A DNA stretch of 47,427 nucleotides from an uncultured Eubacteriales bacterium (GTDB taxonomy: Bacteria; Bacillota; Clostridia; Christensenellales; Aristaeellaceae), in contig CADBCY010000021.1 in assembly GCA_902793325.1 (NCBI GenBank), positions 1 to 47,427 of the forward strand. Direction: 5' to 3'. The position numbers and the translations under genes are program-made. Below the pieces are notes generated by a model. It was not told where the DNA came from. It made no database searches and saw nothing but the letters and a program-made list of their open reading frames with translations. This document shows positions 1-47,427 of this stretch, piece by piece (within the stretch, counting starts at the first letter, position 1; each line of letters starts with the position of its first letter).

Positions 1-144
1 ACGGATGCGGGAAGGGCGCTGCAGGAGAAAGCAAAAGACATCCCCGGTCATGTTGCAAGCTGCATCGATCTGCCGCTGGAAAAGGCACAGACGCTGTACT
101 CTTTGCTTTATGAACTGCTGGGAAACCAACAAAAAAAACAATGA
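1..144 (+). CDS. MarR-family regulator, C-terminal end (partial)
   Basis: The frame is open from base 1 and stops at 142-144, giving the last 47 residues of a protein that begins before the window. The segment LPLEKAQTLYSLLYELL is a long amphipathic helix of the kind that closes MarR-type dimers, and the lysine/glutamine-rich end is typical of such regulators. It ends 26 bases before the glutathione peroxidase start, so it is probably the first gene of a peroxide or thiol-stress operon and may repress it. The DNA-binding domain is outside the window, so the family call rests on the tail and on context only. Confidence 0.5.
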   Translation, partial: TDAGRALQEKAKDIPGHVASCIDLPLEKAQTLYSLLYELLGNQQKKQ

Positions 145-170
145 CAACAGAAAGCGGAAGGAGAATCAGA

Positions 171-716
171 ATGAAAACGGTCTATGATTTCACTGTGAAG
201 GACAGGCAGGGACAGGAAGTCAGCCTTTCGGAGTATAATGGAAAGGTCCTGCTGATCGTCAACACGGCAACCGGATGCGGCTTTACCCCGCATTACGAAC
301 CGCTGGAGGCTATGTACAAAGAATTCAGGGAGAAGGGCTTTGAAATTCTGGACTTCCCCTGCAACCAGTTCGCGGGTCAGGCTCCGGGCAGTGATGACGA
401 GATTCATCAGTTCTGCACGCTGAAATTCGGCACGGAATTCCCGCAGTTTGCAAAGATCGACGTGAACGGCGAAACGGCTGATCCCCTGTTCGCCTTCCTT
501 GCCACCGAGAAGCCGTTTGAAGGCTTCGGCAAGGGACTGAAGAACGCCGCGCTGAACAAGTTTGCGGCCATGAATAATAAGAAATACGGAGACAAAACCT
601 ACATCGGCTGGAACTTTACGAAATTCCTGATCGACCGGGAAGGCAAGGTCATCGCCCGCTTCGAACCCACTGAGGATATGGAGGAAGTCAGAAAAGCCGT
701 TGCTGCTGCTCTGTAA
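171..716 (+). CDS. gpx: Glutathione peroxidase family (thiol peroxidase)
   Basis: A 181-residue protein of the usual length for bacterial GPx. The peroxidatic site is cysteine (TGCG, Cys36) rather than selenocysteine. FPCNQF (Cys64), Gln70 and Trp147-Asn148 (GWNFTKF) supply the rest of the catalytic tetrad. Bacterial cysteine GPx enzymes normally take electrons from thioredoxin rather than glutathione, which suits the thioredoxin-reductase-like gene that follows. The start at 171 was chosen over an in-frame ATG at 141 because AAGGAG at 158-163 lies 7 bases upstream. It is cytoplasmic, with no signal peptide, and likely detoxifies H2O2 or lipid peroxides in an operon with the MarR gene. Confidence 0.93.
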   Translation: MKTVYDFTVKDRQGQEVSLSEYNGKVLLIVNTATGCGFTPHYEPLEAMYKEFREKGFEILDFPCNQFAGQAPGSDDEIHQFCTLKFGTEFPQFAKIDVNGETADPLFAFLATEKPFEGFGKGLKNAALNKFAAMNNKKYGDKTYIGWNFTKFLIDREGKVIARFEPTEDMEEVRKAVAAAL

Positions 717-752
717 GCTCAAACGACGATCTGCGCGAAGGAAATGGTGACT

Positions 753-1577
753 ATGAAAGACAGATATGATGTGGTGATCGTTGGCGGCGGCATTGCGGGT
801 GTTTCCGGCGCGCTCACCTGTATCAATCGCGGCAAAACGGTGGCGGTCATTGCCAACGGCGTCGAGACAAGCAGTCTCTATAAGGCCGAAATGATCCGCA
901 ATTATCCCGGTGTTGCCGCCGCGAGCGGGAAAGAGCTCAGCGAGATGCTGATTCGCCAGCTGGAAAGCAGCGGGGCCGACCTGATTCACGGCCGCGCGTT
1001 GAGCGTCATGCCCCTTGGAGACGGCTTTGGCGTCGCCATCGGCAGCGAATTCACTTCCTGTGGTGCCGTCATCATCGCCGCAGGCATCACACGCGAGAAG
1101 CTTTACCCCGGCGAGGGAGAATACCTTGGCCGCGGGGTGAGCTACTGTGCCACCTGCGACGGGATGCTCTACCGGGGCAAGACGGTGGCTGTGGTCGGCG
1201 CTGGAGAAGAGGCCGGACACGACGCCGACTTCCTGGAGAGCATCGGCTGCACGGTCCATCGCTTTGAGAAAAACGGGAAGTATGAGATCCGAGGCGGTGT
1301 GAAGGCTGATACTCTGGTCTATGCCGGCGAGGAGTATAAGATAGACGGCGTGTTCATCATAAAAGACACCGTTTCCGTCACAAAGCTCGTACCGGGGCTG
1401 GACTACGCCGACGGAGCCATTGTGACGGACAGACAGATGCGGACCAATGTGCCCGGCGTCTTCGCGGCCGGAGACTGTGCCGGCAAGCCGTATCAGCTTG
1501 CCAAGGCCGCCGGAGAAGGAAACATTGCGGCGCTTTCCGCCTGTGCGTATATTGACAGCAGGAAAAAGGAGAAATAA
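753..1577 (+). CDS. Thioredoxin-reductase-like FAD oxidoreductase with reduced NADPH domain
   Basis: A 274-residue flavoprotein. The N-terminal FAD site is VVIVGGGIAGVSGA, the redox pair is CATC (Cys132, Cys135) and the second FAD motif is GVFAAGDC near the C-terminus. Classical low-molecular-weight thioredoxin reductases are about 305-320 residues. Here the middle domain is short: a GAGEEAG loop remains, but the HRRxxxRA arginine motif that holds the NADPH phosphate is absent. This recalls clostridial flavin thioredoxin reductases that lack NADPH binding and use ferredoxin (FFTR group). The likely role is recycling the neighbouring peroxidase. The start at 753 fits AAGGAA at 738-743; ATG 744 would sit directly on that site. 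Confidence 0.85.
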   Translation: MKDRYDVVIVGGGIAGVSGALTCINRGKTVAVIANGVETSSLYKAEMIRNYPGVAAASGKELSEMLIRQLESSGADLIHGRALSVMPLGDGFGVAIGSEFTSCGAVIIAAGITREKLYPGEGEYLGRGVSYCATCDGMLYRGKTVAVVGAGEEAGHDADFLESIGCTVHRFEKNGKYEIRGGVKADTLVYAGEEYKIDGVFIIKDTVSVTKLVPGLDYADGAIVTDRQMRTNVPGVFAAGDCAGKPYQLAKAAGEGNIAALSACAYIDSRKKEK

Positions 1578-1584
1578 CCATACA

Positions 1585-1610
1585 GCCGCGGCTCTGCTGT
1601 AAGCCGCGGC
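1585..1610 (+). terminator. GC-rich hairpin after the oxidoreductase gene
   Basis: GCCGCGGCT at 1585-1593 is the exact reverse complement of AGCCGCGGC at 1602-1610, with an 8-base loop. It starts 7 bases after the stop codon of the flavoprotein gene. No T-tract follows, so it may only stabilise the 3' end of the mRNA or slow polymerase. Confidence 0.35.
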
Positions 1611-1651
1611 GTACCGAATCGGGAAGATTTATGCTATGAGCATCGCAGTAA

Positions 1652-1795
1652 GATGCGCAGAAGGGACTGTTGTCGGAGCGCATCGTTAATCTGCTGGTGC
1701 AGAACTATGACGCCATCAATGAACGACGCTCCGCAGAGAGCAAAGCGGCGAGCCAAAATTATCAAGAGAGTCTGGAGAAGGCGAGACAAGTATGA
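1652..1795 (+). pseudogene. Start-less reading frame overlapping the CDF gene (gene remnant)
   Basis: The frame opens after a TAA at 1649-1651 and runs 47 codons to a TGA at 1793-1795, which overlaps the CDF start as ATGA. The encoded segment is helical and charged (KGLLSERIVNLLVQNYDAIN, then a Lys/Glu/Gln-rich tail). No ATG and no well-placed ribosome site is present in frame. The ATGA coupling suggests this was once the 3' end of a gene translated together with the transporter, with its front lost or shifted in frame. I do not recognise the family. Confidence 0.3.
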
Positions 1796-2919
1796 AAAAC
1801 CATTCTGAACGTTCGCGTGAGAGCGTCATCATTCGAACCAGCATCATAGGGATCATCGCCAATGTGTTCCTTGCCGGATTCAAGGCAGTGGTTGGTCTGA
1901 TGACCCACTCCATCGCCATCGTGCTGGACGCGGTCAACAACATCTCCGATGCGGGCAGCTCACTGATCACCATCGTCGGAACGAAACTGGCCGGCAGGGA
2001 GCCGGACAAGAAGCATCCGTTCGGCTATGGGCGCATCGAATACCTGAGCGCCATGATCATCTCCGTGATCGTGCTGTACGCGGGCATCACGTCCTTTGTA
2101 GAGTCCGTCAAGCAGATCATTCATCCCGAGACGCCGGATTACAGCGCGGTTTCGCTGATTATCGTGGCGGTGGCCGTGGCGGTCAAGATCCTGCTGGGCC
2201 GTTACGTCAAGGGTGTCGGCGTAAAGGTGCGTTCGGATTCCCTGATCAATTCCGGAGAGGATGCCACGCTGGATTCCATCATCTCGGCCTCCACGCTGGT
2301 TGCCGCAGGTATCTTTCTCCTTTTCCACATCTCTCTCGAAGCCTGGCTTGGCGCGATTATATCCGTCGTCATCATCAAGTCAGGGGTCGAAATGCTGCGC
2401 GATACGATCTCCCGGATTCTCGGGGAGCGCAACGACGCCGAGCTGGCCAAGGCAATCCACGATACGGTCATGAGCTTTCCCGATGTACAGGGCGCCTATG
2501 ACCTGGTGTTGAACAACTACGGGCCGGACACGTGGAACGGCTCCATCCACATTGAAGTGCCGGATACATACTCAGCCGACCGGCTGGATCAGCTGATCCG
2601 CGAGATCACGATGAAGGTGCTTACGGAGCATCATGTCATACTGACGGCCATCGGCGTTTACTCGGTGAATACGACGGATGAAGAGACGATTGAGGCACAG
2701 AAAAAGGTAAGGGATCTCGTCTTCTCTCACCCTCATGTGAAGCAATTGCACGGATTTTATCTTACCAAAGAAGAAAAGACCATGCGCTTTGATATCGTAG
2801 TCAGCTTTGATGCGGAAGACCGAAGATCGGTTTACACGGAAGTGGTCTCTAATGTACAGAAAGCATTTCCGGACTATCAGTTGCAGGTCGCTATGGATAC
2901 GGACTTCGCGGAGGAGTAG
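1792..2919 (+). CDS. Cation diffusion facilitator (CDF) family metal transporter
   Basis: A 375-residue inner-membrane divalent-metal/proton antiporter. TM1 (about 20-40) leads into LDAVNNISDAGSS, the TM2 half of the metal site, here Asn/Asp rather than the His/Asp seen in zinc-selective members. HPFGYGR follows. TM5 has DATLDS, a DxxxD site. The long cytoplasmic C-terminus (about 210-375) includes the metal-sensing dimer domain. The Asp-rich site fits Mn, Fe or mixed specificity, but the substrate cannot be settled from sequence. The start overlaps the upstream remnant as ATGA. A clear terminator follows at 2974-3013. Confidence 0.92.
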   Translation: MKNHSERSRESVIIRTSIIGIIANVFLAGFKAVVGLMTHSIAIVLDAVNNISDAGSSLITIVGTKLAGREPDKKHPFGYGRIEYLSAMIISVIVLYAGITSFVESVKQIIHPETPDYSAVSLIIVAVAVAVKILLGRYVKGVGVKVRSDSLINSGEDATLDSIISASTLVAAGIFLLFHISLEAWLGAIISVVIIKSGVEMLRDTISRILGERNDAELAKAIHDTVMSFPDVQGAYDLVLNNYGPDTWNGSIHIEVPDTYSADRLDQLIREITMKVLTEHHVILTAIGVYSVNTTDEETIEAQKKVRDLVFSHPHVKQLHGFYLTKEEKTMRFDIVVSFDAEDRRSVYTEVVSNVQKAFPDYQLQVAMDTDFAEE

Positions 2920-2973
2920 AGACGGTTTTGATAATGCCGCTTTATCAGCCGGGAATAAGGCCATAGGCGCAGT

Positions 2974-3013
2974 AACGCCTCTGAACCACATTGTGCTCGG
3001 AGGCGTTTTTTTG
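2974..3013 (+). terminator. Rho-independent terminator of the CDF gene
   Basis: AACGCCTC (2974-2981) pairs perfectly with GAGGCGTT (3000-3007) and runs directly into a seven-base T-tract (3006-3012). It lies 55 bases after the CDF stop. The rest of the stretch to 3310 holds no gene I can support. Confidence 0.85.
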
Positions 3014-3310
3014 TTATTTCATTTGTTCCTCAAAGCGGAGCATGTTGTCATCAGTGTCTGCATGACAGCTGTTTTTACTTCCCAACCCCGGCTCAAGTCC
3101 GCATTTGAATTCAGTGGCAAGATGACCCGGAGTGTTCGTTAAACACCGATCTCCACCTCGCAGGGGAGCATGAACCGCAGGTCGTCTTTAGCGTACACCG
3201 TCATGCTTGAGTAGCAAATACTCCTGAATTCTTACTGGCGCGTTTGCGATGGTAAAGCGAGGAGTGTATTCTCTGTTTCGTCTTTGGAAGCGATGATAAC
3301 ACGCTGACTC

Positions 3311-3333
3311 AAACCGGTCGATCAGGCCGGTTT
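3311..3333. other. Hairpin upstream of the tetR promoter
   Basis: AAACCGGTC (3311-3319) pairs with GGCCGGTTT (3325-3333), 9 bp including one G-T pair, around a 5-base loop, and is followed by an AT-rich run. It could be a terminator shielding the tetR promoter from upstream transcription, or part of a larger operator region. Confidence 0.35.
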
Positions 3334-3338
3334 ATTAA

Positions 3339-3416
3339 TTTTCGACTGATGGTCGAAAAAGCGCTTGGCACGCAACCTGCGATGCGGTATGATAATAACC
3401 GACCGATAGTCTAAAA
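3339..3416 (+). promoter_or_regulatory. tetR-MFS-CPBP promoter flanked by two palindromic operators
   Basis: A sigma-A promoter is visible: TTGGCA at 3365-3370, 17-base spacer, TATGAT at 3388-3393, putting the transcript start near 3400. Upstream lies a perfect palindrome, TTTTCGAC-TGATG-GTCGAAAA (3339-3359). A related, less perfect site, GACCGATAGTC, lies at 3401-3411 over the expected start point. Both share the core GACYGATRGTC. Two copies of one operator bracketing the promoter of a TetR gene is the usual autorepression layout. Confidence 0.75.
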
Positions 3417-3428
3417 ATGGAGGTTCCC

Positions 3429-4019
3429 ATGAGAAAAGGAGAAAGAACGAAGCAGGGGCTCCTGAAGATCGCGTACAGCCTGTTCATCAGCCGCGGATAT
3501 GAGAACACGAGCGTGGATGACATCATCGAGGCCGCCGGCATCGCCAAGGGCACCTACTACTATCACTTTGAGAGCAAGGAGCAGACGCTGGAAGCAGTGA
3601 TCGGCATGATGATCGAGCAGGAGGCCGAAGCTGCCAGGCAGGTCCTTGGATCCGACGCCCCCGTGCCGCAGAAGATCGCCGGGATCATCGCCTCCCTGCG
3701 CCCAAGGCAGGAGGAGCTGCCCATCGAGGGCGCGCTGATGAAGCCCGAAAACGCCCTCATGCACGCCAAGATCAAGCACCGGCTGCTGGAAACCGTGCTG
3801 CCGCTGCTGTCAGAGGCGGTGGAGGAAGGGATCGCGCAGGGTGTCTTTACCTGCGACAACATCCCGGAGCGGGTGCGGATGCTGCTCGTCATCAGCAACG
3901 AGATCTTCGACGAAGGGCAATTCACGGAGCGCGACGTCGCGGTCTTTATCGATATAACGGAAAAGCTGCTCGGCGCGAAACCCGGGACGATGGACTTTGT
4001 CAGGGCATTGATACGTTAG
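3429..4019 (+). CDS. TetR/AcrR-family transcriptional repressor
   Basis: A 196-residue cytoplasmic regulator. The N-terminal TetR helix-turn-helix spans about residues 10-50 (TSVDDIIEAAGIAKGTYYYHF). The remaining all-helical part is the ligand-binding and dimerisation domain, which is poorly conserved and gives no clue to the inducer. The start at 3429 has GGAGG at 3419-3423; an upstream ATG at 3417 has no ribosome site and overlaps it. It is the first gene of a three-gene operon with an exporter and a membrane protease, and almost certainly represses its own operon through the two palindromes at 3339-3416. Confidence 0.93.
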   Translation: MRKGERTKQGLLKIAYSLFISRGYENTSVDDIIEAAGIAKGTYYYHFESKEQTLEAVIGMMIEQEAEAARQVLGSDAPVPQKIAGIIASLRPRQEELPIEGALMKPENALMHAKIKHRLLETVLPLLSEAVEEGIAQGVFTCDNIPERVRMLLVISNEIFDEGQFTERDVAVFIDITEKLLGAKPGTMDFVRALIR

Positions 4020-4031
4020 GAAGTGCATCCG

Positions 4032-5261
4032 ATGAACGGAAAGAGAAACTTCAACAAATTCCTGCTCCTGTGGGCGGGCGAACTGGTCTCCTCCATTGGC
4101 GGCGGGCTGACCAGCTTCGGCCTGGGCGTGTACATCTTCCAGCGGACGGGCAGCGCCGCGAGCATGGCGCTGGTGACGCTGCTGGGATTTCTGCCGACGC
4201 TGCTCCTGAGCGTCCCGGCGGGCGTGCTCGCCGACCGCTACGACCGGCGGCTCCTGATGATGGTCGGCGACGGCTGCTCGGCGCTCGGCATCCTCTATAT
4301 CCTCGTCTGCATGGCGCGCGGCGGCGCGTCGCTTGCGCAGATTTGCTTCGGCGTGTTCGTGAGCGCCGTCTTTTCCGCGCTCCTGGAGCCCGCCTTCCGG
4401 GCGACCATCACCGACCTGCTGACCAAGGAGGAATATTCCCGGGCCAGCGGGCTGGTCTCCCTGGCCGGGAGCGCCCGGTACCTGTTCTCGCCGGTCATCG
4501 CGGGCTTCCTGCTGACGGTGAGCGATGTAAAGCTCTTGCTGGTGATCGACATCTGCACGTTCTTCCTGACGGTCGTCAGCGCGGCCGTCGTCCGCAAGGG
4601 CATCGGCAGCCAGGCGGCGGAGAAGAAGGAAGCGTTCCTCCAGAGCCTTGGAGAGGGATGGCGCATCCTGCGCGCGAAGAAGGGCGTGCTGATCCTCGTG
4701 GCGCTGTCTTCCGGGATCACGCTGTTCATGGGCATGTTCCAGATCCTGGCGGAACCGCTGATCCTGTCCTTCCGGGACGCAAAGACCCTCGGCGTCGCGG
4801 AGACGGTCTGCGCGTGCGGCATGCTGGCGAGCGGGCTCGTCCTCGGCGTCCGGGGATTGAAGGGGCGCTATGTCCGGACGCTGGGCCTCTCTCTCATACT
4901 GGCCGGTCTGTTCATGTGCGGGTTCGGGCTGTTTGAGAACATGGTCCCGATCTGCGCCTTCGGGTTCCTGTTCTTCGCGGCGCTGCCCTTCGCGAACAAC
5001 TGCCTGGACTATCTGATGCGGACGAATATCCCGGACGAAGCCCAGGGAAGGGCCTGGGGAATGATCGGGTTCCTGTCGCAGATCGGATACGTCGTGGCCT
5101 ACGCCGTCTCCGGTGCCCTGGCGGATGCCCTCGGGCGCATCGGTGGCCTCGGCGTCGGAAGGGGCGCGGCATGGGTCATCATTGCCGCGGGGGCAGCCCT
5201 CGCGCTGATCGCTTCCGCGGTCCTGCTGCCCAAGAGCATCCATGAACTGGAAAAGCAATGA
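4032..5261 (+). CDS. MFS transporter, drug-exporter type
   Basis: A 409-residue, 12-helix major facilitator of the EntS/macrolide-efflux-like group. The loop 2-3 signature is GVLADRYDRRLLM, about residues 63-75. Pairs of hydrophobic helices continue to near the C-terminus. The ribosome site AGGAAG before 4023 favours ATG 4032 over GTG 4023. It lies 12 bases after tetR, so it is the likely main target of that regulator, expelling a toxic compound that also acts as inducer. No substrate can be named. Confidence 0.9.
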   Translation: MNGKRNFNKFLLLWAGELVSSIGGGLTSFGLGVYIFQRTGSAASMALVTLLGFLPTLLLSVPAGVLADRYDRRLLMMVGDGCSALGILYILVCMARGGASLAQICFGVFVSAVFSALLEPAFRATITDLLTKEEYSRASGLVSLAGSARYLFSPVIAGFLLTVSDVKLLLVIDICTFFLTVVSAAVVRKGIGSQAAEKKEAFLQSLGEGWRILRAKKGVLILVALSSGITLFMGMFQILAEPLILSFRDAKTLGVAETVCACGMLASGLVLGVRGLKGRYVRTLGLSLILAGLFMCGFGLFENMVPICAFGFLFFAALPFANNCLDYLMRTNIPDEAQGRAWGMIGFLSQIGYVVAYAVSGALADALGRIGGLGVGRGAAWVIIAAGAALALIASAVLLPKSIHELEKQ

Positions 5262-5273
5262 GGAGGAATCAAA

Positions 5274-6152
5274 ATGAAAGCGAACACCGCAAGCGTTGGA
5301 GGAATCAGGCCGTACAAATACAGGCCGGTGCTGTTCTTTGCCCTGGCGTACCTGTTCACATGGCTGTTCTGGGTCCCGGCCATCTTCTTGCCGCAGGAAT
5401 ATGGCGGCATACTGATGCTGATCGGCCTGCTCGCCCCGGCCATCGTATCGACCGTGTTTGTCCTGGCGTCGGGATCGGACCTTTTGAAGAAGGATTTGAA
5501 GATCAAGCTCATCGGCCTCTACAAGGTCAAGTGGCGCAACGTCCTGATTGCCGTCGTCCAGTTCGCCGGCATCGTGACCTGCTCCATACTGCTCTCCCTG
5601 GCCTTCGGGCAGTCGCTGGATCAGTTCGCGTTCACCGAGGACTTCTCATTCACCGGCGTCGGGATCGGCAGCGCGTTGATCACGGTGACGCTGGCCTCGA
5701 TCATCGAGGAGGTCGGCTGGAAGGGGTATTGCGAGGACTCGATCGGCGCCTACATGAACTGGTTCTGGGAATCCATGATCTTCGGGGCGCTGTGGTCGTT
5801 CTGGCACTTCCCCCTGCTCTTCATCAAGGGCACCTACCAGGCCGGGCTCATGATGAACCCGCTGTACGTGGTCAACTTCTTCATCAGCGGCATCCCGCTG
5901 GGCTTCATCATCACCTGGGTCTACCTCGTCAGCGACCGCTCGATCCTTGCGTGCATGATCTATCACCTGTTCGTGAACTTCATGCAGGAGAAGATCGCCA
6001 TGACGCCCGAAACGAAGTGCGTGGAGACGATCGTCGTGACCGTCGTGGCCGCGATCATCGTCGTTGCCAACAAGGACATGTTCTTCGAGACCCGCCACGT
6101 CGGAAAGCTGCCGGAGACGCGGTACGGCATCGATCCTCATTCTGACAGCTAA
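5274..6152 (+). CDS. CPBP-family intramembrane metalloprotease
   Basis: A 292-residue polytopic membrane protein with the three CPBP (Abi, Rce1-like) motifs in order: EEVGWKGY with Glu145-Glu146, FWHFPL with His178, and YHLFVN with His231. These line a zinc site in the membrane. Known relatives process prenylated proteins, or in bacteria contribute to bacteriocin maturation or immunity. AGGAGG at 5261-5266 begins on the last base of the MFS stop codon, so the two are tightly coupled. Together with TetR and the exporter, a defence against a membrane-active peptide or lipid is plausible but not proven. Confidence 0.88.
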   Translation: MKANTASVGGIRPYKYRPVLFFALAYLFTWLFWVPAIFLPQEYGGILMLIGLLAPAIVSTVFVLASGSDLLKKDLKIKLIGLYKVKWRNVLIAVVQFAGIVTCSILLSLAFGQSLDQFAFTEDFSFTGVGIGSALITVTLASIIEEVGWKGYCEDSIGAYMNWFWESMIFGALWSFWHFPLLFIKGTYQAGLMMNPLYVVNFFISGIPLGFIITWVYLVSDRSILACMIYHLFVNFMQEKIAMTPETKCVETIVVTVVAAIIVVANKDMFFETRHVGKLPETRYGIDPHSDS

Positions 6153-6249
6153 GGCGACAAGACGGTTATACAAGTTGCACAAATCCCTGAAAAAGCCTCC
6201 CCGGGGCATTAAGAAAGAGCCATAACTCCCGGCGAACAGCTTGTCCTCT

Positions 6250-6282
6250 GCATATTAAAACTCCAGGCTGTTCGCCTGGAGT
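6250..6282 (-). terminator. Terminator of the ABC exporter gene
   Basis: Read on the minus strand, a perfect 9-bp stem (6274-6282 with 6260-6268, loop GAACA) is followed by TTTTAATA. It lies 60 bases beyond the stop of the minus-strand ABC gene. The same stem could also stop plus-strand reading from the CPBP gene, although no T-tract is present on that side. Confidence 0.7.
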
Positions 6283-6341
6283 ATTGTCAAAAGATGGGAA
6301 TGAACACAGTGGCATTGCCCGTGAGCGGGGTCGCTTTTGCA

Positions 6342-8453
6342 TTACGCGGGATGCCCGTTTTCGCCGCCTTTGTCCATGGCGGCCAGGGACTGATACGCCT
6401 CGCAGGTGCTCAGCAGCTCTTGATGCGTGCCCTCGGTCAGAATCCTGCCGTCCTTCATGAAGAGGATGCGGTCGGCCCCGGCGATGGTGGAGAGCCGGTG
6501 GGCGATGATGATGACGGTCCTTCCCCGGCGCATGTTGTCGATCGCCTGCTGAATCTTGGCCTGCGTCGCGTTGTCCAGCGCGGAGGTCGCCTCGTCCATC
6601 AGTATGATCCGGCTGCCCCTCAGCATGCAGCGGGCGATGGACAGCCTCTGCCGCTGGCCGCCGGACAGGTTGACGCCGCCCTCGCCGATCAGCGTGTCGT
6701 AGCCGTCGGGCATGCTTTGGATGTCCTCGTCGATGCAGGCCATGCGGCACACCTGTTCCATTTCCTCGTCGGTCATGTCCTCCTTGACGATCTTTAAATT
6801 GTCTCGGATGGACATGCGGAAGATATAGGGGTTCTGCGTGACGACCGACATGTTGTTGCGGATGGATTCGCGGGTCAGCTCCCGGATGTCGATTCCGTCC
6901 AGCATCACACGCCCGCCCGTGGCCTCGTAGAGCTTGGAGATCAGGTTGAACGTGGTGGTCTTGCCGCAGCCGCTCTTTCCCACGAGGCCGACCATTTCGC
7001 CCGCGTGAATCGTGAAGGACAGGTCGTTCAGGACCTTTCGGCTCCCCTCGGGATCGTAGGAGAAGCTGACGTGGTCGAACTGTATCTCGCCCCTGGGTGC
7101 GGTCAGCTCGGTCTTTCCGAAGCGCTCCTTGGGGAACTCCGGGCTGTTGAGCAGGGCGTGGACCCGTTCGTTGGAGATGTTGAAATCGGCGATGGAATCC
7201 ATGAAGTTGCCGATGATCTTTACGGCGTTCGGCCCCAGCTCGGCGTAGTAGTTGTAGAAGACCAGCGCGATGCTGGGAAGGATGAGGTTCTTGGAAATGA
7301 GCCAGGTCAGCAGCGCGATCAGCGCGAAGGTGCCGACCTCGCCGAATTCCCAGCGGAACAGCTTGGCGTACCAGGAGCGGTTCTGCATGTACAGCCGCTT
7401 GGAGTTGGCCTCCTCGATGCGTCCGTTCAGCTCTTTGCTGAACCGGCCTTCGCTGTTCAGCAGCCGCACGTCCTTCGCGCCGCGCACCATTTCGCCCACC
7501 AGGCCGGAAAAGCGCTCGTTCGCGGATCGGAAGATGCGGTCGTCCTTGTAGAGGCGCCGGGTTCGCCACAGCTCCATCACGCACTGGGAACCCATGATGA
7601 GAATGACCAGTACCGCGATGCTGGGATTGACCAGAAACATGGCGCACAGCACGCCGAAGTAGTTGAGCACCTGCGTGATCATGTCGGCGATGTTGTTGAA
7701 GCCGGAGGCGATGCGGCCTGTGTCCCCGGTGATGCGCTGTATGAACAGCCCGCTGCCCTTTTCATCCAGGCACTGGCTCTCGATTTGCAGCACGTTCGCC
7801 ACCAGGTCCTTCTCCAGCGCGGACAGCGTTCGCGTATAGGCGCGGTTGTAGCCCATGTTGGAGAGCACGAGAAAGAGATTGCGCAGGAGCTGTACGCCCA
7901 GCAGCGCCAGCACGATGTAAATGACGCGATGGGTCTCGTTATGGGTATAGGCGATGATGATGCGCGCGCTGATGGCCGGGGCCACAATGCCCATCACGGC
8001 GCTGATGATCTGGCAAAAAACGGAGACGCCCAGGGTCTTGCGGCTGTTCACGGTATACTTCCATGAGAACAGGAGGTTCTTCATGGTGGTATTGTACAGC
8101 GTGAATACGAACAGGATCCGGTTTTGGCCCTTCTCAAAGCGCCATACCGGCAGGTTCCGGAAGCGATGCAGGCGACCGATCTTCATCAGCACGAAGCTGT
8201 CCTGTTCAAGGGGATTGAACGCCTCGCCGCCGACGGTCAAGCGGACGTTGAAATCTCCGTTCCACTTGCGAAAGTGCAGGCTGAACGGCGTGCTTTCACC
8301 GGAGTGCTCCCGGTAGAGCAGCAGGATCTCCTCGATCGCAAGCCGAAAGATGAGGCGGAGCTTGTCCTCTATGCCGGCGCGTTCCAGCTCGGTCGTCGCG
8401 GCGTCGACGGCCTGAGCGATCTCCTGTCCGCGCAACGTTCCCTTAATCTTCAC
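6342..8453 (-). CDS. ABC exporter (permease-ATPase fusion) with an N-terminal RsbW-like domain
   Basis: A 703-residue half-transporter. From about residue 150 it has a six-helix type IV exporter domain. The nucleotide-binding domain has Walker A GKSGCGKTT (about 490), signature LSGGQ (about 595), Walker B IILMDEA (about 617) and the H-loop histidine in IIAHRLS. Unusually, residues 1-110 are a soluble domain. Its helix with AIEEILLLYREHS and later GGEAFNPLEQD resemble the N-box and G1 loop of RsbW/SpoIIAB-type anti-sigma kinases, in decayed form. I chose GTG 8453 because AGGGGGA lies 7 bases before it, and because a consensus promoter (8497-8525) falls inside the longer frame. It is probably a homodimer exporting lipid, peptide or drug. 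Confidence 0.88.
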   Translation of the reverse strand: MKIKGTLRGQEIAQAVDAATTELERAGIEDKLRLIFRLAIEEILLLYREHSGESTPFSLHFRKWNGDFNVRLTVGGEAFNPLEQDSFVLMKIGRLHRFRNLPVWRFEKGQNRILFVFTLYNTTMKNLLFSWKYTVNSRKTLGVSVFCQIISAVMGIVAPAISARIIIAYTHNETHRVIYIVLALLGVQLLRNLFLVLSNMGYNRAYTRTLSALEKDLVANVLQIESQCLDEKGSGLFIQRITGDTGRIASGFNNIADMITQVLNYFGVLCAMFLVNPSIAVLVILIMGSQCVMELWRTRRLYKDDRIFRSANERFSGLVGEMVRGAKDVRLLNSEGRFSKELNGRIEEANSKRLYMQNRSWYAKLFRWEFGEVGTFALIALLTWLISKNLILPSIALVFYNYYAELGPNAVKIIGNFMDSIADFNISNERVHALLNSPEFPKERFGKTELTAPRGEIQFDHVSFSYDPEGSRKVLNDLSFTIHAGEMVGLVGKSGCGKTTTFNLISKLYEATGGRVMLDGIDIRELTRESIRNNMSVVTQNPYIFRMSIRDNLKIVKEDMTDEEMEQVCRMACIDEDIQSMPDGYDTLIGEGGVNLSGGQRQRLSIARCMLRGSRIILMDEATSALDNATQAKIQQAIDNMRRGRTVIIIAHRLSTIAGADRILFMKDGRILTEGTHQELLSTCEAYQSLAAMDKGGENGHPA

Positions 8454-8496
8454 AGGCAGGTCCCCCTTCGTGTGCGAAAGTTCCCATCTGTCCACT

Positions 8497-8525
8497 ATTA
8501 TAGTACGGGAATATACGCCTGACAA
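8497..8525 (-). promoter_or_regulatory. Promoter of the ABC exporter
   Basis: On the minus strand, TTGTCA (8520-8525) and TATAAT (8497-8502) are separated by exactly 17 bases. The predicted transcript begins near 8490, giving a leader of about 37 bases to GTG 8453. This promoter decides the gene start. Confidence 0.8.
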
Positions 8526-8564
8526 GATAGAAAGGCTCAAACTTCCGATTAATCCGGATATGGA

Positions 8565-8593
8565 TGGACATATTCATTTTTATGTGTTATACT
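8565..8593 (+). promoter_or_regulatory. Promoter of the ribbon-helix-helix gene
   Basis: TGGACA (8565-8570), 17-base spacer, TATACT (8588-8593). It fires away from the ABC exporter promoter, whose -35 lies 40 bases away, so a protein bound between them could affect both. Confidence 0.65.
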
Positions 8594-8627
8594 TCATTTA
8601 ATCAATATAGTGAAAGGAAAGATGATG

Positions 8628-8957
8628 ATGAGCGAGAACAAAAAGGCCAACGGCGTATACGATCCCGAAGCGTTCGACACGATCGCGTTCCCGATGATGA
8701 AGGGCAGCAAGGACATCATCAAGACGCACTGCGATCAGACCGGAGAGACCTACCATTCGTTCCTGCGCCGGGCCGTCGTGAACCAGATCGCCCGCGACCG
8801 CGAGGCGATGACCAATCCCGACGTCGATCCCAACACGAAATACGAGGGCTGGCTCCGCTACCCGGACAATGTCAAGCGGCAGATCGTCGACTCTCTGGAA
8901 GCGTGGATGAAGAACAACAACAAGGGCGACTTCACCTTCGACGCGCCGACCAAATAA
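8628..8957 (+). CDS. Ribbon-helix-helix (Arc-type) DNA-binding protein
   Basis: A 109-residue protein. After a short leader, the segment MMKGSKDIIKTHCDQTGE followed by TYHSFLRRAVVNQI has the strand-helix-turn-helix spacing of clostridial Arc/MetJ-like proteins, in which a G-E-(S/T) turn precedes F-(I/L)-x-R-A. The C-terminal 45 residues (YEGWLRYPDNVKRQIVD onward) form a second region I do not recognise. The ribosome site AAAGGAAA (8613-8620) can serve ATG 8622, 8625 or 8628; 8628 has the best spacing. It faces away from the ABC exporter and may regulate it, itself, or both. The fold is inferred from pattern only. Confidence 0.65.
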   Translation: MSENKKANGVYDPEAFDTIAFPMMKGSKDIIKTHCDQTGETYHSFLRRAVVNQIARDREAMTNPDVDPNTKYEGWLRYPDNVKRQIVDSLEAWMKNNNKGDFTFDAPTK

Positions 8958-9029
8958 CCGCCTGGTGACAGGCATACGCCGCCAAAGCGCGGTGAACTGA
9001 ATACGACACAAGAAGTCTTCGAGCCTCTT

Positions 9030-9072
9030 CGCCTAAGGCATGCGCTATGGCGTCCGGGCCGCGCGGAAACGC
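9030..9072 (+). ncRNA. Candidate structured RNA: 11-nt tetraloop receptor and GAAA hairpin upstream of modA
   Basis: CCTAAG (9032-9037) and TATGG (9046-9050) match the classic 11-nucleotide GAAA-tetraloop receptor. It is closed outside by CGCC/GGCG (9030-9033 with 9049-9052) and inside by a small GC hairpin. Fourteen bases downstream, GCG-GAAA-CGC (9063-9072) supplies a GAAA tetraloop. The position, about 270 bases before a molybdate and molybdenum-cofactor operon, suggests a regulatory RNA such as the Moco riboswitch class. I cannot confirm the class from memory of its consensus, and the short motifs could be chance. Confidence 0.35.
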
Positions 9073-9086
9073 AGGGGAAGCCTCCC

Positions 9087-9227
9087 CAAGGGTTGTCCCG
9101 GAAACGGGCCAGCCTTCCTCATTGAAAAGAAGACCGACGAGAGCACGCGCCGTCCCTTTTTCAATCGGGCTTTCCGCAAGGGCTGTCTTGGAAACGAGGC
9201 AACCTTCCGAATTGAAAAGGGGACGGC
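9087..9227. repeat. Two 48-bp direct repeats with an inverted third segment
   Basis: Copies at 9087-9134 and 9177-9224 align without gaps and agree at 38 of 48 positions. Each holds a GAAA hairpin: CCCG-GAAA-CGGG at 9097-9108 and CTTG-GAAA-CGAG at 9187-9198. The stem bases differ but still pair, which points to selection on RNA structure. Between them, 9149-9168 is nearly the reverse complement of 9207-9227 (about 20 bp, one bulge). It can also pair in part with 9121-9129 of the first copy, so two folds compete. The rest of 8958-9320 contains no gene I can support. Confidence 0.7.
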
Positions 9228-9320
9228 TTGCATGTGCGGAACCTGCCCTCCGCGGGCTGCTTTCGCCTGTCTGCCGTTTCGAAGAAGACGGGACAACCAT
9301 CGAGACAGGAGGAAGCAATC

Positions 9321-10133
9321 ATGAAGAAGGTATTTGCCGCAATGCTGGCGCTGGCGCTTATGCTCGGCGCGGTCGGCGCCGTCGCCGAGGAAAAGACGGA
9401 GCTCGTCGTGTTTGCCGCGGCGTCCATGACGGAGACGCTGACCCGGATTCAGGCGCTGTACGCCGAGGTCGCCCCCGAGGTCGAGCTCATCTTCAACTTC
9501 GATTCCTCGGGCACGCTGAAGACCCAGATCGAGGAGGGCGCGGACTGCGACGTGTTCATCTCCGCCGCGCCAAAGCAGATGAACCAACTGGACGCGAGCC
9601 GGGACGCCGACGCCAACCCGGGCGGACTGGACTTCGTGTTGCAGGGCACGCGGATCGACCTGCTGGAAAACAAGGTGGCGCTGGCCGTGCCGGAGGGGAA
9701 CCCGGCGGGCATCGAGTCCTATGACGACCTCGCCGCCCGGCTGGCGGAGGGCAGGGTGCTGCTGGCCATGGGCAACGCCGACGTGCCGGTGGGCCAGTAC
9801 ACCCAGAAGATTCTCGCTTATTACCACCTGGACGAGGCCGACCTGGCCGCCGCCGGCGCGGTGACCTACGGCTCGAACGTCAAGGAGGTCACCACGCAGG
9901 TCGCCGAGGCCGCCGTGGACTGCGGCATCATCTACGCCACCGACGCCTTTTCCGCCGGCCTGACCGCGGTGGACACCGCGACCGCCGGGATGTGCGGCCA
10001 GGTGATCTACCCCGCCGCCGTGCTGAACATCACGAAGCACGAGGACGCCGCGCGGGCGTTCCTGGACTACCTGACCGGCCCCGAGGCCTCGGCGGTGTTC
10101 GAGTCGGTCGGCTTCAGCCCGCTCTCCAAATAG
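9321..10133 (+). CDS. modA: Molybdate ABC transporter, substrate-binding protein ModA
   Basis: A 270-residue periplasmic-binding-type protein that captures molybdate or tungstate outside the membrane. A signal peptide (KK, hydrophobic core, cut near AVAEE) covers residues 1-22. The mature start ELVVFAAASMTETL is the ModA signature, with FNFDSSGTL and CDVFISAAPKQMNQL forming the anion site. Unlike most monoderm ModA proteins there is no lipobox cysteine, so membrane anchoring is unexplained. GGAGG lies before the ATG. It is the first gene of the molybdenum operon. Confidence 0.95.
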   Translation: MKKVFAAMLALALMLGAVGAVAEEKTELVVFAAASMTETLTRIQALYAEVAPEVELIFNFDSSGTLKTQIEEGADCDVFISAAPKQMNQLDASRDADANPGGLDFVLQGTRIDLLENKVALAVPEGNPAGIESYDDLAARLAEGRVLLAMGNADVPVGQYTQKILAYYHLDEADLAAAGAVTYGSNVKEVTTQVAEAAVDCGIIYATDAFSAGLTAVDTATAGMCGQVIYPAAVLNITKHEDAARAFLDYLTGPEASAVFESVGFSPLSK

Positions 10134-10204
10134 CGCGATGACGCGGGGCCCCGCGGCGGGTGCGTGCTCCGCCTGCCGCGGGTTTCCCCTGAAAGGGGCG
10201 ACGC

Positions 10205-10879
10205 ATGGACTGGTTTCCGCTCTACAATTCCCTGCGCATCGCGGGCATCAGCACCGCCATCATCTTTTTTCTCGGAATCTTTTCGGCCTACGGCATCTCC
10301 AAGGCCCCGAGGGTCGTCAAGGGCGCGCTGGACGTGGTGCTGACGCTGCCGCTGGTGCTGCCGCCCACGGTGGTGGGCTACCTGCTGCTCCGGGTGCTGG
10401 GGCCGAAGCGCGTGATCGGCGCGTTCTTCCTGAACCATTTTGGCGTCCGCCTGACGATGGCCTGGTGGTCGGCGATCTTCGCCACGGCGGTGGTCATATT
10501 CCCCCTCATGTACAGGACGGCGCGGGGCGCGTTCGAGTCCTTCGACGAGACGCTGGCCGACGCCGGCAGGACGCTGGGGCTCAGCAACCGCTACATCTTC
10601 TGGCGCGTCCGCATGCCGGCCTGCCGCCAGGGCATACTGGCGGGCACGGTGCTGGCCTTTGCGCGGGCGCTGGGCGAGTACGGCGCGACGTCGATGCTGG
10701 CGGGCTACACGCCCGGGCGCACGGCCACCGTCTCCACCACGGTCTACCAGCTCTGGCGCACCAACGACGACGCGCTGGCCTTTCGCTGGGTCATGGTGAA
10801 CCTGGCGATCTCCGCGGCGGTGCTGCTGGCCATGAACCTGCTGGAAAAGCGGCAGCGGGCGGAGAGGAGCGTGGACTGA
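10205..10879 (+). CDS. modB: Molybdate ABC transporter, permease ModB
   Basis: A 224-residue inner-membrane protein with about five or six helices. LPLVLPPTVVGYLLL and the cytoplasmic EAA loop (DETLADAGRTLGLSNRYIFWRV, with the conserved Gly) are characteristic of ModB/CysT-type permeases; the loop docks on ModC. A GGGG ribosome site lies just upstream. The stop overlaps the modC start as TGATG, so the two are translationally coupled. The 71 bases after modA hold no separate gene. Confidence 0.95.
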   Translation: MDWFPLYNSLRIAGISTAIIFFLGIFSAYGISKAPRVVKGALDVVLTLPLVLPPTVVGYLLLRVLGPKRVIGAFFLNHFGVRLTMAWWSAIFATAVVIFPLMYRTARGAFESFDETLADAGRTLGLSNRYIFWRVRMPACRQGILAGTVLAFARALGEYGATSMLAGYTPGRTATVSTTVYQLWRTNDDALAFRWVMVNLAISAAVLLAMNLLEKRQRAERSVD

Positions 10880-11913
10880 TGGCGCTGTCGGTGGACATCG
10901 AAAAGCGGCTGGGCGCGTTCACGCTGAAGGTCGCCTTCGAGGCGGACAACGGCGTCACGGCGCTGCTGGGCGCTTCCGGCAGCGGCAAGAGCCTGACCTG
11001 CCGCTGCATCGCGGGCATCGAGAAGCCCGACCGCGGGCGCATCGTGCTGGACGGCCGCGTGCTGTACGATTCCGGGAAGGGCGTCTGCCTCACGCCCCAG
11101 CAGCGCCACACCGGCTACCTGTTCCAGCAGTACGCCCTCTTCCCTACCATGACGGTGTGGCAGAACCTGGCCTGCGCCGTGCGGGACCGGAGGAAGCGGG
11201 ACGCGGCCGTGCGGGAGATGCTCGGGCGGGTGCAGATGCAGGGCTTCGAGAAGCGCTACCCCCGCCAGCTCTCCGGCGGCCAGCAACAGCGCATCGCGCT
11301 GGCGCGGATGCTGCTCAGCGAGCCGGACATGCTGCTGCTGGACGAGCCCTTCTCCGCGCTGGACAGCCACCTGCGCTTTCGACTCCAGAACGAGACGGGC
11401 AGGATCATCCGGGACTTCGGGCGCACGGTGCTGCTGGTCAGCCACGACCGGGACGAGGTCTACCGGCTGGCGGATTCCATCGCCATCGTCCGCGACGGCA
11501 GGATCGAAACCATCGGCGAGAAGCACGCGATCTTCGCCGCGCCGGGGTCGGTGGAGGGCGCGCGCCTGACGGGCTGCAAGAACATCTCGCGGCTCAGGCG
11601 GATCGACGGCGCCCACGCGCTGGCGGAGGACTGGGGCCTCACGCTGCCCACGCCGCCGCTGCCGGAGGACGTCACCCACGTGGGAATACGCATGCACGAC
11701 CTGTCGCCCCGGACCGGAGGGGACGCCGTGGCCTGCCGGGTGCTGGAGGCGACGGAAACGCCCTTCACCTACGTGGTGGCGCTGACGCCGGAGGATGCGC
11801 GGGAAAAGACGCCCGTCCGAATGGAGCTTTCCAAGGAAGCCTGGCTGAACGTCCGCGCCGAACGGCTGGGCGTGGCCTTTCCCCTGGATAAGCTGCTTTG
11901 GCTGAAGGCGTAG
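10879..11913 (+). CDS. modC: Molybdate ABC transporter, ATPase ModC
   Basis: A 344-residue ATPase that powers ModB. It has Walker A GASGSGKS (about 34-41), Q-loop FQQYALFPTMTV, signature LSGGQQQR, Walker B MLLLDEPFSALD and H-loop VSHDRDEVY. From about residue 270 a C-terminal region with VACRVLEATETPFTYVVAL looks like a TOBE/MOP-type molybdate-binding domain, which in ModC proteins gives feedback inhibition by molybdate. The start codon shares bases with the modB stop. Confidence 0.95.
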   Translation: MALSVDIEKRLGAFTLKVAFEADNGVTALLGASGSGKSLTCRCIAGIEKPDRGRIVLDGRVLYDSGKGVCLTPQQRHTGYLFQQYALFPTMTVWQNLACAVRDRRKRDAAVREMLGRVQMQGFEKRYPRQLSGGQQQRIALARMLLSEPDMLLLDEPFSALDSHLRFRLQNETGRIIRDFGRTVLLVSHDRDEVYRLADSIAIVRDGRIETIGEKHAIFAAPGSVEGARLTGCKNISRLRRIDGAHALAEDWGLTLPTPPLPEDVTHVGIRMHDLSPRTGGDAVACRVLEATETPFTYVVALTPEDAREKTPVRMELSKEAWLNVRAERLGVAFPLDKLLWLKA

Positions 11914-11925
11914 GAGGAAGACGAT

Positions 11926-13143
11926 ATGTGGAACGATGTCATGGATTACGCGCGCGCAAGGGACCTGCTGCTTGCGCGGGTCAGCCCGGTGGACCGCGAG
12001 CGGGTTCCGCTGGCGGACTGCGCCGGGCGCGTGCTGGCGGAGGCGCTCACCGCCGCGGAGGACGTGCCGCCCTTTGACCGCTCGCCCTACGACGGCTACG
12101 CGCTGCGGGCGGCGGACACGGCGGGCATCGACGCGGAGCACCCCGTGACGCTCGATATTCTGGAGGAAGTGCCCGCGGGCCACGTCGGCTGCTGCGCGGT
12201 CACGCCCGGCGCGGCGGTGAAGGTGCTGACGGGCTCGCCGCTGCCGGAGGGTGCGGACGCCATCGTGCCGTTTGAGGACACCCGGTTCACCGAGAGCGCG
12301 GTGACGCTGTTCAGGCCGATGGTGCCCGGCAGCAACGTGATCCGCGCGGGCGAGGACGTGAAAGCGGGGAGCCTGCTGGCCGCCGCGGGCACGGTGATCG
12401 ACGGCGGGCTGGCGGCCACGCTGGCGGGGCAGAACGTCGCCCGGCCCCGGGTGTTCCGCGTGCCGCGCGTGGGCGTCGTTTCCACGGGGTCGGAGCTGGT
12501 GGAGCCCGGCCAACCGCTTTCGCCCGGCAAGATCTACAATACCGGCCGCTACGCGCTGGCCGCGGCGCTGCAACGGGACGGCGCGGAGCCGGTGTTCGTC
12601 GGCTGCGCGGGCGACGACGTGGACGCCATCGCGGCGCTGATCCGGGACGGCCTCTCCCGCTGCGACGCGCTGGTGCTCACCGGCGGCGTCTCCGTGGGGG
12701 ACTACGACCTGACGCCCGACGCCATGGAACGCTGCGGCGTCGAGTTGCTGTTCCGCGGCGTGGCGATGAAGCCGGGCATGGCGTGTTGCTACGGCATGGC
12801 GGGCGGGAAGGCCGTGATGGCGCTGTCCGGCAATCCCGCCAGCGCGATGACGAACTACTATGCAATCGCCCGGCCCGCGGTGAAGAAGCTGTGCGGCCTG
12901 GCGGATCCCCTGCCCCATGCGATCGAATTGACGCTGGCGGCGCCCTTTGAAAAGAAGAGCAGGGCCACGCGGCTGCTGCGCGGGATTCTGGAGATCGACG
13001 GGGGCCAGGCGATGCTGCGCCTGCCCGGGGACCAGGGCAACGTGGTCATCAGCAGCATGATCGGCTGCAACGCCATGGCGGAGGTGCCCGCCGGGAGCGG
13101 CGCGCTGCCCGCGGGAACGATACTGAAAGGGTTTTTGCTATGA
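11926..13143 (+). CDS. moeA: Molybdopterin molybdenumtransferase MoeA
   Basis: A 405-residue enzyme that inserts molybdate into adenylylated molybdopterin. The N-terminal domains carry PPFDRSPYDGYALRAADT (about 45-62) and VKVLTGSPLPEGADAIVPFED. The central MoCF-type domain has GVVSTGSELV and VLTGGVSVGDYD, and ALSGNPASAMTNYY is the conserved C-terminal-side loop. Full length with all four domains. TAGGAGGAAG precedes the ATG; its stop overlaps the next start as ATGA. Confidence 0.95.
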   Translation: MWNDVMDYARARDLLLARVSPVDRERVPLADCAGRVLAEALTAAEDVPPFDRSPYDGYALRAADTAGIDAEHPVTLDILEEVPAGHVGCCAVTPGAAVKVLTGSPLPEGADAIVPFEDTRFTESAVTLFRPMVPGSNVIRAGEDVKAGSLLAAAGTVIDGGLAATLAGQNVARPRVFRVPRVGVVSTGSELVEPGQPLSPGKIYNTGRYALAAALQRDGAEPVFVGCAGDDVDAIAALIRDGLSRCDALVLTGGVSVGDYDLTPDAMERCGVELLFRGVAMKPGMACCYGMAGGKAVMALSGNPASAMTNYYAIARPAVKKLCGLADPLPHAIELTLAAPFEKKSRATRLLRGILEIDGGQAMLRLPGDQGNVVISSMIGCNAMAEVPAGSGALPAGTILKGFLL

Positions 13144-14156
13144 AGAAGGTACCGGTGGAGCAGGCGGTCGGCATGACCCTCTGCCACGACATCACGGCCA
13201 TGCGCGACGGCTTCAAGGGCGCTGCGTTTCGCCGCGGCCACGTGATCGAAGAAGCGGACGTGGAAAAGCTGAAGGACCTCGGCAAGCGCACCGTGTTCAT
13301 CTGGGAGGAAAACGCGGGCGAGCTGCACGAGGAGGACTGCGCGCTGCGCATGGCGGCGATGGCCCCGGTGGCGGGCGCGCACTACACGGGCCCCTCCGAG
13401 GGCAAGGTGTTGCTGATGGCGGACATCGAGGGCATGCTCCGCGTGGACACGGAGCTGCTCAGGCAGGTGAACGGCATCGGGGACATCACCATCTCCACGC
13501 TGCCGGACCACTACCCCGTGAAGCCCGGCATGCGCCTGGCCAGCATGCGCATCGTGCCGCTGGTGACGCAGGAGAGACAGATCATAAAGGCGGAGGCACT
13601 GTGCCGGGAGCGCCCGCTGTTGCGCCTGCTGCCCTACGGGCCGCGCCGGGCGGGCGTGATCGTCACCGGTTCGGAGGTCTACACGGGCCGCATTCAGGAC
13701 AAGTTCGAGCCGGTGGTGCGCCGGAAGCTGGCGGCCTATCCCGGGGAGATCCTGGGCGTGACGCTGTGCGACGACGACGTGGACATGATCGTCGACGCCG
13801 CCCGTTCGTTCCTGGAGCGCGGCGCGGACTTCCTGATCTTCACCGGCGGCATGTCCGTCGATCCCGACGACGTGACGCCGTCCGCGGTGCGCCGCCTCGG
13901 GGCCAGGGTGGTCAGCCACGGCGTGCCCGCTCAGCCGGGGAACATGACGCTGGTGGCGTACCTGGGCGACATTCCGGCGCTGGGCGTGCCGGGGGCGGCG
14001 ATCTCGCTGCCCACGACGATCTTCGACGTGCTGCTGCCCGCGGTCTACGCCGGGGAGGCGGTCACGAAGGACGACCTCATCCGCCTGGGCGACGGCGGCT
14101 TGTGCCAGCTCTGCGGCGCGTGCCACTATCCGAACTGCACCTTCGGGCGGTACTGA
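13140..14156 (+). CDS. MoeA-like molybdopterin-binding protein with C-terminal cysteine cluster
   Basis: A 338-residue protein. Residues about 165-310 form a MoCF-type molybdopterin-binding domain (GVIVTGSEVYTGRI, FLIFTGGMSVDPDDVTPSA, GVPGAAISLPTTIFD). The N-terminal 150 residues are not the standard MoeA domains I and II. The tail carries C-x2-C-x2-C-x4-C (LCQLCGACHYPNC), able to bind zinc or an iron-sulfur cluster. Such proteins are a clostridial companion of MoeA and may serve a particular class of molybdoenzyme. It overlaps moeA by ATGA and lies 22 bases before moaA. Confidence 0.82.
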   Translation: MKKVPVEQAVGMTLCHDITAMRDGFKGAAFRRGHVIEEADVEKLKDLGKRTVFIWEENAGELHEEDCALRMAAMAPVAGAHYTGPSEGKVLLMADIEGMLRVDTELLRQVNGIGDITISTLPDHYPVKPGMRLASMRIVPLVTQERQIIKAEALCRERPLLRLLPYGPRRAGVIVTGSEVYTGRIQDKFEPVVRRKLAAYPGEILGVTLCDDDVDMIVDAARSFLERGADFLIFTGGMSVDPDDVTPSAVRRLGARVVSHGVPAQPGNMTLVAYLGDIPALGVPGAAISLPTTIFDVLLPAVYAGEAVTKDDLIRLGDGGLCQLCGACHYPNCTFGRY

Positions 14157-14178
14157 TGGAGAATCGGGAGAGAGCGAT

Positions 14179-15132
14179 ATGAAGGATGGCTTCGGCCGCG
14201 AGATCACCTACCTGCGCATGTCCGTGACGGAGCTGTGCAACCTGCGCTGCCGCTACTGCATGCCGGCGGAGGGCGTCTGCAAGCGCCACCATGACGAGAT
14301 GCTGACCCAGGAGGAGATGCTCCGGGCCGTGCGCGTCGCGGCGGAGCTCGGCATACGCAAGCTGCGAATCACGGGCGGTGAACCGCTGGTGAAGAAGAAC
14401 ATACTCGCCATCTGCGAGGGCGCGGCGGCGATCCCCGGCATCGGGGAGATCTGCCTGACCACCAACGGCCTGCTGCTGCCCGGGCTGGCCAAGCCGCTGA
14501 GGGCGGCGGGGGTATCCCGGCTGAACATCAGCCTGGACACCCTCGACGCGCGCAAATACGCCTGGATGACGCGCATCGGCGCGCTGGACGACGCGCTGAA
14601 GGGCGTCGAGGCGGCGCTGGAGGCGGGCTTTGAGCGCGTCAAGCTGAACGCCGTGCTGATCGGCGGCTGGAACGACGACGAGATTCGCCCGCTGGCGGCG
14701 CTCTCCGCGCGCTGGCCGGTGGACGTACGCTTCATCGAACTGATGCCGATGGCGGACAAGTCGGCCTTCGGCCCGGAGGCGTACATCCCCTGCGGCCGGG
14801 TGCTGGAGGTCCTGCCGGAGCTTTTGCCGGTGGCGGAGAGCGACGGCGTGGCGCGGCTGTACCGCCTGCCGGACGGGCAGGGGCGGATCGGGCTGATCTC
14901 CCCCCTGAGCGCCCACTTCTGCGGTCGGTGCAACCGCCTGCGGCTGACGGCGGACGGCAGGGTGAAGCCGTGCCTGCATTCCCCCCGGGAATACCCCGTC
15001 AAGGGGCTGGATTCGGAGGGCATGCGGCGGCAGTTCCTGGCGGCCTGCGCCGCCAAGCCGGAGCGCCACCCGCTATTGTCCTACGAGTGCCGCAGCGGCG
15101 CGAACCGCAGCATGAACCGGATCGGAGGCTGA
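14179..15132 (+). CDS. moaA: GTP 3',8-cyclase MoaA (radical SAM)
   Basis: A 317-residue enzyme for the first step of molybdopterin synthesis, converting GTP to 3',8-cyclo-GTP. The N-terminal radical-SAM cluster motif is CNLRCRYC (about 17-24), followed by ITGGEPLVKK. The C-terminal cluster uses CGRCNRLR and KPCLHS. The chain ends in the conserved Gly-Gly (NRIGG), needed for catalysis in characterised MoaA. A GGGAGAGA ribosome site precedes ATG 14179. The next gene begins 3 bases after the stop. Confidence 0.96.
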   Translation: MKDGFGREITYLRMSVTELCNLRCRYCMPAEGVCKRHHDEMLTQEEMLRAVRVAAELGIRKLRITGGEPLVKKNILAICEGAAAIPGIGEICLTTNGLLLPGLAKPLRAAGVSRLNISLDTLDARKYAWMTRIGALDDALKGVEAALEAGFERVKLNAVLIGGWNDDEIRPLAALSARWPVDVRFIELMPMADKSAFGPEAYIPCGRVLEVLPELLPVAESDGVARLYRLPDGQGRIGLISPLSAHFCGRCNRLRLTADGRVKPCLHSPREYPVKGLDSEGMRRQFLAACAAKPERHPLLSYECRSGANRSMNRIGG

Positions 15133-15134
15133 CT

Positions 15135-16076
15135 ATGGGCCATGTGATCGGCTTTTCCGCCTGGTCCGGCACGGGCAAGACGACGCTGCTGGAGAAGGTC
15201 ATCCGGAGGATGAAGGCCCGGGGCCTGCGCGTGGCGGTGGTGAAGCACGACGTGCACGGCATCGACCCCTGCGAGGACGGCAAGGATTCCGGGCGCTTTC
15301 GCGCGGCCGGGGCCGACCGCGTGGCGCTGGTCGGGCCGGAGCCGGGGAGCGACCCGCAGAAGCGGCTCATCGAGGCGCTGGACGCGCTGGATGACGCGGA
15401 CATCATACTGGTGGAGGGCTTCAAGCACGCGCCGATCCCCCGCGTGGGCCTGTGCCGCGCGGCGGCGGGCAAGCCGCTGCCGGAACCGCCGGAAAACTAC
15501 ATCGCTGTGGTGACCGATGAAGCCATGGCGGCGAACGTCCCCCGGTTCGGGTGGGACGAGGACGAGGAGTTGACGGATTTTCTGATGGAACAGGCAAAGG
15601 ATTTTACCCACTTCAACGCCGAGGGCCGCGCCCGCATGGTGGACGTGGGCGAGAAGGCCGTGACGGCCCGGACGGCGGTCGCCGCGGGTCGCGTGCTGCT
15701 GAACCGCGCCACGTTCGACCTGATCCGCAGCGGCGGCGTGAAGAAGGGCGACGTATTGACGGTGGCGCAGGTGGCGGGCATCATGGGCGCGAAGCGCACG
15801 CCGGACATCATCCCCATGTGCCATCCGATCCTGCTGGACGGCGTGGACCTGTCGCTCTCGCTGGACGAGGCGCGCCTGTCGGTGGAGATCGTCGCCACGG
15901 TCCGCACGGGCGGCAGGACGGGCGCGGAGATGGATGCGCTGACCGCCGTGTCCGTCGCCGCGCTGACGGTGTACGACATGTGCAAGGCGGTGCAGAAGGA
16001 CATGGTGATCTCCGACATCCGGCTGCTGAAAAAGACGGGCGGCGTCCACGGGGATTTTGAAAGGAAGGATGAATGA
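15135..16076 (+). CDS. moaC: MobB-MoaC fusion protein
   Basis: A 313-residue fusion. Residues 1-153 are MobB, a P-loop GTP-binding adaptor (WSGTGKTTLLEKVI, then VKHDVHG and LVEGFKHAPIP). Residues about 157-313 are complete MoaC (FNAEGRARMVDVGEK, MCHPILLDGVDL, GRTGAEMDALTAVSVAALTV, then KDMVISDIRLLKKTGG with its catalytic lysine). MoaC converts the MoaA product to cyclic pyranopterin monophosphate. No stop or start separates the halves. GGAGG (15124-15128) fits ATG 15135. The pairing of a late-step adaptor with an early-step enzyme is unusual. The stop overlaps the next start region (ATGATG). Confidence 0.93.
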   Translation: MGHVIGFSAWSGTGKTTLLEKVIRRMKARGLRVAVVKHDVHGIDPCEDGKDSGRFRAAGADRVALVGPEPGSDPQKRLIEALDALDDADIILVEGFKHAPIPRVGLCRAAAGKPLPEPPENYIAVVTDEAMAANVPRFGWDEDEELTDFLMEQAKDFTHFNAEGRARMVDVGEKAVTARTAVAAGRVLLNRATFDLIRSGGVKKGDVLTVAQVAGIMGAKRTPDIIPMCHPILLDGVDLSLSLDEARLSVEIVATVRTGGRTGAEMDALTAVSVAALTVYDMCKAVQKDMVISDIRLLKKTGGVHGDFERKDE

Positions 16077-16966
16077 TGGGCTACACGGCGGCGGTGCTGA
16101 CGATTTCCGACAAGGGCGCCCGCGGCGAGCGGGTGGACACCAGCGGCCCCGCGCTGCGGGAAATGCTGGCACAGGCGGGCTACCAGGTCGTCGGCGGGGC
16201 CATTCTCCCCGACGAGCGGGATCAGATCGGGAATGCGCTGCGGGAATACGCCCGCAAGGGCATCGCCCTGGTGCTGACCACCGGGGGCACGGGCTTTTCG
16301 CCCCGGGACATCACGCCGGAGGCGACGCTGGACGTGATCGAACGGGAGACCCCGGGCCTTTCGGAGCTGATGCGCGCGGAGAGCATGAAGATCACCCCGC
16401 GGGGCTGCCTGTCCCGGGGCGTGGCGGGCATACTGGACCGCACGCTGATCGTGAACCTGCCCGGCAGCGAGAAGGCGGCGCGGGAGAACCTTGCGGCGGT
16501 GCTGCCCGCGCTGGACCACGGCCTCAAGATGCTGATGTCGGAGGGCTCCGCCGACTGTGCGACGCCCGTGGCGGTGAAGCGCGAGGTCCCCTCCATGGAC
16601 GCCTGGCTGAGGGAGGCGAAGGCCTCGGAAAGAGCGGCGCGGACGGGCATGTTCCTCATACACAACGGCGTGGTGCGTGAGGATGCGCGCACTCGCGTCC
16701 GCGAGGGCGACGCGGAAGCGCAGCCGGTGCGCGGCATGCGCTTTTCCTCGGACGCGGAAAAGGTGAAGCGCGCCACGGAAGAAACCCTCGCGCTGCCGGG
16801 CATCTTCTTCGCGAGGACCTGGCTGAACGAGGGCGAGCTGGCGGTGGGCGACGACATCATGTACGTGATGATCGGCGGCGACATCCGCCCGCACGTGATC
16901 GGGGCGCTACAATACCTGGTGGGAAAGATCAAGTCGGAGTGCGTGACCGAGCAGGAGCTCTATTGA
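16076..16966 (+). CDS. mog: Mog (MogA/MoaB)-MoaE fusion protein
   Basis: A 296-residue fusion. Residues 1-165 are a molybdopterin adenylyltransferase domain (AAVLTISDKGARGERVD, LVLTTGGTGFSPRDITPEAT, SRGVAGILDRTLIVNLPGS). Residues about 170-296 match the divergent clostridial MoaE type, the large subunit of molybdopterin synthase (GMFLIHNGVVRED, ARTWLNEGELAVGDDIMYV, GGDIRPHVIGALQYLVGKIK). Adenylylation follows sulfur insertion, so the fusion joins consecutive steps. The partner subunit MoaD is not in the window. AAGGAAGG (16061-16068) serves ATG 16076 better than 16073. The stop lies 7 bases from the end of convergent mobA. Confidence 0.88.
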   Translation: MGYTAAVLTISDKGARGERVDTSGPALREMLAQAGYQVVGGAILPDERDQIGNALREYARKGIALVLTTGGTGFSPRDITPEATLDVIERETPGLSELMRAESMKITPRGCLSRGVAGILDRTLIVNLPGSEKAARENLAAVLPALDHGLKMLMSEGSADCATPVAVKREVPSMDAWLREAKASERAARTGMFLIHNGVVREDARTRVREGDAEAQPVRGMRFSSDAEKVKRATEETLALPGIFFARTWLNEGELAVGDDIMYVMIGGDIRPHVIGALQYLVGKIKSECVTEQELY

Positions 16967-16973
16967 CGGGCGG

Positions 16974-17540
16974 CTATCGGGTGATCCTGGCGTAATCCGC
17001 CGGGGTGTTGATGTTGTCGAGCGTTTCCGGGGGAAAGCCGCCCTCCGCAATCTCCACATAATGCGTGCGTATGCTCGAAAGCAGGTCCATCATGCGGTAT
17101 CTGCCCTCCGAGATCAGCTTCTGAACGGCGGGCAATGCCGTCTTGCCGTAGATGCCGCAGAGGGGATGGATCCTGTCTCCGTGCCGGAACACGCAGGCGT
17201 CAAAGTCGGGGGAAACGCATCCCGCCAGATACGCGATCATCTCCCTGCGCACAAAGGGCATGTCGCAGGCGCAGATGAACACGTGATCCGCGGCGGCATG
17301 GCGCAGGGACTGCCGTATGCCTTCCATGGGGCCGATGCCCTGCTGCTCGTCCGGGATCACCCTCAGGCTGCAATCGGGGTATTCCCTCCCCAGGGGGGCG
17401 CATACGAACACTTCGTCGCATATGGACAATTCCCGGGCCAGGCGGTCCATAAACGTCTGATGGTCCAGCTCAAGCAGCGCCTTGTCCCGGCCCATGCGCG
17501 TGGACTTTCCCACCAGGATCGCCGCGGACAGATTCATCAT
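16974..17540 (-). CDS. mobA: Molybdenum cofactor guanylyltransferase MobA
   Basis: A 188-residue nucleotidyltransferase that attaches GMP to molybdopterin for bis-MGD enzymes. The opening motif reads ILVGKSTRMGRDKA; the family usually has LAGGxSxRMG, so one glycine is missing. The metal-site CDMPFV (CxDxP type) and ETLDNINTPADY are conserved. Transcribed against the rest of the cluster, so regulated separately. The frame extends to a TTG at 17549, but ATG 17540 with GGGGG about ten bases upstream is the better start. It works with the MobB domain encoded next door. Confidence 0.88.
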   Translation of the reverse strand: MMNLSAAILVGKSTRMGRDKALLELDHQTFMDRLARELSICDEVFVCAPLGREYPDCSLRVIPDEQQGIGPMEGIRQSLRHAAADHVFICACDMPFVRREMIAYLAGCVSPDFDACVFRHGDRIHPLCGIYGKTALPAVQKLISEGRYRMMDLLSSIRTHYVEIAEGGFPPETLDNINTPADYARITR

Positions 17541-17845
17541 AAGCTTCAAACCCCCACATCATACACAAAAGCACCCCGTCTGCGCGGCAAACAATATGCA
17601 CACCGGGAACGACGCGGGGCCACCGATGAATGGCAACCATTATTCACGCTTTGCAGCGCTTATCCTTGGCGCAGTATTGGCATGCGATTCGGCAGACGAT
17701 TGATTGCCTGTCGCGGGCGACAACACGCCGATTGCATCGCTGATGTGGCGATACTGCGGGTTATGTTGTCGCGGATGAAGTGCCCGTTCATGCTTTCGAT
17801 CGCTTTGCCCGTCCCCCGTTCCGGAACGCGGTCAGGGCCAGAGCA
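17541..17845. other. Intergenic stretch without a supported gene
   Basis: About 300 bases between mobA and the DUF3795 gene. A 25-codon frame at 17626-17703 looks like a bare signal peptide but has no ribosome site. A minus-strand frame has no recognisable domain. I see no strong promoter, repeat or RNA structure. Confidence 0.3.
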
Positions 17846-18298
17846 TTAGTGGCTGTCCGATCCATCGCCTTCCGGCTTCAAGGCCGCGCGCGTGGCATCC
17901 TTCAATTCGCTCAGGTTCTTTGCTTTTTCAAAGAACGCTCTGCGCAACTGATTGTATTCCTGTTCCGTGCATACCTGCCTGCACGTCGGTTCAAAGGATT
18001 TCGTCACCCTGAAGCAGTCCTCCATGACGGCACAGGGATAGGCGTCGCATGCCGCGCAGCTCGTTATTCCCTTGTCATGGCAGCACGTGACGACGTGGTA
18101 CCGGCACCGGTTTTCAGGCTTGCATCCCGTACAGGCAATCTCCTCAATCGAAACGACATGGTCCCGATACCCTGTCCGCATCCATAATTCGGCGGTATGG
18201 CGCAGCTCGTCCCGCGTCTTTTCACAGGGATGCGCCACATATCTGGGGCACGCGGAACAATCATTCCCGCATGCGGCGATAATCCTCTTCGTCTTCAT
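17846..18298 (-). CDS. DUF3795-family cysteine-rich protein
   Basis: A 150-residue protein with 13 cysteines, beginning IAACGNDCSACPRYVAHPCEK. The spacing C-x3-C-x2-C, then ACTGCKPENRC, TCCHDKGITSCAACDAYPC, is the DUF3795 pattern common in clostridia and methanogens. The clustered cysteines suggest a metal or iron-sulfur site; no enzyme activity is established. It stands alone, convergent with nothing and divergent from the secreted reductase gene, with about 260 bases between their starts. Confidence 0.85.
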   Translation of the reverse strand: MKTKRIIAACGNDCSACPRYVAHPCEKTRDELRHTAELWMRTGYRDHVVSIEEIACTGCKPENRCRYHVVTCCHDKGITSCAACDAYPCAVMEDCFRVTKSFEPTCRQVCTEQEYNQLRRAFFEKAKNLSELKDATRAALKPEGDGSDSH

Positions 18299-18430
18299 TC
18301 GGCAACCACCTTTCGTGACATACAGAGCATATCACGCGGGGGCAAGGGCTGTCAATACAGCGCGCCGGGGTCTCCCCCGCCTCGACCGAGGAGGGCGGGC
18401 AGAAACGCCGTAAACATCCCCCCAGGGTGC

Positions 18431-18459
18431 TTTACAGGACATGCCTTTTCATTTATAAT
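18431..18459 (+). promoter_or_regulatory. Promoter of the secreted FMN/FAD reductase
   Basis: TTTACA (18431-18436), 17-base spacer, TATAAT (18454-18459). The transcript would start near 18466, leaving a leader of about 90 bases. Confidence 0.78.
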
Positions 18460-18474
18460 GAAAGGGGAAGTGAT

Positions 18475-18530
18475 AATTGACCGCGCGGCGAGTCAATTCC
18501 GTGTGATGACGCTTTCGTCCAACGGACGAA
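18475..18530 (+). promoter_or_regulatory. Two inverted repeats in the reductase leader
   Basis: AATTGAC/GTCAATT (18475-18481 and 18492-18498) lies just past the expected transcript start and could be an operator. TTCGTCC-AAC-GGACGAA (18514-18530) is a compact hairpin 11 bases before the ribosome site AAGGAGG. Confidence 0.4.
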
Positions 18531-18558
18531 TCGCATAAAGAAGAAGGAGGTATTCAAC

Positions 18559-20430
18559 ATGGGTATCACAATTCGCAAAGCTCTGTCCCTCGTCGTCGTT
18601 CTGGCGATGCTGCTCGGCTGCGCCGCGCTGGCGGAGGTCGCCGACGGCACCTACACCGGCGTCGGCCAGGGCAACCACGGCGACGTCGTCGTAGAGACCA
18701 CATTTGAGGGCGGCGCCATCAAGTCCGTCGTCGTCACCGAGCAGGTGGAGAACCCCGACGTGGCGGGCAAGGCGCTTACCGACATCCCCGCCGCCATCGT
18801 GGCCAACAACGCCTGGAACGTGGACACGGTGACCGGCGCGACCGTCACCTCCACCGCCATCGAGACCGCCGTTCAGCAGGCCATCGAGGCCGCGGGCGGC
18901 GACCCGGCGGACTTCGAGATGTCCGCCGCCGAGACGCCCGCCGAGGGCGAGACGGTCCACCTGAGCTGCGACACCGTGGTCTGCGGCGCGGGCGCGGCGG
19001 GCATGGCCGCCGCGCTGGCCTCCCAGCAGAACGGCGCGAAGACCATCCTGGTGGAGAAGGCCGCGAACATCGGCGGCGTGTCCATCATCGCCGGCGGCCC
19101 CATGGGCATCGACTCCAAGGACCAGCAGGAGGCCGGCGTGGCCGGGACCTTCACGATCCAGGAGGTCTGGCGCGACTGGATGGACTACAACTGCTGGCTG
19201 TGCGACGGCACGCTGTTCTACAACCTGTTCCAGGATTCCGGCCGCACCGTGGACTGGCTGGAGGAGAACGGCATGCAGTTTAACTTCATGGGCAACGAGC
19301 AGGCCGCGCACGAGGGCGGCTTCCCCACCTACCACATCTACGCGGACCAGGAGAACAAGATGGGCGAATACCTGGCCCTGCTGGATTCCTTCACCAGGGC
19401 GGGCGGCGAATACTACCTGGAGACCGCGGCCTATGAGCTGAAGGCCGAGGACGACGCCATCACCGGCGTGCTCTGCCGCCAGGCCGACGGCACCATCCTG
19501 GACATCGACTGCACCTCCGTGTGCCTGTGCACCGGCGGCTTCGCGGCGAACACCGACATGGTGGAGGCGGAGGTCGGCTTCCACCTCGAGACCTTCACCA
19601 CCGGCACCCAGACCGGCGACGGCGCGCGCATGAGCCAGGCCATCGGCGCAGGCAAGGGCAAGACCATCCAGCAGCTCCACGGCGTGACCAGCTTCTCCGG
19701 CATCCAGACCGGCAGCGGCATGGACGACATCGCCAAGGCCATCTACATCCCCAACTGCATCTGGGTCAACACCCGCGGCAGCCGCTTCTGCCCGGAGGAC
19801 CTGAACTACGACACCGCCCTGTCCTCCAACTCCACCTTCAACCAGGGCGAGTTCTACTTCGCCATCATCTCCCAGGAGATGGCCGAGAAGCTGCAGGAGG
19901 GCGGCGCGCAGGTGTACGGCATCGACACCGAGGTTCGCTACGAGCCCACCGTGCCGCTGTTCTCCATCACCGAGGGCTGGACCGGCTTCGTGGACGCGCT
20001 GGAGGACGGCTGCGAGAAGGGCATCGTGTTCAAGGGCGACACCGCCGAGGAGCTGGCGGAGGCCATGGGCGTGAACGCCGACATGCTGGCCGCCACCATC
20101 CGAGACTACAACGCCTGCTGCGAGAAGGGCTTTGACGAACTGCTGGGCAAGGACCCGAAGTACCTGACCAACCTTGGCGACAAGGGCTACTACGCCGTGA
20201 AGGCCCGCCCGATGAGCCTGGGCGCCATCGGCGGCGTGCTGGTCAATTCCAACCTGCAGGTCATCAAGGCGGACGGCACCGTGATCACCGGCCTGTTTGC
20301 CGCCGGCAACGACGTGGCTGAGTTCTACAACAACTCCTACCCGCTGATCGAGGGCGTGTCCCTCGGCTCCGCCTTCAACGGCGGCCGCATGATCGGCGAG
20401 CAGGCCGCGGCGCTGGCGAAAGCGCGTTGA
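18559..20430 (+). CDS. Secreted FMN-binding / FAD-dependent fumarate-reductase-like flavoprotein
   Basis: A 623-residue exported reductase. A signal peptide ends in MLLGC (possible lipobox Cys21). Residues 28-100 form an FMN_bind domain whose DTVTGAT motif places the covalent FMN acceptor at Thr95. From about 135 comes a flavocytochrome-c-type FAD domain (VVCGAGAAGMAAALAS, LCTGGFAANTDM, FAAGNDVAEFYNNSYP). This layout matches the extracellular flavoprotein reductases of Gram-positive gut bacteria, which accept electrons from an external flavin chain and reduce fumarate, urocanate, cinnamates or other acceptors. The substrate here is unknown. FMN would be attached by an ApbE-type transferase, not in the window. 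AAGGAGG precedes the ATG. Confidence 0.92.
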   Translation: MGITIRKALSLVVVLAMLLGCAALAEVADGTYTGVGQGNHGDVVVETTFEGGAIKSVVVTEQVENPDVAGKALTDIPAAIVANNAWNVDTVTGATVTSTAIETAVQQAIEAAGGDPADFEMSAAETPAEGETVHLSCDTVVCGAGAAGMAAALASQQNGAKTILVEKAANIGGVSIIAGGPMGIDSKDQQEAGVAGTFTIQEVWRDWMDYNCWLCDGTLFYNLFQDSGRTVDWLEENGMQFNFMGNEQAAHEGGFPTYHIYADQENKMGEYLALLDSFTRAGGEYYLETAAYELKAEDDAITGVLCRQADGTILDIDCTSVCLCTGGFAANTDMVEAEVGFHLETFTTGTQTGDGARMSQAIGAGKGKTIQQLHGVTSFSGIQTGSGMDDIAKAIYIPNCIWVNTRGSRFCPEDLNYDTALSSNSTFNQGEFYFAIISQEMAEKLQEGGAQVYGIDTEVRYEPTVPLFSITEGWTGFVDALEDGCEKGIVFKGDTAEELAEAMGVNADMLAATIRDYNACCEKGFDELLGKDPKYLTNLGDKGYYAVKARPMSLGAIGGVLVNSNLQVIKADGTVITGLFAAGNDVAEFYNNSYPLIEGVSLGSAFNGGRMIGEQAAALAKAR

Positions 20431-20445
20431 TCTCAACAGCATAGG

Positions 20446-20486
20446 CAATACGCAGGGACGGCCATCGCGGCCGTCCCTGCGTATTG
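20446..20486 (+). terminator. Perfect 18-bp hairpin after the reductase gene
   Basis: Bases 20446-20463 are the exact reverse complement of 20469-20486, with a 5-base loop (ATCGC). It begins 15 bases after the stop. No T-tract follows on either strand, so it may terminate inefficiently, protect the mRNA end, or be a mobile palindrome. Confidence 0.5.
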
Positions 20487-20553
20487 TTGCGATTGTACGT
20501 CCGTCGCGCTGGGCTCTGTTTTCCGATCCCGGCGGTGCAGTTGCCGAGCCTGT

Positions 20554-21075
20554 TCAGAGAATGCGCGCCATCTCCGCGGCGTCCGCGATGATCTGCGCGT
20601 GATCGAAGGCCAGGCGCTCGCCCTCAGGCAGGACGGGCGTCGCGCGACCGTGGTCGGCGGAAATATCAAACCATCCGGTCTCCGCCGCGTCGTCCCCCGC
20701 GACGGCTTGGAGCCTCTCCCCCTCCACGCTTACGGCATAGGCCGCCGAGACCGTCCAGCCGCGGGGATCGCGTCCCGGCGCACTGTACACGCCCACCAGC
20801 TTCATTTCAAGACCGGTCAGGCCCGTCTCTTCCTCCAGCTCCCGGGCGGCGGTCTGTTCGATGGTCTCGCCCTGATCGGCAAAGCCGCCCGGCAGCGCCC
20901 AGCAGCCCAGGAACGGGTGCCCGCCGCGGCGGATGAGCAGCAGCTTCCACTTCCCGTCCGTCCGGGCGAACACGGCGATATCCGCCGTCAGCGCGGGCTT
21001 CGGATAGTTCTTCGCGCGATAGCGCTCGATGGCCTCCGCTTCGGTGAGGCCGTGCTTGTCTCTCAATGCATTCAT
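20554..21075 (-). CDS. NUDIX hydrolase (ADP-ribose pyrophosphatase-like)
   Basis: A 173-residue cytoplasmic pyrophosphohydrolase. The Nudix box is intact: GGFADQGETIEQTAARELEE followed by ETGL, where the glutamates bind the catalytic divalent metal. The N-terminal segment with ALTADIAVFARTDGKWKLLLIRRG and the total size match the COG1051 group, which cleaves ADP-ribose, NADH or related nucleoside diphosphates. The start is ATG 21075 with GAGG upstream; the frame runs 31 codons further without a ribosome site. Exact substrate unknown. Confidence 0.9.
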   Translation of the reverse strand: MNALRDKHGLTEAEAIERYRAKNYPKPALTADIAVFARTDGKWKLLLIRRGGHPFLGCWALPGGFADQGETIEQTAARELEEETGLTGLEMKLVGVYSAPGRDPRGWTVSAAYAVSVEGERLQAVAGDDAAETGWFDISADHGRATPVLPEGERLAFDHAQIIADAAEMARIL

Positions 21076-21216
21076 GTTTTCAACCTCACAGCAATGATTG
21101 TCGGCGTCATTCTGCGAATGCCGCCGACCCGCGCAACCGCTCGCTTTGCTCGCCGGTTCGCTAATCATTGTACACGAATTGAATTGGCAGGACCGATCCA
21201 GATCGATCCTTCCATT

Positions 21217-21246
21217 ATTATATCAGATTGTCGGCGCGCTGCGCAA
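21217..21246 (-). promoter_or_regulatory. Possible promoter of the NUDIX gene
   Basis: TATAAT on the minus strand (21217-21222) with TTGCGC 18 bases upstream (21241-21246). The -10 is consensus, the -35 weak. It sits at the edge of the palindromes that follow the alcohol dehydrogenase gene. Confidence 0.45.
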
Positions 21247-21293
21247 CTCGCTTCGCTCCCTTGCGCGCCGACCCGGAAAACCTTCGGTTTTCC
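21231..21293 (-). terminator. Double hairpin after the alcohol dehydrogenase gene
   Basis: GGAAAACC/GGTTTTCC (21275-21282 with 21286-21293) starts 4 bases after the stop codon. A second palindrome pairs TCGGCGCGC (21231-21239) with GCGCGCCGA (21263-21271). No long T-tract is present; tandem palindromes like these resemble REP-type elements. Confidence 0.45.
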
Positions 21294-21296
21294 CAA

Positions 21297-22520
21297 TCAG
21301 AAGTCCACCTCGGTGTCGTAGTAGCAGCACTTGAGCAGCTTCTCCATCTCCTCCTGGCTGGGCTGGCGGGGATTGGAGCCGGTGCAGGCGTCGGCGATGG
21401 CGTTCTTCGCGATCTCCGGCAGCCGCTCCAGGAACACGCTCTCCGGCACGAAGCCCTGCGCGCAGGGATAGCTGTCCGCGCCGTAGTTCTTGATGCAGTG
21501 CGGGATATTGAGCTGGTCGTTCATGTCGCGCAGGAATTTGATCAGCTTGGCGATCTTCACGTCGTCGCTGTCGAATTCGTCGGCGATGCCCATGTAGTCC
21601 ACGATCACGCCGTAGCGCTTCTTCGCGGTCTCGTCCTTGGCGTTGTAGGCGATGACCTTCGGCAGGTACATGGCGTTGGCCGCGCCGTGGATGATGTGCG
21701 CGCCGTAGTCGGCGAACACCGCGCCGGTCTTGTGGGCCATGGAGTGGACGATGCCCAGCAGCGCGTTGGAGAACGCCATGCCGGCCAGGCACTGGGCGTC
21801 GTGCATGCGATGGCGCGCGGCCATGTCGCCGTTGTAGGAGGGCACCAGCTCCTTCATGATCATCTCGATGGCGTGGATGGCCAGCGGGTCGGTGTAATCG
21901 CTGTTGGCGGTGGATACATACGCCTCGATGGCGTGGGTCATGGCGTCCATGCCGGTGTGGGCGACCAGCTTCTTGGGCATGGTCTCGGCCAGCTCGGGAT
22001 CGACGATGGCCACGTCGGGGGTGATCTCAAAGTCCGCGATGGGGTACTTGATGCCCTTCTGGTAGTCGGTGATGATGGAGAACGCCGTCACCTCGGTGGC
22101 CGTGCCGCTGGTGGAGGACACCGCGCAGAAGTGGGCCTTGCGGCGCAGCTCGGGGATGCCGAACACCTTGCACATGTCCTCGAAGGTGCACTCGGGGTAT
22201 TCATATTTGATCCACATCGCCTTGGCCGCGTCGATGGGGCTGCCGCCGCCGATGGCCACGATCCAGTCGGGGCCGAACTCCTGCATCACCGCAGCGCCCT
22301 TCATGACGGTGTCCACGCTGGGGTCGCTCTCGATGCCCTCGAACAGCCTGACCTCCATGCCGGCCTCTTCCAGGTATTTCTGCGCGCGATCCAGGAAGCC
22401 AAAGCGCTTCATGGAGCCGCCGCCCACGCAGATGATGGCCTTCTTGCCCTTCAGGCCCTTCAGGTTTTCCAGGGCGCCCTTGCCGAAATAGATGTCCCGG
22501 GGGAGCGTAAAACGTGCCAT
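21297..22520 (-). CDS. Iron-containing (group III) alcohol dehydrogenase
   Basis: A 407-residue cytoplasmic NAD(P)-dependent dehydrogenase. The cofactor loop is AIGGGSPIDAAKA (about 90-102). The metal site is formed by Asp192 and His196 (HTGMDAMTHAIEAY), His259 (GIVHSMAHKTGA) and His278 (IIHGAANA). Relatives oxidise or reduce 1,2- or 1,3-propanediol, butanol or ethanol. AAGGAGG precedes ATG 22520. It is the first recognisable gene on the transcript that begins with the cobalamin riboswitch 360 bases upstream, so a link to B12-dependent diol or glycerol metabolism is possible but unproven. Confidence 0.93.
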   Translation of the reverse strand: MARFTLPRDIYFGKGALENLKGLKGKKAIICVGGGSMKRFGFLDRAQKYLEEAGMEVRLFEGIESDPSVDTVMKGAAVMQEFGPDWIVAIGGGSPIDAAKAMWIKYEYPECTFEDMCKVFGIPELRRKAHFCAVSSTSGTATEVTAFSIITDYQKGIKYPIADFEITPDVAIVDPELAETMPKKLVAHTGMDAMTHAIEAYVSTANSDYTDPLAIHAIEMIMKELVPSYNGDMAARHRMHDAQCLAGMAFSNALLGIVHSMAHKTGAVFADYGAHIIHGAANAMYLPKVIAYNAKDETAKKRYGVIVDYMGIADEFDSDDVKIAKLIKFLRDMNDQLNIPHCIKNYGADSYPCAQGFVPESVFLERLPEIAKNAIADACTGSNPRQPSQEEMEKLLKCCYYDTEVDF

Positions 22521-22773
22521 AATGATTTCCTCCTTGTGTCAATGATGTCAGCAGTGAGCGAACACTGTTGCTTTCGAAAATTCCCAGGCCGCGGCGCCGC
22601 ACGGGCAAACAAGGGGAGGAAAGCCCGTGCATGGAGGCAATTCCTGCCGGCGCCGCGATAAAAAACAGAACACGCCGGATCTTCGTCCAAAACATGTCCT
22701 GTGTACTGACCGCATAGCTGATCACTTGGGAGGAATCAGAGCTTCATGATCGCCGGCGCGAGATCATTGCCGG

Positions 22774-22839
22774 TTAACACGCTTGTATGCAATCAAACGC
22801 CGCAAAGCGGTGAGCACCAATCACCGTTCTGCAACTCAT
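22774..22839 (-). CDS. Small reading frame directly after the cobalamin riboswitch
   Basis: Twenty-one codons from ATG 22839, beginning MSCRTVIGAHRF, with three cysteines. A strong ribosome site AAGAAGGA (22848-22855) lies 8 bases upstream. That site can be covered by a 6-bp hairpin (22863-22868 with 22850-22855), while 22862-22867 can instead pair with 22877-22882 at the aptamer's 3' edge. This is a plausible translational switch. The product could be a leader peptide, a microprotein, or the remnant of a B12-related gene. The rest of 22521-22773 holds an 8-bp hairpin (GCACGGGC/GCCCGTGC) but no other gene I can support. Confidence 0.35.
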   Translation of the reverse strand: MSCRTVIGAHRFAAFDCIQAC

Positions 22840-22877
22840 GGGACATATCCTTCTTGAGTCCGAAGAAGTCGATACGT

Positions 22878-23058
22878 TCTTCTCACAGGCAGGTCTTCTG
22901 ACTCAGCTTCATCGCACGTGGCCGCCTTCTCGACTTGCGCCAATGACGTATGGTCCCATGCTCCGCTTCACAGCAGCGGTCCTGTCGGAGACTTGCACTC
23001 CGTTCCCTATTGTCCTTGCTCGCCGCGCACAGGCTGGCGGCAAGGCACCTGTGAATAC
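22878..23058 (-). promoter_or_regulatory. Cobalamin (B12) riboswitch
   Basis: Read on the minus strand the conserved blocks appear in order: TTCACAGGTGCC (start of P1/P2), AATAGGGAA, GAGTGCAAGTCTCC, GACAGGACCGCTGCTGTGAAGC, GGCCACGTGCGATG and the B12 box AGTCAGAAGACCTGCC (22888-22903). P1 closes with CCTGTGAG. This is a full aptamer of the class that binds adenosyl- or methylcobalamin. No terminator with a T-tract follows, so control is probably translational or Rho-assisted. Downstream are a 21-codon frame and then the alcohol dehydrogenase. Confidence 0.95.
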
Positions 23059-23082
23059 CCGGTTATTCTGTTTTCAACGGAT

Positions 23083-23112
23083 ACTATAGCATATCGCATG
23101 GAACACCATCAA
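23083..23112 (-). promoter_or_regulatory. Promoter of the cobalamin-riboswitch transcript
   Basis: On the minus strand TTGATG (23107-23112), 18-base spacer, TATAGT (23083-23088). The start point, near 23076, is about 18 bases before the aptamer. Confidence 0.65.
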
Positions 23113-23142
23113 TGCCTTTTGTGTAAACAATCCGGAACGCCA

Positions 23143-23460
23143 TTACGCTTTCCGCTGGAACAGCGTGCCTTTGACGACGCCTCTCGGATCGGTCATCAGC
23201 AGCCGCACCAGCCAGATGATCAGGCCCAGCGCAACGACGGAGAAGCCAAGGAAAAGATCGTTTAGCATGTCGGCGGGTGCGGGCGTGAAGTACTCCGCCT
23301 TGAGCTCCGCGTACTCGAATATGGCGTCCACCAGCCACATGATCGAGGCGCCCCAGTACATCCAGCAGAGGATGCCCAGCTTCATCTCGCCCTTCGGCGC
23401 GTCCTTATACCACTTCACCGTGGCGATGATCGCGGCAAATACGGTCACTAACAGCGTCAT
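23143..23460 (-). CDS. Small membrane protein of unknown function (second of a pair)
   Basis: A 105-residue protein with three hydrophobic segments (about 2-14, 27-46, 69-90). Between the second and third lies a soluble stretch ending YFTPAPADMLNDL. I do not recognise the family. It follows its partner by 12 bases with a good GGAGG site, so the two are co-translated and may form a complex. The order partner then this gene, with no other cargo, suggests a two-component membrane unit. Confidence 0.75.
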   Translation of the reverse strand: MTLLVTVFAAIIATVKWYKDAPKGEMKLGILCWMYWGASIMWLVDAIFEYAELKAEYFTPAPADMLNDLFLGFSVVALGLIIWLVRLLMTDPRGVVKGTLFQRKA

Positions 23461-23472
23461 GACGGCACCTCC

Positions 23473-23880
23473 TCAGTTCTTCGCGACCTGCGGCTTCAGC
23501 GCGCGATTCTCCATCGCGCCGGATACCGCCACCATGCCCAGCCACACCACGGTGATCAGGACGGCCATCGTGACGCCCACGGTGGACATCTCATGCAACA
23601 TCTCCGCCGCGTCCGCGGGGTCCGCCGCTGCCGTCAGGAAGGGGAACCACGGCACCACCTCTCCGTGCCAGACATGCTCAAATGCCAGCAGCGCGGAACC
23701 GCCCCACAGCAGGTTGGTCAGCCATTTCAGCTTGTGGGTAAAGGGCAGCTTCTCGGCGGTTTCGATCCTGCCGTCCCTGTTCATCTTTACCTTCTCGGGC
23801 TTTACGCCCTTGGCTTCCATAGCGTTGCGAATCACCGTCGCGACGACGGCCTCGGTCGCCGGAAGCAGAAAACATGCCAT
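23473..23880 (-). CDS. Membrane protein of unknown function (first of a pair)
   Basis: A 135-residue protein. It opens with MACFLLPATEAVVATVI, a hydrophobic start with a buried Cys and Glu, then a charged stretch (about 20-50). Two further membrane segments lie near 53-70 and 98-120. The histidines in FEHVWHGEVVPW are the only obvious polar ligands near the membrane. CAGGAGGATGAACGT precedes the ATG. It is the first gene of a two-gene operon with its own consensus promoter. No function is inferred. Confidence 0.75.
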   Translation of the reverse strand: MACFLLPATEAVVATVIRNAMEAKGVKPEKVKMNRDGRIETAEKLPFTHKLKWLTNLLWGGSALLAFEHVWHGEVVPWFPFLTAAADPADAAEMLHEMSTVGVTMAVLITVVWLGMVAVSGAMENRALKPQVAKN

Positions 23881-24010
23881 ACGTTCATCCTCCTGTCACA
23901 GTGGTAATGGTCGCGCACAGAATCATCTCTCCCATAGACGGCGAAGCGCAAATCCCGATTGGCAGATGTATTCGCGCCTCGCTCATGGCATGCTTGACCC
24001 TGCCATGGGC

Positions 24011-24039
24011 ATTATAACAACTCCGCAAATGGTTGTGAA
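24011..24039 (-). promoter_or_regulatory. Promoter of the two-gene membrane operon
   Basis: On the minus strand TTCACA (24034-24039), 17-base spacer, TATAAT (24011-24016). The leader to ATG 23880 is about 125 bases. Confidence 0.75.
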
Positions 24040-24068
24040 GCCCGGGCGGGGGATGCGTTAACGAACAA

Positions 24069-24326
24069 TTAACCGCGCATTCTGACCGCTCGCGCAATCC
24101 CCCGCCTCCATCCGGCGAGCCGGACAGGATGGCAAACATCCGCCGGAAGCCCGCCGTCTCTCGTTATGAACGCTTCGATCTGTCCCACGTACCGCTCCGG
24201 CTCGGCGGCCATGTATCCGCAATGCGCGCAGCCGGGGCGGATCGTCCCTGCTTCCGTATGCCCGGATGTACGCAGCTTCGCTCCCCCTTCATTTGCCCAA
24301 CCTGCGATCCGCCGAAGCGCGATCAT
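24069..24326 (-). CDS. Small hypothetical protein coupled to the ATC hydrolase gene
   Basis: An 85-residue frame whose ATG overlaps the stop of the preceding gene as ATGA, the same coupling seen elsewhere here. It has one CxxC (GCAHCGYM) and a basic C-terminus rich in arginine. No known domain is apparent. The overlap supports translation, but the composition is also compatible with a chance frame in GC-rich DNA. Confidence 0.4.
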   Translation of the reverse strand: MIALRRIAGWANEGGAKLRTSGHTEAGTIRPGCAHCGYMAAEPERYVGQIEAFITRDGGLPADVCHPVRLAGWRRGIARAVRMRG

Positions 24327-25048
24327 GGCTTCGCTTCTTTCTTCACGCTGAGCAGCAGTCCGTTTTCATCCCGGACGAGGTCATACGCCCCGGCCAGCGG
24401 ATGCCTGTCCCCGACGATGCAGTAATCGCAGCAATTCGAGGTCAGGCAGGTGCCCTCCCGGATCAGTACGGCGTGGAGCTTCCGCATCGCCAGGTGGTCG
24501 CAGTTGCACATCACCGGCAGGACGCGCTCCATGTGATGCCGTCTGGCAAATTCGGCGTTCGGGCACTGGGTAAAGCTGTAGCGGACGATGCCTTCCGCGC
24601 TGTCGTAATCGTAGAAGCCCATGCGAAACGACGCCGGGAAGCGTTCGATCTCCTTCACCCGCATGTCGTTCGCGCGCATGAAGATGCGGTTCGCCAGGCG
24701 GTTGTCCGGCTTCCGGTTCAGGTTGAACACCTTGCCCAGCGCGTTGAAGCCGCCCATGAAGCAATCGAATACGTCCTGCTGGATGTCCTCAAGCGGCAAC
24801 TTGTCCGGAGCCACGGCGTACCAGGCGAAAATCAGGATCGAGTCGTAGATGCTGGCGGTGATCTTCACGCCGCCCAGGGCGGGCGCGTCTTCGAGGTATT
24901 TCGCGTATTGCAGTTGAATCTTCTCCCACAACGCGGACGCCGTCTGCGCGTCGCAGGTTCGCCGCAGCAGCTTTTGCACGCACTTCTTTGCGTTCTTTGT
25001 GTAGATTGCATGTTTGGAACGGTCAATCGGCAAATCCACTTCCCGCAT
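24323..25048 (-). CDS. L-2-amino-thiazoline-4-carboxylate (ATC) hydrolase family protein
   Basis: A 241-residue cytoplasmic protein. The C-terminal half carries the family pattern FTQCPNAEFARRH, VLPVMCNCDHLAM and GTCLTSNCCDYCIVG, rich in cysteines that may bind metal. The named enzyme opens a thiazoline ring to give S- or N-carbamoyl-cysteine, but many clostridial members have no tested activity. It follows the ketopantoate-reductase-like gene with a shared ATGA. ATG 25054 would touch the GGAGGG site, so ATG 25048, 6 bases from it, is preferred. The role in this operon is unknown. Confidence 0.82.
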   Translation of the reverse strand: MREVDLPIDRSKHAIYTKNAKKCVQKLLRRTCDAQTASALWEKIQLQYAKYLEDAPALGGVKITASIYDSILIFAWYAVAPDKLPLEDIQQDVFDCFMGGFNALGKVFNLNRKPDNRLANRIFMRANDMRVKEIERFPASFRMGFYDYDSAEGIVRYSFTQCPNAEFARRHHMERVLPVMCNCDHLAMRKLHAVLIREGTCLTSNCCDYCIVGDRHPLAGAYDLVRDENGLLLSVKKEAKP

Positions 25049-25050
25049 GC

Positions 25051-26061
25051 TCATCCCTCCGAACCGGCGCCACGTTTCACCGGGCGAGCCATTTGTTTCC
25101 GAACCTTTTCCCAGTCCGGCATCTGCGCCTTCAATGTACGCCAGTTCGGCATGGGATAGTCCGGCGTCCGGGCGATGATCGCGTCAAAGGCATTATCCAG
25201 CATTTCCATCTCTTCCCAGGCGTTCCGGCAATGGGCGCAGGCGATGAGGTCGCCCATCTGCGTCTTTGCCATGATCCAATAGAGGAATTGCATCAGCGCG
25301 CCGCGCACGCCCGGCTCGTACCAGGTGTCGTCGCCGTCGGGCGGGATGGGAACGCCCTGTGCGCGCAGCAGGCCGTAAGCCTCTTTGGAAGCCATGCGCG
25401 TCATCTTGCGCTGTTTACCCGTGGACGAACGCATATCGCCGCCACAGGCGTAGGTCAGATAGCCGATGGGCAGTATCGCCGCCAGGTGGCAGATCAGGTA
25501 CGCCTCCATGTCCGGCTGCCAGCGGAGCCTGTACTTCGTGCCGGCAAATGCGGATGCCAGCTTGGCCCGCGTCGCTTCATCCGGCAGCGCGTGCAGGCCG
25601 CCGATGTCCATCACGCCCGCGCCGAGGCGCTCGCAAATCAAGAGGCCGTTCTCGACGTCGCGCTTGCCCGCCGTCACCTGAAAGCCGAACAGCACTTCCT
25701 TTTCGCAGACCGTCCCTTCGAGGATGGTCTGCTGCATTTCCGCGGGACGCATGTTGTTGCCGACCAGCACCACCAGCGGCGCATGGATCGCCGCCAGCGG
25801 TTCGACGATCGCGCCGATCTTGTTGTAGGGCATGACGGCGAACACCGCGTCGAAGGGTTCCTCCGTCGGCACATCGCCGATGACCCTCGGGCGATCCAGC
25901 GTCTTACTGTGCTGCAGGTGATGCCGGATGCGCAGGCCGTTTTTCTCCAGTTGTTCCTTCCATTTTCCGCGCGCCAGCAGCGTCACGTCGTTGCCCGCCG
26001 CGCACAGCACGTGCGTCAGGTAACTTCCGATCACGCCCGCGCCGTAGACCAGTACCTTCAT
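25051..26061 (-). CDS. Ketopantoate reductase (PanE/ApbA) family dehydrogenase
   Basis: A 336-residue NAD(P)-dependent reductase. The Rossmann start MKVLVYGAGVIGSYLTHVL defines the start codon, which has GGAGG 8 bases before it; the open frame extends 21 codons upstream without one. VVLVGNNMRP replaces the usual QNG motif. The catalytic-lysine region of true PanE is not clearly matched and the C-terminal domain is divergent, so a substrate other than ketopantoate is likely. Partnered with an ATC hydrolase family gene through an overlapping stop and start. Confidence 0.83.
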   Translation of the reverse strand: MKVLVYGAGVIGSYLTHVLCAAGNDVTLLARGKWKEQLEKNGLRIRHHLQHSKTLDRPRVIGDVPTEEPFDAVFAVMPYNKIGAIVEPLAAIHAPLVVLVGNNMRPAEMQQTILEGTVCEKEVLFGFQVTAGKRDVENGLLICERLGAGVMDIGGLHALPDEATRAKLASAFAGTKYRLRWQPDMEAYLICHLAAILPIGYLTYACGGDMRSSTGKQRKMTRMASKEAYGLLRAQGVPIPPDGDDTWYEPGVRGALMQFLYWIMAKTQMGDLIACAHCRNAWEEMEMLDNAFDAIIARTPDYPMPNWRTLKAQMPDWEKVRKQMARPVKRGAGSEG

Positions 26062-26105
26062 GCTCTTCACCTCCCAATCAAAAGTGTGATCCATGCCAGC
26101 AAGGT

Positions 26106-26191
26106 GACTGAACCGAGTTTTCAATTCGGGTCAGTCAGTCTGGCCATAAGGCCAGACCGAGGATTTTCAAATCACAGATTTGAAAACCTCG
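26106..26191. repeat. Three consecutive hairpins between two minus-strand genes
   Basis: In order: GACTGAACCGA with TTCGGGTCAGTC (26106-26117/26125-26136, imperfect), GTCTGGCC-ATAA-GGCCAGAC (26138-26157, perfect 8 bp), and CGAGG-a-TTTTCAAATC with GATTTGAAAA-CCTCG (26158-26173/26177-26191, 15 bp with one bulge). The third overlaps the last codons of the gene at 26172-26660. No clear T-tract follows. It could serve as terminator and mRNA stabiliser, or be a palindromic mobile unit. Confidence 0.6.
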
Positions 26192-26660
26192 CCAACAGTG
26201 CACACAATAGCGGGAACGCGGCCAGCCGGATCATCTGATTTCTCTTGTTGAAGCTGTAATCGTTCCAGCTCGCGCAGTCCCGGGTCTCCGGGAAGAAGCG
26301 AATGTAGTATTTCCTGCGGATGACGATGTACTGATCCTGAACGACGATGTCGAACACCTTGTAGCCGACCATGAACAGCAGATATCGCCCGTACATCCGC
26401 CAGAAGCCGTAGCCCCGGCGCAGGCCATCCCGGCCTAAGAATACGAGCATGCCCACATAGGCCGCCAGCGCCGCGCCTGTGATCAGGAAACCGATGATCC
26501 GACGGCCCGCGGGCGGATCGGGGTGATCCCTTGCCGCTTCGCGGACGTCCCGCGGCAGGAAGCGCATAAACAGCTTCGTGGGCGCAAAGGGCGGTATGAC
26601 GAGTATATACGCCAGCGACAGCGCGCAGGTGACCGCCAGTGCGACGAGCGTCGTGATCAT
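26172..26660 (-). CDS. Membrane protein of unknown function
   Basis: A 162-residue protein with hydrophobic segments at about 4-22, 56-76 and 90-106 and a cytoplasmic or surface C-terminal part containing KYYIRFFPETRDCASWNDYS. I do not recognise the family. ACAGGAGG lies before ATG 26660. It is 39 bases after the alpha/beta hydrolase gene and likely the last gene of that operon. Its last codons form one arm of a strong hairpin. Confidence 0.75.
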   Translation of the reverse strand: MITTLVALAVTCALSLAYILVIPPFAPTKLFMRFLPRDVREAARDHPDPPAGRRIIGFLITGAALAAYVGMLVFLGRDGLRRGYGFWRMYGRYLLFMVGYKVFDIVVQDQYIVIRRKYYIRFFPETRDCASWNDYSFNKRNQMIRLAAFPLLCALLARFSNL

Positions 26661-26699
26661 TGCTCCGCCTCCTGTATCCTGATTCGGTGAAATGCCTGG

Positions 26700-27473
26700 C
26701 TACCCATGAACCTTCGCCAGGAATCGCCGGATCTCCTCCGCCATCACCTCCGGGTGGGCAATGATCTCGCCGTGGCCGTACCCGGCGAACGGATGGTCCT
26801 CCGCGCCGGGGAACGCCCGCGTGAGCTTTCGCACGGCGGTCTTCATGTTCGGCTCCTTCGCCCCGTACCAGATCGCCACGCGGGCGTCGGGGTCGGGCGC
26901 AAAGCCGTCGATGGCCTCATAGAGCTTCAACGCCTCGTGCATGGCGTTTTTCAGCGTTTCAAGGGAGATGCGCTCCGGTGCGGCGGAGAACTGTCCGATC
27001 AGCTTCTCGTCATCCGTCCGCGTGTACAGCCGGAGCAGCCACGGCAGCTTCTTCCGATCCCTGATCCTGCCGTACAGCCGATACTGGTTCCGCGGGATGA
27101 TCGCCTTCATAAGCCCGTTCAGGGGGCCGAGGCTCATGTACTGCGGGCCGCTCAGGATCATCGACCCCACATTCACGCTCCGCCGGTGGAACAGCATGCC
27201 CGCCGTGGCGCAGCCGAAGGATTCGCCGAAGAGCAGATCGACCGATCCGCCCAGGTTGTCCCGGATGTAGCGCTCCAGCTTTTCCGCGGACGCGGTCGCC
27301 GTCGTGAACGTCGTCTCGCCGGTGCCGTCATAGCCGTCCGTGCTGACGGCGATCACATGATGATCTTTCTCCAGCAGCGGGATCACGCGCTCAAACTGCC
27401 GCCAGCACATCATGTTGCCCGGGATCAGCAGGATCTTTTGCCCGTTTCCCCGGCCGAACTCAACCGCGTTCAT
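26700..27473 (-). CDS. Alpha/beta-hydrolase fold protein
   Basis: A 257-residue protein. The oxyanion region LLIPGNMMCWRQF is followed by the nucleophile elbow GESFGC (serine at about 84) and the catalytic histidine in GYGHGEII near the C-terminus; the acid is probably in the AIWYGAKEPNM loop. There is no signal peptide, so it acts in the cytoplasm, on an ester, thioester or lactone that cannot be named. GAGGAAG lies 12 bases before the ATG, overlapping the end of the upstream methyltransferase gene. Confidence 0.87.
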   Translation of the reverse strand: MNAVEFGRGNGQKILLIPGNMMCWRQFERVIPLLEKDHHVIAVSTDGYDGTGETTFTTATASAEKLERYIRDNLGGSVDLLFGESFGCATAGMLFHRRSVNVGSMILSGPQYMSLGPLNGLMKAIIPRNQYRLYGRIRDRKKLPWLLRLYTRTDDEKLIGQFSAAPERISLETLKNAMHEALKLYEAIDGFAPDPDARVAIWYGAKEPNMKTAVRKLTRAFPGAEDHPFAGYGHGEIIAHPEVMAEEIRRFLAKVHG

Positions 27474-27482
27474 CGTCTTGTT

Positions 27483-28106
27483 TTACTTCCTCGCCACGAC
27501 TGTGAGCCACGGCCTGGACGGGTGGCGGTCGCTCACGACCTCCGCGAATCCCGCCGCCCTGAGCGCGGCCTCCAGCTCCTGCGCCGTGTAGCACTTCATG
27601 CCGTCGATGATGCTCTCAAACTTCTTGCTCGCAGCGTCCGTGCCGTCGGACTCGTTGCAGATCATGAACACCCCGCCCGGCCGGAGCACCCGGCAGACCT
27701 GCCCGAAGCACTTCTCCAGCCCCGGCCAGAAGTAGACCGTCTCGAACGCCGTCGCGAGGTCGAAGGTCGCGTCGGGAAACGCGAGGTCGGAGGCGTCGCC
27801 CTGCCGCACGTCGCAGCGTCCCGCGGTGATCATGTCCCGGTTGTACGTCCTCGCCTTCTCCACGGATAATTCGGAATAATCGACCGCCGTCACGTGCGCC
27901 CGGGGATACATTTTCAGCAGCTCGCCCGCGTTGCGCCCGCCGCCGCAGCCGATGTCGATGGCGCGCTCCGGCGCGAGCTCCGGCAGGTGCGTCAGCCCCC
28001 AGTCCGCCAGCTTCGCGTGGCCGGGATTCATGCCGCTGAGCATCATCTTCCCGAGCAAGCCCTCGGGCTTTCGCGTCTGGCTGAAAAGTTGCTTCATCAG
28101 TCCCAT
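27483..28106 (-). CDS. Class I SAM-dependent methyltransferase
   Basis: A 207-residue methyltransferase. Motif I is AIDIGCGGGRNAGELLK, post-I VTAVDYSELSVEKA, motif II DLATAFETVYFW and motif III LRPGGVFMICNE. It groups with small-molecule methyltransferases of the UbiE/Methyltransf_11 type. ATG 28106 has AAGGAG 9 bases upstream; an earlier in-frame start at 28127 overlaps that site. First gene of an operon with the hydrolase and a membrane protein, transcribed from a promoter with a palindrome at its start point. Confidence 0.88.
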   Translation of the reverse strand: MGLMKQLFSQTRKPEGLLGKMMLSGMNPGHAKLADWGLTHLPELAPERAIDIGCGGGRNAGELLKMYPRAHVTAVDYSELSVEKARTYNRDMITAGRCDVRQGDASDLAFPDATFDLATAFETVYFWPGLEKCFGQVCRVLRPGGVFMICNESDGTDAASKKFESIIDGMKCYTAQELEAALRAAGFAEVVSDRHPSRPWLTVVARK

Positions 28107-28203
28107 CGTCACACACTCCTTTCGCACTCCGCGTACCCAATCGAAACTCGGGCCGCCATCGCCGCGCAGCCCGGCAGCATCCCCTGGCCGGATGCTCGTT
28201 TAA

Positions 28204-28334
28204 TTAGCATTCACTAACCCCAGCCCAATAAAAAACCTCCGCCGTCTGAACCCGCCGATGATTCCTGCGTTCCGGTTCGCCGGGCCGGTTAGTTATAACT
28301 ATCTATATTATATTCCTCATGGTGCATAATGCAA
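28204..28334 (-). promoter_or_regulatory. Methyltransferase-operon promoter and palindromic operator
   Basis: On the minus strand TTGCAT (28329-28334), 16-base spacer, TATAAT (28307-28312). The transcript start falls on TAGTTATAACTA (28290-28301), a perfect 12-bp palindrome of the sort bound by MarR or TetR proteins. A second site of the form TTAG-N6-CTAA lies at 28204-28217. The rest of this 320-base gap is an untranslated leader with no recognised RNA. Confidence 0.6.
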
Positions 28335-28378
28335 GTCAATTTTGTGTGAAGCGCGCTCATTCGTCGGGGCGCGACCCC

Positions 28379-28407
28379 GCAGCGCCGCCCCGGACCGGCG
28401 GCGCTGC
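28379..28407 (-). terminator. GC-rich hairpin after the P-type ATPase cassette
   Basis: GCAGCGCCGCC (28379-28389) and GGCGGCGCTGC (28397-28407) form a perfect 11-bp stem with a 7-base loop, 18 bases after the last gene of the cassette. No T-tract follows. Confidence 0.5.
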
Positions 28408-28424
28408 AGGGCCCAGCCTCCGAA

Positions 28425-28685
28425 TCAGGCTTCGGCTGCTTCGACGGTGACGCTCTGCTCCTGCATCTCCTTCTCGGCGATCAGGTCCTCGAGGGTCTCC
28501 TTCGTGCGCATCAGCTCCTCCACGGACATGGCCTCATAGTCCGCGCCGCGCTGCCTGATGTCCATGCCGTGGCGGCGCAGGAAGCCGTCCACCCTGTCCT
28601 CGTTCTTCTTATAGGCATAGAAGCCGACGGCGCTGACGCCGACGCCGATCAATATGCCCTTCCAAACCATGTTTCCGCCAAACAT
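28425..28685 (-). CDS. Small single-helix membrane protein of the P-type ATPase cassette
   Basis: An 86-residue protein. One membrane helix (MVWKGILIGVGVSAVGFYAY, about 6-25) is followed by a charged region with RVDGFLRRHGMDI and a coiled-coil-like acidic tail (SVEELMRTKETLEDLIAEKE). It resembles small proteins found beside clostridial P1B-type ATPases (DUF6110-like), though I cannot confirm that assignment. AAGGAGG lies 8 bases before ATG 28685. As the last gene of the cassette it may be an accessory or regulatory subunit of the pump. Confidence 0.7.
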   Translation of the reverse strand: MFGGNMVWKGILIGVGVSAVGFYAYKKNEDRVDGFLRRHGMDIRQRGADYEAMSVEELMRTKETLEDLIAEKEMQEQSVTVEAAEA

Positions 28686-28729
28686 ACTCGCTGCCTCCTT
28701 TTGTATTCCTGCCGCCACATGAGCGGTCA

Positions 28730-29434
28730 TTATCTTGCCCGCGCCAGCATCTCCGTGCCGCGGCGCAGCATGGCGCCCGCGAAGTCCGCGCCGTCGCGTC
28801 GGTTGTGCACGGGAATGAGCGTCGTGCGGCGTCCTTCCCTGCGGACCAGGTAGACCTGCTCCCGCGGCGCGCGGGGGATCAGGTGCCTTCCGAACGTCGC
28901 CGCCCAGGCCACCAGACTCGCCTGCACGCTGTTGGTCTTGCCGATGGAATTGATCAGATACACCACGGACATGACCTCGGGGTCGAACGTGCCCTTCGTC
29001 TCCAACTCCTGATGGGCATGCTCGATCACCGCCGCCAGCGTCGCGCCGGTGGAGAACCACTTGCTGACGCCCGCCAGCGACGAGCCCGCCAGGTTCAGCG
29101 CGCCGTCCACGCCGATCAGCGCCAGCGACAGGATGCCCGTGGGGCTCATCGAAAAGCCCGACGCCTCCGTCCGCCGCACGTGCAATAGCTCCGTCCCAAC
29201 CTCGCCCGCGTAGACCGCGCCCATGCGCTGGATCAGCCGGTCCTCACTGACGCGCTCCGGGTCGTACTCGCACAGCAGCGTCTGGATGCGCGGATTGTAC
29301 CGGCAGCGCCTTACGCCGTCGATCTCCGCGAACGCGCGCTCCGAGGCGACGGGCTTTTCCAGATGCACCCGCAGCCGGCCCGGGATCGCGTGCAGGATCT
29401 CAAAATGCAGCGCGCCGCATTCATGGGGTTTCAT
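28730..29434 (-). CDS. HMA-like domain membrane protein (third accessory copy)
   Basis: A 234-residue protein. Residues about 8-75 form an HMA-like domain (HAIPGRLRVHL, then CRYNPRIQTLLCEYDPE). It lacks the CxxC that binds soft metals in ordinary HMA domains. Hydrophobic stretches around 105-125 (GILSLALIGVDGALNLAG) and 180-200 follow, then a basic C-terminus. ACAGGAGGC precedes ATG 29434, 14 bases after the ATPase stop. The same domain occurs in the two upstream genes and at the front of the ATPase. Confidence 0.8.
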   Translation of the reverse strand: MKPHECGALHFEILHAIPGRLRVHLEKPVASERAFAEIDGVRRCRYNPRIQTLLCEYDPERVSEDRLIQRMGAVYAGEVGTELLHVRRTEASGFSMSPTGILSLALIGVDGALNLAGSSLAGVSKWFSTGATLAAVIEHAHQELETKGTFDPEVMSVVYLINSIGKTNSVQASLVAWAATFGRHLIPRAPREQVYLVRREGRRTTLIPVHNRRDGADFAGAMLRRGTEMLARAR

Positions 29435-29448
29435 GCGCTCGCCTCCTG

Positions 29449-31623
29449 TCAGACGTCGATGGGCGGGAAAAACATCAGCCGCAGCGAGTTGGCCACGACG
29501 AGTATCGTGGACATGTTGTGCATGAGGGCGCTCATCATCACGGAGATGCCGCTGGATGCGCCGAGGATGAGGCCCACCGTGTTGATCCCAACCACCATGG
29601 CGAAGTTCTGCTGGACGATGCGCATCGTCTCCCGCGAGAGCCTTCGCAGGGCGTAGATCATCATGGGATCGTCGCGGCTGATGACCACGTCGCTGGTCTC
29701 GATGGCGATGTCGGTGGACTTGCCGCCCAGCGAGATGCCCACGTCCGCGTAGGCCAGCGCCGGTGCGTCGTTGATGCCGTCGCCCACCATCACCACGCCG
29801 TTGCCGTGGGTTTGCAGCTTCAATACCGCCTCGGCCTTCTCCTCCGGCAACAGCTGCGCGCGATAGCCGTCCGCGCCGATCAGCTCCGCCACCAGCGCGG
29901 CCTGGCCCTCCATGTCGCCGGTCAGAAGCTCGATGTCCCCCACGCCGTCGTACCTGAGGCTGTTGACCGCCCGGCGCACGTTCTCCCGCGGGCTGTCCAT
30001 CGCGAACAGCACGCCCACGATCTCGCCGTCCACGCCCACGTAGTTGGCGATGCTGACGCCGGGCTCGGGCAAGCTCCCGCGGGCGGCGACGCCGTTCTCC
30101 TGCATGTATTTGAGGTTGCCGACGCGCACCTTCCTTCCGTCCACCGTCGTGCGGCTGCCGCGGGAGACCTCGGTGACCACCTCGCCGTGGGCGGGGATCG
30201 CCACGCCCCTCTCCGCGCCGTAGGCCAGGATCGCCCCGGCCAGCGGATGCGAGCTGGTCTCCTCCGCCGCCATCGCCGCGGCCAGCACGGCTTCTTCGTC
30301 CATGCCGTCCGCCAGCACCTGCATGGAGACGACCCTGGGCTTCCCCTCGGTGATGGTGCCCGTCTTGTCCAGCAGCACCGTGTTGGCCTCGCTCATCTGC
30401 TCGATGTACGCGCCGCCCTTGATGAGGATGCCCTGCCTCACCGCCGAGTTGATCGTCGCCGAGAAGGCCGTGGCCGTCGAGAGCTTGATGCCGCAGGAGT
30501 AGTCGATGACCAGCATCTTCAGCGCCTTCTGCGGGTTGCGCGTCACCAGCCCCACCGTCAGGCTCAGCAGGAAGTTCAGCGGCACCAGGTAGTTGGAGAA
30601 GCGGTCCGCGTAGCGCTGGATCGGGGCCTTCTTGAGCTCGCTGGCCTCCACCATGCCCACGATGCGCGAGACGACGGTCTGGTCGCCCACCTTGCGCGCC
30701 TCGATGCGGATGTTGCCGTTCTTGACGACCGTCCCGGCGAACACCTCGTCGCCCGCGTGGCGCTCCACGGGCACGAATTCGCCCGTGATGGCGCTCTGGT
30801 CCACCACCGCGGAGCCGGAGCGCACCGCGCCGTCCACGGCGATCTTCTCGCCGGTGTGGGCCTCGATGAGGTCCCCGACATGGGTTTCGGAAATCGGGCA
30901 GCGCGTCAGGCTGCCGTCCGGGTTCACCTTCCACACGCTGCCGTCCTCCACGGAGAGCATCTGCTTGATGGAGGCGCGCGTCTTTTCGATGGTATAGGAG
31001 GTCATCATCTCCGCGAGGTCCGAGAGCGCCAGGATCATCAGCGCCGAGTTCGCGTTGCCCAGCAGCAGGCTCGCGACGATGGACGTCACGGTCAAAAAAT
31101 CCGCGTTGGGGCGCATGTCCCTGCGCAGGCCGTCCAGCGCGCTTCGGGCGATGGGCACGGACAGTCCCAAACTCGCCAGCGCCTGCACGGAGGTGAACCG
31201 CCCGAGGAGGCTCTGCGCGCCCGCCGCCCGGAACGCGGTGTTGCCCAGCGCCAGCGCCCCGGCGTTCACCGCCAGCCGCTTCACCAGGGTATTGACCGGC
31301 ATCGACAGCTCGGCGCTCTCCTCCTGCCGGTTCGCGTGCCGGGAGCGATAGACCACCATCGCGTACTTCTGGATGACCAGGTTGGCGCGGTCCAGCATGG
31401 CCGGCGCGTCCAGCCGCTTGGCGTCGTACTCCAGCAGCACGCCGCCGGTGGGCACGTTGATGCGCGCGCGGCGCACGCCCGGGATGCCCGCCAGCGCATG
31501 GGCCAGCTCGTGCCGCTCGGCCTGTATGTATTCCAGTCCCGGCACCGTCAGGCGCAGGCGGCCGGGCAGGCTGTGGGCGATGCGCGCCTTCATCCAATCG
31601 CGGGCCGATTCACGTTTCAACAT
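29449..31623 (-). CDS. P1B-like heavy-metal-type P-type ATPase with an SCG membrane motif
   Basis: A 724-residue cation pump. The N-terminus carries a CxxC-less HMA-like domain (HSLPGRLRLTVPGL, ARINVPTGGVLLEYD). The actuator motif is AITGEFVPV, the phosphorylated Asp419 is in DKTGT, SSHPLAGAI is the P1B HP motif and GDGINDAPALAYADVGI closes the P-domain (about 611). The metal-selecting membrane motif, normally CPC, SPC or TPC, reads DYSCGIKLSTA (Cys377), without the proline. Substrate is therefore uncertain; iron or another first-row metal is possible. Full length, third gene of a five-gene operon. Confidence 0.92.
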   Translation of the reverse strand: MLKRESARDWMKARIAHSLPGRLRLTVPGLEYIQAERHELAHALAGIPGVRRARINVPTGGVLLEYDAKRLDAPAMLDRANLVIQKYAMVVYRSRHANRQEESAELSMPVNTLVKRLAVNAGALALGNTAFRAAGAQSLLGRFTSVQALASLGLSVPIARSALDGLRRDMRPNADFLTVTSIVASLLLGNANSALMILALSDLAEMMTSYTIEKTRASIKQMLSVEDGSVWKVNPDGSLTRCPISETHVGDLIEAHTGEKIAVDGAVRSGSAVVDQSAITGEFVPVERHAGDEVFAGTVVKNGNIRIEARKVGDQTVVSRIVGMVEASELKKAPIQRYADRFSNYLVPLNFLLSLTVGLVTRNPQKALKMLVIDYSCGIKLSTATAFSATINSAVRQGILIKGGAYIEQMSEANTVLLDKTGTITEGKPRVVSMQVLADGMDEEAVLAAAMAAEETSSHPLAGAILAYGAERGVAIPAHGEVVTEVSRGSRTTVDGRKVRVGNLKYMQENGVAARGSLPEPGVSIANYVGVDGEIVGVLFAMDSPRENVRRAVNSLRYDGVGDIELLTGDMEGQAALVAELIGADGYRAQLLPEEKAEAVLKLQTHGNGVVMVGDGINDAPALAYADVGISLGGKSTDIAIETSDVVISRDDPMMIYALRRLSRETMRIVQQNFAMVVGINTVGLILGASSGISVMMSALMHNMSTILVVANSLRLMFFPPIDV

Positions 31624-31643
31624 GGTTGATTCCCTCTTTGCTG

Positions 31644-32024
31644 TTACATATGGGGCAGGCGCAGGAGCAGCCGGGAGCGGACCACTTCGGCGAGGTCGTC
31701 CTCGCTGATTTCGTCATCCGCTTTGATCCCCCGCGCGATTTCAAGGCCCGTGTCCACGACGATGTCCACCCAGCGGAGGATCTGCCGCGCGCTCGCCGCT
31801 TCCGGCGCGTAGAGCACCAGTATCGTGCCGATGCGCGGATTGAGCCGGACCGTGTGCACGCCGGGCAGCAGCTTCAAGACATCCTCGACATAGTGGAGAT
31901 AGGGCTTTGCTTCCTCCGGCAGCAGGGCGTGCCGCGCAAAGCGCAGGCGCAGGCGGCCGGGGAGGTCGCACTCCACCTTGGGCCTGAGGCAGCGCCGGAT
32001 CAGGCTTTCCTGCAGGTCAATCAT
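31644..32024 (-). CDS. Stand-alone HMA-like domain protein (second accessory copy)
   Basis: A 126-residue soluble protein. CDLPGRLRLRFA (about 19-30) and VRLNPRIGTILVLYAPE (about 58-75) give the same HMA-like fold seen in its neighbours, again without CxxC. The rest is helical and charged (EISEDDLAEVVRSRLLL). Its ATG lies inside the 3' end of the upstream gene (8-base overlap) and its stop lies 20 bases before the ATPase start. It may be a cytoplasmic partner of the pump. Confidence 0.8.
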   Translation of the reverse strand: MIDLQESLIRRCLRPKVECDLPGRLRLRFARHALLPEEAKPYLHYVEDVLKLLPGVHTVRLNPRIGTILVLYAPEAASARQILRWVDIVVDTGLEIARGIKADDEISEDDLAEVVRSRLLLRLPHM

Positions 32025-32583
32025 GGCTGCCGCGCCGGAACACGTTCGACGCCCACCAGAGCAGCGTCAGCGCGCCGGGGCCCGTCACGCCGTTGACGAC
32101 AAGGCCGCGCAGTCCGGCCACCGTCAGCGCCGAGCCGGCCAGCATCCGGGCGTCCATCAGCCCGTTCGTCGCCTCCATGACGCCGTGATTGACCGCCTCC
32201 CACAGCGTTCGCAGGCCGGTTTCCATGCGGCTGACCGGCCGCCGGTTGATCGCGGCGTCCAGCCCCATCAGCCGAATCGCCGCCCCTTCGACCACCGCGG
32301 CCTCCACCTGACCGGGATCGTAGAGGAAGAGCGCCGTGCCCGTGCGCGGGTTCAGCCGCACCTCATGAATCGCGCCGGTGGATTCCAGCTGCGCTTTCAT
32401 GGTCTTCGCCGCCTCTGGCTTTGTCGCGATGGCGGGCATGTACAGCCGCAGGCGTCCGGGAATGCCGGAGCGCACCTCGGCCACGCCCCGGAAGGAGGGC
32501 AGCTTCAGCTTGTTGTGTGACCGGTCCCCGGATACAGACAGCAGCGCGGCCGCCGCGGCAACCGCAATACAGGCATTGTTCAT
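32017..32583 (-). CDS. HMA-like domain membrane protein (first accessory copy)
   Basis: A 188-residue protein. A hydrophobic N-terminal stretch (ACIAVAAAAALLSV) could be a signal or membrane anchor. The HMA-like domain follows (SGIPGRLRLYMP, about 40, and VRLNPRTGTALFLYDPG, about 75). The C-terminal 45 residues are hydrophobic (MLAGSALTVAGLRGLVVNGV). There is no CxxC. ATG 32583 with AAAGGA upstream is preferred to an earlier TTG. First gene of the P-type ATPase operon; I found no convincing promoter just upstream. Confidence 0.78.
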   Translation of the reverse strand: MNNACIAVAAAAALLSVSGDRSHNKLKLPSFRGVAEVRSGIPGRLRLYMPAIATKPEAAKTMKAQLESTGAIHEVRLNPRTGTALFLYDPGQVEAAVVEGAAIRLMGLDAAINRRPVSRMETGLRTLWEAVNHGVMEATNGLMDARMLAGSALTVAGLRGLVVNGVTGPGALTLLWWASNVFRRGSHD

Positions 32584-32663
32584 GGACAACCATCCTTTGC
32601 GTCGATGCTCCTTATCCCTAACTTATACTCCATCATTGTTAAAACCGGCGCTGTTTTCCGCCC

Positions 32664-33041
32664 CAGCCCGCAAACTGGACAATATCAGACAAGCAGCGCT
32701 TTGATTCCATCTGTTATCTCAAGAAGGCCGGGGCCGCAGAGGATGCGATCTCCCGGCAATTCAGCGACTTCCGCAACCGGCGCGGTACGATGGAGGGCTT
32801 CCCCCAGATAATGAAACAGCAGGCCAACGCAGGCTCGCCGGACTTCTCCGATATCTGCTTCATGGGGACCTGCGATCATGCCGAAAACAGGAATCCGTTA
32901 ATTCGCTTTAGCTTGCGCGTAGCGTTCCTTTCCCCGCCAATTCGGCATCGGTTCTTTCAGGGCAACTGTATCTCTTTTCTTATAATCTGCCATGATTTCC
33001 ATACAGCGCATGTCCCCGTTTGCGGTGGTTTGTTCCCATGA
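32664..33041 (+). pseudogene. Possible decayed coding segment in the gap before the sirtuin gene
   Basis: The frame stays open for about 125 codons to a TGA at 33039-33041. The first 70 read like protein (DKQRFDSICYLKKAGAAEDA, DFRNRRGTMEGFPQIM) and the rest does not. There is no ribosome site. The remainder of the 600-base gap holds only the sirtuin promoter and short inverted repeats. Family not recognised; chance is possible. Confidence 0.2.
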
Positions 33042-33087
33042 TGTCGAAAAAGCGCGCGGCGGGCAGGCAGAAAAGCGCTTTCCGCGC

Positions 33088-33117
33088 TTGAAAAGACCGC
33101 TTGCGCTGTGTTAAACT
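33088..33117 (+). promoter_or_regulatory. Promoter of the sirtuin operon
   Basis: TTGAAA (33088-33093), 18-base spacer, TAAACT (33112-33117), about 60 bases before the start codon. Confidence 0.6.
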
Positions 33118-33185
33118 GAAGCATACGGTTTCGTCGTATTCGCATTGGTCATTCACAGGAAACGCATTGGAGGGCAGGGACGACG

Positions 33186-33956
33186 ATGAAGCACCCATTC
33201 AACCGCATGACGGACGAGGAGAAGCTCTCCGCCTTCCGGGTCATGGTCAGAAGCGCCGCCTCCGCGGTCTTTCTCGGCGGCGCGGGCGTGTCCACGGAGA
33301 GCGGCATCCCCGACTTCCGCAGCAGGGACGGGCTGTATCACAAGACCGAGAAGCGCTTTGCCCGCTACCAGCCGGAGTACCTGCTGTCCTACGAATGCCT
33401 GCGCAACGAGCCGGACGTGTTCTTCGACTACTACCGCAGCCATCTGGACGCGCGCTCCGTGGAGCCGAACGCGGCCCATCGCGTGCTCGCCCGGTGGGAG
33501 AAGGACGGCAGGCTGGCGGGCGTCATCACGCAGAACATCGACGGCCTCCACCAGAAGGCCGGGAGCGTCAACGTGCAGGAGATCCACGGCACCACGTGGC
33601 GCAACCACTGCACCGTCTGCGGCGCGGCCTACGGCGTGGACTTCATCTTCGAGGGCACCGGCAAGCCCCGCTGCCCGAAGTGCGGCGGCATGGTGCGCCC
33701 GGACGTCACCCTCTACGGCGAGTTCCTTCCAAAGGAAGCGCACGACAGGGCGCGGAAGATGATCCGCGACGCCGACCTGTTGATCATCGGCGGGACCTCC
33801 CTGCAGGTCGGCTCGGCGGCGGGGCTGGCGCGGCAGTTTGACGGAGGGCGCCTCGTCATCATCAACAGGAGCAAGACGCTGATGGACGGACAGGCCGATC
33901 TCGTCTTTCACGACAGCATCGGAAAGGTACTGACGGCGGTTTCCGATGCGATTTGA
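33186..33956 (+). CDS. cobB: NAD-dependent protein deacylase of the Sir2 family
   Basis: A 256-residue cytoplasmic sirtuin. The NAD-binding motif is GAGVSTESGIPDFRS (about 33-47). TQNIDGLH and the catalytic His134 in IHGT follow. The zinc ribbon uses CTVC and CPKC. GTSLQVGSAAGLA and VIINRS close the Rossmann fold. It removes acyl groups from lysines using NAD+ and makes O-acyl-ADP-ribose. Length and motifs are complete. It heads an operon with a methyltransferase and a small membrane protein. Confidence 0.95.
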   Translation: MKHPFNRMTDEEKLSAFRVMVRSAASAVFLGGAGVSTESGIPDFRSRDGLYHKTEKRFARYQPEYLLSYECLRNEPDVFFDYYRSHLDARSVEPNAAHRVLARWEKDGRLAGVITQNIDGLHQKAGSVNVQEIHGTTWRNHCTVCGAAYGVDFIFEGTGKPRCPKCGGMVRPDVTLYGEFLPKEAHDRARKMIRDADLLIIGGTSLQVGSAAGLARQFDGGRLVIINRSKTLMDGQADLVFHDSIGKVLTAVSDAI

Positions 33957-34001
33957 GCGGGGGCTGATCCGCCGCCTGCCGTGGAAACCGGAGGGAATCC
34001 T

Positions 34002-34610
34002 ATGACCGAACGCGAATGGGACAAGCGGCTGCGCATCAAAACGATCGGCCGCGAGGATGAGGACAACCCGCACTACTCCCCCTACGAGCCGACGCCGTAT
34101 TCGGTGCTGCAACGGCTCGCCGACAGCGGCCACGTCGGCAGGAAGGACCGGCTGCTCGATTACGGCTGCGGCAAGGGGCGGGTCGCGTTCTTCATGGCGT
34201 CGGTGGTCGGCTGTCGCGTGACGGGCATCGACCATTCCCGGAAGCTGATCGACATGGCGAAGGAGAACCGCAGAGCCTCCGGCCTCGGCGACCGCGTGTG
34301 GCTGGAATGCTGCCTGGCAGAGCAGTACGAGGTTCATGACGAGAACGTGTTTTTCTTCTTCAACCCGTTCTCGGTGAAGGTGTTCGAGGGCGTGGTACGA
34401 AGGATAGGAACGAGGGGCGCAGGGAAGCTGATCCTCTACTATCCCTCGGACGAATACATGACCTGGCTGAGCCTCGTGCCGGAGGTTGAGCCCATCGACA
34501 CCATCGACTGCCGCGACCTGTTCAACGGGAAGAACGACCGGGAGCGGATCGAAGTATTCCGGCTGCGGAGCATGCGCGACCTGACCGACAAAATGGGGAT
34601 GGATGAATGA
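34002..34610 (+). CDS. SAM-dependent methyltransferase (class I)
   Basis: A 202-residue protein. Motif I is LLDYGCGKGRVAFFMA (about 55-70), then VTGIDHSRKLIDMA; VFFFFNPFS takes the place of motif II. The substrate is unknown; the N-terminal PYEPTPYSVLQRL segment is shared by a group of small clostridial methyltransferases. ATG 34002 follows GGAGGG by 6 bases; the frame extends upstream to 33981 without a ribosome site. It overlaps the next gene as ATGA. Confidence 0.85.
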   Translation: MTEREWDKRLRIKTIGREDEDNPHYSPYEPTPYSVLQRLADSGHVGRKDRLLDYGCGKGRVAFFMASVVGCRVTGIDHSRKLIDMAKENRRASGLGDRVWLECCLAEQYEVHDENVFFFFNPFSVKVFEGVVRRIGTRGAGKLILYYPSDEYMTWLSLVPEVEPIDTIDCRDLFNGKNDRERIEVFRLRSMRDLTDKMGMDE

Positions 34611-35038
34611 GCCAGAACACACCGCCGCACAGGACCTTCTATTATTTCATCATCGGCATCGCCGTCGTCGGCCTGCTGTTCGTGTCCTGGGCATTGCTTC
34701 GCCCGCACCACACCGGCGTCGTGACGCGCGTAGGCCATATCGGCACGGCGACGCATACCTCCGGGAGCGGCATACACAGGCACACCCACAACGGTTATTC
34801 CGCCGACGTCAAGGTCCGGCTGAAGGACACGGGCGAGACCGTAACGGTCCACTATCGCATGGGCAAGAGGGAGAGCATCCCCGCAAAGGGCGACGAGGTC
34901 GAGGTGGCCGATCACGCATTGACGGGGTATGCCCCCTACCCGCAGAAGTGGGCGGTTGAGATGGGATTGATCCTGCTGGGAATCGACGCGCTCGTGTTTG
35001 CCGGATACCGGATTGTCCAGCGCCGGAGGATGGCATGA
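34607..35038 (+). CDS. Small membrane protein, DUF3592-like
   Basis: A 143-residue protein with one membrane helix near the N-terminus (about 10-30) and one near the C-terminus (about 116-136). Between them a beta-rich soluble segment contains DVKVRLKDTGETVTVHYRMG and GDEVEV, the arrangement of DUF3592-type proteins. It includes a histidine-rich stretch (GIHRHTHNG). Starts within the methyltransferase stop (ATGA). Function unknown. Confidence 0.7.
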   Translation: MSQNTPPHRTFYYFIIGIAVVGLLFVSWALLRPHHTGVVTRVGHIGTATHTSGSGIHRHTHNGYSADVKVRLKDTGETVTVHYRMGKRESIPAKGDEVEVADHALTGYAPYPQKWAVEMGLILLGIDALVFAGYRIVQRRRMA

Positions 35039-35046
35039 GCACAAAT

Positions 35047-35075
35047 CCGCCAACCGACGGAGAATCGGTTGGCGG
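35047..35075. terminator. Hairpin after the sirtuin operon
   Basis: CCGCCAACCGA (35047-35057) and TCGGTTGGCGG (35065-35075) pair perfectly over 11 bp with a 7-base loop, 9 bases after the stop codon. It is followed by AAAAA on the plus strand, so there is no T-tract for plus-strand termination. Confidence 0.5.
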
Positions 35076-35164
35076 AAAAACAGGACGTCGAGTGAACCGC
35101 GGGGGAATATATCCGGCTCCGGCGGTCTGTCTAACGGGTGATAACCATTATTGCGGCCTCCGGC

Positions 35165-35860
35165 TCATGCCTCCGGCTGTACGGTGCCGTTTACGATCGC
35201 CGCGTACTGTTCCTCCGGGATCATGGGCGAGCCGATCTCCGCAAGCAGCGCCGCGTCGATCTCTCCGCTGTCGGCGTACTGCCGCCCGGCCTGCCTGACC
35301 CGTTCCAGCCTCGGCACGGTCACGGCGGCGGCCTCCGGCGCGCTGAACATGGGGCTTTCCGGGACGGTAAGGATCGTATGATCGCGGGGGAAGCACAGCC
35401 TGAACTGCATGACCGCGGGCTCGAAGTTCCGCCGGCTGTTGGGAAAGCCGCAGCCGCAGATCATCAGGTAGCGCAAATGGCTGAAATCCGCCTGTCCGAC
35501 GTGCTCGTAGCGGTCGCCCACCTTGCGCATCGCCAGGCTCGAAAGCGGCATCGTGCGGTCGAGCAGCGCCTTTAGCGGCGCGGGCATGCCGTAGCAGTAC
35601 AGCGGGAAGCTGAACAGCAGCAGGTCGCACCCGAGGATCTCCTCCAGGATGCCCCGCATATCGTCGTCGTGGACGCAGGCGCCGCCGTTGCGCTTGCAGG
35701 CGAAGCAGCCGGTGCAGTATTCGATGTGCCTGTCGATTACATCGATGATGTGGATGTCCTGTTGCGCCGCCTCCCGCATCCCCTCCAGGAACGCGCGGGT
35801 GATGTGCATGGTGTCGCTCTTGTCCCGCTTGGGGCTGCCGTTCAGCACGAGAATCTTCAT
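35165..35860 (-). CDS. Flavodoxin-fold NAD(P)H/FMN oxidoreductase (iron-sulfur flavoprotein-like)
   Basis: A 231-residue protein. ILVLNGSPKRDKSDTMH binds the FMN phosphate, and FSFPLYCYGMPAPLKALLDR is the second flavin loop. CTGCFACKRNGGACVHDDDM (about 50-69) resembles the compact cysteine motif of iron-sulfur flavoproteins, though the third and fourth ligand spacing is not canonical. Members reduce quinones, nitro compounds or metals. ATG 35860 with AAGGAGG 8 bases upstream sets the start. It follows the divergent-function MFS gene on the same strand by 129 bases and may share its transcript. Confidence 0.87.
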   Translation of the reverse strand: MKILVLNGSPKRDKSDTMHITRAFLEGMREAAQQDIHIIDVIDRHIEYCTGCFACKRNGGACVHDDDMRGILEEILGCDLLLFSFPLYCYGMPAPLKALLDRTMPLSSLAMRKVGDRYEHVGQADFSHLRYLMICGCGFPNSRRNFEPAVMQFRLCFPRDHTILTVPESPMFSAPEAAAVTVPRLERVRQAGRQYADSGEIDAALLAEIGSPMIPEEQYAAIVNGTVQPEA

Positions 35861-35989
35861 GGGATGGCCTCCTTGTCCCTTTTGTCGTGGATGCATTCGT
35901 CTGTATGCTCTGTCGGGGACGCCGGCGCGATGGGTCCGCCGCATCGTCGATCGCGTCTTCCATCGCGCCGCCGTTCCGCGCTTATGCGG

Positions 35990-37282
35990 CTATTCCCCCG
36001 CGTTTTCTTCATCCGAATACCGGTACTTTTTGAGCTTCCGGCCGGTCGTGAGGCAGAGGACAACCCCGGCCACGCCCAGCGCGAACATCATCAGCGCCGC
36101 GCCGGAACCCTTTCCGCTCCCGAACAGCGCGGTCAGCAGCCGGTTTGAACGGTTCATGTGCATGAACGGTTCGCAGACGTTGTCCACCATGAACCCGCCC
36201 AGCGCCAGGCCGATGGGAATGGTAAAGAACTGCAGCGTGTTCCGGCAGGCGTAGACCCTTCCCTGCAGGGCCACCGGAATGCTGTTGCGCATGATGACGT
36301 TCTGGTTGGCGCTCATGACGGGAACCAGCATCCAGCCGATCACCTGTCCGACGCACCACAGGATGGGATTTCGGGAAAACGCCAGCAGGAAGTTCTCCGT
36401 CCCCAGGGAGAACAGCATGGTCAGGTAGATGACGCGCACCCGGTCTTTGGGCTTGGGCATCGCCGTGGCCAGCAGGCTGCCCAGCACCATGGCGATGCCG
36501 GAGCAGGAGGTCACGATCCCGAGCGCGCCGTTGCCGTGCAGGGGGATCACCAGCGCGGGCAGCACCGCGTCGAAGGCCGAGGCGATCAGGTTCACCCCCG
36601 ACATGAACAGGATCACGTGCAGCACCAGCGGATGCTCCTTCAGAAACTGCAATCCTTCCCGCGCCAGCTTCAGCACCTTTTCCTTCTTCCCGGCTTCATC
36701 GCGAACCTCGGGAAGCCGGATGAACAGCCAAAGCGCCAGGAAGGCGACGGCAAACGTCGTCAGGTCCACGGCAATCACGGCGTCCAGCCCCGCCAGCCCG
36801 TAGAGCGCCGAGGCGAGCAGCGGATTGCCGATGGCGATGACCGACCGGGACAGCGACTGGCAGGCGCTCGTCTTCTGATAGTACGCCCTGGGGACCACCA
36901 ATGTGTAGGCGACCTCCGACGCCGGCTGCTGCACCGTGTTCATCAGCCCCGAGGCCGCGTTGACGGCGTACAGGTGCCACATGCACAGCCGATCGGCCTT
37001 GTACAGCACAAACACCAGTACGGTGGTCAGCGCCGCCAGCGCGTCGCACGCCAGCATGGTTTTCTTCTTGTCGTATTTATCCGTGATCGCCCCGGCAAAG
37101 ATGCTCATGACCACATACGGCGCGTAGGTGCATATGGTCAGGGCGGCGGTGCCGAGGGCCGACCCCGTCTTTTCGTACAGCCACAGTGTCAGCGCGAAAC
37201 CGGTCATCGCGCTGCCCAGCTGCGACAGGCTCTGCGTGCTCCAGAGGATATAGAAATCCCGCAAGCTATGTTTGTTTTTCAT
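35990..37282 (-). CDS. MFS exporter under leader-peptide control (macrolide-efflux-like)
   Basis: A 430-residue, 12-helix major facilitator. The loop 2-3 signature GAITDKYDKKKTML and SLSRSVIAIGNPLLASALYG fit the MFS_3/Mef group of drug exporters. AAGGAG lies 8 bases before ATG 37282 and is itself part of an RNA helix (37286-37293 with 37320-37327). With the leader peptide and alternative hairpins upstream, this points to induction by a ribosome-targeting antibiotic, as for mef, msr and erm genes. The actual substrate is not known. Confidence 0.9.
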   Translation of the reverse strand: MKNKHSLRDFYILWSTQSLSQLGSAMTGFALTLWLYEKTGSALGTAALTICTYAPYVVMSIFAGAITDKYDKKKTMLACDALAALTTVLVFVLYKADRLCMWHLYAVNAASGLMNTVQQPASEVAYTLVVPRAYYQKTSACQSLSRSVIAIGNPLLASALYGLAGLDAVIAVDLTTFAVAFLALWLFIRLPEVRDEAGKKEKVLKLAREGLQFLKEHPLVLHVILFMSGVNLIASAFDAVLPALVIPLHGNGALGIVTSCSGIAMVLGSLLATAMPKPKDRVRVIYLTMLFSLGTENFLLAFSRNPILWCVGQVIGWMLVPVMSANQNVIMRNSIPVALQGRVYACRNTLQFFTIPIGLALGGFMVDNVCEPFMHMNRSNRLLTALFGSGKGSGAALMMFALGVAGVVLCLTTGRKLKKYRYSDEENAGE

Positions 37283-37285
37283 TTT

Positions 37286-37384
37286 CTCTGCTCCTTATCA
37301 CATTCGTATTTGTCACAATGAGCAGAGTCTGAGGAAATGCAGATCAAATTCCCTCCATACAGGCTCCTCAGGCTCTGCATGGAG
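37286..37384 (-). promoter_or_regulatory. Translational attenuator: three overlapping RNA helices before the MFS gene
   Basis: On the minus-strand RNA: helix 1 pairs 37375-37384 with 37353-37362 (10 bp, one G-U). Helix 2 pairs 37365-37378 with 37322-37335 (13 of 14). Helix 3 pairs 37320-37327 with 37286-37293 (8 bp, perfect) and covers part of the MFS ribosome site. Helix 2 shares bases with both 1 and 3, so the choices are 1+3 (site closed) or 2 (site open). The leader peptide gene runs into helix 1. This is the erm-type layout. Confidence 0.75.
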
Positions 37385-37406
37385 CGAAGACAATGCAGCG
37401 CTTCAT
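37368..37406 (-). CDS. Leader peptide of the MFS attenuator
   Basis: Twelve codons, MKRCIVFAPCRA, then TGA. A GGGGGG ribosome site lies 5-6 bases before ATG 37406. Codons 9-12 and the stop lie in the first strands of helices 1 and 2. A ribosome stalled around codons 5-8 would block helix 1 and free the strand of helix 2, exposing the MFS ribosome site. Too short for family comparison; the call depends on the surrounding structure. Confidence 0.65.
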   Translation of the reverse strand: MKRCIVFAPCRA

Positions 37407-37486
37407 GGGTGCCCCCCCTTTTTTCGTATGATATGGCGCGGTCAAAGCCGTGCCTTGCGCGGCGATGCGCTTCCGTTCGCTTACAT

Positions 37487-37535
37487 AAGTGACCCTTCGT
37501 TCACTTATTGTAGTGAACGAAGGGTCACTTGTCAA
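37487..37535 (-). promoter_or_regulatory. MFS promoter inside a perfect 19-bp inverted repeat
   Basis: AAGTGACCCTTCGTTCACT at 37487-37505 is exactly repeated in reverse complement at 37512-37530, with a 6-base centre. On the minus strand the promoter TTGACA (37530-37535), 17-base spacer, TACAAT (37507-37512) occupies the same bases, so a dimeric repressor bound here would exclude RNA polymerase. The -35 is a perfect consensus. The remaining part of 37541-37706 holds nothing I can identify. Confidence 0.8.
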
Positions 37536-37706
37536 GACTTCCAGAAATAGTTTACATCAATTTCCCAAACCGTCGCCAATATCGCAGCATGGCGTGGTTT
37601 TTCTTCGTAAACGGCTCCCCCGGGACGGCTTCGGCCGGCGGCGCGCTGACCGGCCCGCATGGCGACGGTGTGGACGAGGCGCCTGAAGGCGCGGCGCGGG
37701 ATCGGG

Positions 37707-39014
37707 TTATGCCTTGCCCTTCCCGCGGCAAATGGCGTCCGCGCGCTCAAATACGGAAGCGACGCTGCTCGTGCCGTCGTATTTGGCCATTCCGCAGGCG
37801 ATCACCGTGCCGCCGTTCTCGCCGTCGATGCGGTTGCTGCTTTCCAGCTCCGCGACGAGCCCCTCGATGTGTTCATAATCGTGTCCCTGGGCGATGACCG
37901 CAAACTGATCTCCCGCCACGCGGAATACGGGGCTGTGCTTGAACAGCTGGCAGATCACGGAGCAGGCATCCATGATCAGCCGGTTCCCCGCTTCCTTCCC
38001 CCGGCTCCGGTTCACTTCTTCCAGCCCGGCGATCCTGCACAGCACAATAGCGTATTCGACGGATTGCCCGCCCTCAATTTGCCGCGTCAGCGTCTGCGAC
38101 ATGTTCTCATAGGCCATCCGGTTCTTTACGCCCGTCAGGGTATCCAGGTTCGCCCTGCTGCGGGCCGCTTCGAGCTTGCGCTCGTAGTCCTGCTCGCGTC
38201 GGACGTGGTCGTCGACATCGTTGACGCCTATGATCAGCTGCGGGCCGTCCTTCTCCTCGACCAGGGCCGCCTGGACGGCGACATACTTCGGCTCGCCGCC
38301 AATCAGCATCCGGTATTGCAGGGAGAAAGCGCCCTTGCGCTCGATTTCCCTCATGACGTTGTCCCGGGTCAACTGGGACTGGAACTTCTCGAAGTCGTCC
38401 GGGTAGACATGCCTGACGCTCTCCTTATGCGCCTGCGCCCAGAAATCATCGCCTTCCTTCGCGATGTCGAGCCCGGCATAATCCTCGCTGGCGAGATACT
38501 CGCCATAGCGGCCCGTCGCGGGATCGACGGTGTAGATGCAGATGAACCCCTTGGTCAGCGCGCTGATCCTTGAATACGTGATCTGCTCCGCCTGCAGCCT
38601 CGCCACGGCCTCCTTCTGGCGCATCTGCGCGTCCACATTGCTGACGCCGATGATGATGTATGACTTGTCCGTGCGCATGCGCACGGCCTTCATGCTCACA
38701 TAGGTCGGCTTGCCGCCCATCAGCAGGCGGTACGTCAGCGTGAAGGTGCCGTGCTCGTCCACCATGCGCGCGACGTTTTCCCTGGTGAAGGATTTGATGA
38801 AATAATCCCTGTCCTCCTTGTAGATAAACAACTGCGCGTCCTTTGCGCTGGCGCCGAAGAAATCGGTCCCCCGCCGTTCCACCGCCAGGTTCTCCTGACC
38901 GGCATCGGGCGTGTATTCAATGAACCGCTCGGTATCCATATCCACATAATAGAGATTGATGTAGTCCGAGGACAGCGCCCGCGTGATGTCCGAGAAGCTG
39001 GCGCCGGACTCCCC
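37707..39014 (-). CDS. EAL/GGDEF signalling protein, 3' part after a -1 frameshift
   Basis: The frame read after the shift at 39011 supplies about 434 residues: GESGASFSDITRALSSD, then two PAS-like modules (LYYVDMDTERFIEY and IYTVDPATGRYGEY, each ending IIIGV-x-(N/D)VDA-like), then a GGDEF-like domain (DTLTGVKNRMAYENM). Its active site reads AGDQF instead of GGDEF, so it is probably catalytically dead and regulatory. An internal ATG at 38945 has no good ribosome site and would cut a PAS-like module in half. The part is best read as the C-terminus of the protein encoded upstream. Confidence 0.75.
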   Translation of the reverse strand, partial: GESGASFSDITRALSSDYINLYYVDMDTERFIEYTPDAGQENLAVERRGTDFFGASAKDAQLFIYKEDRDYFIKSFTRENVARMVDEHGTFTLTYRLLMGGKPTYVSMKAVRMRTDKSYIIIGVSNVDAQMRQKEAVARLQAEQITYSRISALTKGFICIYTVDPATGRYGEYLASEDYAGLDIAKEGDDFWAQAHKESVRHVYPDDFEKFQSQLTRDNVMREIERKGAFSLQYRMLIGGEPKYVAVQAALVEEKDGPQLIIGVNDVDDHVRREQDYERKLEAARSRANLDTLTGVKNRMAYENMSQTLTRQIEGGQSVEYAIVLCRIAGLEEVNRSRGKEAGNRLIMDACSVICQLFKHSPVFRVAGDQFAVIAQGHDYEHIEGLVAELESSNRIDGENGGTVIACGMAKYDGTSSVASVFERADAICRGKGKA

Positions 39015-41179
39015 TTTTCCTCCATGACCGACAGCACGGCGATGGCAATGGCCGCCGTGCCGGTGACGGGGTTGACGGCGACCCGGCGGATGAACGTATG
39101 GACGGTCGTCTTCTCGTCGATCGGCTCGTCCACCACCGCGCGATTGCCGTCCCTGCTGCAGCGCAGCACCGCGCTCATGAACGCGGACCCACGACCGCCG
39201 GGCAGGCCGGCGGAATCCAGCTCCATGCCCGTCACGTCGATCCCGAACAGGCTTTTCATGAAGTCGCGGTAGGACTTATTGCACCGGGTATACCGCGCCA
39301 TGCTGCCGTTGACCTCCATGACGGCCATCGGCAGCGTGTCGAAGTACTTGCGGAGCGAATCGTCGCCCACGCTGGCGATCGCCGCCATGTCGTACAGGTT
39401 GATGCGGCCGAGCGTGATAAAGTATTCCGATTCTTTCGGGTTCTCGAAGCGCAGGTTCTTTCCGCTCTGGAACCACTCCAGCAATGTGCTGAAGGGCGTC
39501 GGCTTGCCGTAATGGAAGCCCTGCGCCTTCGTACACCCGATCTCGCGCAGGAACTCGATCTGCTCGGGCCTCTCCACGCCCTCGCACACCGTCTCGACGC
39601 CGAGGCCGGCCGCCATTCTCGCCAGCTCGGTCAGTATGATCCTGGATTCCTCGCTGTTGTCAAACTGCTGCATGAAGCGCATATCCAGCTTGATCAGGTC
39701 GAAGTGGATGCTCTGCAGCACATCCAGCGAGGAATACCCGCTGCCAAAGTCGTCCATCCACACCTGGAAGCCCAGCTTCTGAAAGCGCTCGACCTGTTCC
39801 TTCATGAACTCGAAGTCGCTGCCGATGATGCTCTCCGTGATCTCGATGGTCAGCATGGAGCGGTCGATCCCCGCGTCATCCACGCGGCGGCGGATCTCCT
39901 CGACGATGTCGCAACTGTCGAAATCCGAGCGCGAGAGATTCACGGACTGCGGCGCCAGGTACATGCCGACCTCGGCCATCTTCTTGAGCTTTTCGAGAAC
40001 CTGCTCCACGACATAGAGGTCCAGCTTGTAGATGAGCTTCGATTCCTCCAGCGCCGGGATGAAGTCCGCCGGGGACAGGAAGCCCCTGACGGGGTCGATC
40101 CAGCGGGACAGGGCTTCCTCGTCGCACACCATGTCGCTGGCGACGCGGATGATGGCCTGGTAGTAGACCTGGATCCACTTCTCCCGAATCGCCCGGTCGA
40201 TGTTCTCGATGATGTATTGCCGCTTTTCAACGTCGTCGTTCAGATCCTGGCTGTAGTAGTTTACGGCCATTCCATATGTGCCGCTGAGCGCGCTGCAGGC
40301 CAGCTTGGCGCGGTCGCAGGCGACGCTGGTATGCACGCTCTCGGCCTGCCTCGGATAGACGCCGACGTGCAGGGGCAGGGTTTTGCCGCCGTTCATCTCC
40401 TGGCATTCGTCCAGCATCCTCCGGATCTTGTCCTCGAGTCCCGTCTCCTCCGTCTGCACCGCGAAATGGTCCGCGCCGATCCGGCAGCACCGCTCGGCCC
40501 CGAAGATCCTGATGAGGATTCGCGCAAAAGCGCGGAGCAGCTTGTTCCCCTCGGCGAAGCCGTGCCGGGTATTGAAGAATTTCATACCGCTGAAATCCAT
40601 GTACAGCAGCGCCGGGTTGTCCCCCTCCGCGCGGATGGCTTCCTTGCCGGCTTCAGCCAGGTCAAAGAAATAGGTCATGCTCGGAAGGCCGGTCAGGTAA
40701 TCGTAATAGGTCGCGCGCCGGATGCTCTCTTCGTGAAGCGCTTTATTCAGCGACTGGCTGAGCTCGGATCCCTCCCGACCTTCCTCCTCGCTGTAAACGC
40801 CCTCGTCCGCATACCAGATCTGGGCCAGGCGGACGCCCGACTCCGTGTAGATATGCTCGCCATAGGCATGGATGACGAGGTAATCGGACTCGTTTTGCCG
40901 CTTCAGCCGATAGACAGACTCAAACCTGCCCCCGTCTCTCATAAACCGGAAAACGGCGTTGCCGACCCTGGCGACGTCGTCCGGGTGCACGTTCCTGTAG
41001 GTGTCGTGATCCATGGCCGCATAGACCTTGGCGCGGTCGTTCGAGCCGAGCAGTTCGCAAAAGCCGTTGGAAGCAACGAGCGTCACGATGCTCTTGTCGA
41101 CAAGCTGAAAGATCGCAAAGGGCATTTGCATGTTTTCCATGAGTGTTTGATCCTGCGCAGAAAAACAATACCTTTCCAT
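38735..41179 (-). CDS. Cyclic-di-GMP phosphodiesterase (PAS-GGDEF-EAL), 5' part before a -1 frameshift
   Basis: PAS-like domain (about 10-130), degenerate GGDEF (YYDYLTGLPSMTYFF, GADHF near 233), then EAL (about 325-565) with its catalytic set: EEALSRW, SVNLSRSDF, EITES, DDFGSGYSSL, LIKLDMRF, CEGVE and QGFHYG. The EAL domain should hydrolyse c-di-GMP, with the GGDEF domain as a possible GTP sensor. A further PAS-like domain follows. Homology stops at codon about 723 (39011), after which this frame is nonsense to 38735. ATG 41179 follows GGGGAG by 8 bases. With the 3' part the protein would be about 1,157 residues. The shift may be mutation, assembly error or programmed. Confidence 0.85.
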   Translation of the reverse strand: MERYCFSAQDQTLMENMQMPFAIFQLVDKSIVTLVASNGFCELLGSNDRAKVYAAMDHDTYRNVHPDDVARVGNAVFRFMRDGGRFESVYRLKRQNESDYLVIHAYGEHIYTESGVRLAQIWYADEGVYSEEEGREGSELSQSLNKALHEESIRRATYYDYLTGLPSMTYFFDLAEAGKEAIRAEGDNPALLYMDFSGMKFFNTRHGFAEGNKLLRAFARILIRIFGAERCCRIGADHFAVQTEETGLEDKIRRMLDECQEMNGGKTLPLHVGVYPRQAESVHTSVACDRAKLACSALSGTYGMAVNYYSQDLNDDVEKRQYIIENIDRAIREKWIQVYYQAIIRVASDMVCDEEALSRWIDPVRGFLSPADFIPALEESKLIYKLDLYVVEQVLEKLKKMAEVGMYLAPQSVNLSRSDFDSCDIVEEIRRRVDDAGIDRSMLTIEITESIIGSDFEFMKEQVERFQKLGFQVWMDDFGSGYSSLDVLQSIHFDLIKLDMRFMQQFDNSEESRIILTELARMAAGLGVETVCEGVERPEQIEFLREIGCTKAQGFHYGKPTPFSTLLEWFQSGKNLRFENPKESEYFITLGRINLYDMAAIASVGDDSLRKYFDTLPMAVMEVNGSMARYTRCNKSYRDFMKSLFGIDVTGMELDSAGLPGGRGSAFMSAVLRCSRDGNRAVVDEPIDEKTTVHTFIRRVAVNPVTGTAAIAIAVLSVMEEKGSPAPASRTSRGRCPRTTSISIMWIWIPSGSLNTRPMPVRRTWRWNGGGPISSAPAQRTRSCLSTRRTGIISSNPSPGKTSRAWWTSTAPSR
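39011..39017 (-). other. Slippery heptamer A-AAG-GGG at the frameshift
   Basis: In the frame of the upstream part, the minus strand reads GAG GAA AAG GGG AGT. The heptamer A-AAG-GGG has the X-XXY-YYZ form that allows both tRNAs to slip back one base. Reading GAG from 39011 then restores the PAS-like module without a gap. A run of four A and four G is also a common site of sequencing or replication error. Confidence 0.6.
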
Positions 41180-41229
41180 ATACGACGCTCCCCGCATTGT
41201 GATTGCCAAGGGTATAGTCTCACTAATTA

Positions 41230-41258
41230 ATTATAACACGGACTCATGCCGCTGTCCA
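41230..41258 (-). promoter_or_regulatory. Promoter of the EAL/GGDEF gene
   Basis: On the minus strand TGGACA (41253-41258), 17-base spacer, TATAAT (41230-41235), about 45 bases before ATG 41179. Confidence 0.75.
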
Positions 41259-41412
41259 GCCTGAAAATGGGCAAAATGCCCGCGCCCGCCCGAAAAGCGA
41301 CTCAAACGCCGCGAGGAAGCCGCGGCACGCCGCGGTTGCGTGTGTCTTTCGCCCGCCACGGCCCAAAGCGCCCCGCCGGCCCGGCTTTTCGCCAAATACT
41401 TGGCCGTGCTTG

Positions 41413-41441
41413 TTTACAACGCGCAGAAAATATGATACAAT
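41413..41441 (+). promoter_or_regulatory. Promoter of the sensor diguanylate cyclase gene
   Basis: TTTACA (41413-41418), 17-base spacer, TACAAT (41436-41441). The leader to ATG 41654 is about 205 bases and includes a CCCGG/CCGGG hairpin; I do not recognise a c-di-GMP riboswitch in it. The divergent EAL gene promoter lies 155 bases away. Confidence 0.7.
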
Positions 41442-41653
41442 ATATGTTACAGAAGTTAACAGCTCTGGTAGATTTTGTGTTGGGCCGTTCCATCCGGGCG
41501 CCGCTTCGAATCGCAAAGCGGGGCCGTTCTCCGTCTGCACGGCTCGTGACAGCGTATGCCGTGAATTGCCTTCTGCCCAGTAACGAATCTCCTTCCCGGG
41601 ACCGCCGCGACGCGATCCGGGATGGCAGGACACGTGCAACAAAGGAGTTTGCC

Positions 41654-44600
41654 ATGCATTCGCTCAGAACCAAAATAACCGCCGTGACCATCAGCGCAAT
41701 TATCATCACGATGATTATTGCCACCGTTTTTGGCGTAGTGGCGATCCGGAATATCGGCAGGAACAGCTCGGAACAGTCGCTGCGCCTGCTTTGTGAAGCG
41801 GGGCAGAAGAACCTCGACACCAGCCTCCTGGATGTGGAGCAGGATGTCCATACCATTTCCGCATATGTCGAATCCGACCTGGACGGCCTTGACGATCAAA
41901 AGCTCCAGGCCCATCTCGACCGCGTCAGCGATTATTTCAAGAAGGTGCTGTACAAAACGAACGGCATCATGACGTATTACTACAGGATCGATCCCTATAT
42001 TTCGCAAAATGTAAAGGGCTTCTGGTTCGTCAATACGGACGGCGAGGGCTTCCAGGAGCACCAGGTGACCGATATCACGCGCTATGATACCGGGGATACC
42101 TCGCAGCTCGTCTGGTTCACCGTGCCCAAGTCGACCGGGGAATCCGTCTGGCTTCCCCCGTATATCACCGACAACCTGGATGCGCGCGTCATTTCCTACA
42201 ACACGCCGGTGTATCTGGACGACCGGTTCGTGGGCGTGATCGGCATAGAGCTGGACTACACCTTCCTGGCCGAGATCATCGACAACATCACGCTGTACGG
42301 TCACGGGTATGCGTTCATCAATGACGCGGAAGGCAAGCTCGTCTACCATCCGTACATGGATGTCGCGACGATGGATACGCTTCCCGACGTTCCGGAAGGC
42401 ATCGTCAGCGAGGACGCCATCGCCCACTATAGTTTTGAAGGCGTGGAAAAAATGGCCGTCAGCCTTCCCCTGTGCAACGGCGACCGCCTGAATGTTTCCG
42501 TGCCCATGAACGAAATCAACGCAAGCTGGCAAAGATGGATCGCCATGATTATCATTGCCTTTGGCATACTGTTGGCCGCGTTCATCGCCTTTATCATGCG
42601 GTTTACCGGAAGGATCACCAAGCCCCTGCAGGATCTCACGAGGGTCGCGGAACAAATCGGCCAGGGCAATTACGACCATACGCTCGATTATGACGGGGAT
42701 GACGAGATCGGGGTGCTGACGCACACCTTCAGCCGCGTCACGACCAACCTTAAGAAATACATCGCCAGCCTGAACAACCTGACAAAGCAACTGAGCCTGC
42801 AGCAGGAATCCCTCACCGCCCTGCTGGACAATATGCCCGCGCTGAATTTCTCCAAGGACGCGGAAACGGGCGCCTATCTTTACTGCAACCAGGGCTTTGC
42901 GGAATATGCAAACAAGCCCTCGCCCAAGGATGTCATCGGACTGACCGACCATGAGATCTTCGATCCGGACACGGCGAGGCATTTTTTCGAGGACGATAAA
43001 AAGGCGCTCTCGATGAACGCGCCGTATTCCTTCTTTGAAGATGTGGTCGACGCCGAGGGCAATCCCCGCCAGTTCCAGACGACGAAAATGAAGTTCTATG
43101 AGTCGAGCGGCAGGAGATGCCTGCTGGGCATGTGCATGGACGTCACGGAGCTGGAGCGGATCCGGCAGGAAAGCGATCAGACCCGAGCGGCTTATCAGGA
43201 AGCGATCACCGCGAGCGCCATCTACGAGAAGGTCGTCGACGCCCTGTCCGAAGACTACTTTGACCTGTACTACGTGGATGTGGAAACGGGCGAGTACATC
43301 GAATACGGGGCCTGGACCGAGGAGGGCCAGCATGCCAACGAAAGGCGCGGGGCCGATTTCTTCACAGAAGGCAAGGAGAATGCGAAGGATTACATCTACG
43401 AAGAAGATCTGGAGCATTTCATGGCGGCGTTCGATAAAGAGAAGCTGCTTCGAGCGATCGAGAAGAAGGGCGCCTATACCTTCCTCTATCGCCTTCTGAT
43501 TGACGGCGTCCCGACTTACGTCGGCATGAAGGCGACGCGAATCCCGGAGGACGACCGACACATCATCATCGGCGTCAGAAATGTGGACGCGCAGGTGAAG
43601 GACCGCATGGCCGCGGAACACGCGGCGGAAGAGCGGAAATCCTATCTGCGCCTCAGCGCCCTGAACGGCAACCTGATCGTGCTGTATTACGTCGATCCCG
43701 AAACCGAGGATTACACGGAGTTCAGCTCCTCCCGAGGGTACGAGGACTACGGCCTGGCCAAGCAGGGGACCGGCTTCTTCCGGTCCGTCAACAAGAACAG
43801 CCTCAGGATGGTCCACCCCGAGGATCTGCCGCTGGTCCTCCCCCAGCTCACGCGGGAAAACGTCCTTGCGACCATCAAGCGGGACGGCATGTTTGCGCTG
43901 ACCTATCGCCTGATGAGGGGCGACCGGCCCACTTTTGTGCGGTTTAAGGCCGCCATGGTGGAAGAAGGCGGGAAGCCGCTGCTGATTATCGGCGTGCTCG
44001 ACGAAGACGCTCAGATCCGCCAGGAAAAGGAATACGCGCAGAATCTGTCCGTCGCGAGAAGGATGGCGACCGTCGATTCGCTGACGGGCGTAAAGAACAA
44101 GCACGCCTATGCCCAGTGGGAAGCCAAGATCAACGCGATGATCGAAAAGGGGCAGCAGGAGCCGTTTGCCGTCGTGGTCTGCGACGTCAACAACCTCAAG
44201 GCCGTCAACGATCTGTACGGGCACAAGGAAGGCGACGCCTACATCCGGAAGGCGTGCGCGAAAATCTGCGACATCTTCAGCCACAGCCCCGTGTTCCGAA
44301 TCGGGGGCGACGAGTTCGTGGCGCTGCTGTCCGGGGAAGACTACGCCTGGCGGAAAACCCTGATGGAACAGGTCAACGCCATTCCGGCGGACCGTTCGAA
44401 AATCAGGATCGGGGAAACCATCGCCGCCGGCATGGTCGAATACAGGCAAGACAGGCATCCCAATCTCTTAAGCGTCTTCGAAGAGGCCGACAAGGCCATG
44501 TACGAGCGAAAGCAGCACATGAAGGAGTCCATCCTGGCGGATGTCTTCCAGCCCGAAAGCGTTCCGGAGTCCGAGGAGATTCCCGTCATCAATGTACGCA

Positions 44601-45463
44601 AGCACATCCTGATCGCCGACGACGTGGAGATGAGCCGCAATATGCTGGGCGAGCTCCTCGAGGATGAGTACGACATCTCCTACGCGGCCGACGGCGTGGA
44701 GACCCTGGAAGTGCTGCGCAGCCACAAGGATGAAATCGACCTGGTGCTCCTCGACCTGCAAATGCCGAACATGAACGGCCGCGAGGTCATCGCGGAGATG
44801 CAGGTCGACGAGGAGCTCATGTCCATCCCGGTGGTGTTCCTGACCGTCGATCAGGAGGCGGAGCTGGATTGCCTGAAGATCGGCGCCATGGATTTCATCC
44901 CCAAGCCGTACCCGGACATCGAAATCGTCAAGGCCCGCATCGCAAAGTGCATCGAGCTGTCCGAGGATCGCGATTTGATCCGGCACACCGAGCGGGACAA
45001 GCTGACGGGGCTGTTGAACAGGGACTATTTCTTCAGGTACGTCACCCGGCTCGATCATATCTACAAGGATACCGCGCTGGACGCGGTCGTCTGTGACGTC
45101 AACCAGTTCCACGCGGTCAACGAGAAATACGGGCGGCAGTTCTGCGACCTCGTGCTGCGGCGCATAGGCATCAGCGTGCGAAAGCTCGCCCGCAAGGCCG
45201 GCGGGATCGGCTGCCGGCAGGGCGGGGACACATTCCTGCTGTACTGCCCGCACCAGGACGACTACGACAACCTGCTGCGCGATTTTACGGCGGAGGTGTT
45301 TTCCGAGAAGGAGACGGCCGGGAAAATCAGCCTGAGATTTGGCGTGTATGCCAACGCGCAACAGGAGACCGATATCGAGGAAAGGTTTGTACGGGCCGTA
45401 CAGGCGGCGGACAATACCAAGGGGAAGCCGGACGTGATCTGCGGATTCGCCGAATCGGTCTGA
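41654..45463 (+). CDS. Membrane sensor diguanylate cyclase with dCache-HAMP-PAS-GGDEF-REC-GGDEF layout
   Basis: A 1,269-residue protein. TM1 (about 9-32), extracellular Cache-like sensor (about 40-290), TM2 (about 296-318), HAMP, a PAS domain (LDNMPALNFSKDAETGAYLY), two PAS-like modules (LYYVDVETGEYIEY; LYYVDPETEDYTEF). The first GGDEF domain (about 815-970) is intact (RIGGDEFVALL, about 885) and should make c-di-GMP. A receiver domain follows (HILIADDVEM, phospho-acceptor Asp near 1033 in LVLLDLQMPN). The last domain is GGDEF-like with QGGDTF and is likely inactive. AAAGGAG precedes ATG 41654. The receiver suggests input from a kinase, perhaps the one encoded next. Confidence 0.92.
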   Translation: MHSLRTKITAVTISAIIITMIIATVFGVVAIRNIGRNSSEQSLRLLCEAGQKNLDTSLLDVEQDVHTISAYVESDLDGLDDQKLQAHLDRVSDYFKKVLYKTNGIMTYYYRIDPYISQNVKGFWFVNTDGEGFQEHQVTDITRYDTGDTSQLVWFTVPKSTGESVWLPPYITDNLDARVISYNTPVYLDDRFVGVIGIELDYTFLAEIIDNITLYGHGYAFINDAEGKLVYHPYMDVATMDTLPDVPEGIVSEDAIAHYSFEGVEKMAVSLPLCNGDRLNVSVPMNEINASWQRWIAMIIIAFGILLAAFIAFIMRFTGRITKPLQDLTRVAEQIGQGNYDHTLDYDGDDEIGVLTHTFSRVTTNLKKYIASLNNLTKQLSLQQESLTALLDNMPALNFSKDAETGAYLYCNQGFAEYANKPSPKDVIGLTDHEIFDPDTARHFFEDDKKALSMNAPYSFFEDVVDAEGNPRQFQTTKMKFYESSGRRCLLGMCMDVTELERIRQESDQTRAAYQEAITASAIYEKVVDALSEDYFDLYYVDVETGEYIEYGAWTEEGQHANERRGADFFTEGKENAKDYIYEEDLEHFMAAFDKEKLLRAIEKKGAYTFLYRLLIDGVPTYVGMKATRIPEDDRHIIIGVRNVDAQVKDRMAAEHAAEERKSYLRLSALNGNLIVLYYVDPETEDYTEFSSSRGYEDYGLAKQGTGFFRSVNKNSLRMVHPEDLPLVLPQLTRENVLATIKRDGMFALTYRLMRGDRPTFVRFKAAMVEEGGKPLLIIGVLDEDAQIRQEKEYAQNLSVARRMATVDSLTGVKNKHAYAQWEAKINAMIEKGQQEPFAVVVCDVNNLKAVNDLYGHKEGDAYIRKACAKICDIFSHSPVFRIGGDEFVALLSGEDYAWRKTLMEQVNAIPADRSKIRIGETIAAGMVEYRQDRHPNLLSVFEEADKAMYERKQHMKESILADVFQPESVPESEEIPVINVRKHILIADDVEMSRNMLGELLEDEYDISYAADGVETLEVLRSHKDEIDLVLLDLQMPNMNGREVIAEMQVDEELMSIPVVFLTVDQEAELDCLKIGAMDFIPKPYPDIEIVKARIAKCIELSEDRDLIRHTERDKLTGLLNRDYFFRYVTRLDHIYKDTALDAVVCDVNQFHAVNEKYGRQFCDLVLRRIGISVRKLARKAGGIGCRQGGDTFLLYCPHQDDYDNLLRDFTAEVFSEKETAGKISLRFGVYANAQQETDIEERFVRAVQAADNTKGKPDVICGFAESV

Positions 45464-45537
45464 GCCTCCGCGCCCGGTCAATGAAATACGCGCCGGCAAT
45501 GCGCCGCTCATCGGAAGAATAGATGAGGTGTTTTGTC

Positions 45538-47427
45538 ATGACAAAGTATAAAAAAACGCTGAAGAAAAGCATCCTCATAGAAACCGTTCTGTTCATCGTG
45601 TTGCTGAGCGCCGTATTGACCGTCGTGCACTTCCAGAATTATAAGCGGATACTGTATTCCGAATACGAGTCCCGGATCCACGATATCCTCCGGTACATCG
45701 AGGCCGACATCGACGTGGACGATCTCGCGGAATGCATCCGCACGGGCGTGGAATCGGAAAAATACGAAAAGCTCCAGGCGCAGCTCGATTCTTTCAAGGA
45801 GCGGCTCGACATCCACTACATCTACATCATCGAACCGCTCAACACGGAAGAGACGGACAACATTCGGAATGTCATCGCGGGCGCGACCCAGTACGAGTAT
45901 GAAAACGAGGCCGACGAGCTGGTCTATCTGAACATGCCGACCGGTGACTCCTATTCGCCCGCGACCGCGAAGAAGTACCTGGACGCCTACCTGAGCGACC
46001 GGCTCTCCTTCTTCGAGGAGATCAGCGAATGGGGCGACGACTATACCGGCCTCCTGCCCCTCCACGATTCGCGGGGGGATCGAATCGCCGCGCTCTGCGT
46101 GGACGTGGACGTCACGGAAATCCATCGAACGCTCCGCAACCGAATCATCGAGAGCATCGCATTGATCGTGCTGCTGGGCATGGGCTTTATCGTCGTGTTC
46201 ATCGTCTGGGCGGGGCGGAACATCACCAGGCCCATCGAGCAGCTTGAGCGGAGCGCCGTCGGGTTTGCGTCAAAGTGCCGGGATCAAAAGGATCCGGAAG
46301 CGCTCAAAATGAACGTTCCGGACATCAGCGTCAACAATGAGATCGCCACGCTGGCCGGCGCGGTGTCCGAGATGAGCGAGGCCATGCAGGATTACGTGAA
46401 GGGCATGGCCACGGCGGAAAAGGCGGCGCGCGACGCGGAGACCATCGCCGAGCTGAGGGAATCCATCAGCGCGCTGTTCGACAACATGCCCGGCATCACC
46501 TTCTCCAAGGACGCAAATACCGGCGTATACCTCGCCTGCAACCAGGCGTTCGCCGAGTATGCCCACCGGCAGAGCCCGGAGGACGTGGTGGGCCTGACCG
46601 ACGCGGATTTCTTCGATCCGGCGACGGCGGCGCATTTTACCGAAACGGACAGGCTGGCCATTTCCAGGGACGAGCCGTACACCTACTTCGAGAACGTGCT
46701 GGACGGAACCGGGAAGCAGCGGCAGCTGCAAACGACGAAACTGAAATACGTCGATCCCGCGGGCCGACAGTGCGTATTGGGCATGTGCGCGGACGTGACC
46801 GATACGCATGCGCAGACGCAGGCGAACAGCATGATCAACGCCATGGCCGCGGACTACCGCTGCGTCTATTATATCAACCTCGACGAGAACGACGGCGTGT
46901 GCTACCGCGACGATCCCTCCGATACCGAGCAGACGCCCGCAGGCGTCCATTTCCCCTACCTGGAGCGGTTCACATGGTACGCGGAGAACTCCGTCGCCGA
47001 AATGTACCGCGAGGGCTTCCTGGACTTCATCAATCCCGACAATATCCGAAAGCGCCTGTCCACCCAGCCCCTCATCGCCTACCGCTATCTGGCGAAGCGG
47101 GAAAACCGCGAGTATTACGAAATGATCCGCGCCGCCGGCGTGCGGCGCGCCGAGGAACGCGACGATCATACGGTGCATGCCATCGGCCTCGGCCTGACAA
47201 AGATCGACACGGAAATGCGCGAGGCCATGGCCAGGAACGAGGCGCTGGCGGAAGCGCTGTCGCTGGCGGAAGAGGCCAGCAAGGCCAAGACGACGTTCCT
47301 GTCCAACATGAGCCACGAGATCCGAACGCCCATGAACGCCATCATCGGCCTGGACACGCTCGCCCTGCGCGACGAAACGCTCACCCCGCAGACCCGCGAA
47401 TACATGGAAAAGATCGGCGGCAGCGCG
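45538..47427 (+). CDS. Membrane sensor histidine kinase (partial, runs off the window)
   Basis: The frame is open for 630 codons to the window end. TM1 (about 13-33), an extracellular domain (about 34-204), TM2 ([18 protein letters not shown], about 207-224), a HAMP-like linker, a PAS domain ([20 protein letters not shown]) very like that of the preceding cyclase, a PAS-like module ([18 protein letters not shown]) and a HisKA domain with H-box [11 protein letters not shown], phospho-acceptor His593. The [20 protein letters not shown] form is typical of hybrid kinases, so ATPase and receiver domains probably follow. GAGG lies before ATG 45538. It lies 74 bases after the cyclase and may phosphorylate its receiver. 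Confidence 0.92.

Follow-up and report, generated by a model that had tools for sequence, protein, structure and literature searches.

The closest described systems are leader-peptide attenuators. Genes of the pC194 cat type are chloramphenicol-inducible by such attenuation, and in cat-86 the ribosome reportedly stalls at leader codons 5-6. The mef(E)/mel (msrD) attenuator has a leader peptide as well, RLR, IFVI and IAVV are macrolide arrest motifs, and cmlA is an MFS exporter for chloramphenicol. Chloramphenicol is the drug associated with CAT, and Cfr is associated with drugs that act at the peptidyl-transferase centre, phenicols among them. According to the available part of PMC8987054, arrest by chloramphenicol and linezolid is strongest with Ala as the penultimate residue, and less so with Ser or Thr. 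The available part of PMC10192921 names KNAD as a chloramphenicol-dependent arrest peptide in the cmlA leader.

Here, we describe an element in front of an MFS exporter gene which is almost certainly a translational attenuator, and probably one of the cat type, sensing phenicols and built on a three-helix switch of the erm type. Leader-peptide attenuation is already known; what is new is the combination, its spread, and a leader centred on cysteine. A PMC literature search, covering titles and abstract starts with few subscription journals, revealed no description of the element among the matches listed.

Layout of the locus

The window, i.e., the whole stretch of 47,427 nucleotides that was analysed, carries the following features of the element and its exporter.

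37507..37535, minus strand: promoter-like TTGACA-17-TACAAT, sigma-70-like (11 of 12 matches)
37412..37418, minus strand: leader ribosome site, a G-run 5 nt 5' of the ATG (from the sequence)
37368..37406, minus strand: leader ORF MKRCIVFAPCRA with stop TGA (ATG 37406-37404, 12 codons 37406-37371, TGA 37370-37368)
37392..37397, minus strand: codons 4-5 (Cys-Ile); on stalling, codon 4 is predicted to encode the penultimate residue and codon 5 to occupy the P site (from in silico folds and residue counts)
37353..37384, minus strand: helix 1, off state, 37375-37384 with 37353-37362 (10 bp, one G-U)
37322..37378, minus strand: helix 2, on state, 37365-37378 with 37322-37335 (14 positions, one C-A mismatch)
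37286..37327, minus strand: helix 3, off state, 37320-37327 with 37286-37293 (8 bp)
37291..37296, minus strand: exporter Shine-Dalgarno (SD) AAGGAG (from the sequence)
35990..37282, minus strand: MFS exporter of 430 aa, MFS_1 / TIGR00900-like (codons 37282-35993; from the ORF and profiles)

A 12-codon leader with a strong ribosome site had been proposed in a sequence-only reading of this DNA. The leader ORF is indeed there, and so is a ribosome site; its strength was overstated, the site in the window being a plain G-run, with GGAG present at most 20 nt upstream in 72 of 94 leaders. As a control for the promoter-like site, shuffled sequence contained 0.2 such sites on average. A perfect inverted repeat (37487-37530; 19-nt arms, 6-nt spacer) overlies the spacer, the -10 box and the start of the exporter promoter, and looks like an operator. 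It occurs once in the genome; no long inverted repeat was found upstream of the four relatives L003, L005, L006 and L012, and a plasmid DNA search with the promoter region as query gave no match.

The exporter matches Pfam MFS_1 (E 1.2e-25) and remains under the cut-offs of the Mef and TIGR00900 profiles; the profile search revealed no match to phenicol-exporter families, and no solved structure matched it. Its nearest named resistance families, both far under cut-off, are the macrolide pumps Mef(A) and Mef(C). Together with the erm-like architecture of three helices, this kinship would fit a macrolide-responsive attenuator of the erm/mef type, in which a macrolide stalls the ribosome in the exit tunnel and the exporter is a Mef-like macrolide pump. 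The Mef(A) profile, however, gives 103.8 bits against a curated cut-off of 675. That the exporter removes the inducer, whichever this may be, has in our view about an even chance.

Just downstream of the exporter lies a flavodoxin/FMN-reductase gene (PF02525, PF03358; 35165-35860), and a gene of this kind (cluster C3) is found near the exporter in seven other loci. Elsewhere in the window, Rfam finds a Moco (molybdenum/tungsten) riboswitch at 9005-9148 (+) and a cobalamin riboswitch at 22871-23067 (-), and a second, distant MFS protein with 22% identity to the exporter is encoded at 4035-5129 (+).

Pairing of the three helices

The leader region of the window folds at -57.1 kcal/mol (z = -3.8; equally stable dinucleotide shuffles 0 of 200), and the free window RNA folds into helices 1 and 3. 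Helix 2 overlaps helices 1 and 3, excluding both, and the 3' strand of helix 3 covers the GAG of the exporter SD (AAGGAG, 37296-37291). Window folding and compensatory changes in homologues thus confirm the three helices of the earlier reading at their coordinates, along with its claims that the middle one excludes the others and that the last lies over part of the exporter ribosome site.

The loci are mostly metagenome assemblies, and sequences from kin are not independent. Of the 49 long forms introduced below, 42 were aligned, omitting the near-copies L022 and L079 and the insertion-bearing L041, L043, L069, L071 and L077. Both states are kept in this set: the share of paired cells was 99.3% for helices 1 and 3 and 99.5% for helix 2, compared with 35-54% and 30-57%, respectively, once the partner was slid by 1-3 columns. 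Paired cells and doubly changed cells lay above all 500 shuffles; the doubly changed pairs of helices 1 and 3 numbered two, a count reached by 84 of 500 shuffles and so unexceptional. Forty-five more diverse rows, paired to 96.5% in helices 1 and 3 and to 94.3% in helix 2, revealed changes on both sides in 6/10 pairs of helix 1, 8/14 of helix 2 and 1/8 of helix 3, and their counts of doubly changed pairs were reached by 0 (helices 1 and 3) and 2 (helix 2) of 500 shuffles. Further pair types for helices 1 and 3 were not clearly above the shuffles, 62 of 500 reaching the count in the 45 rows and 315 of 500 in the 42. Helix 3 gives little covariation power because part of it is the ribosome site; in the window, L003 and L081, a U-A pair of this helix has become C-G by changes on both sides. 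Both the leader frame and the pairing proved conserved in homologues, and on this count the earlier reading is not refuted.

A search of 37230-37560 in Rfam gave no match at the gathering score, five microRNA-family matches, all far under that score, being discarded. Transcription attenuation was rejected, no terminator-like site having been found.

Distribution among exporter loci

From 96 relatives of the exporter, 80 loci were kept, making 81 with the window. Leaders were called by the rule of an ATG 21 nt before the CTCC-type site at codon 8, and are present in 73 of the 81 loci, 71 by rule and two (L007 and L070) placed by hand, as 49 long and 24 short forms. The leader of L007 carries a 1-nt deletion and is frameshifted (position 2460). 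Two further loci (L020, L051), with a leader one codon shorter, are found by the covariance model R2 (E 1e-11 and 7e-9), and by model search the element is absent from the remaining six of the 81 (L004, L008, L017, L047, L054, L056). In L047 and L054, both without a leader, the exporter begins right after the stop of a flavodoxin/FMN-reductase-like gene, which suggests translational coupling to that gene. In L081, TGG replaces the leader stop TGA of its relatives (position 633), and the frame runs on to a stop before the exporter. A second, distant exporter-like frame was seen in L058 at 6777-7268 (+), with 25% identity over 164 aa and cut by the locus end.

A second set came from 291 genomes drawn evenly from the class; it partly overlaps the first (the exporters of L087 and L089 are identical to those of L034 and L046). 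Of these genomes, 23 had an exporter relative at E <= 1e-60. Among the 23 non-window loci, 19 (L087-L105) carry the leader by rule; these are all 19 relatives with an intact upstream region at 48-75% identity. As for the others, L106 is cut by a contig end, L107 and L109 match R2 and bear another leader, and none is present in L108. Two records from a plasmid collection (L085, L086) carry the leader, too.

Butyrivibrio and a few neighbours have the short form, in which a single hairpin directly follows the leader, its 3' strand being the exporter SD; examples of such leaders are MINCSVYAPCR and MVICSANAPFSTR. Two subtypes, aligned for 21 of the 24 short forms, have different but complementary strands, namely CTCCATGC/GTATGGAG and CTCCTTTTTC/GAAAAAGGAG. 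The Butyrivibrio short form is derived: on a tree of 104 exporters spanning Bacillota, Spirochaetota (Treponema) and Chloroflexota, the short label needs two changes, and the leaderless label five, at least four by starred branches. The same element thus stands before the same MFS exporter in three phyla, with compensatory changes. No family of neighbouring genes recurs in more than 8 of 81 loci, as judged by a crude ORF picker that missed the exporter itself in one locus, and leader and exporter therefore appear to have moved as a unit.

Predicted position of the stalled ribosome

For each P-site codon, the RNA free downstream of the ribosome was folded and the cost of opening the exporter SD computed, assuming a footprint whose last covered nucleotide is +15 from the first P-site base. 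In 67 long forms, free RNA had a median cost of 5.6 kcal/mol; with the ribosome in place, the median was 5.7-7.5 at codons 1-3, 3.1 at codon 4, 2.2 at codon 5, 7.4 at codon 6 and 8-10 at later codons. In 27 short forms, it was about 12 at codons 1-3, 4.3 at codon 4, 0.3 at codon 5 and at most 0.6 thereafter. The minimum fell on codon 4 or 5 in 65 of the 67 long forms (58 at codon 5; the exceptions L072 and L085 at codon 3), compared with 6 of 70 spacer-shuffled controls. At codon 5 the cost lay under that of free RNA in 63 of 67 long forms and under 2 kcal/mol in 26 of 27 short forms. Expressed as the first free base, the SD is open at about +26 to +29 in long forms (26 members with distinct leaders) and from +27 or +28 on in short forms (15 such members). 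The two designs agree best on codon 5, and by these folds a stall with codon 5 in the P site would very probably open the exporter SD. This supports in silico the earlier proposal that stalling on early to middle leader codons opens translation, and confines it to the neighbourhood of codon 5.

In the window itself, the cost falls from 12-14 to 6.7 kcal/mol at codon 5, helix 3, which extends imperfectly to 17 nt, staying in the minimum-energy fold. With helix 3 this stable at codon 5, switching would depend on co-transcriptional (kinetic) folding; either helix 2 outpaces helix 3 during RNA synthesis, or this copy is weak. One may go further and suppose that the element is real in the relatives and that the window copy no longer switches, helix 3 being too stable and helix 2 bearing its C-A mismatch. 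The residual cost, set against a median of 2.2 in the 67 long forms, and the retention of helix 3 are what such a loss would predict; yet the promoter-like site, both ribosome sites and the reading frames of leader and exporter are intact, a ribosome at codon 5 still lowers the cost by about 6 kcal/mol, and helix 3 shows the matched change shared with L003 and L081, so that we regard a dead window copy as unlikely and continue with a functional switch.

Arrest at Ala8-Pro9 was also considered and rejected: in that position the ribosome would hide the greater part of the 5' strand of helix 2, the median opening cost of the long forms is 8-9 kcal/mol at codons 8-9, and 4 of 71 unique leaders have Leu in place of Pro9.

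Conservation of the leader peptide

Among 93 readable leaders (L007 left out), position 4 is Cys in 81, Thr in 5, Ala in 4, and Ser, Met and Ile in one each, i.e., Cys, Ala, Thr or Ser in 91. Codon 4 lies outside the three helices, as do codons 2-7 in general; in the window, weak pairing with other parts is possible for the TGCA of codons 4-5. When codon 5 occupies the P site, position 4 becomes the penultimate residue and position 6 the A-site residue. All 71 unique leaders have Ala, Val, Asp or Gly at position 6, and the residue at position 7 is nearly unconstrained (entropy 3.65 bits). Gly, which according to the available part of PMC10192921 counteracts chloramphenicol, occurs at position 5 or 6 in five of the 71, and this speaks against a phenicol. 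Codons 8-12 are within helices 1 and 2, and the conservation of APCRA is therefore partly an RNA constraint; where Pro9 is changed to Leu, the helix changes to match. Hence, positions 4 and 6 rather than the C-terminal half are the candidates for specificity, which they may set.

When the penultimate residue was tested against Ala, Ser and Thr, 81 of the 93 leaders had Cys, 10 had one of these three and 2 had Met or Ile, Gly occurring in the leaders of two CAT-family loci described below (L130, L133). Neither Cys nor this Gly belongs to the chloramphenicol rule as given in the available part of PMC8987054.

The abundance of cysteine could also mean that the leader senses slow translation in general, or a shortage of charged Cys-tRNA at codons 4 and 10, and not one drug class. 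Cys stands at position 4 and at position 10 in 60 of 71 unique leaders each, and the bmrB leader responds to several drugs according to the available part of PMC4191407. Waiting at codon 4, however, places codon 3 in the P site, where the median cost is high (5.7 in long and 12.0 in short forms); moreover, Cys4 is replaced in 12 of 93 leaders and Cys10 lies within helix 1. We therefore hold this explanation to be improbable and retain a drug-dependent stall at codon 5.

Regarding macrolides, R/K-x-R/K occurs in 5 of 94 leaders, that of the window not among them, but RLR, IFVI and IAVV in none of the 94; KNAD is likewise found in 0 of 94.

Conservation of codons 8-12 by pairing is also what a leader-independent, riboswitch-like RNA switch would entail, the ORF being kept only because its codons overlap the helices. 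Against this stand the conservation of codon 4 outside the helices and the absence of a match to any Rfam family. The length of the leader before codon 8, too, varies in whole codons (six more in L070; one fewer in L098, L020 and L051) with constant spacing from position 4 to the helix, L007 being the one frameshift, and the derived short form keeps the leader and the stall geometry with a single hairpin.

The element in front of other genes

A covariance model, R1, built from 34 exporter leaders only, was run over 391 genomes of the class, a draw overlapping the 291-genome one, and matched 44 genomes (46 places) at E <= 0.1. At E <= 1e-4 there were 25 places, 22 before members of the exporter family (20 clear relatives, the window itself and L134, a distant member with 36% identity) and three before CAT-family genes (L129, L130, L133; E 1e-6 to 2.5e-5). 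L130 matches Pfam CAT at E 4e-57 and L129 a solved type III CAT at E 6e-47. These CAT-like proteins match Pfam CAT and solved CATs, and at 210-214 bits they are under the NCBIfam CatA cut-off of 270, so that chloramphenicol is only their presumed substrate. The leader of L129, MKFCIAVFPCKA, is of the exporter type; those of L130 and L133, MKRGLDAAPCEA and MKRGLDNAPCEA, have Gly at position 4. The stall test was clean in one of the three loci, L130 (lowest at codon 5, 0.7); L129 was lowest at codon 6 (2.5; 3.1 at codon 5), and L133 was nearly flat (2.8 at codon 5, lowest 2.6 at codon 10).

Five of the weaker places, L135-L139, comprise one Cfr gene, one exporter relic and three without a convincing element. 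The Cfr behind L139 reaches 598 bits, over the curated cut-off of 550. Its element has E 0.008 per genome with R1 over the 391 genomes, alone a chance level, and 30.2 bits (E 6.5e-6 over 184 kb of chosen loci) with R2, the model of 35 rows that includes the three CATs; its leader frame differs from that of the exporter type. The link to CAT-family genes, like the leader frame, the mutually exclusive helices and the spread, is seen directly in the sequences; that to Cfr is weaker. No Cfr protein was found at E <= 1e-100 in the 291 genomes, G318, which holds L139, apparently being outside that draw, and upstream of cfr(B), cfr(C) and a Paraclostridium catA (L161, L160, L162) there was no model match.

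Over 398 genomes of the phylum, R2 matched 21 at E <= 0.05: four before exporters (the window, L115, L184, L186), one before an exporter relic (L183), five before genes assigned to the CD3324 family (L185, L187, L189, L194, L195; two by scoring against the family model, three alike by eye), and 11 others, 10 of which showed no convincing element by eye (the eleventh being L196). A further 175 genomes, from the class of G412, gave six matches, of which exporter L221 and CD3324 gene L222 were new and L223 yielded nothing.

In all, the element was seen before genes for small HTH-like proteins of the CD3324 family (NF040785) in L185, L187/L206, L189, L194, L195, L218 and L222. By eye, helix 1 is read in a different frame in L185, L189, L195 and L222 (giving ..LLHAKS.. 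or a similar peptide), as it is in the Cfr locus L139. The upstream regions of other CD3324 genes (L202, L203, L204, L208-L211) are long and unlike these, and contain short ORFs together with hairpins that are in some cases terminator-like by eye, and one plasmid copy adjoins a FusB/FusC gene; CD3324 is possibly a general antibiotic-response gene.

The same helix read in a second frame before CD3324 and Cfr genes would suit the riboswitch-like explanation. The CAT locus L143, however, 53% identical to L130 and of the short cat design (leader MKRGLDEAF), keeps the MKRGLD start of L130 and L133 with a different hairpin. Considering also the conserved codon 4, a switch that works without its leader seems very unlikely, and we hold to leader-dependent attenuation.

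In L183 and L136, the element is followed only by a C-terminal stretch of the exporter (residues 380-426, E 3e-5, and 377-411, E 0.005); both are probable relics of internal deletions in which the leader was kept. In viral contigs, the leader pattern CTCCATGCAGRGYYTGAGG had no occurrence and no exporter protein was confirmed; the helix partner was present in 2 of 20 pattern matches, both preceding exporter relatives (54% and 61% identity).

Proposed mechanism

That one element precedes CAT-family genes, a Cfr and the exporter suggests a drug acting at the peptidyl-transferase centre, with phenicols as the first candidates. Given the cat-like geometry, the residue at position 4 and the CAT-family and probable Cfr genes, a phenicol or another inducer of that centre is more likely than a macrolide. 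Since the element also precedes CAT-family genes and its stall codon is that of cat leaders, the macrolide explanation, nearest Mef profiles notwithstanding, appears unlikely, and a phenicol-like inducer is reasonably likely.

Without drug, ribosomes would finish the 12-codon leader, helices 1 and 3 would form and the exporter SD would be closed. We infer that the ribosome is halted when codon 5 has reached the P site, by a drug bound in its peptidyl-transferase centre that is most likely a phenicol or acts like one; residue 4 (Cys here and in most relatives, mostly Ala, Thr or Ser in the others) is then penultimate. With the assumed footprint, the 3' edge of the ribosome would lie at leader nt +28, masking the 5' strand of helix 1 and leaving nt +29 and onwards free. 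Helix 2, which starts at nt +29, could then form, separate helix 3 and open the exporter ribosome site.

More tentatively, and with less than even confidence, the loci may represent a large undescribed class of drug-sensing gut attenuators with arrest on a penultimate Cys, common to MFS exporters, CAT-family, Cfr and CD3324 genes and moved between phyla with the gene; on this view, a second reading frame is used before the CD3324-family HTH-like proteins, and the specificity lies outside the Ala/Ser/Thr rule. If it were true, a natural peptidyl-transferase inhibitor would be common in rumen and gut. The exporter family gains a testable inducer class with a predicted stalled codon. The natural variants of position 4 (Cys, Ala, Thr, Ser, Met and Ile before exporters, Gly before two CAT-family genes) offer a probe of how the drug-bound ribosome reads the leader, and the element, since it also precedes CAT-family, Cfr and CD3324 genes, could be used to look for antibiotic-response genes that have gone unrecognised.

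Comparison with known systems

The mef(E)/mel (msrD) macrolide attenuator precedes a Mef-family MFS pump, according to the available part of PMC4335068, and here, too, an MFS exporter follows; that attenuator is called transcriptional there, whereas no terminator-like site is found at the window element. The cmlA leader likewise places a chloramphenicol arrest peptide before an MFS exporter, but exporter family and hosts differ from ours, and its KNAD motif does not occur in our leaders.

As in ermC-type attenuators, described in the available part of PMC4191407, the helices are mutually exclusive, the last one covers the SD, and a stall in the leader would open it. In contrast to the erm type, the leaders lack the motifs RLR, IFVI and IAVV, an exporter takes the place of the methyltransferase of ermC, and the competing helix overlaps leader codons 10-12, which demands an early stall.

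The cat attenuators (pC194, catA7, catA8) share with the element a short leader, an SD-covering hairpin that starts near leader nt +22, and an SD that opens from codon 4-5 on. In the same stall test, pC194 cat (MKKADK) gave 15.1, 14.7, 14.8, 4.9 and 1.0 at codons 1-5, and in two enterococcal cats (both MKKSEDYSS) and one Priestia cat (MKKSEKFTS) the cost fell between codons 3 and 5 as in pC194. The four cats examined have Ala or Ser at position 4 and a single hairpin, whereas our leaders mostly have Cys, else Ala, Thr or Ser, and the long form of the window has three helices; the known attenuators control cat, and the element here mostly precedes an exporter. Of the erm-like attenuator that the sequence-only reading had proposed, the three-helix logic therefore stands, and the stall geometry and position 4 amend it to the cat type. 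The stall geometry of cat and the three-helix switch of erm are thus joined in one family, before one exporter group, in gut and rumen bacteria of three phyla.
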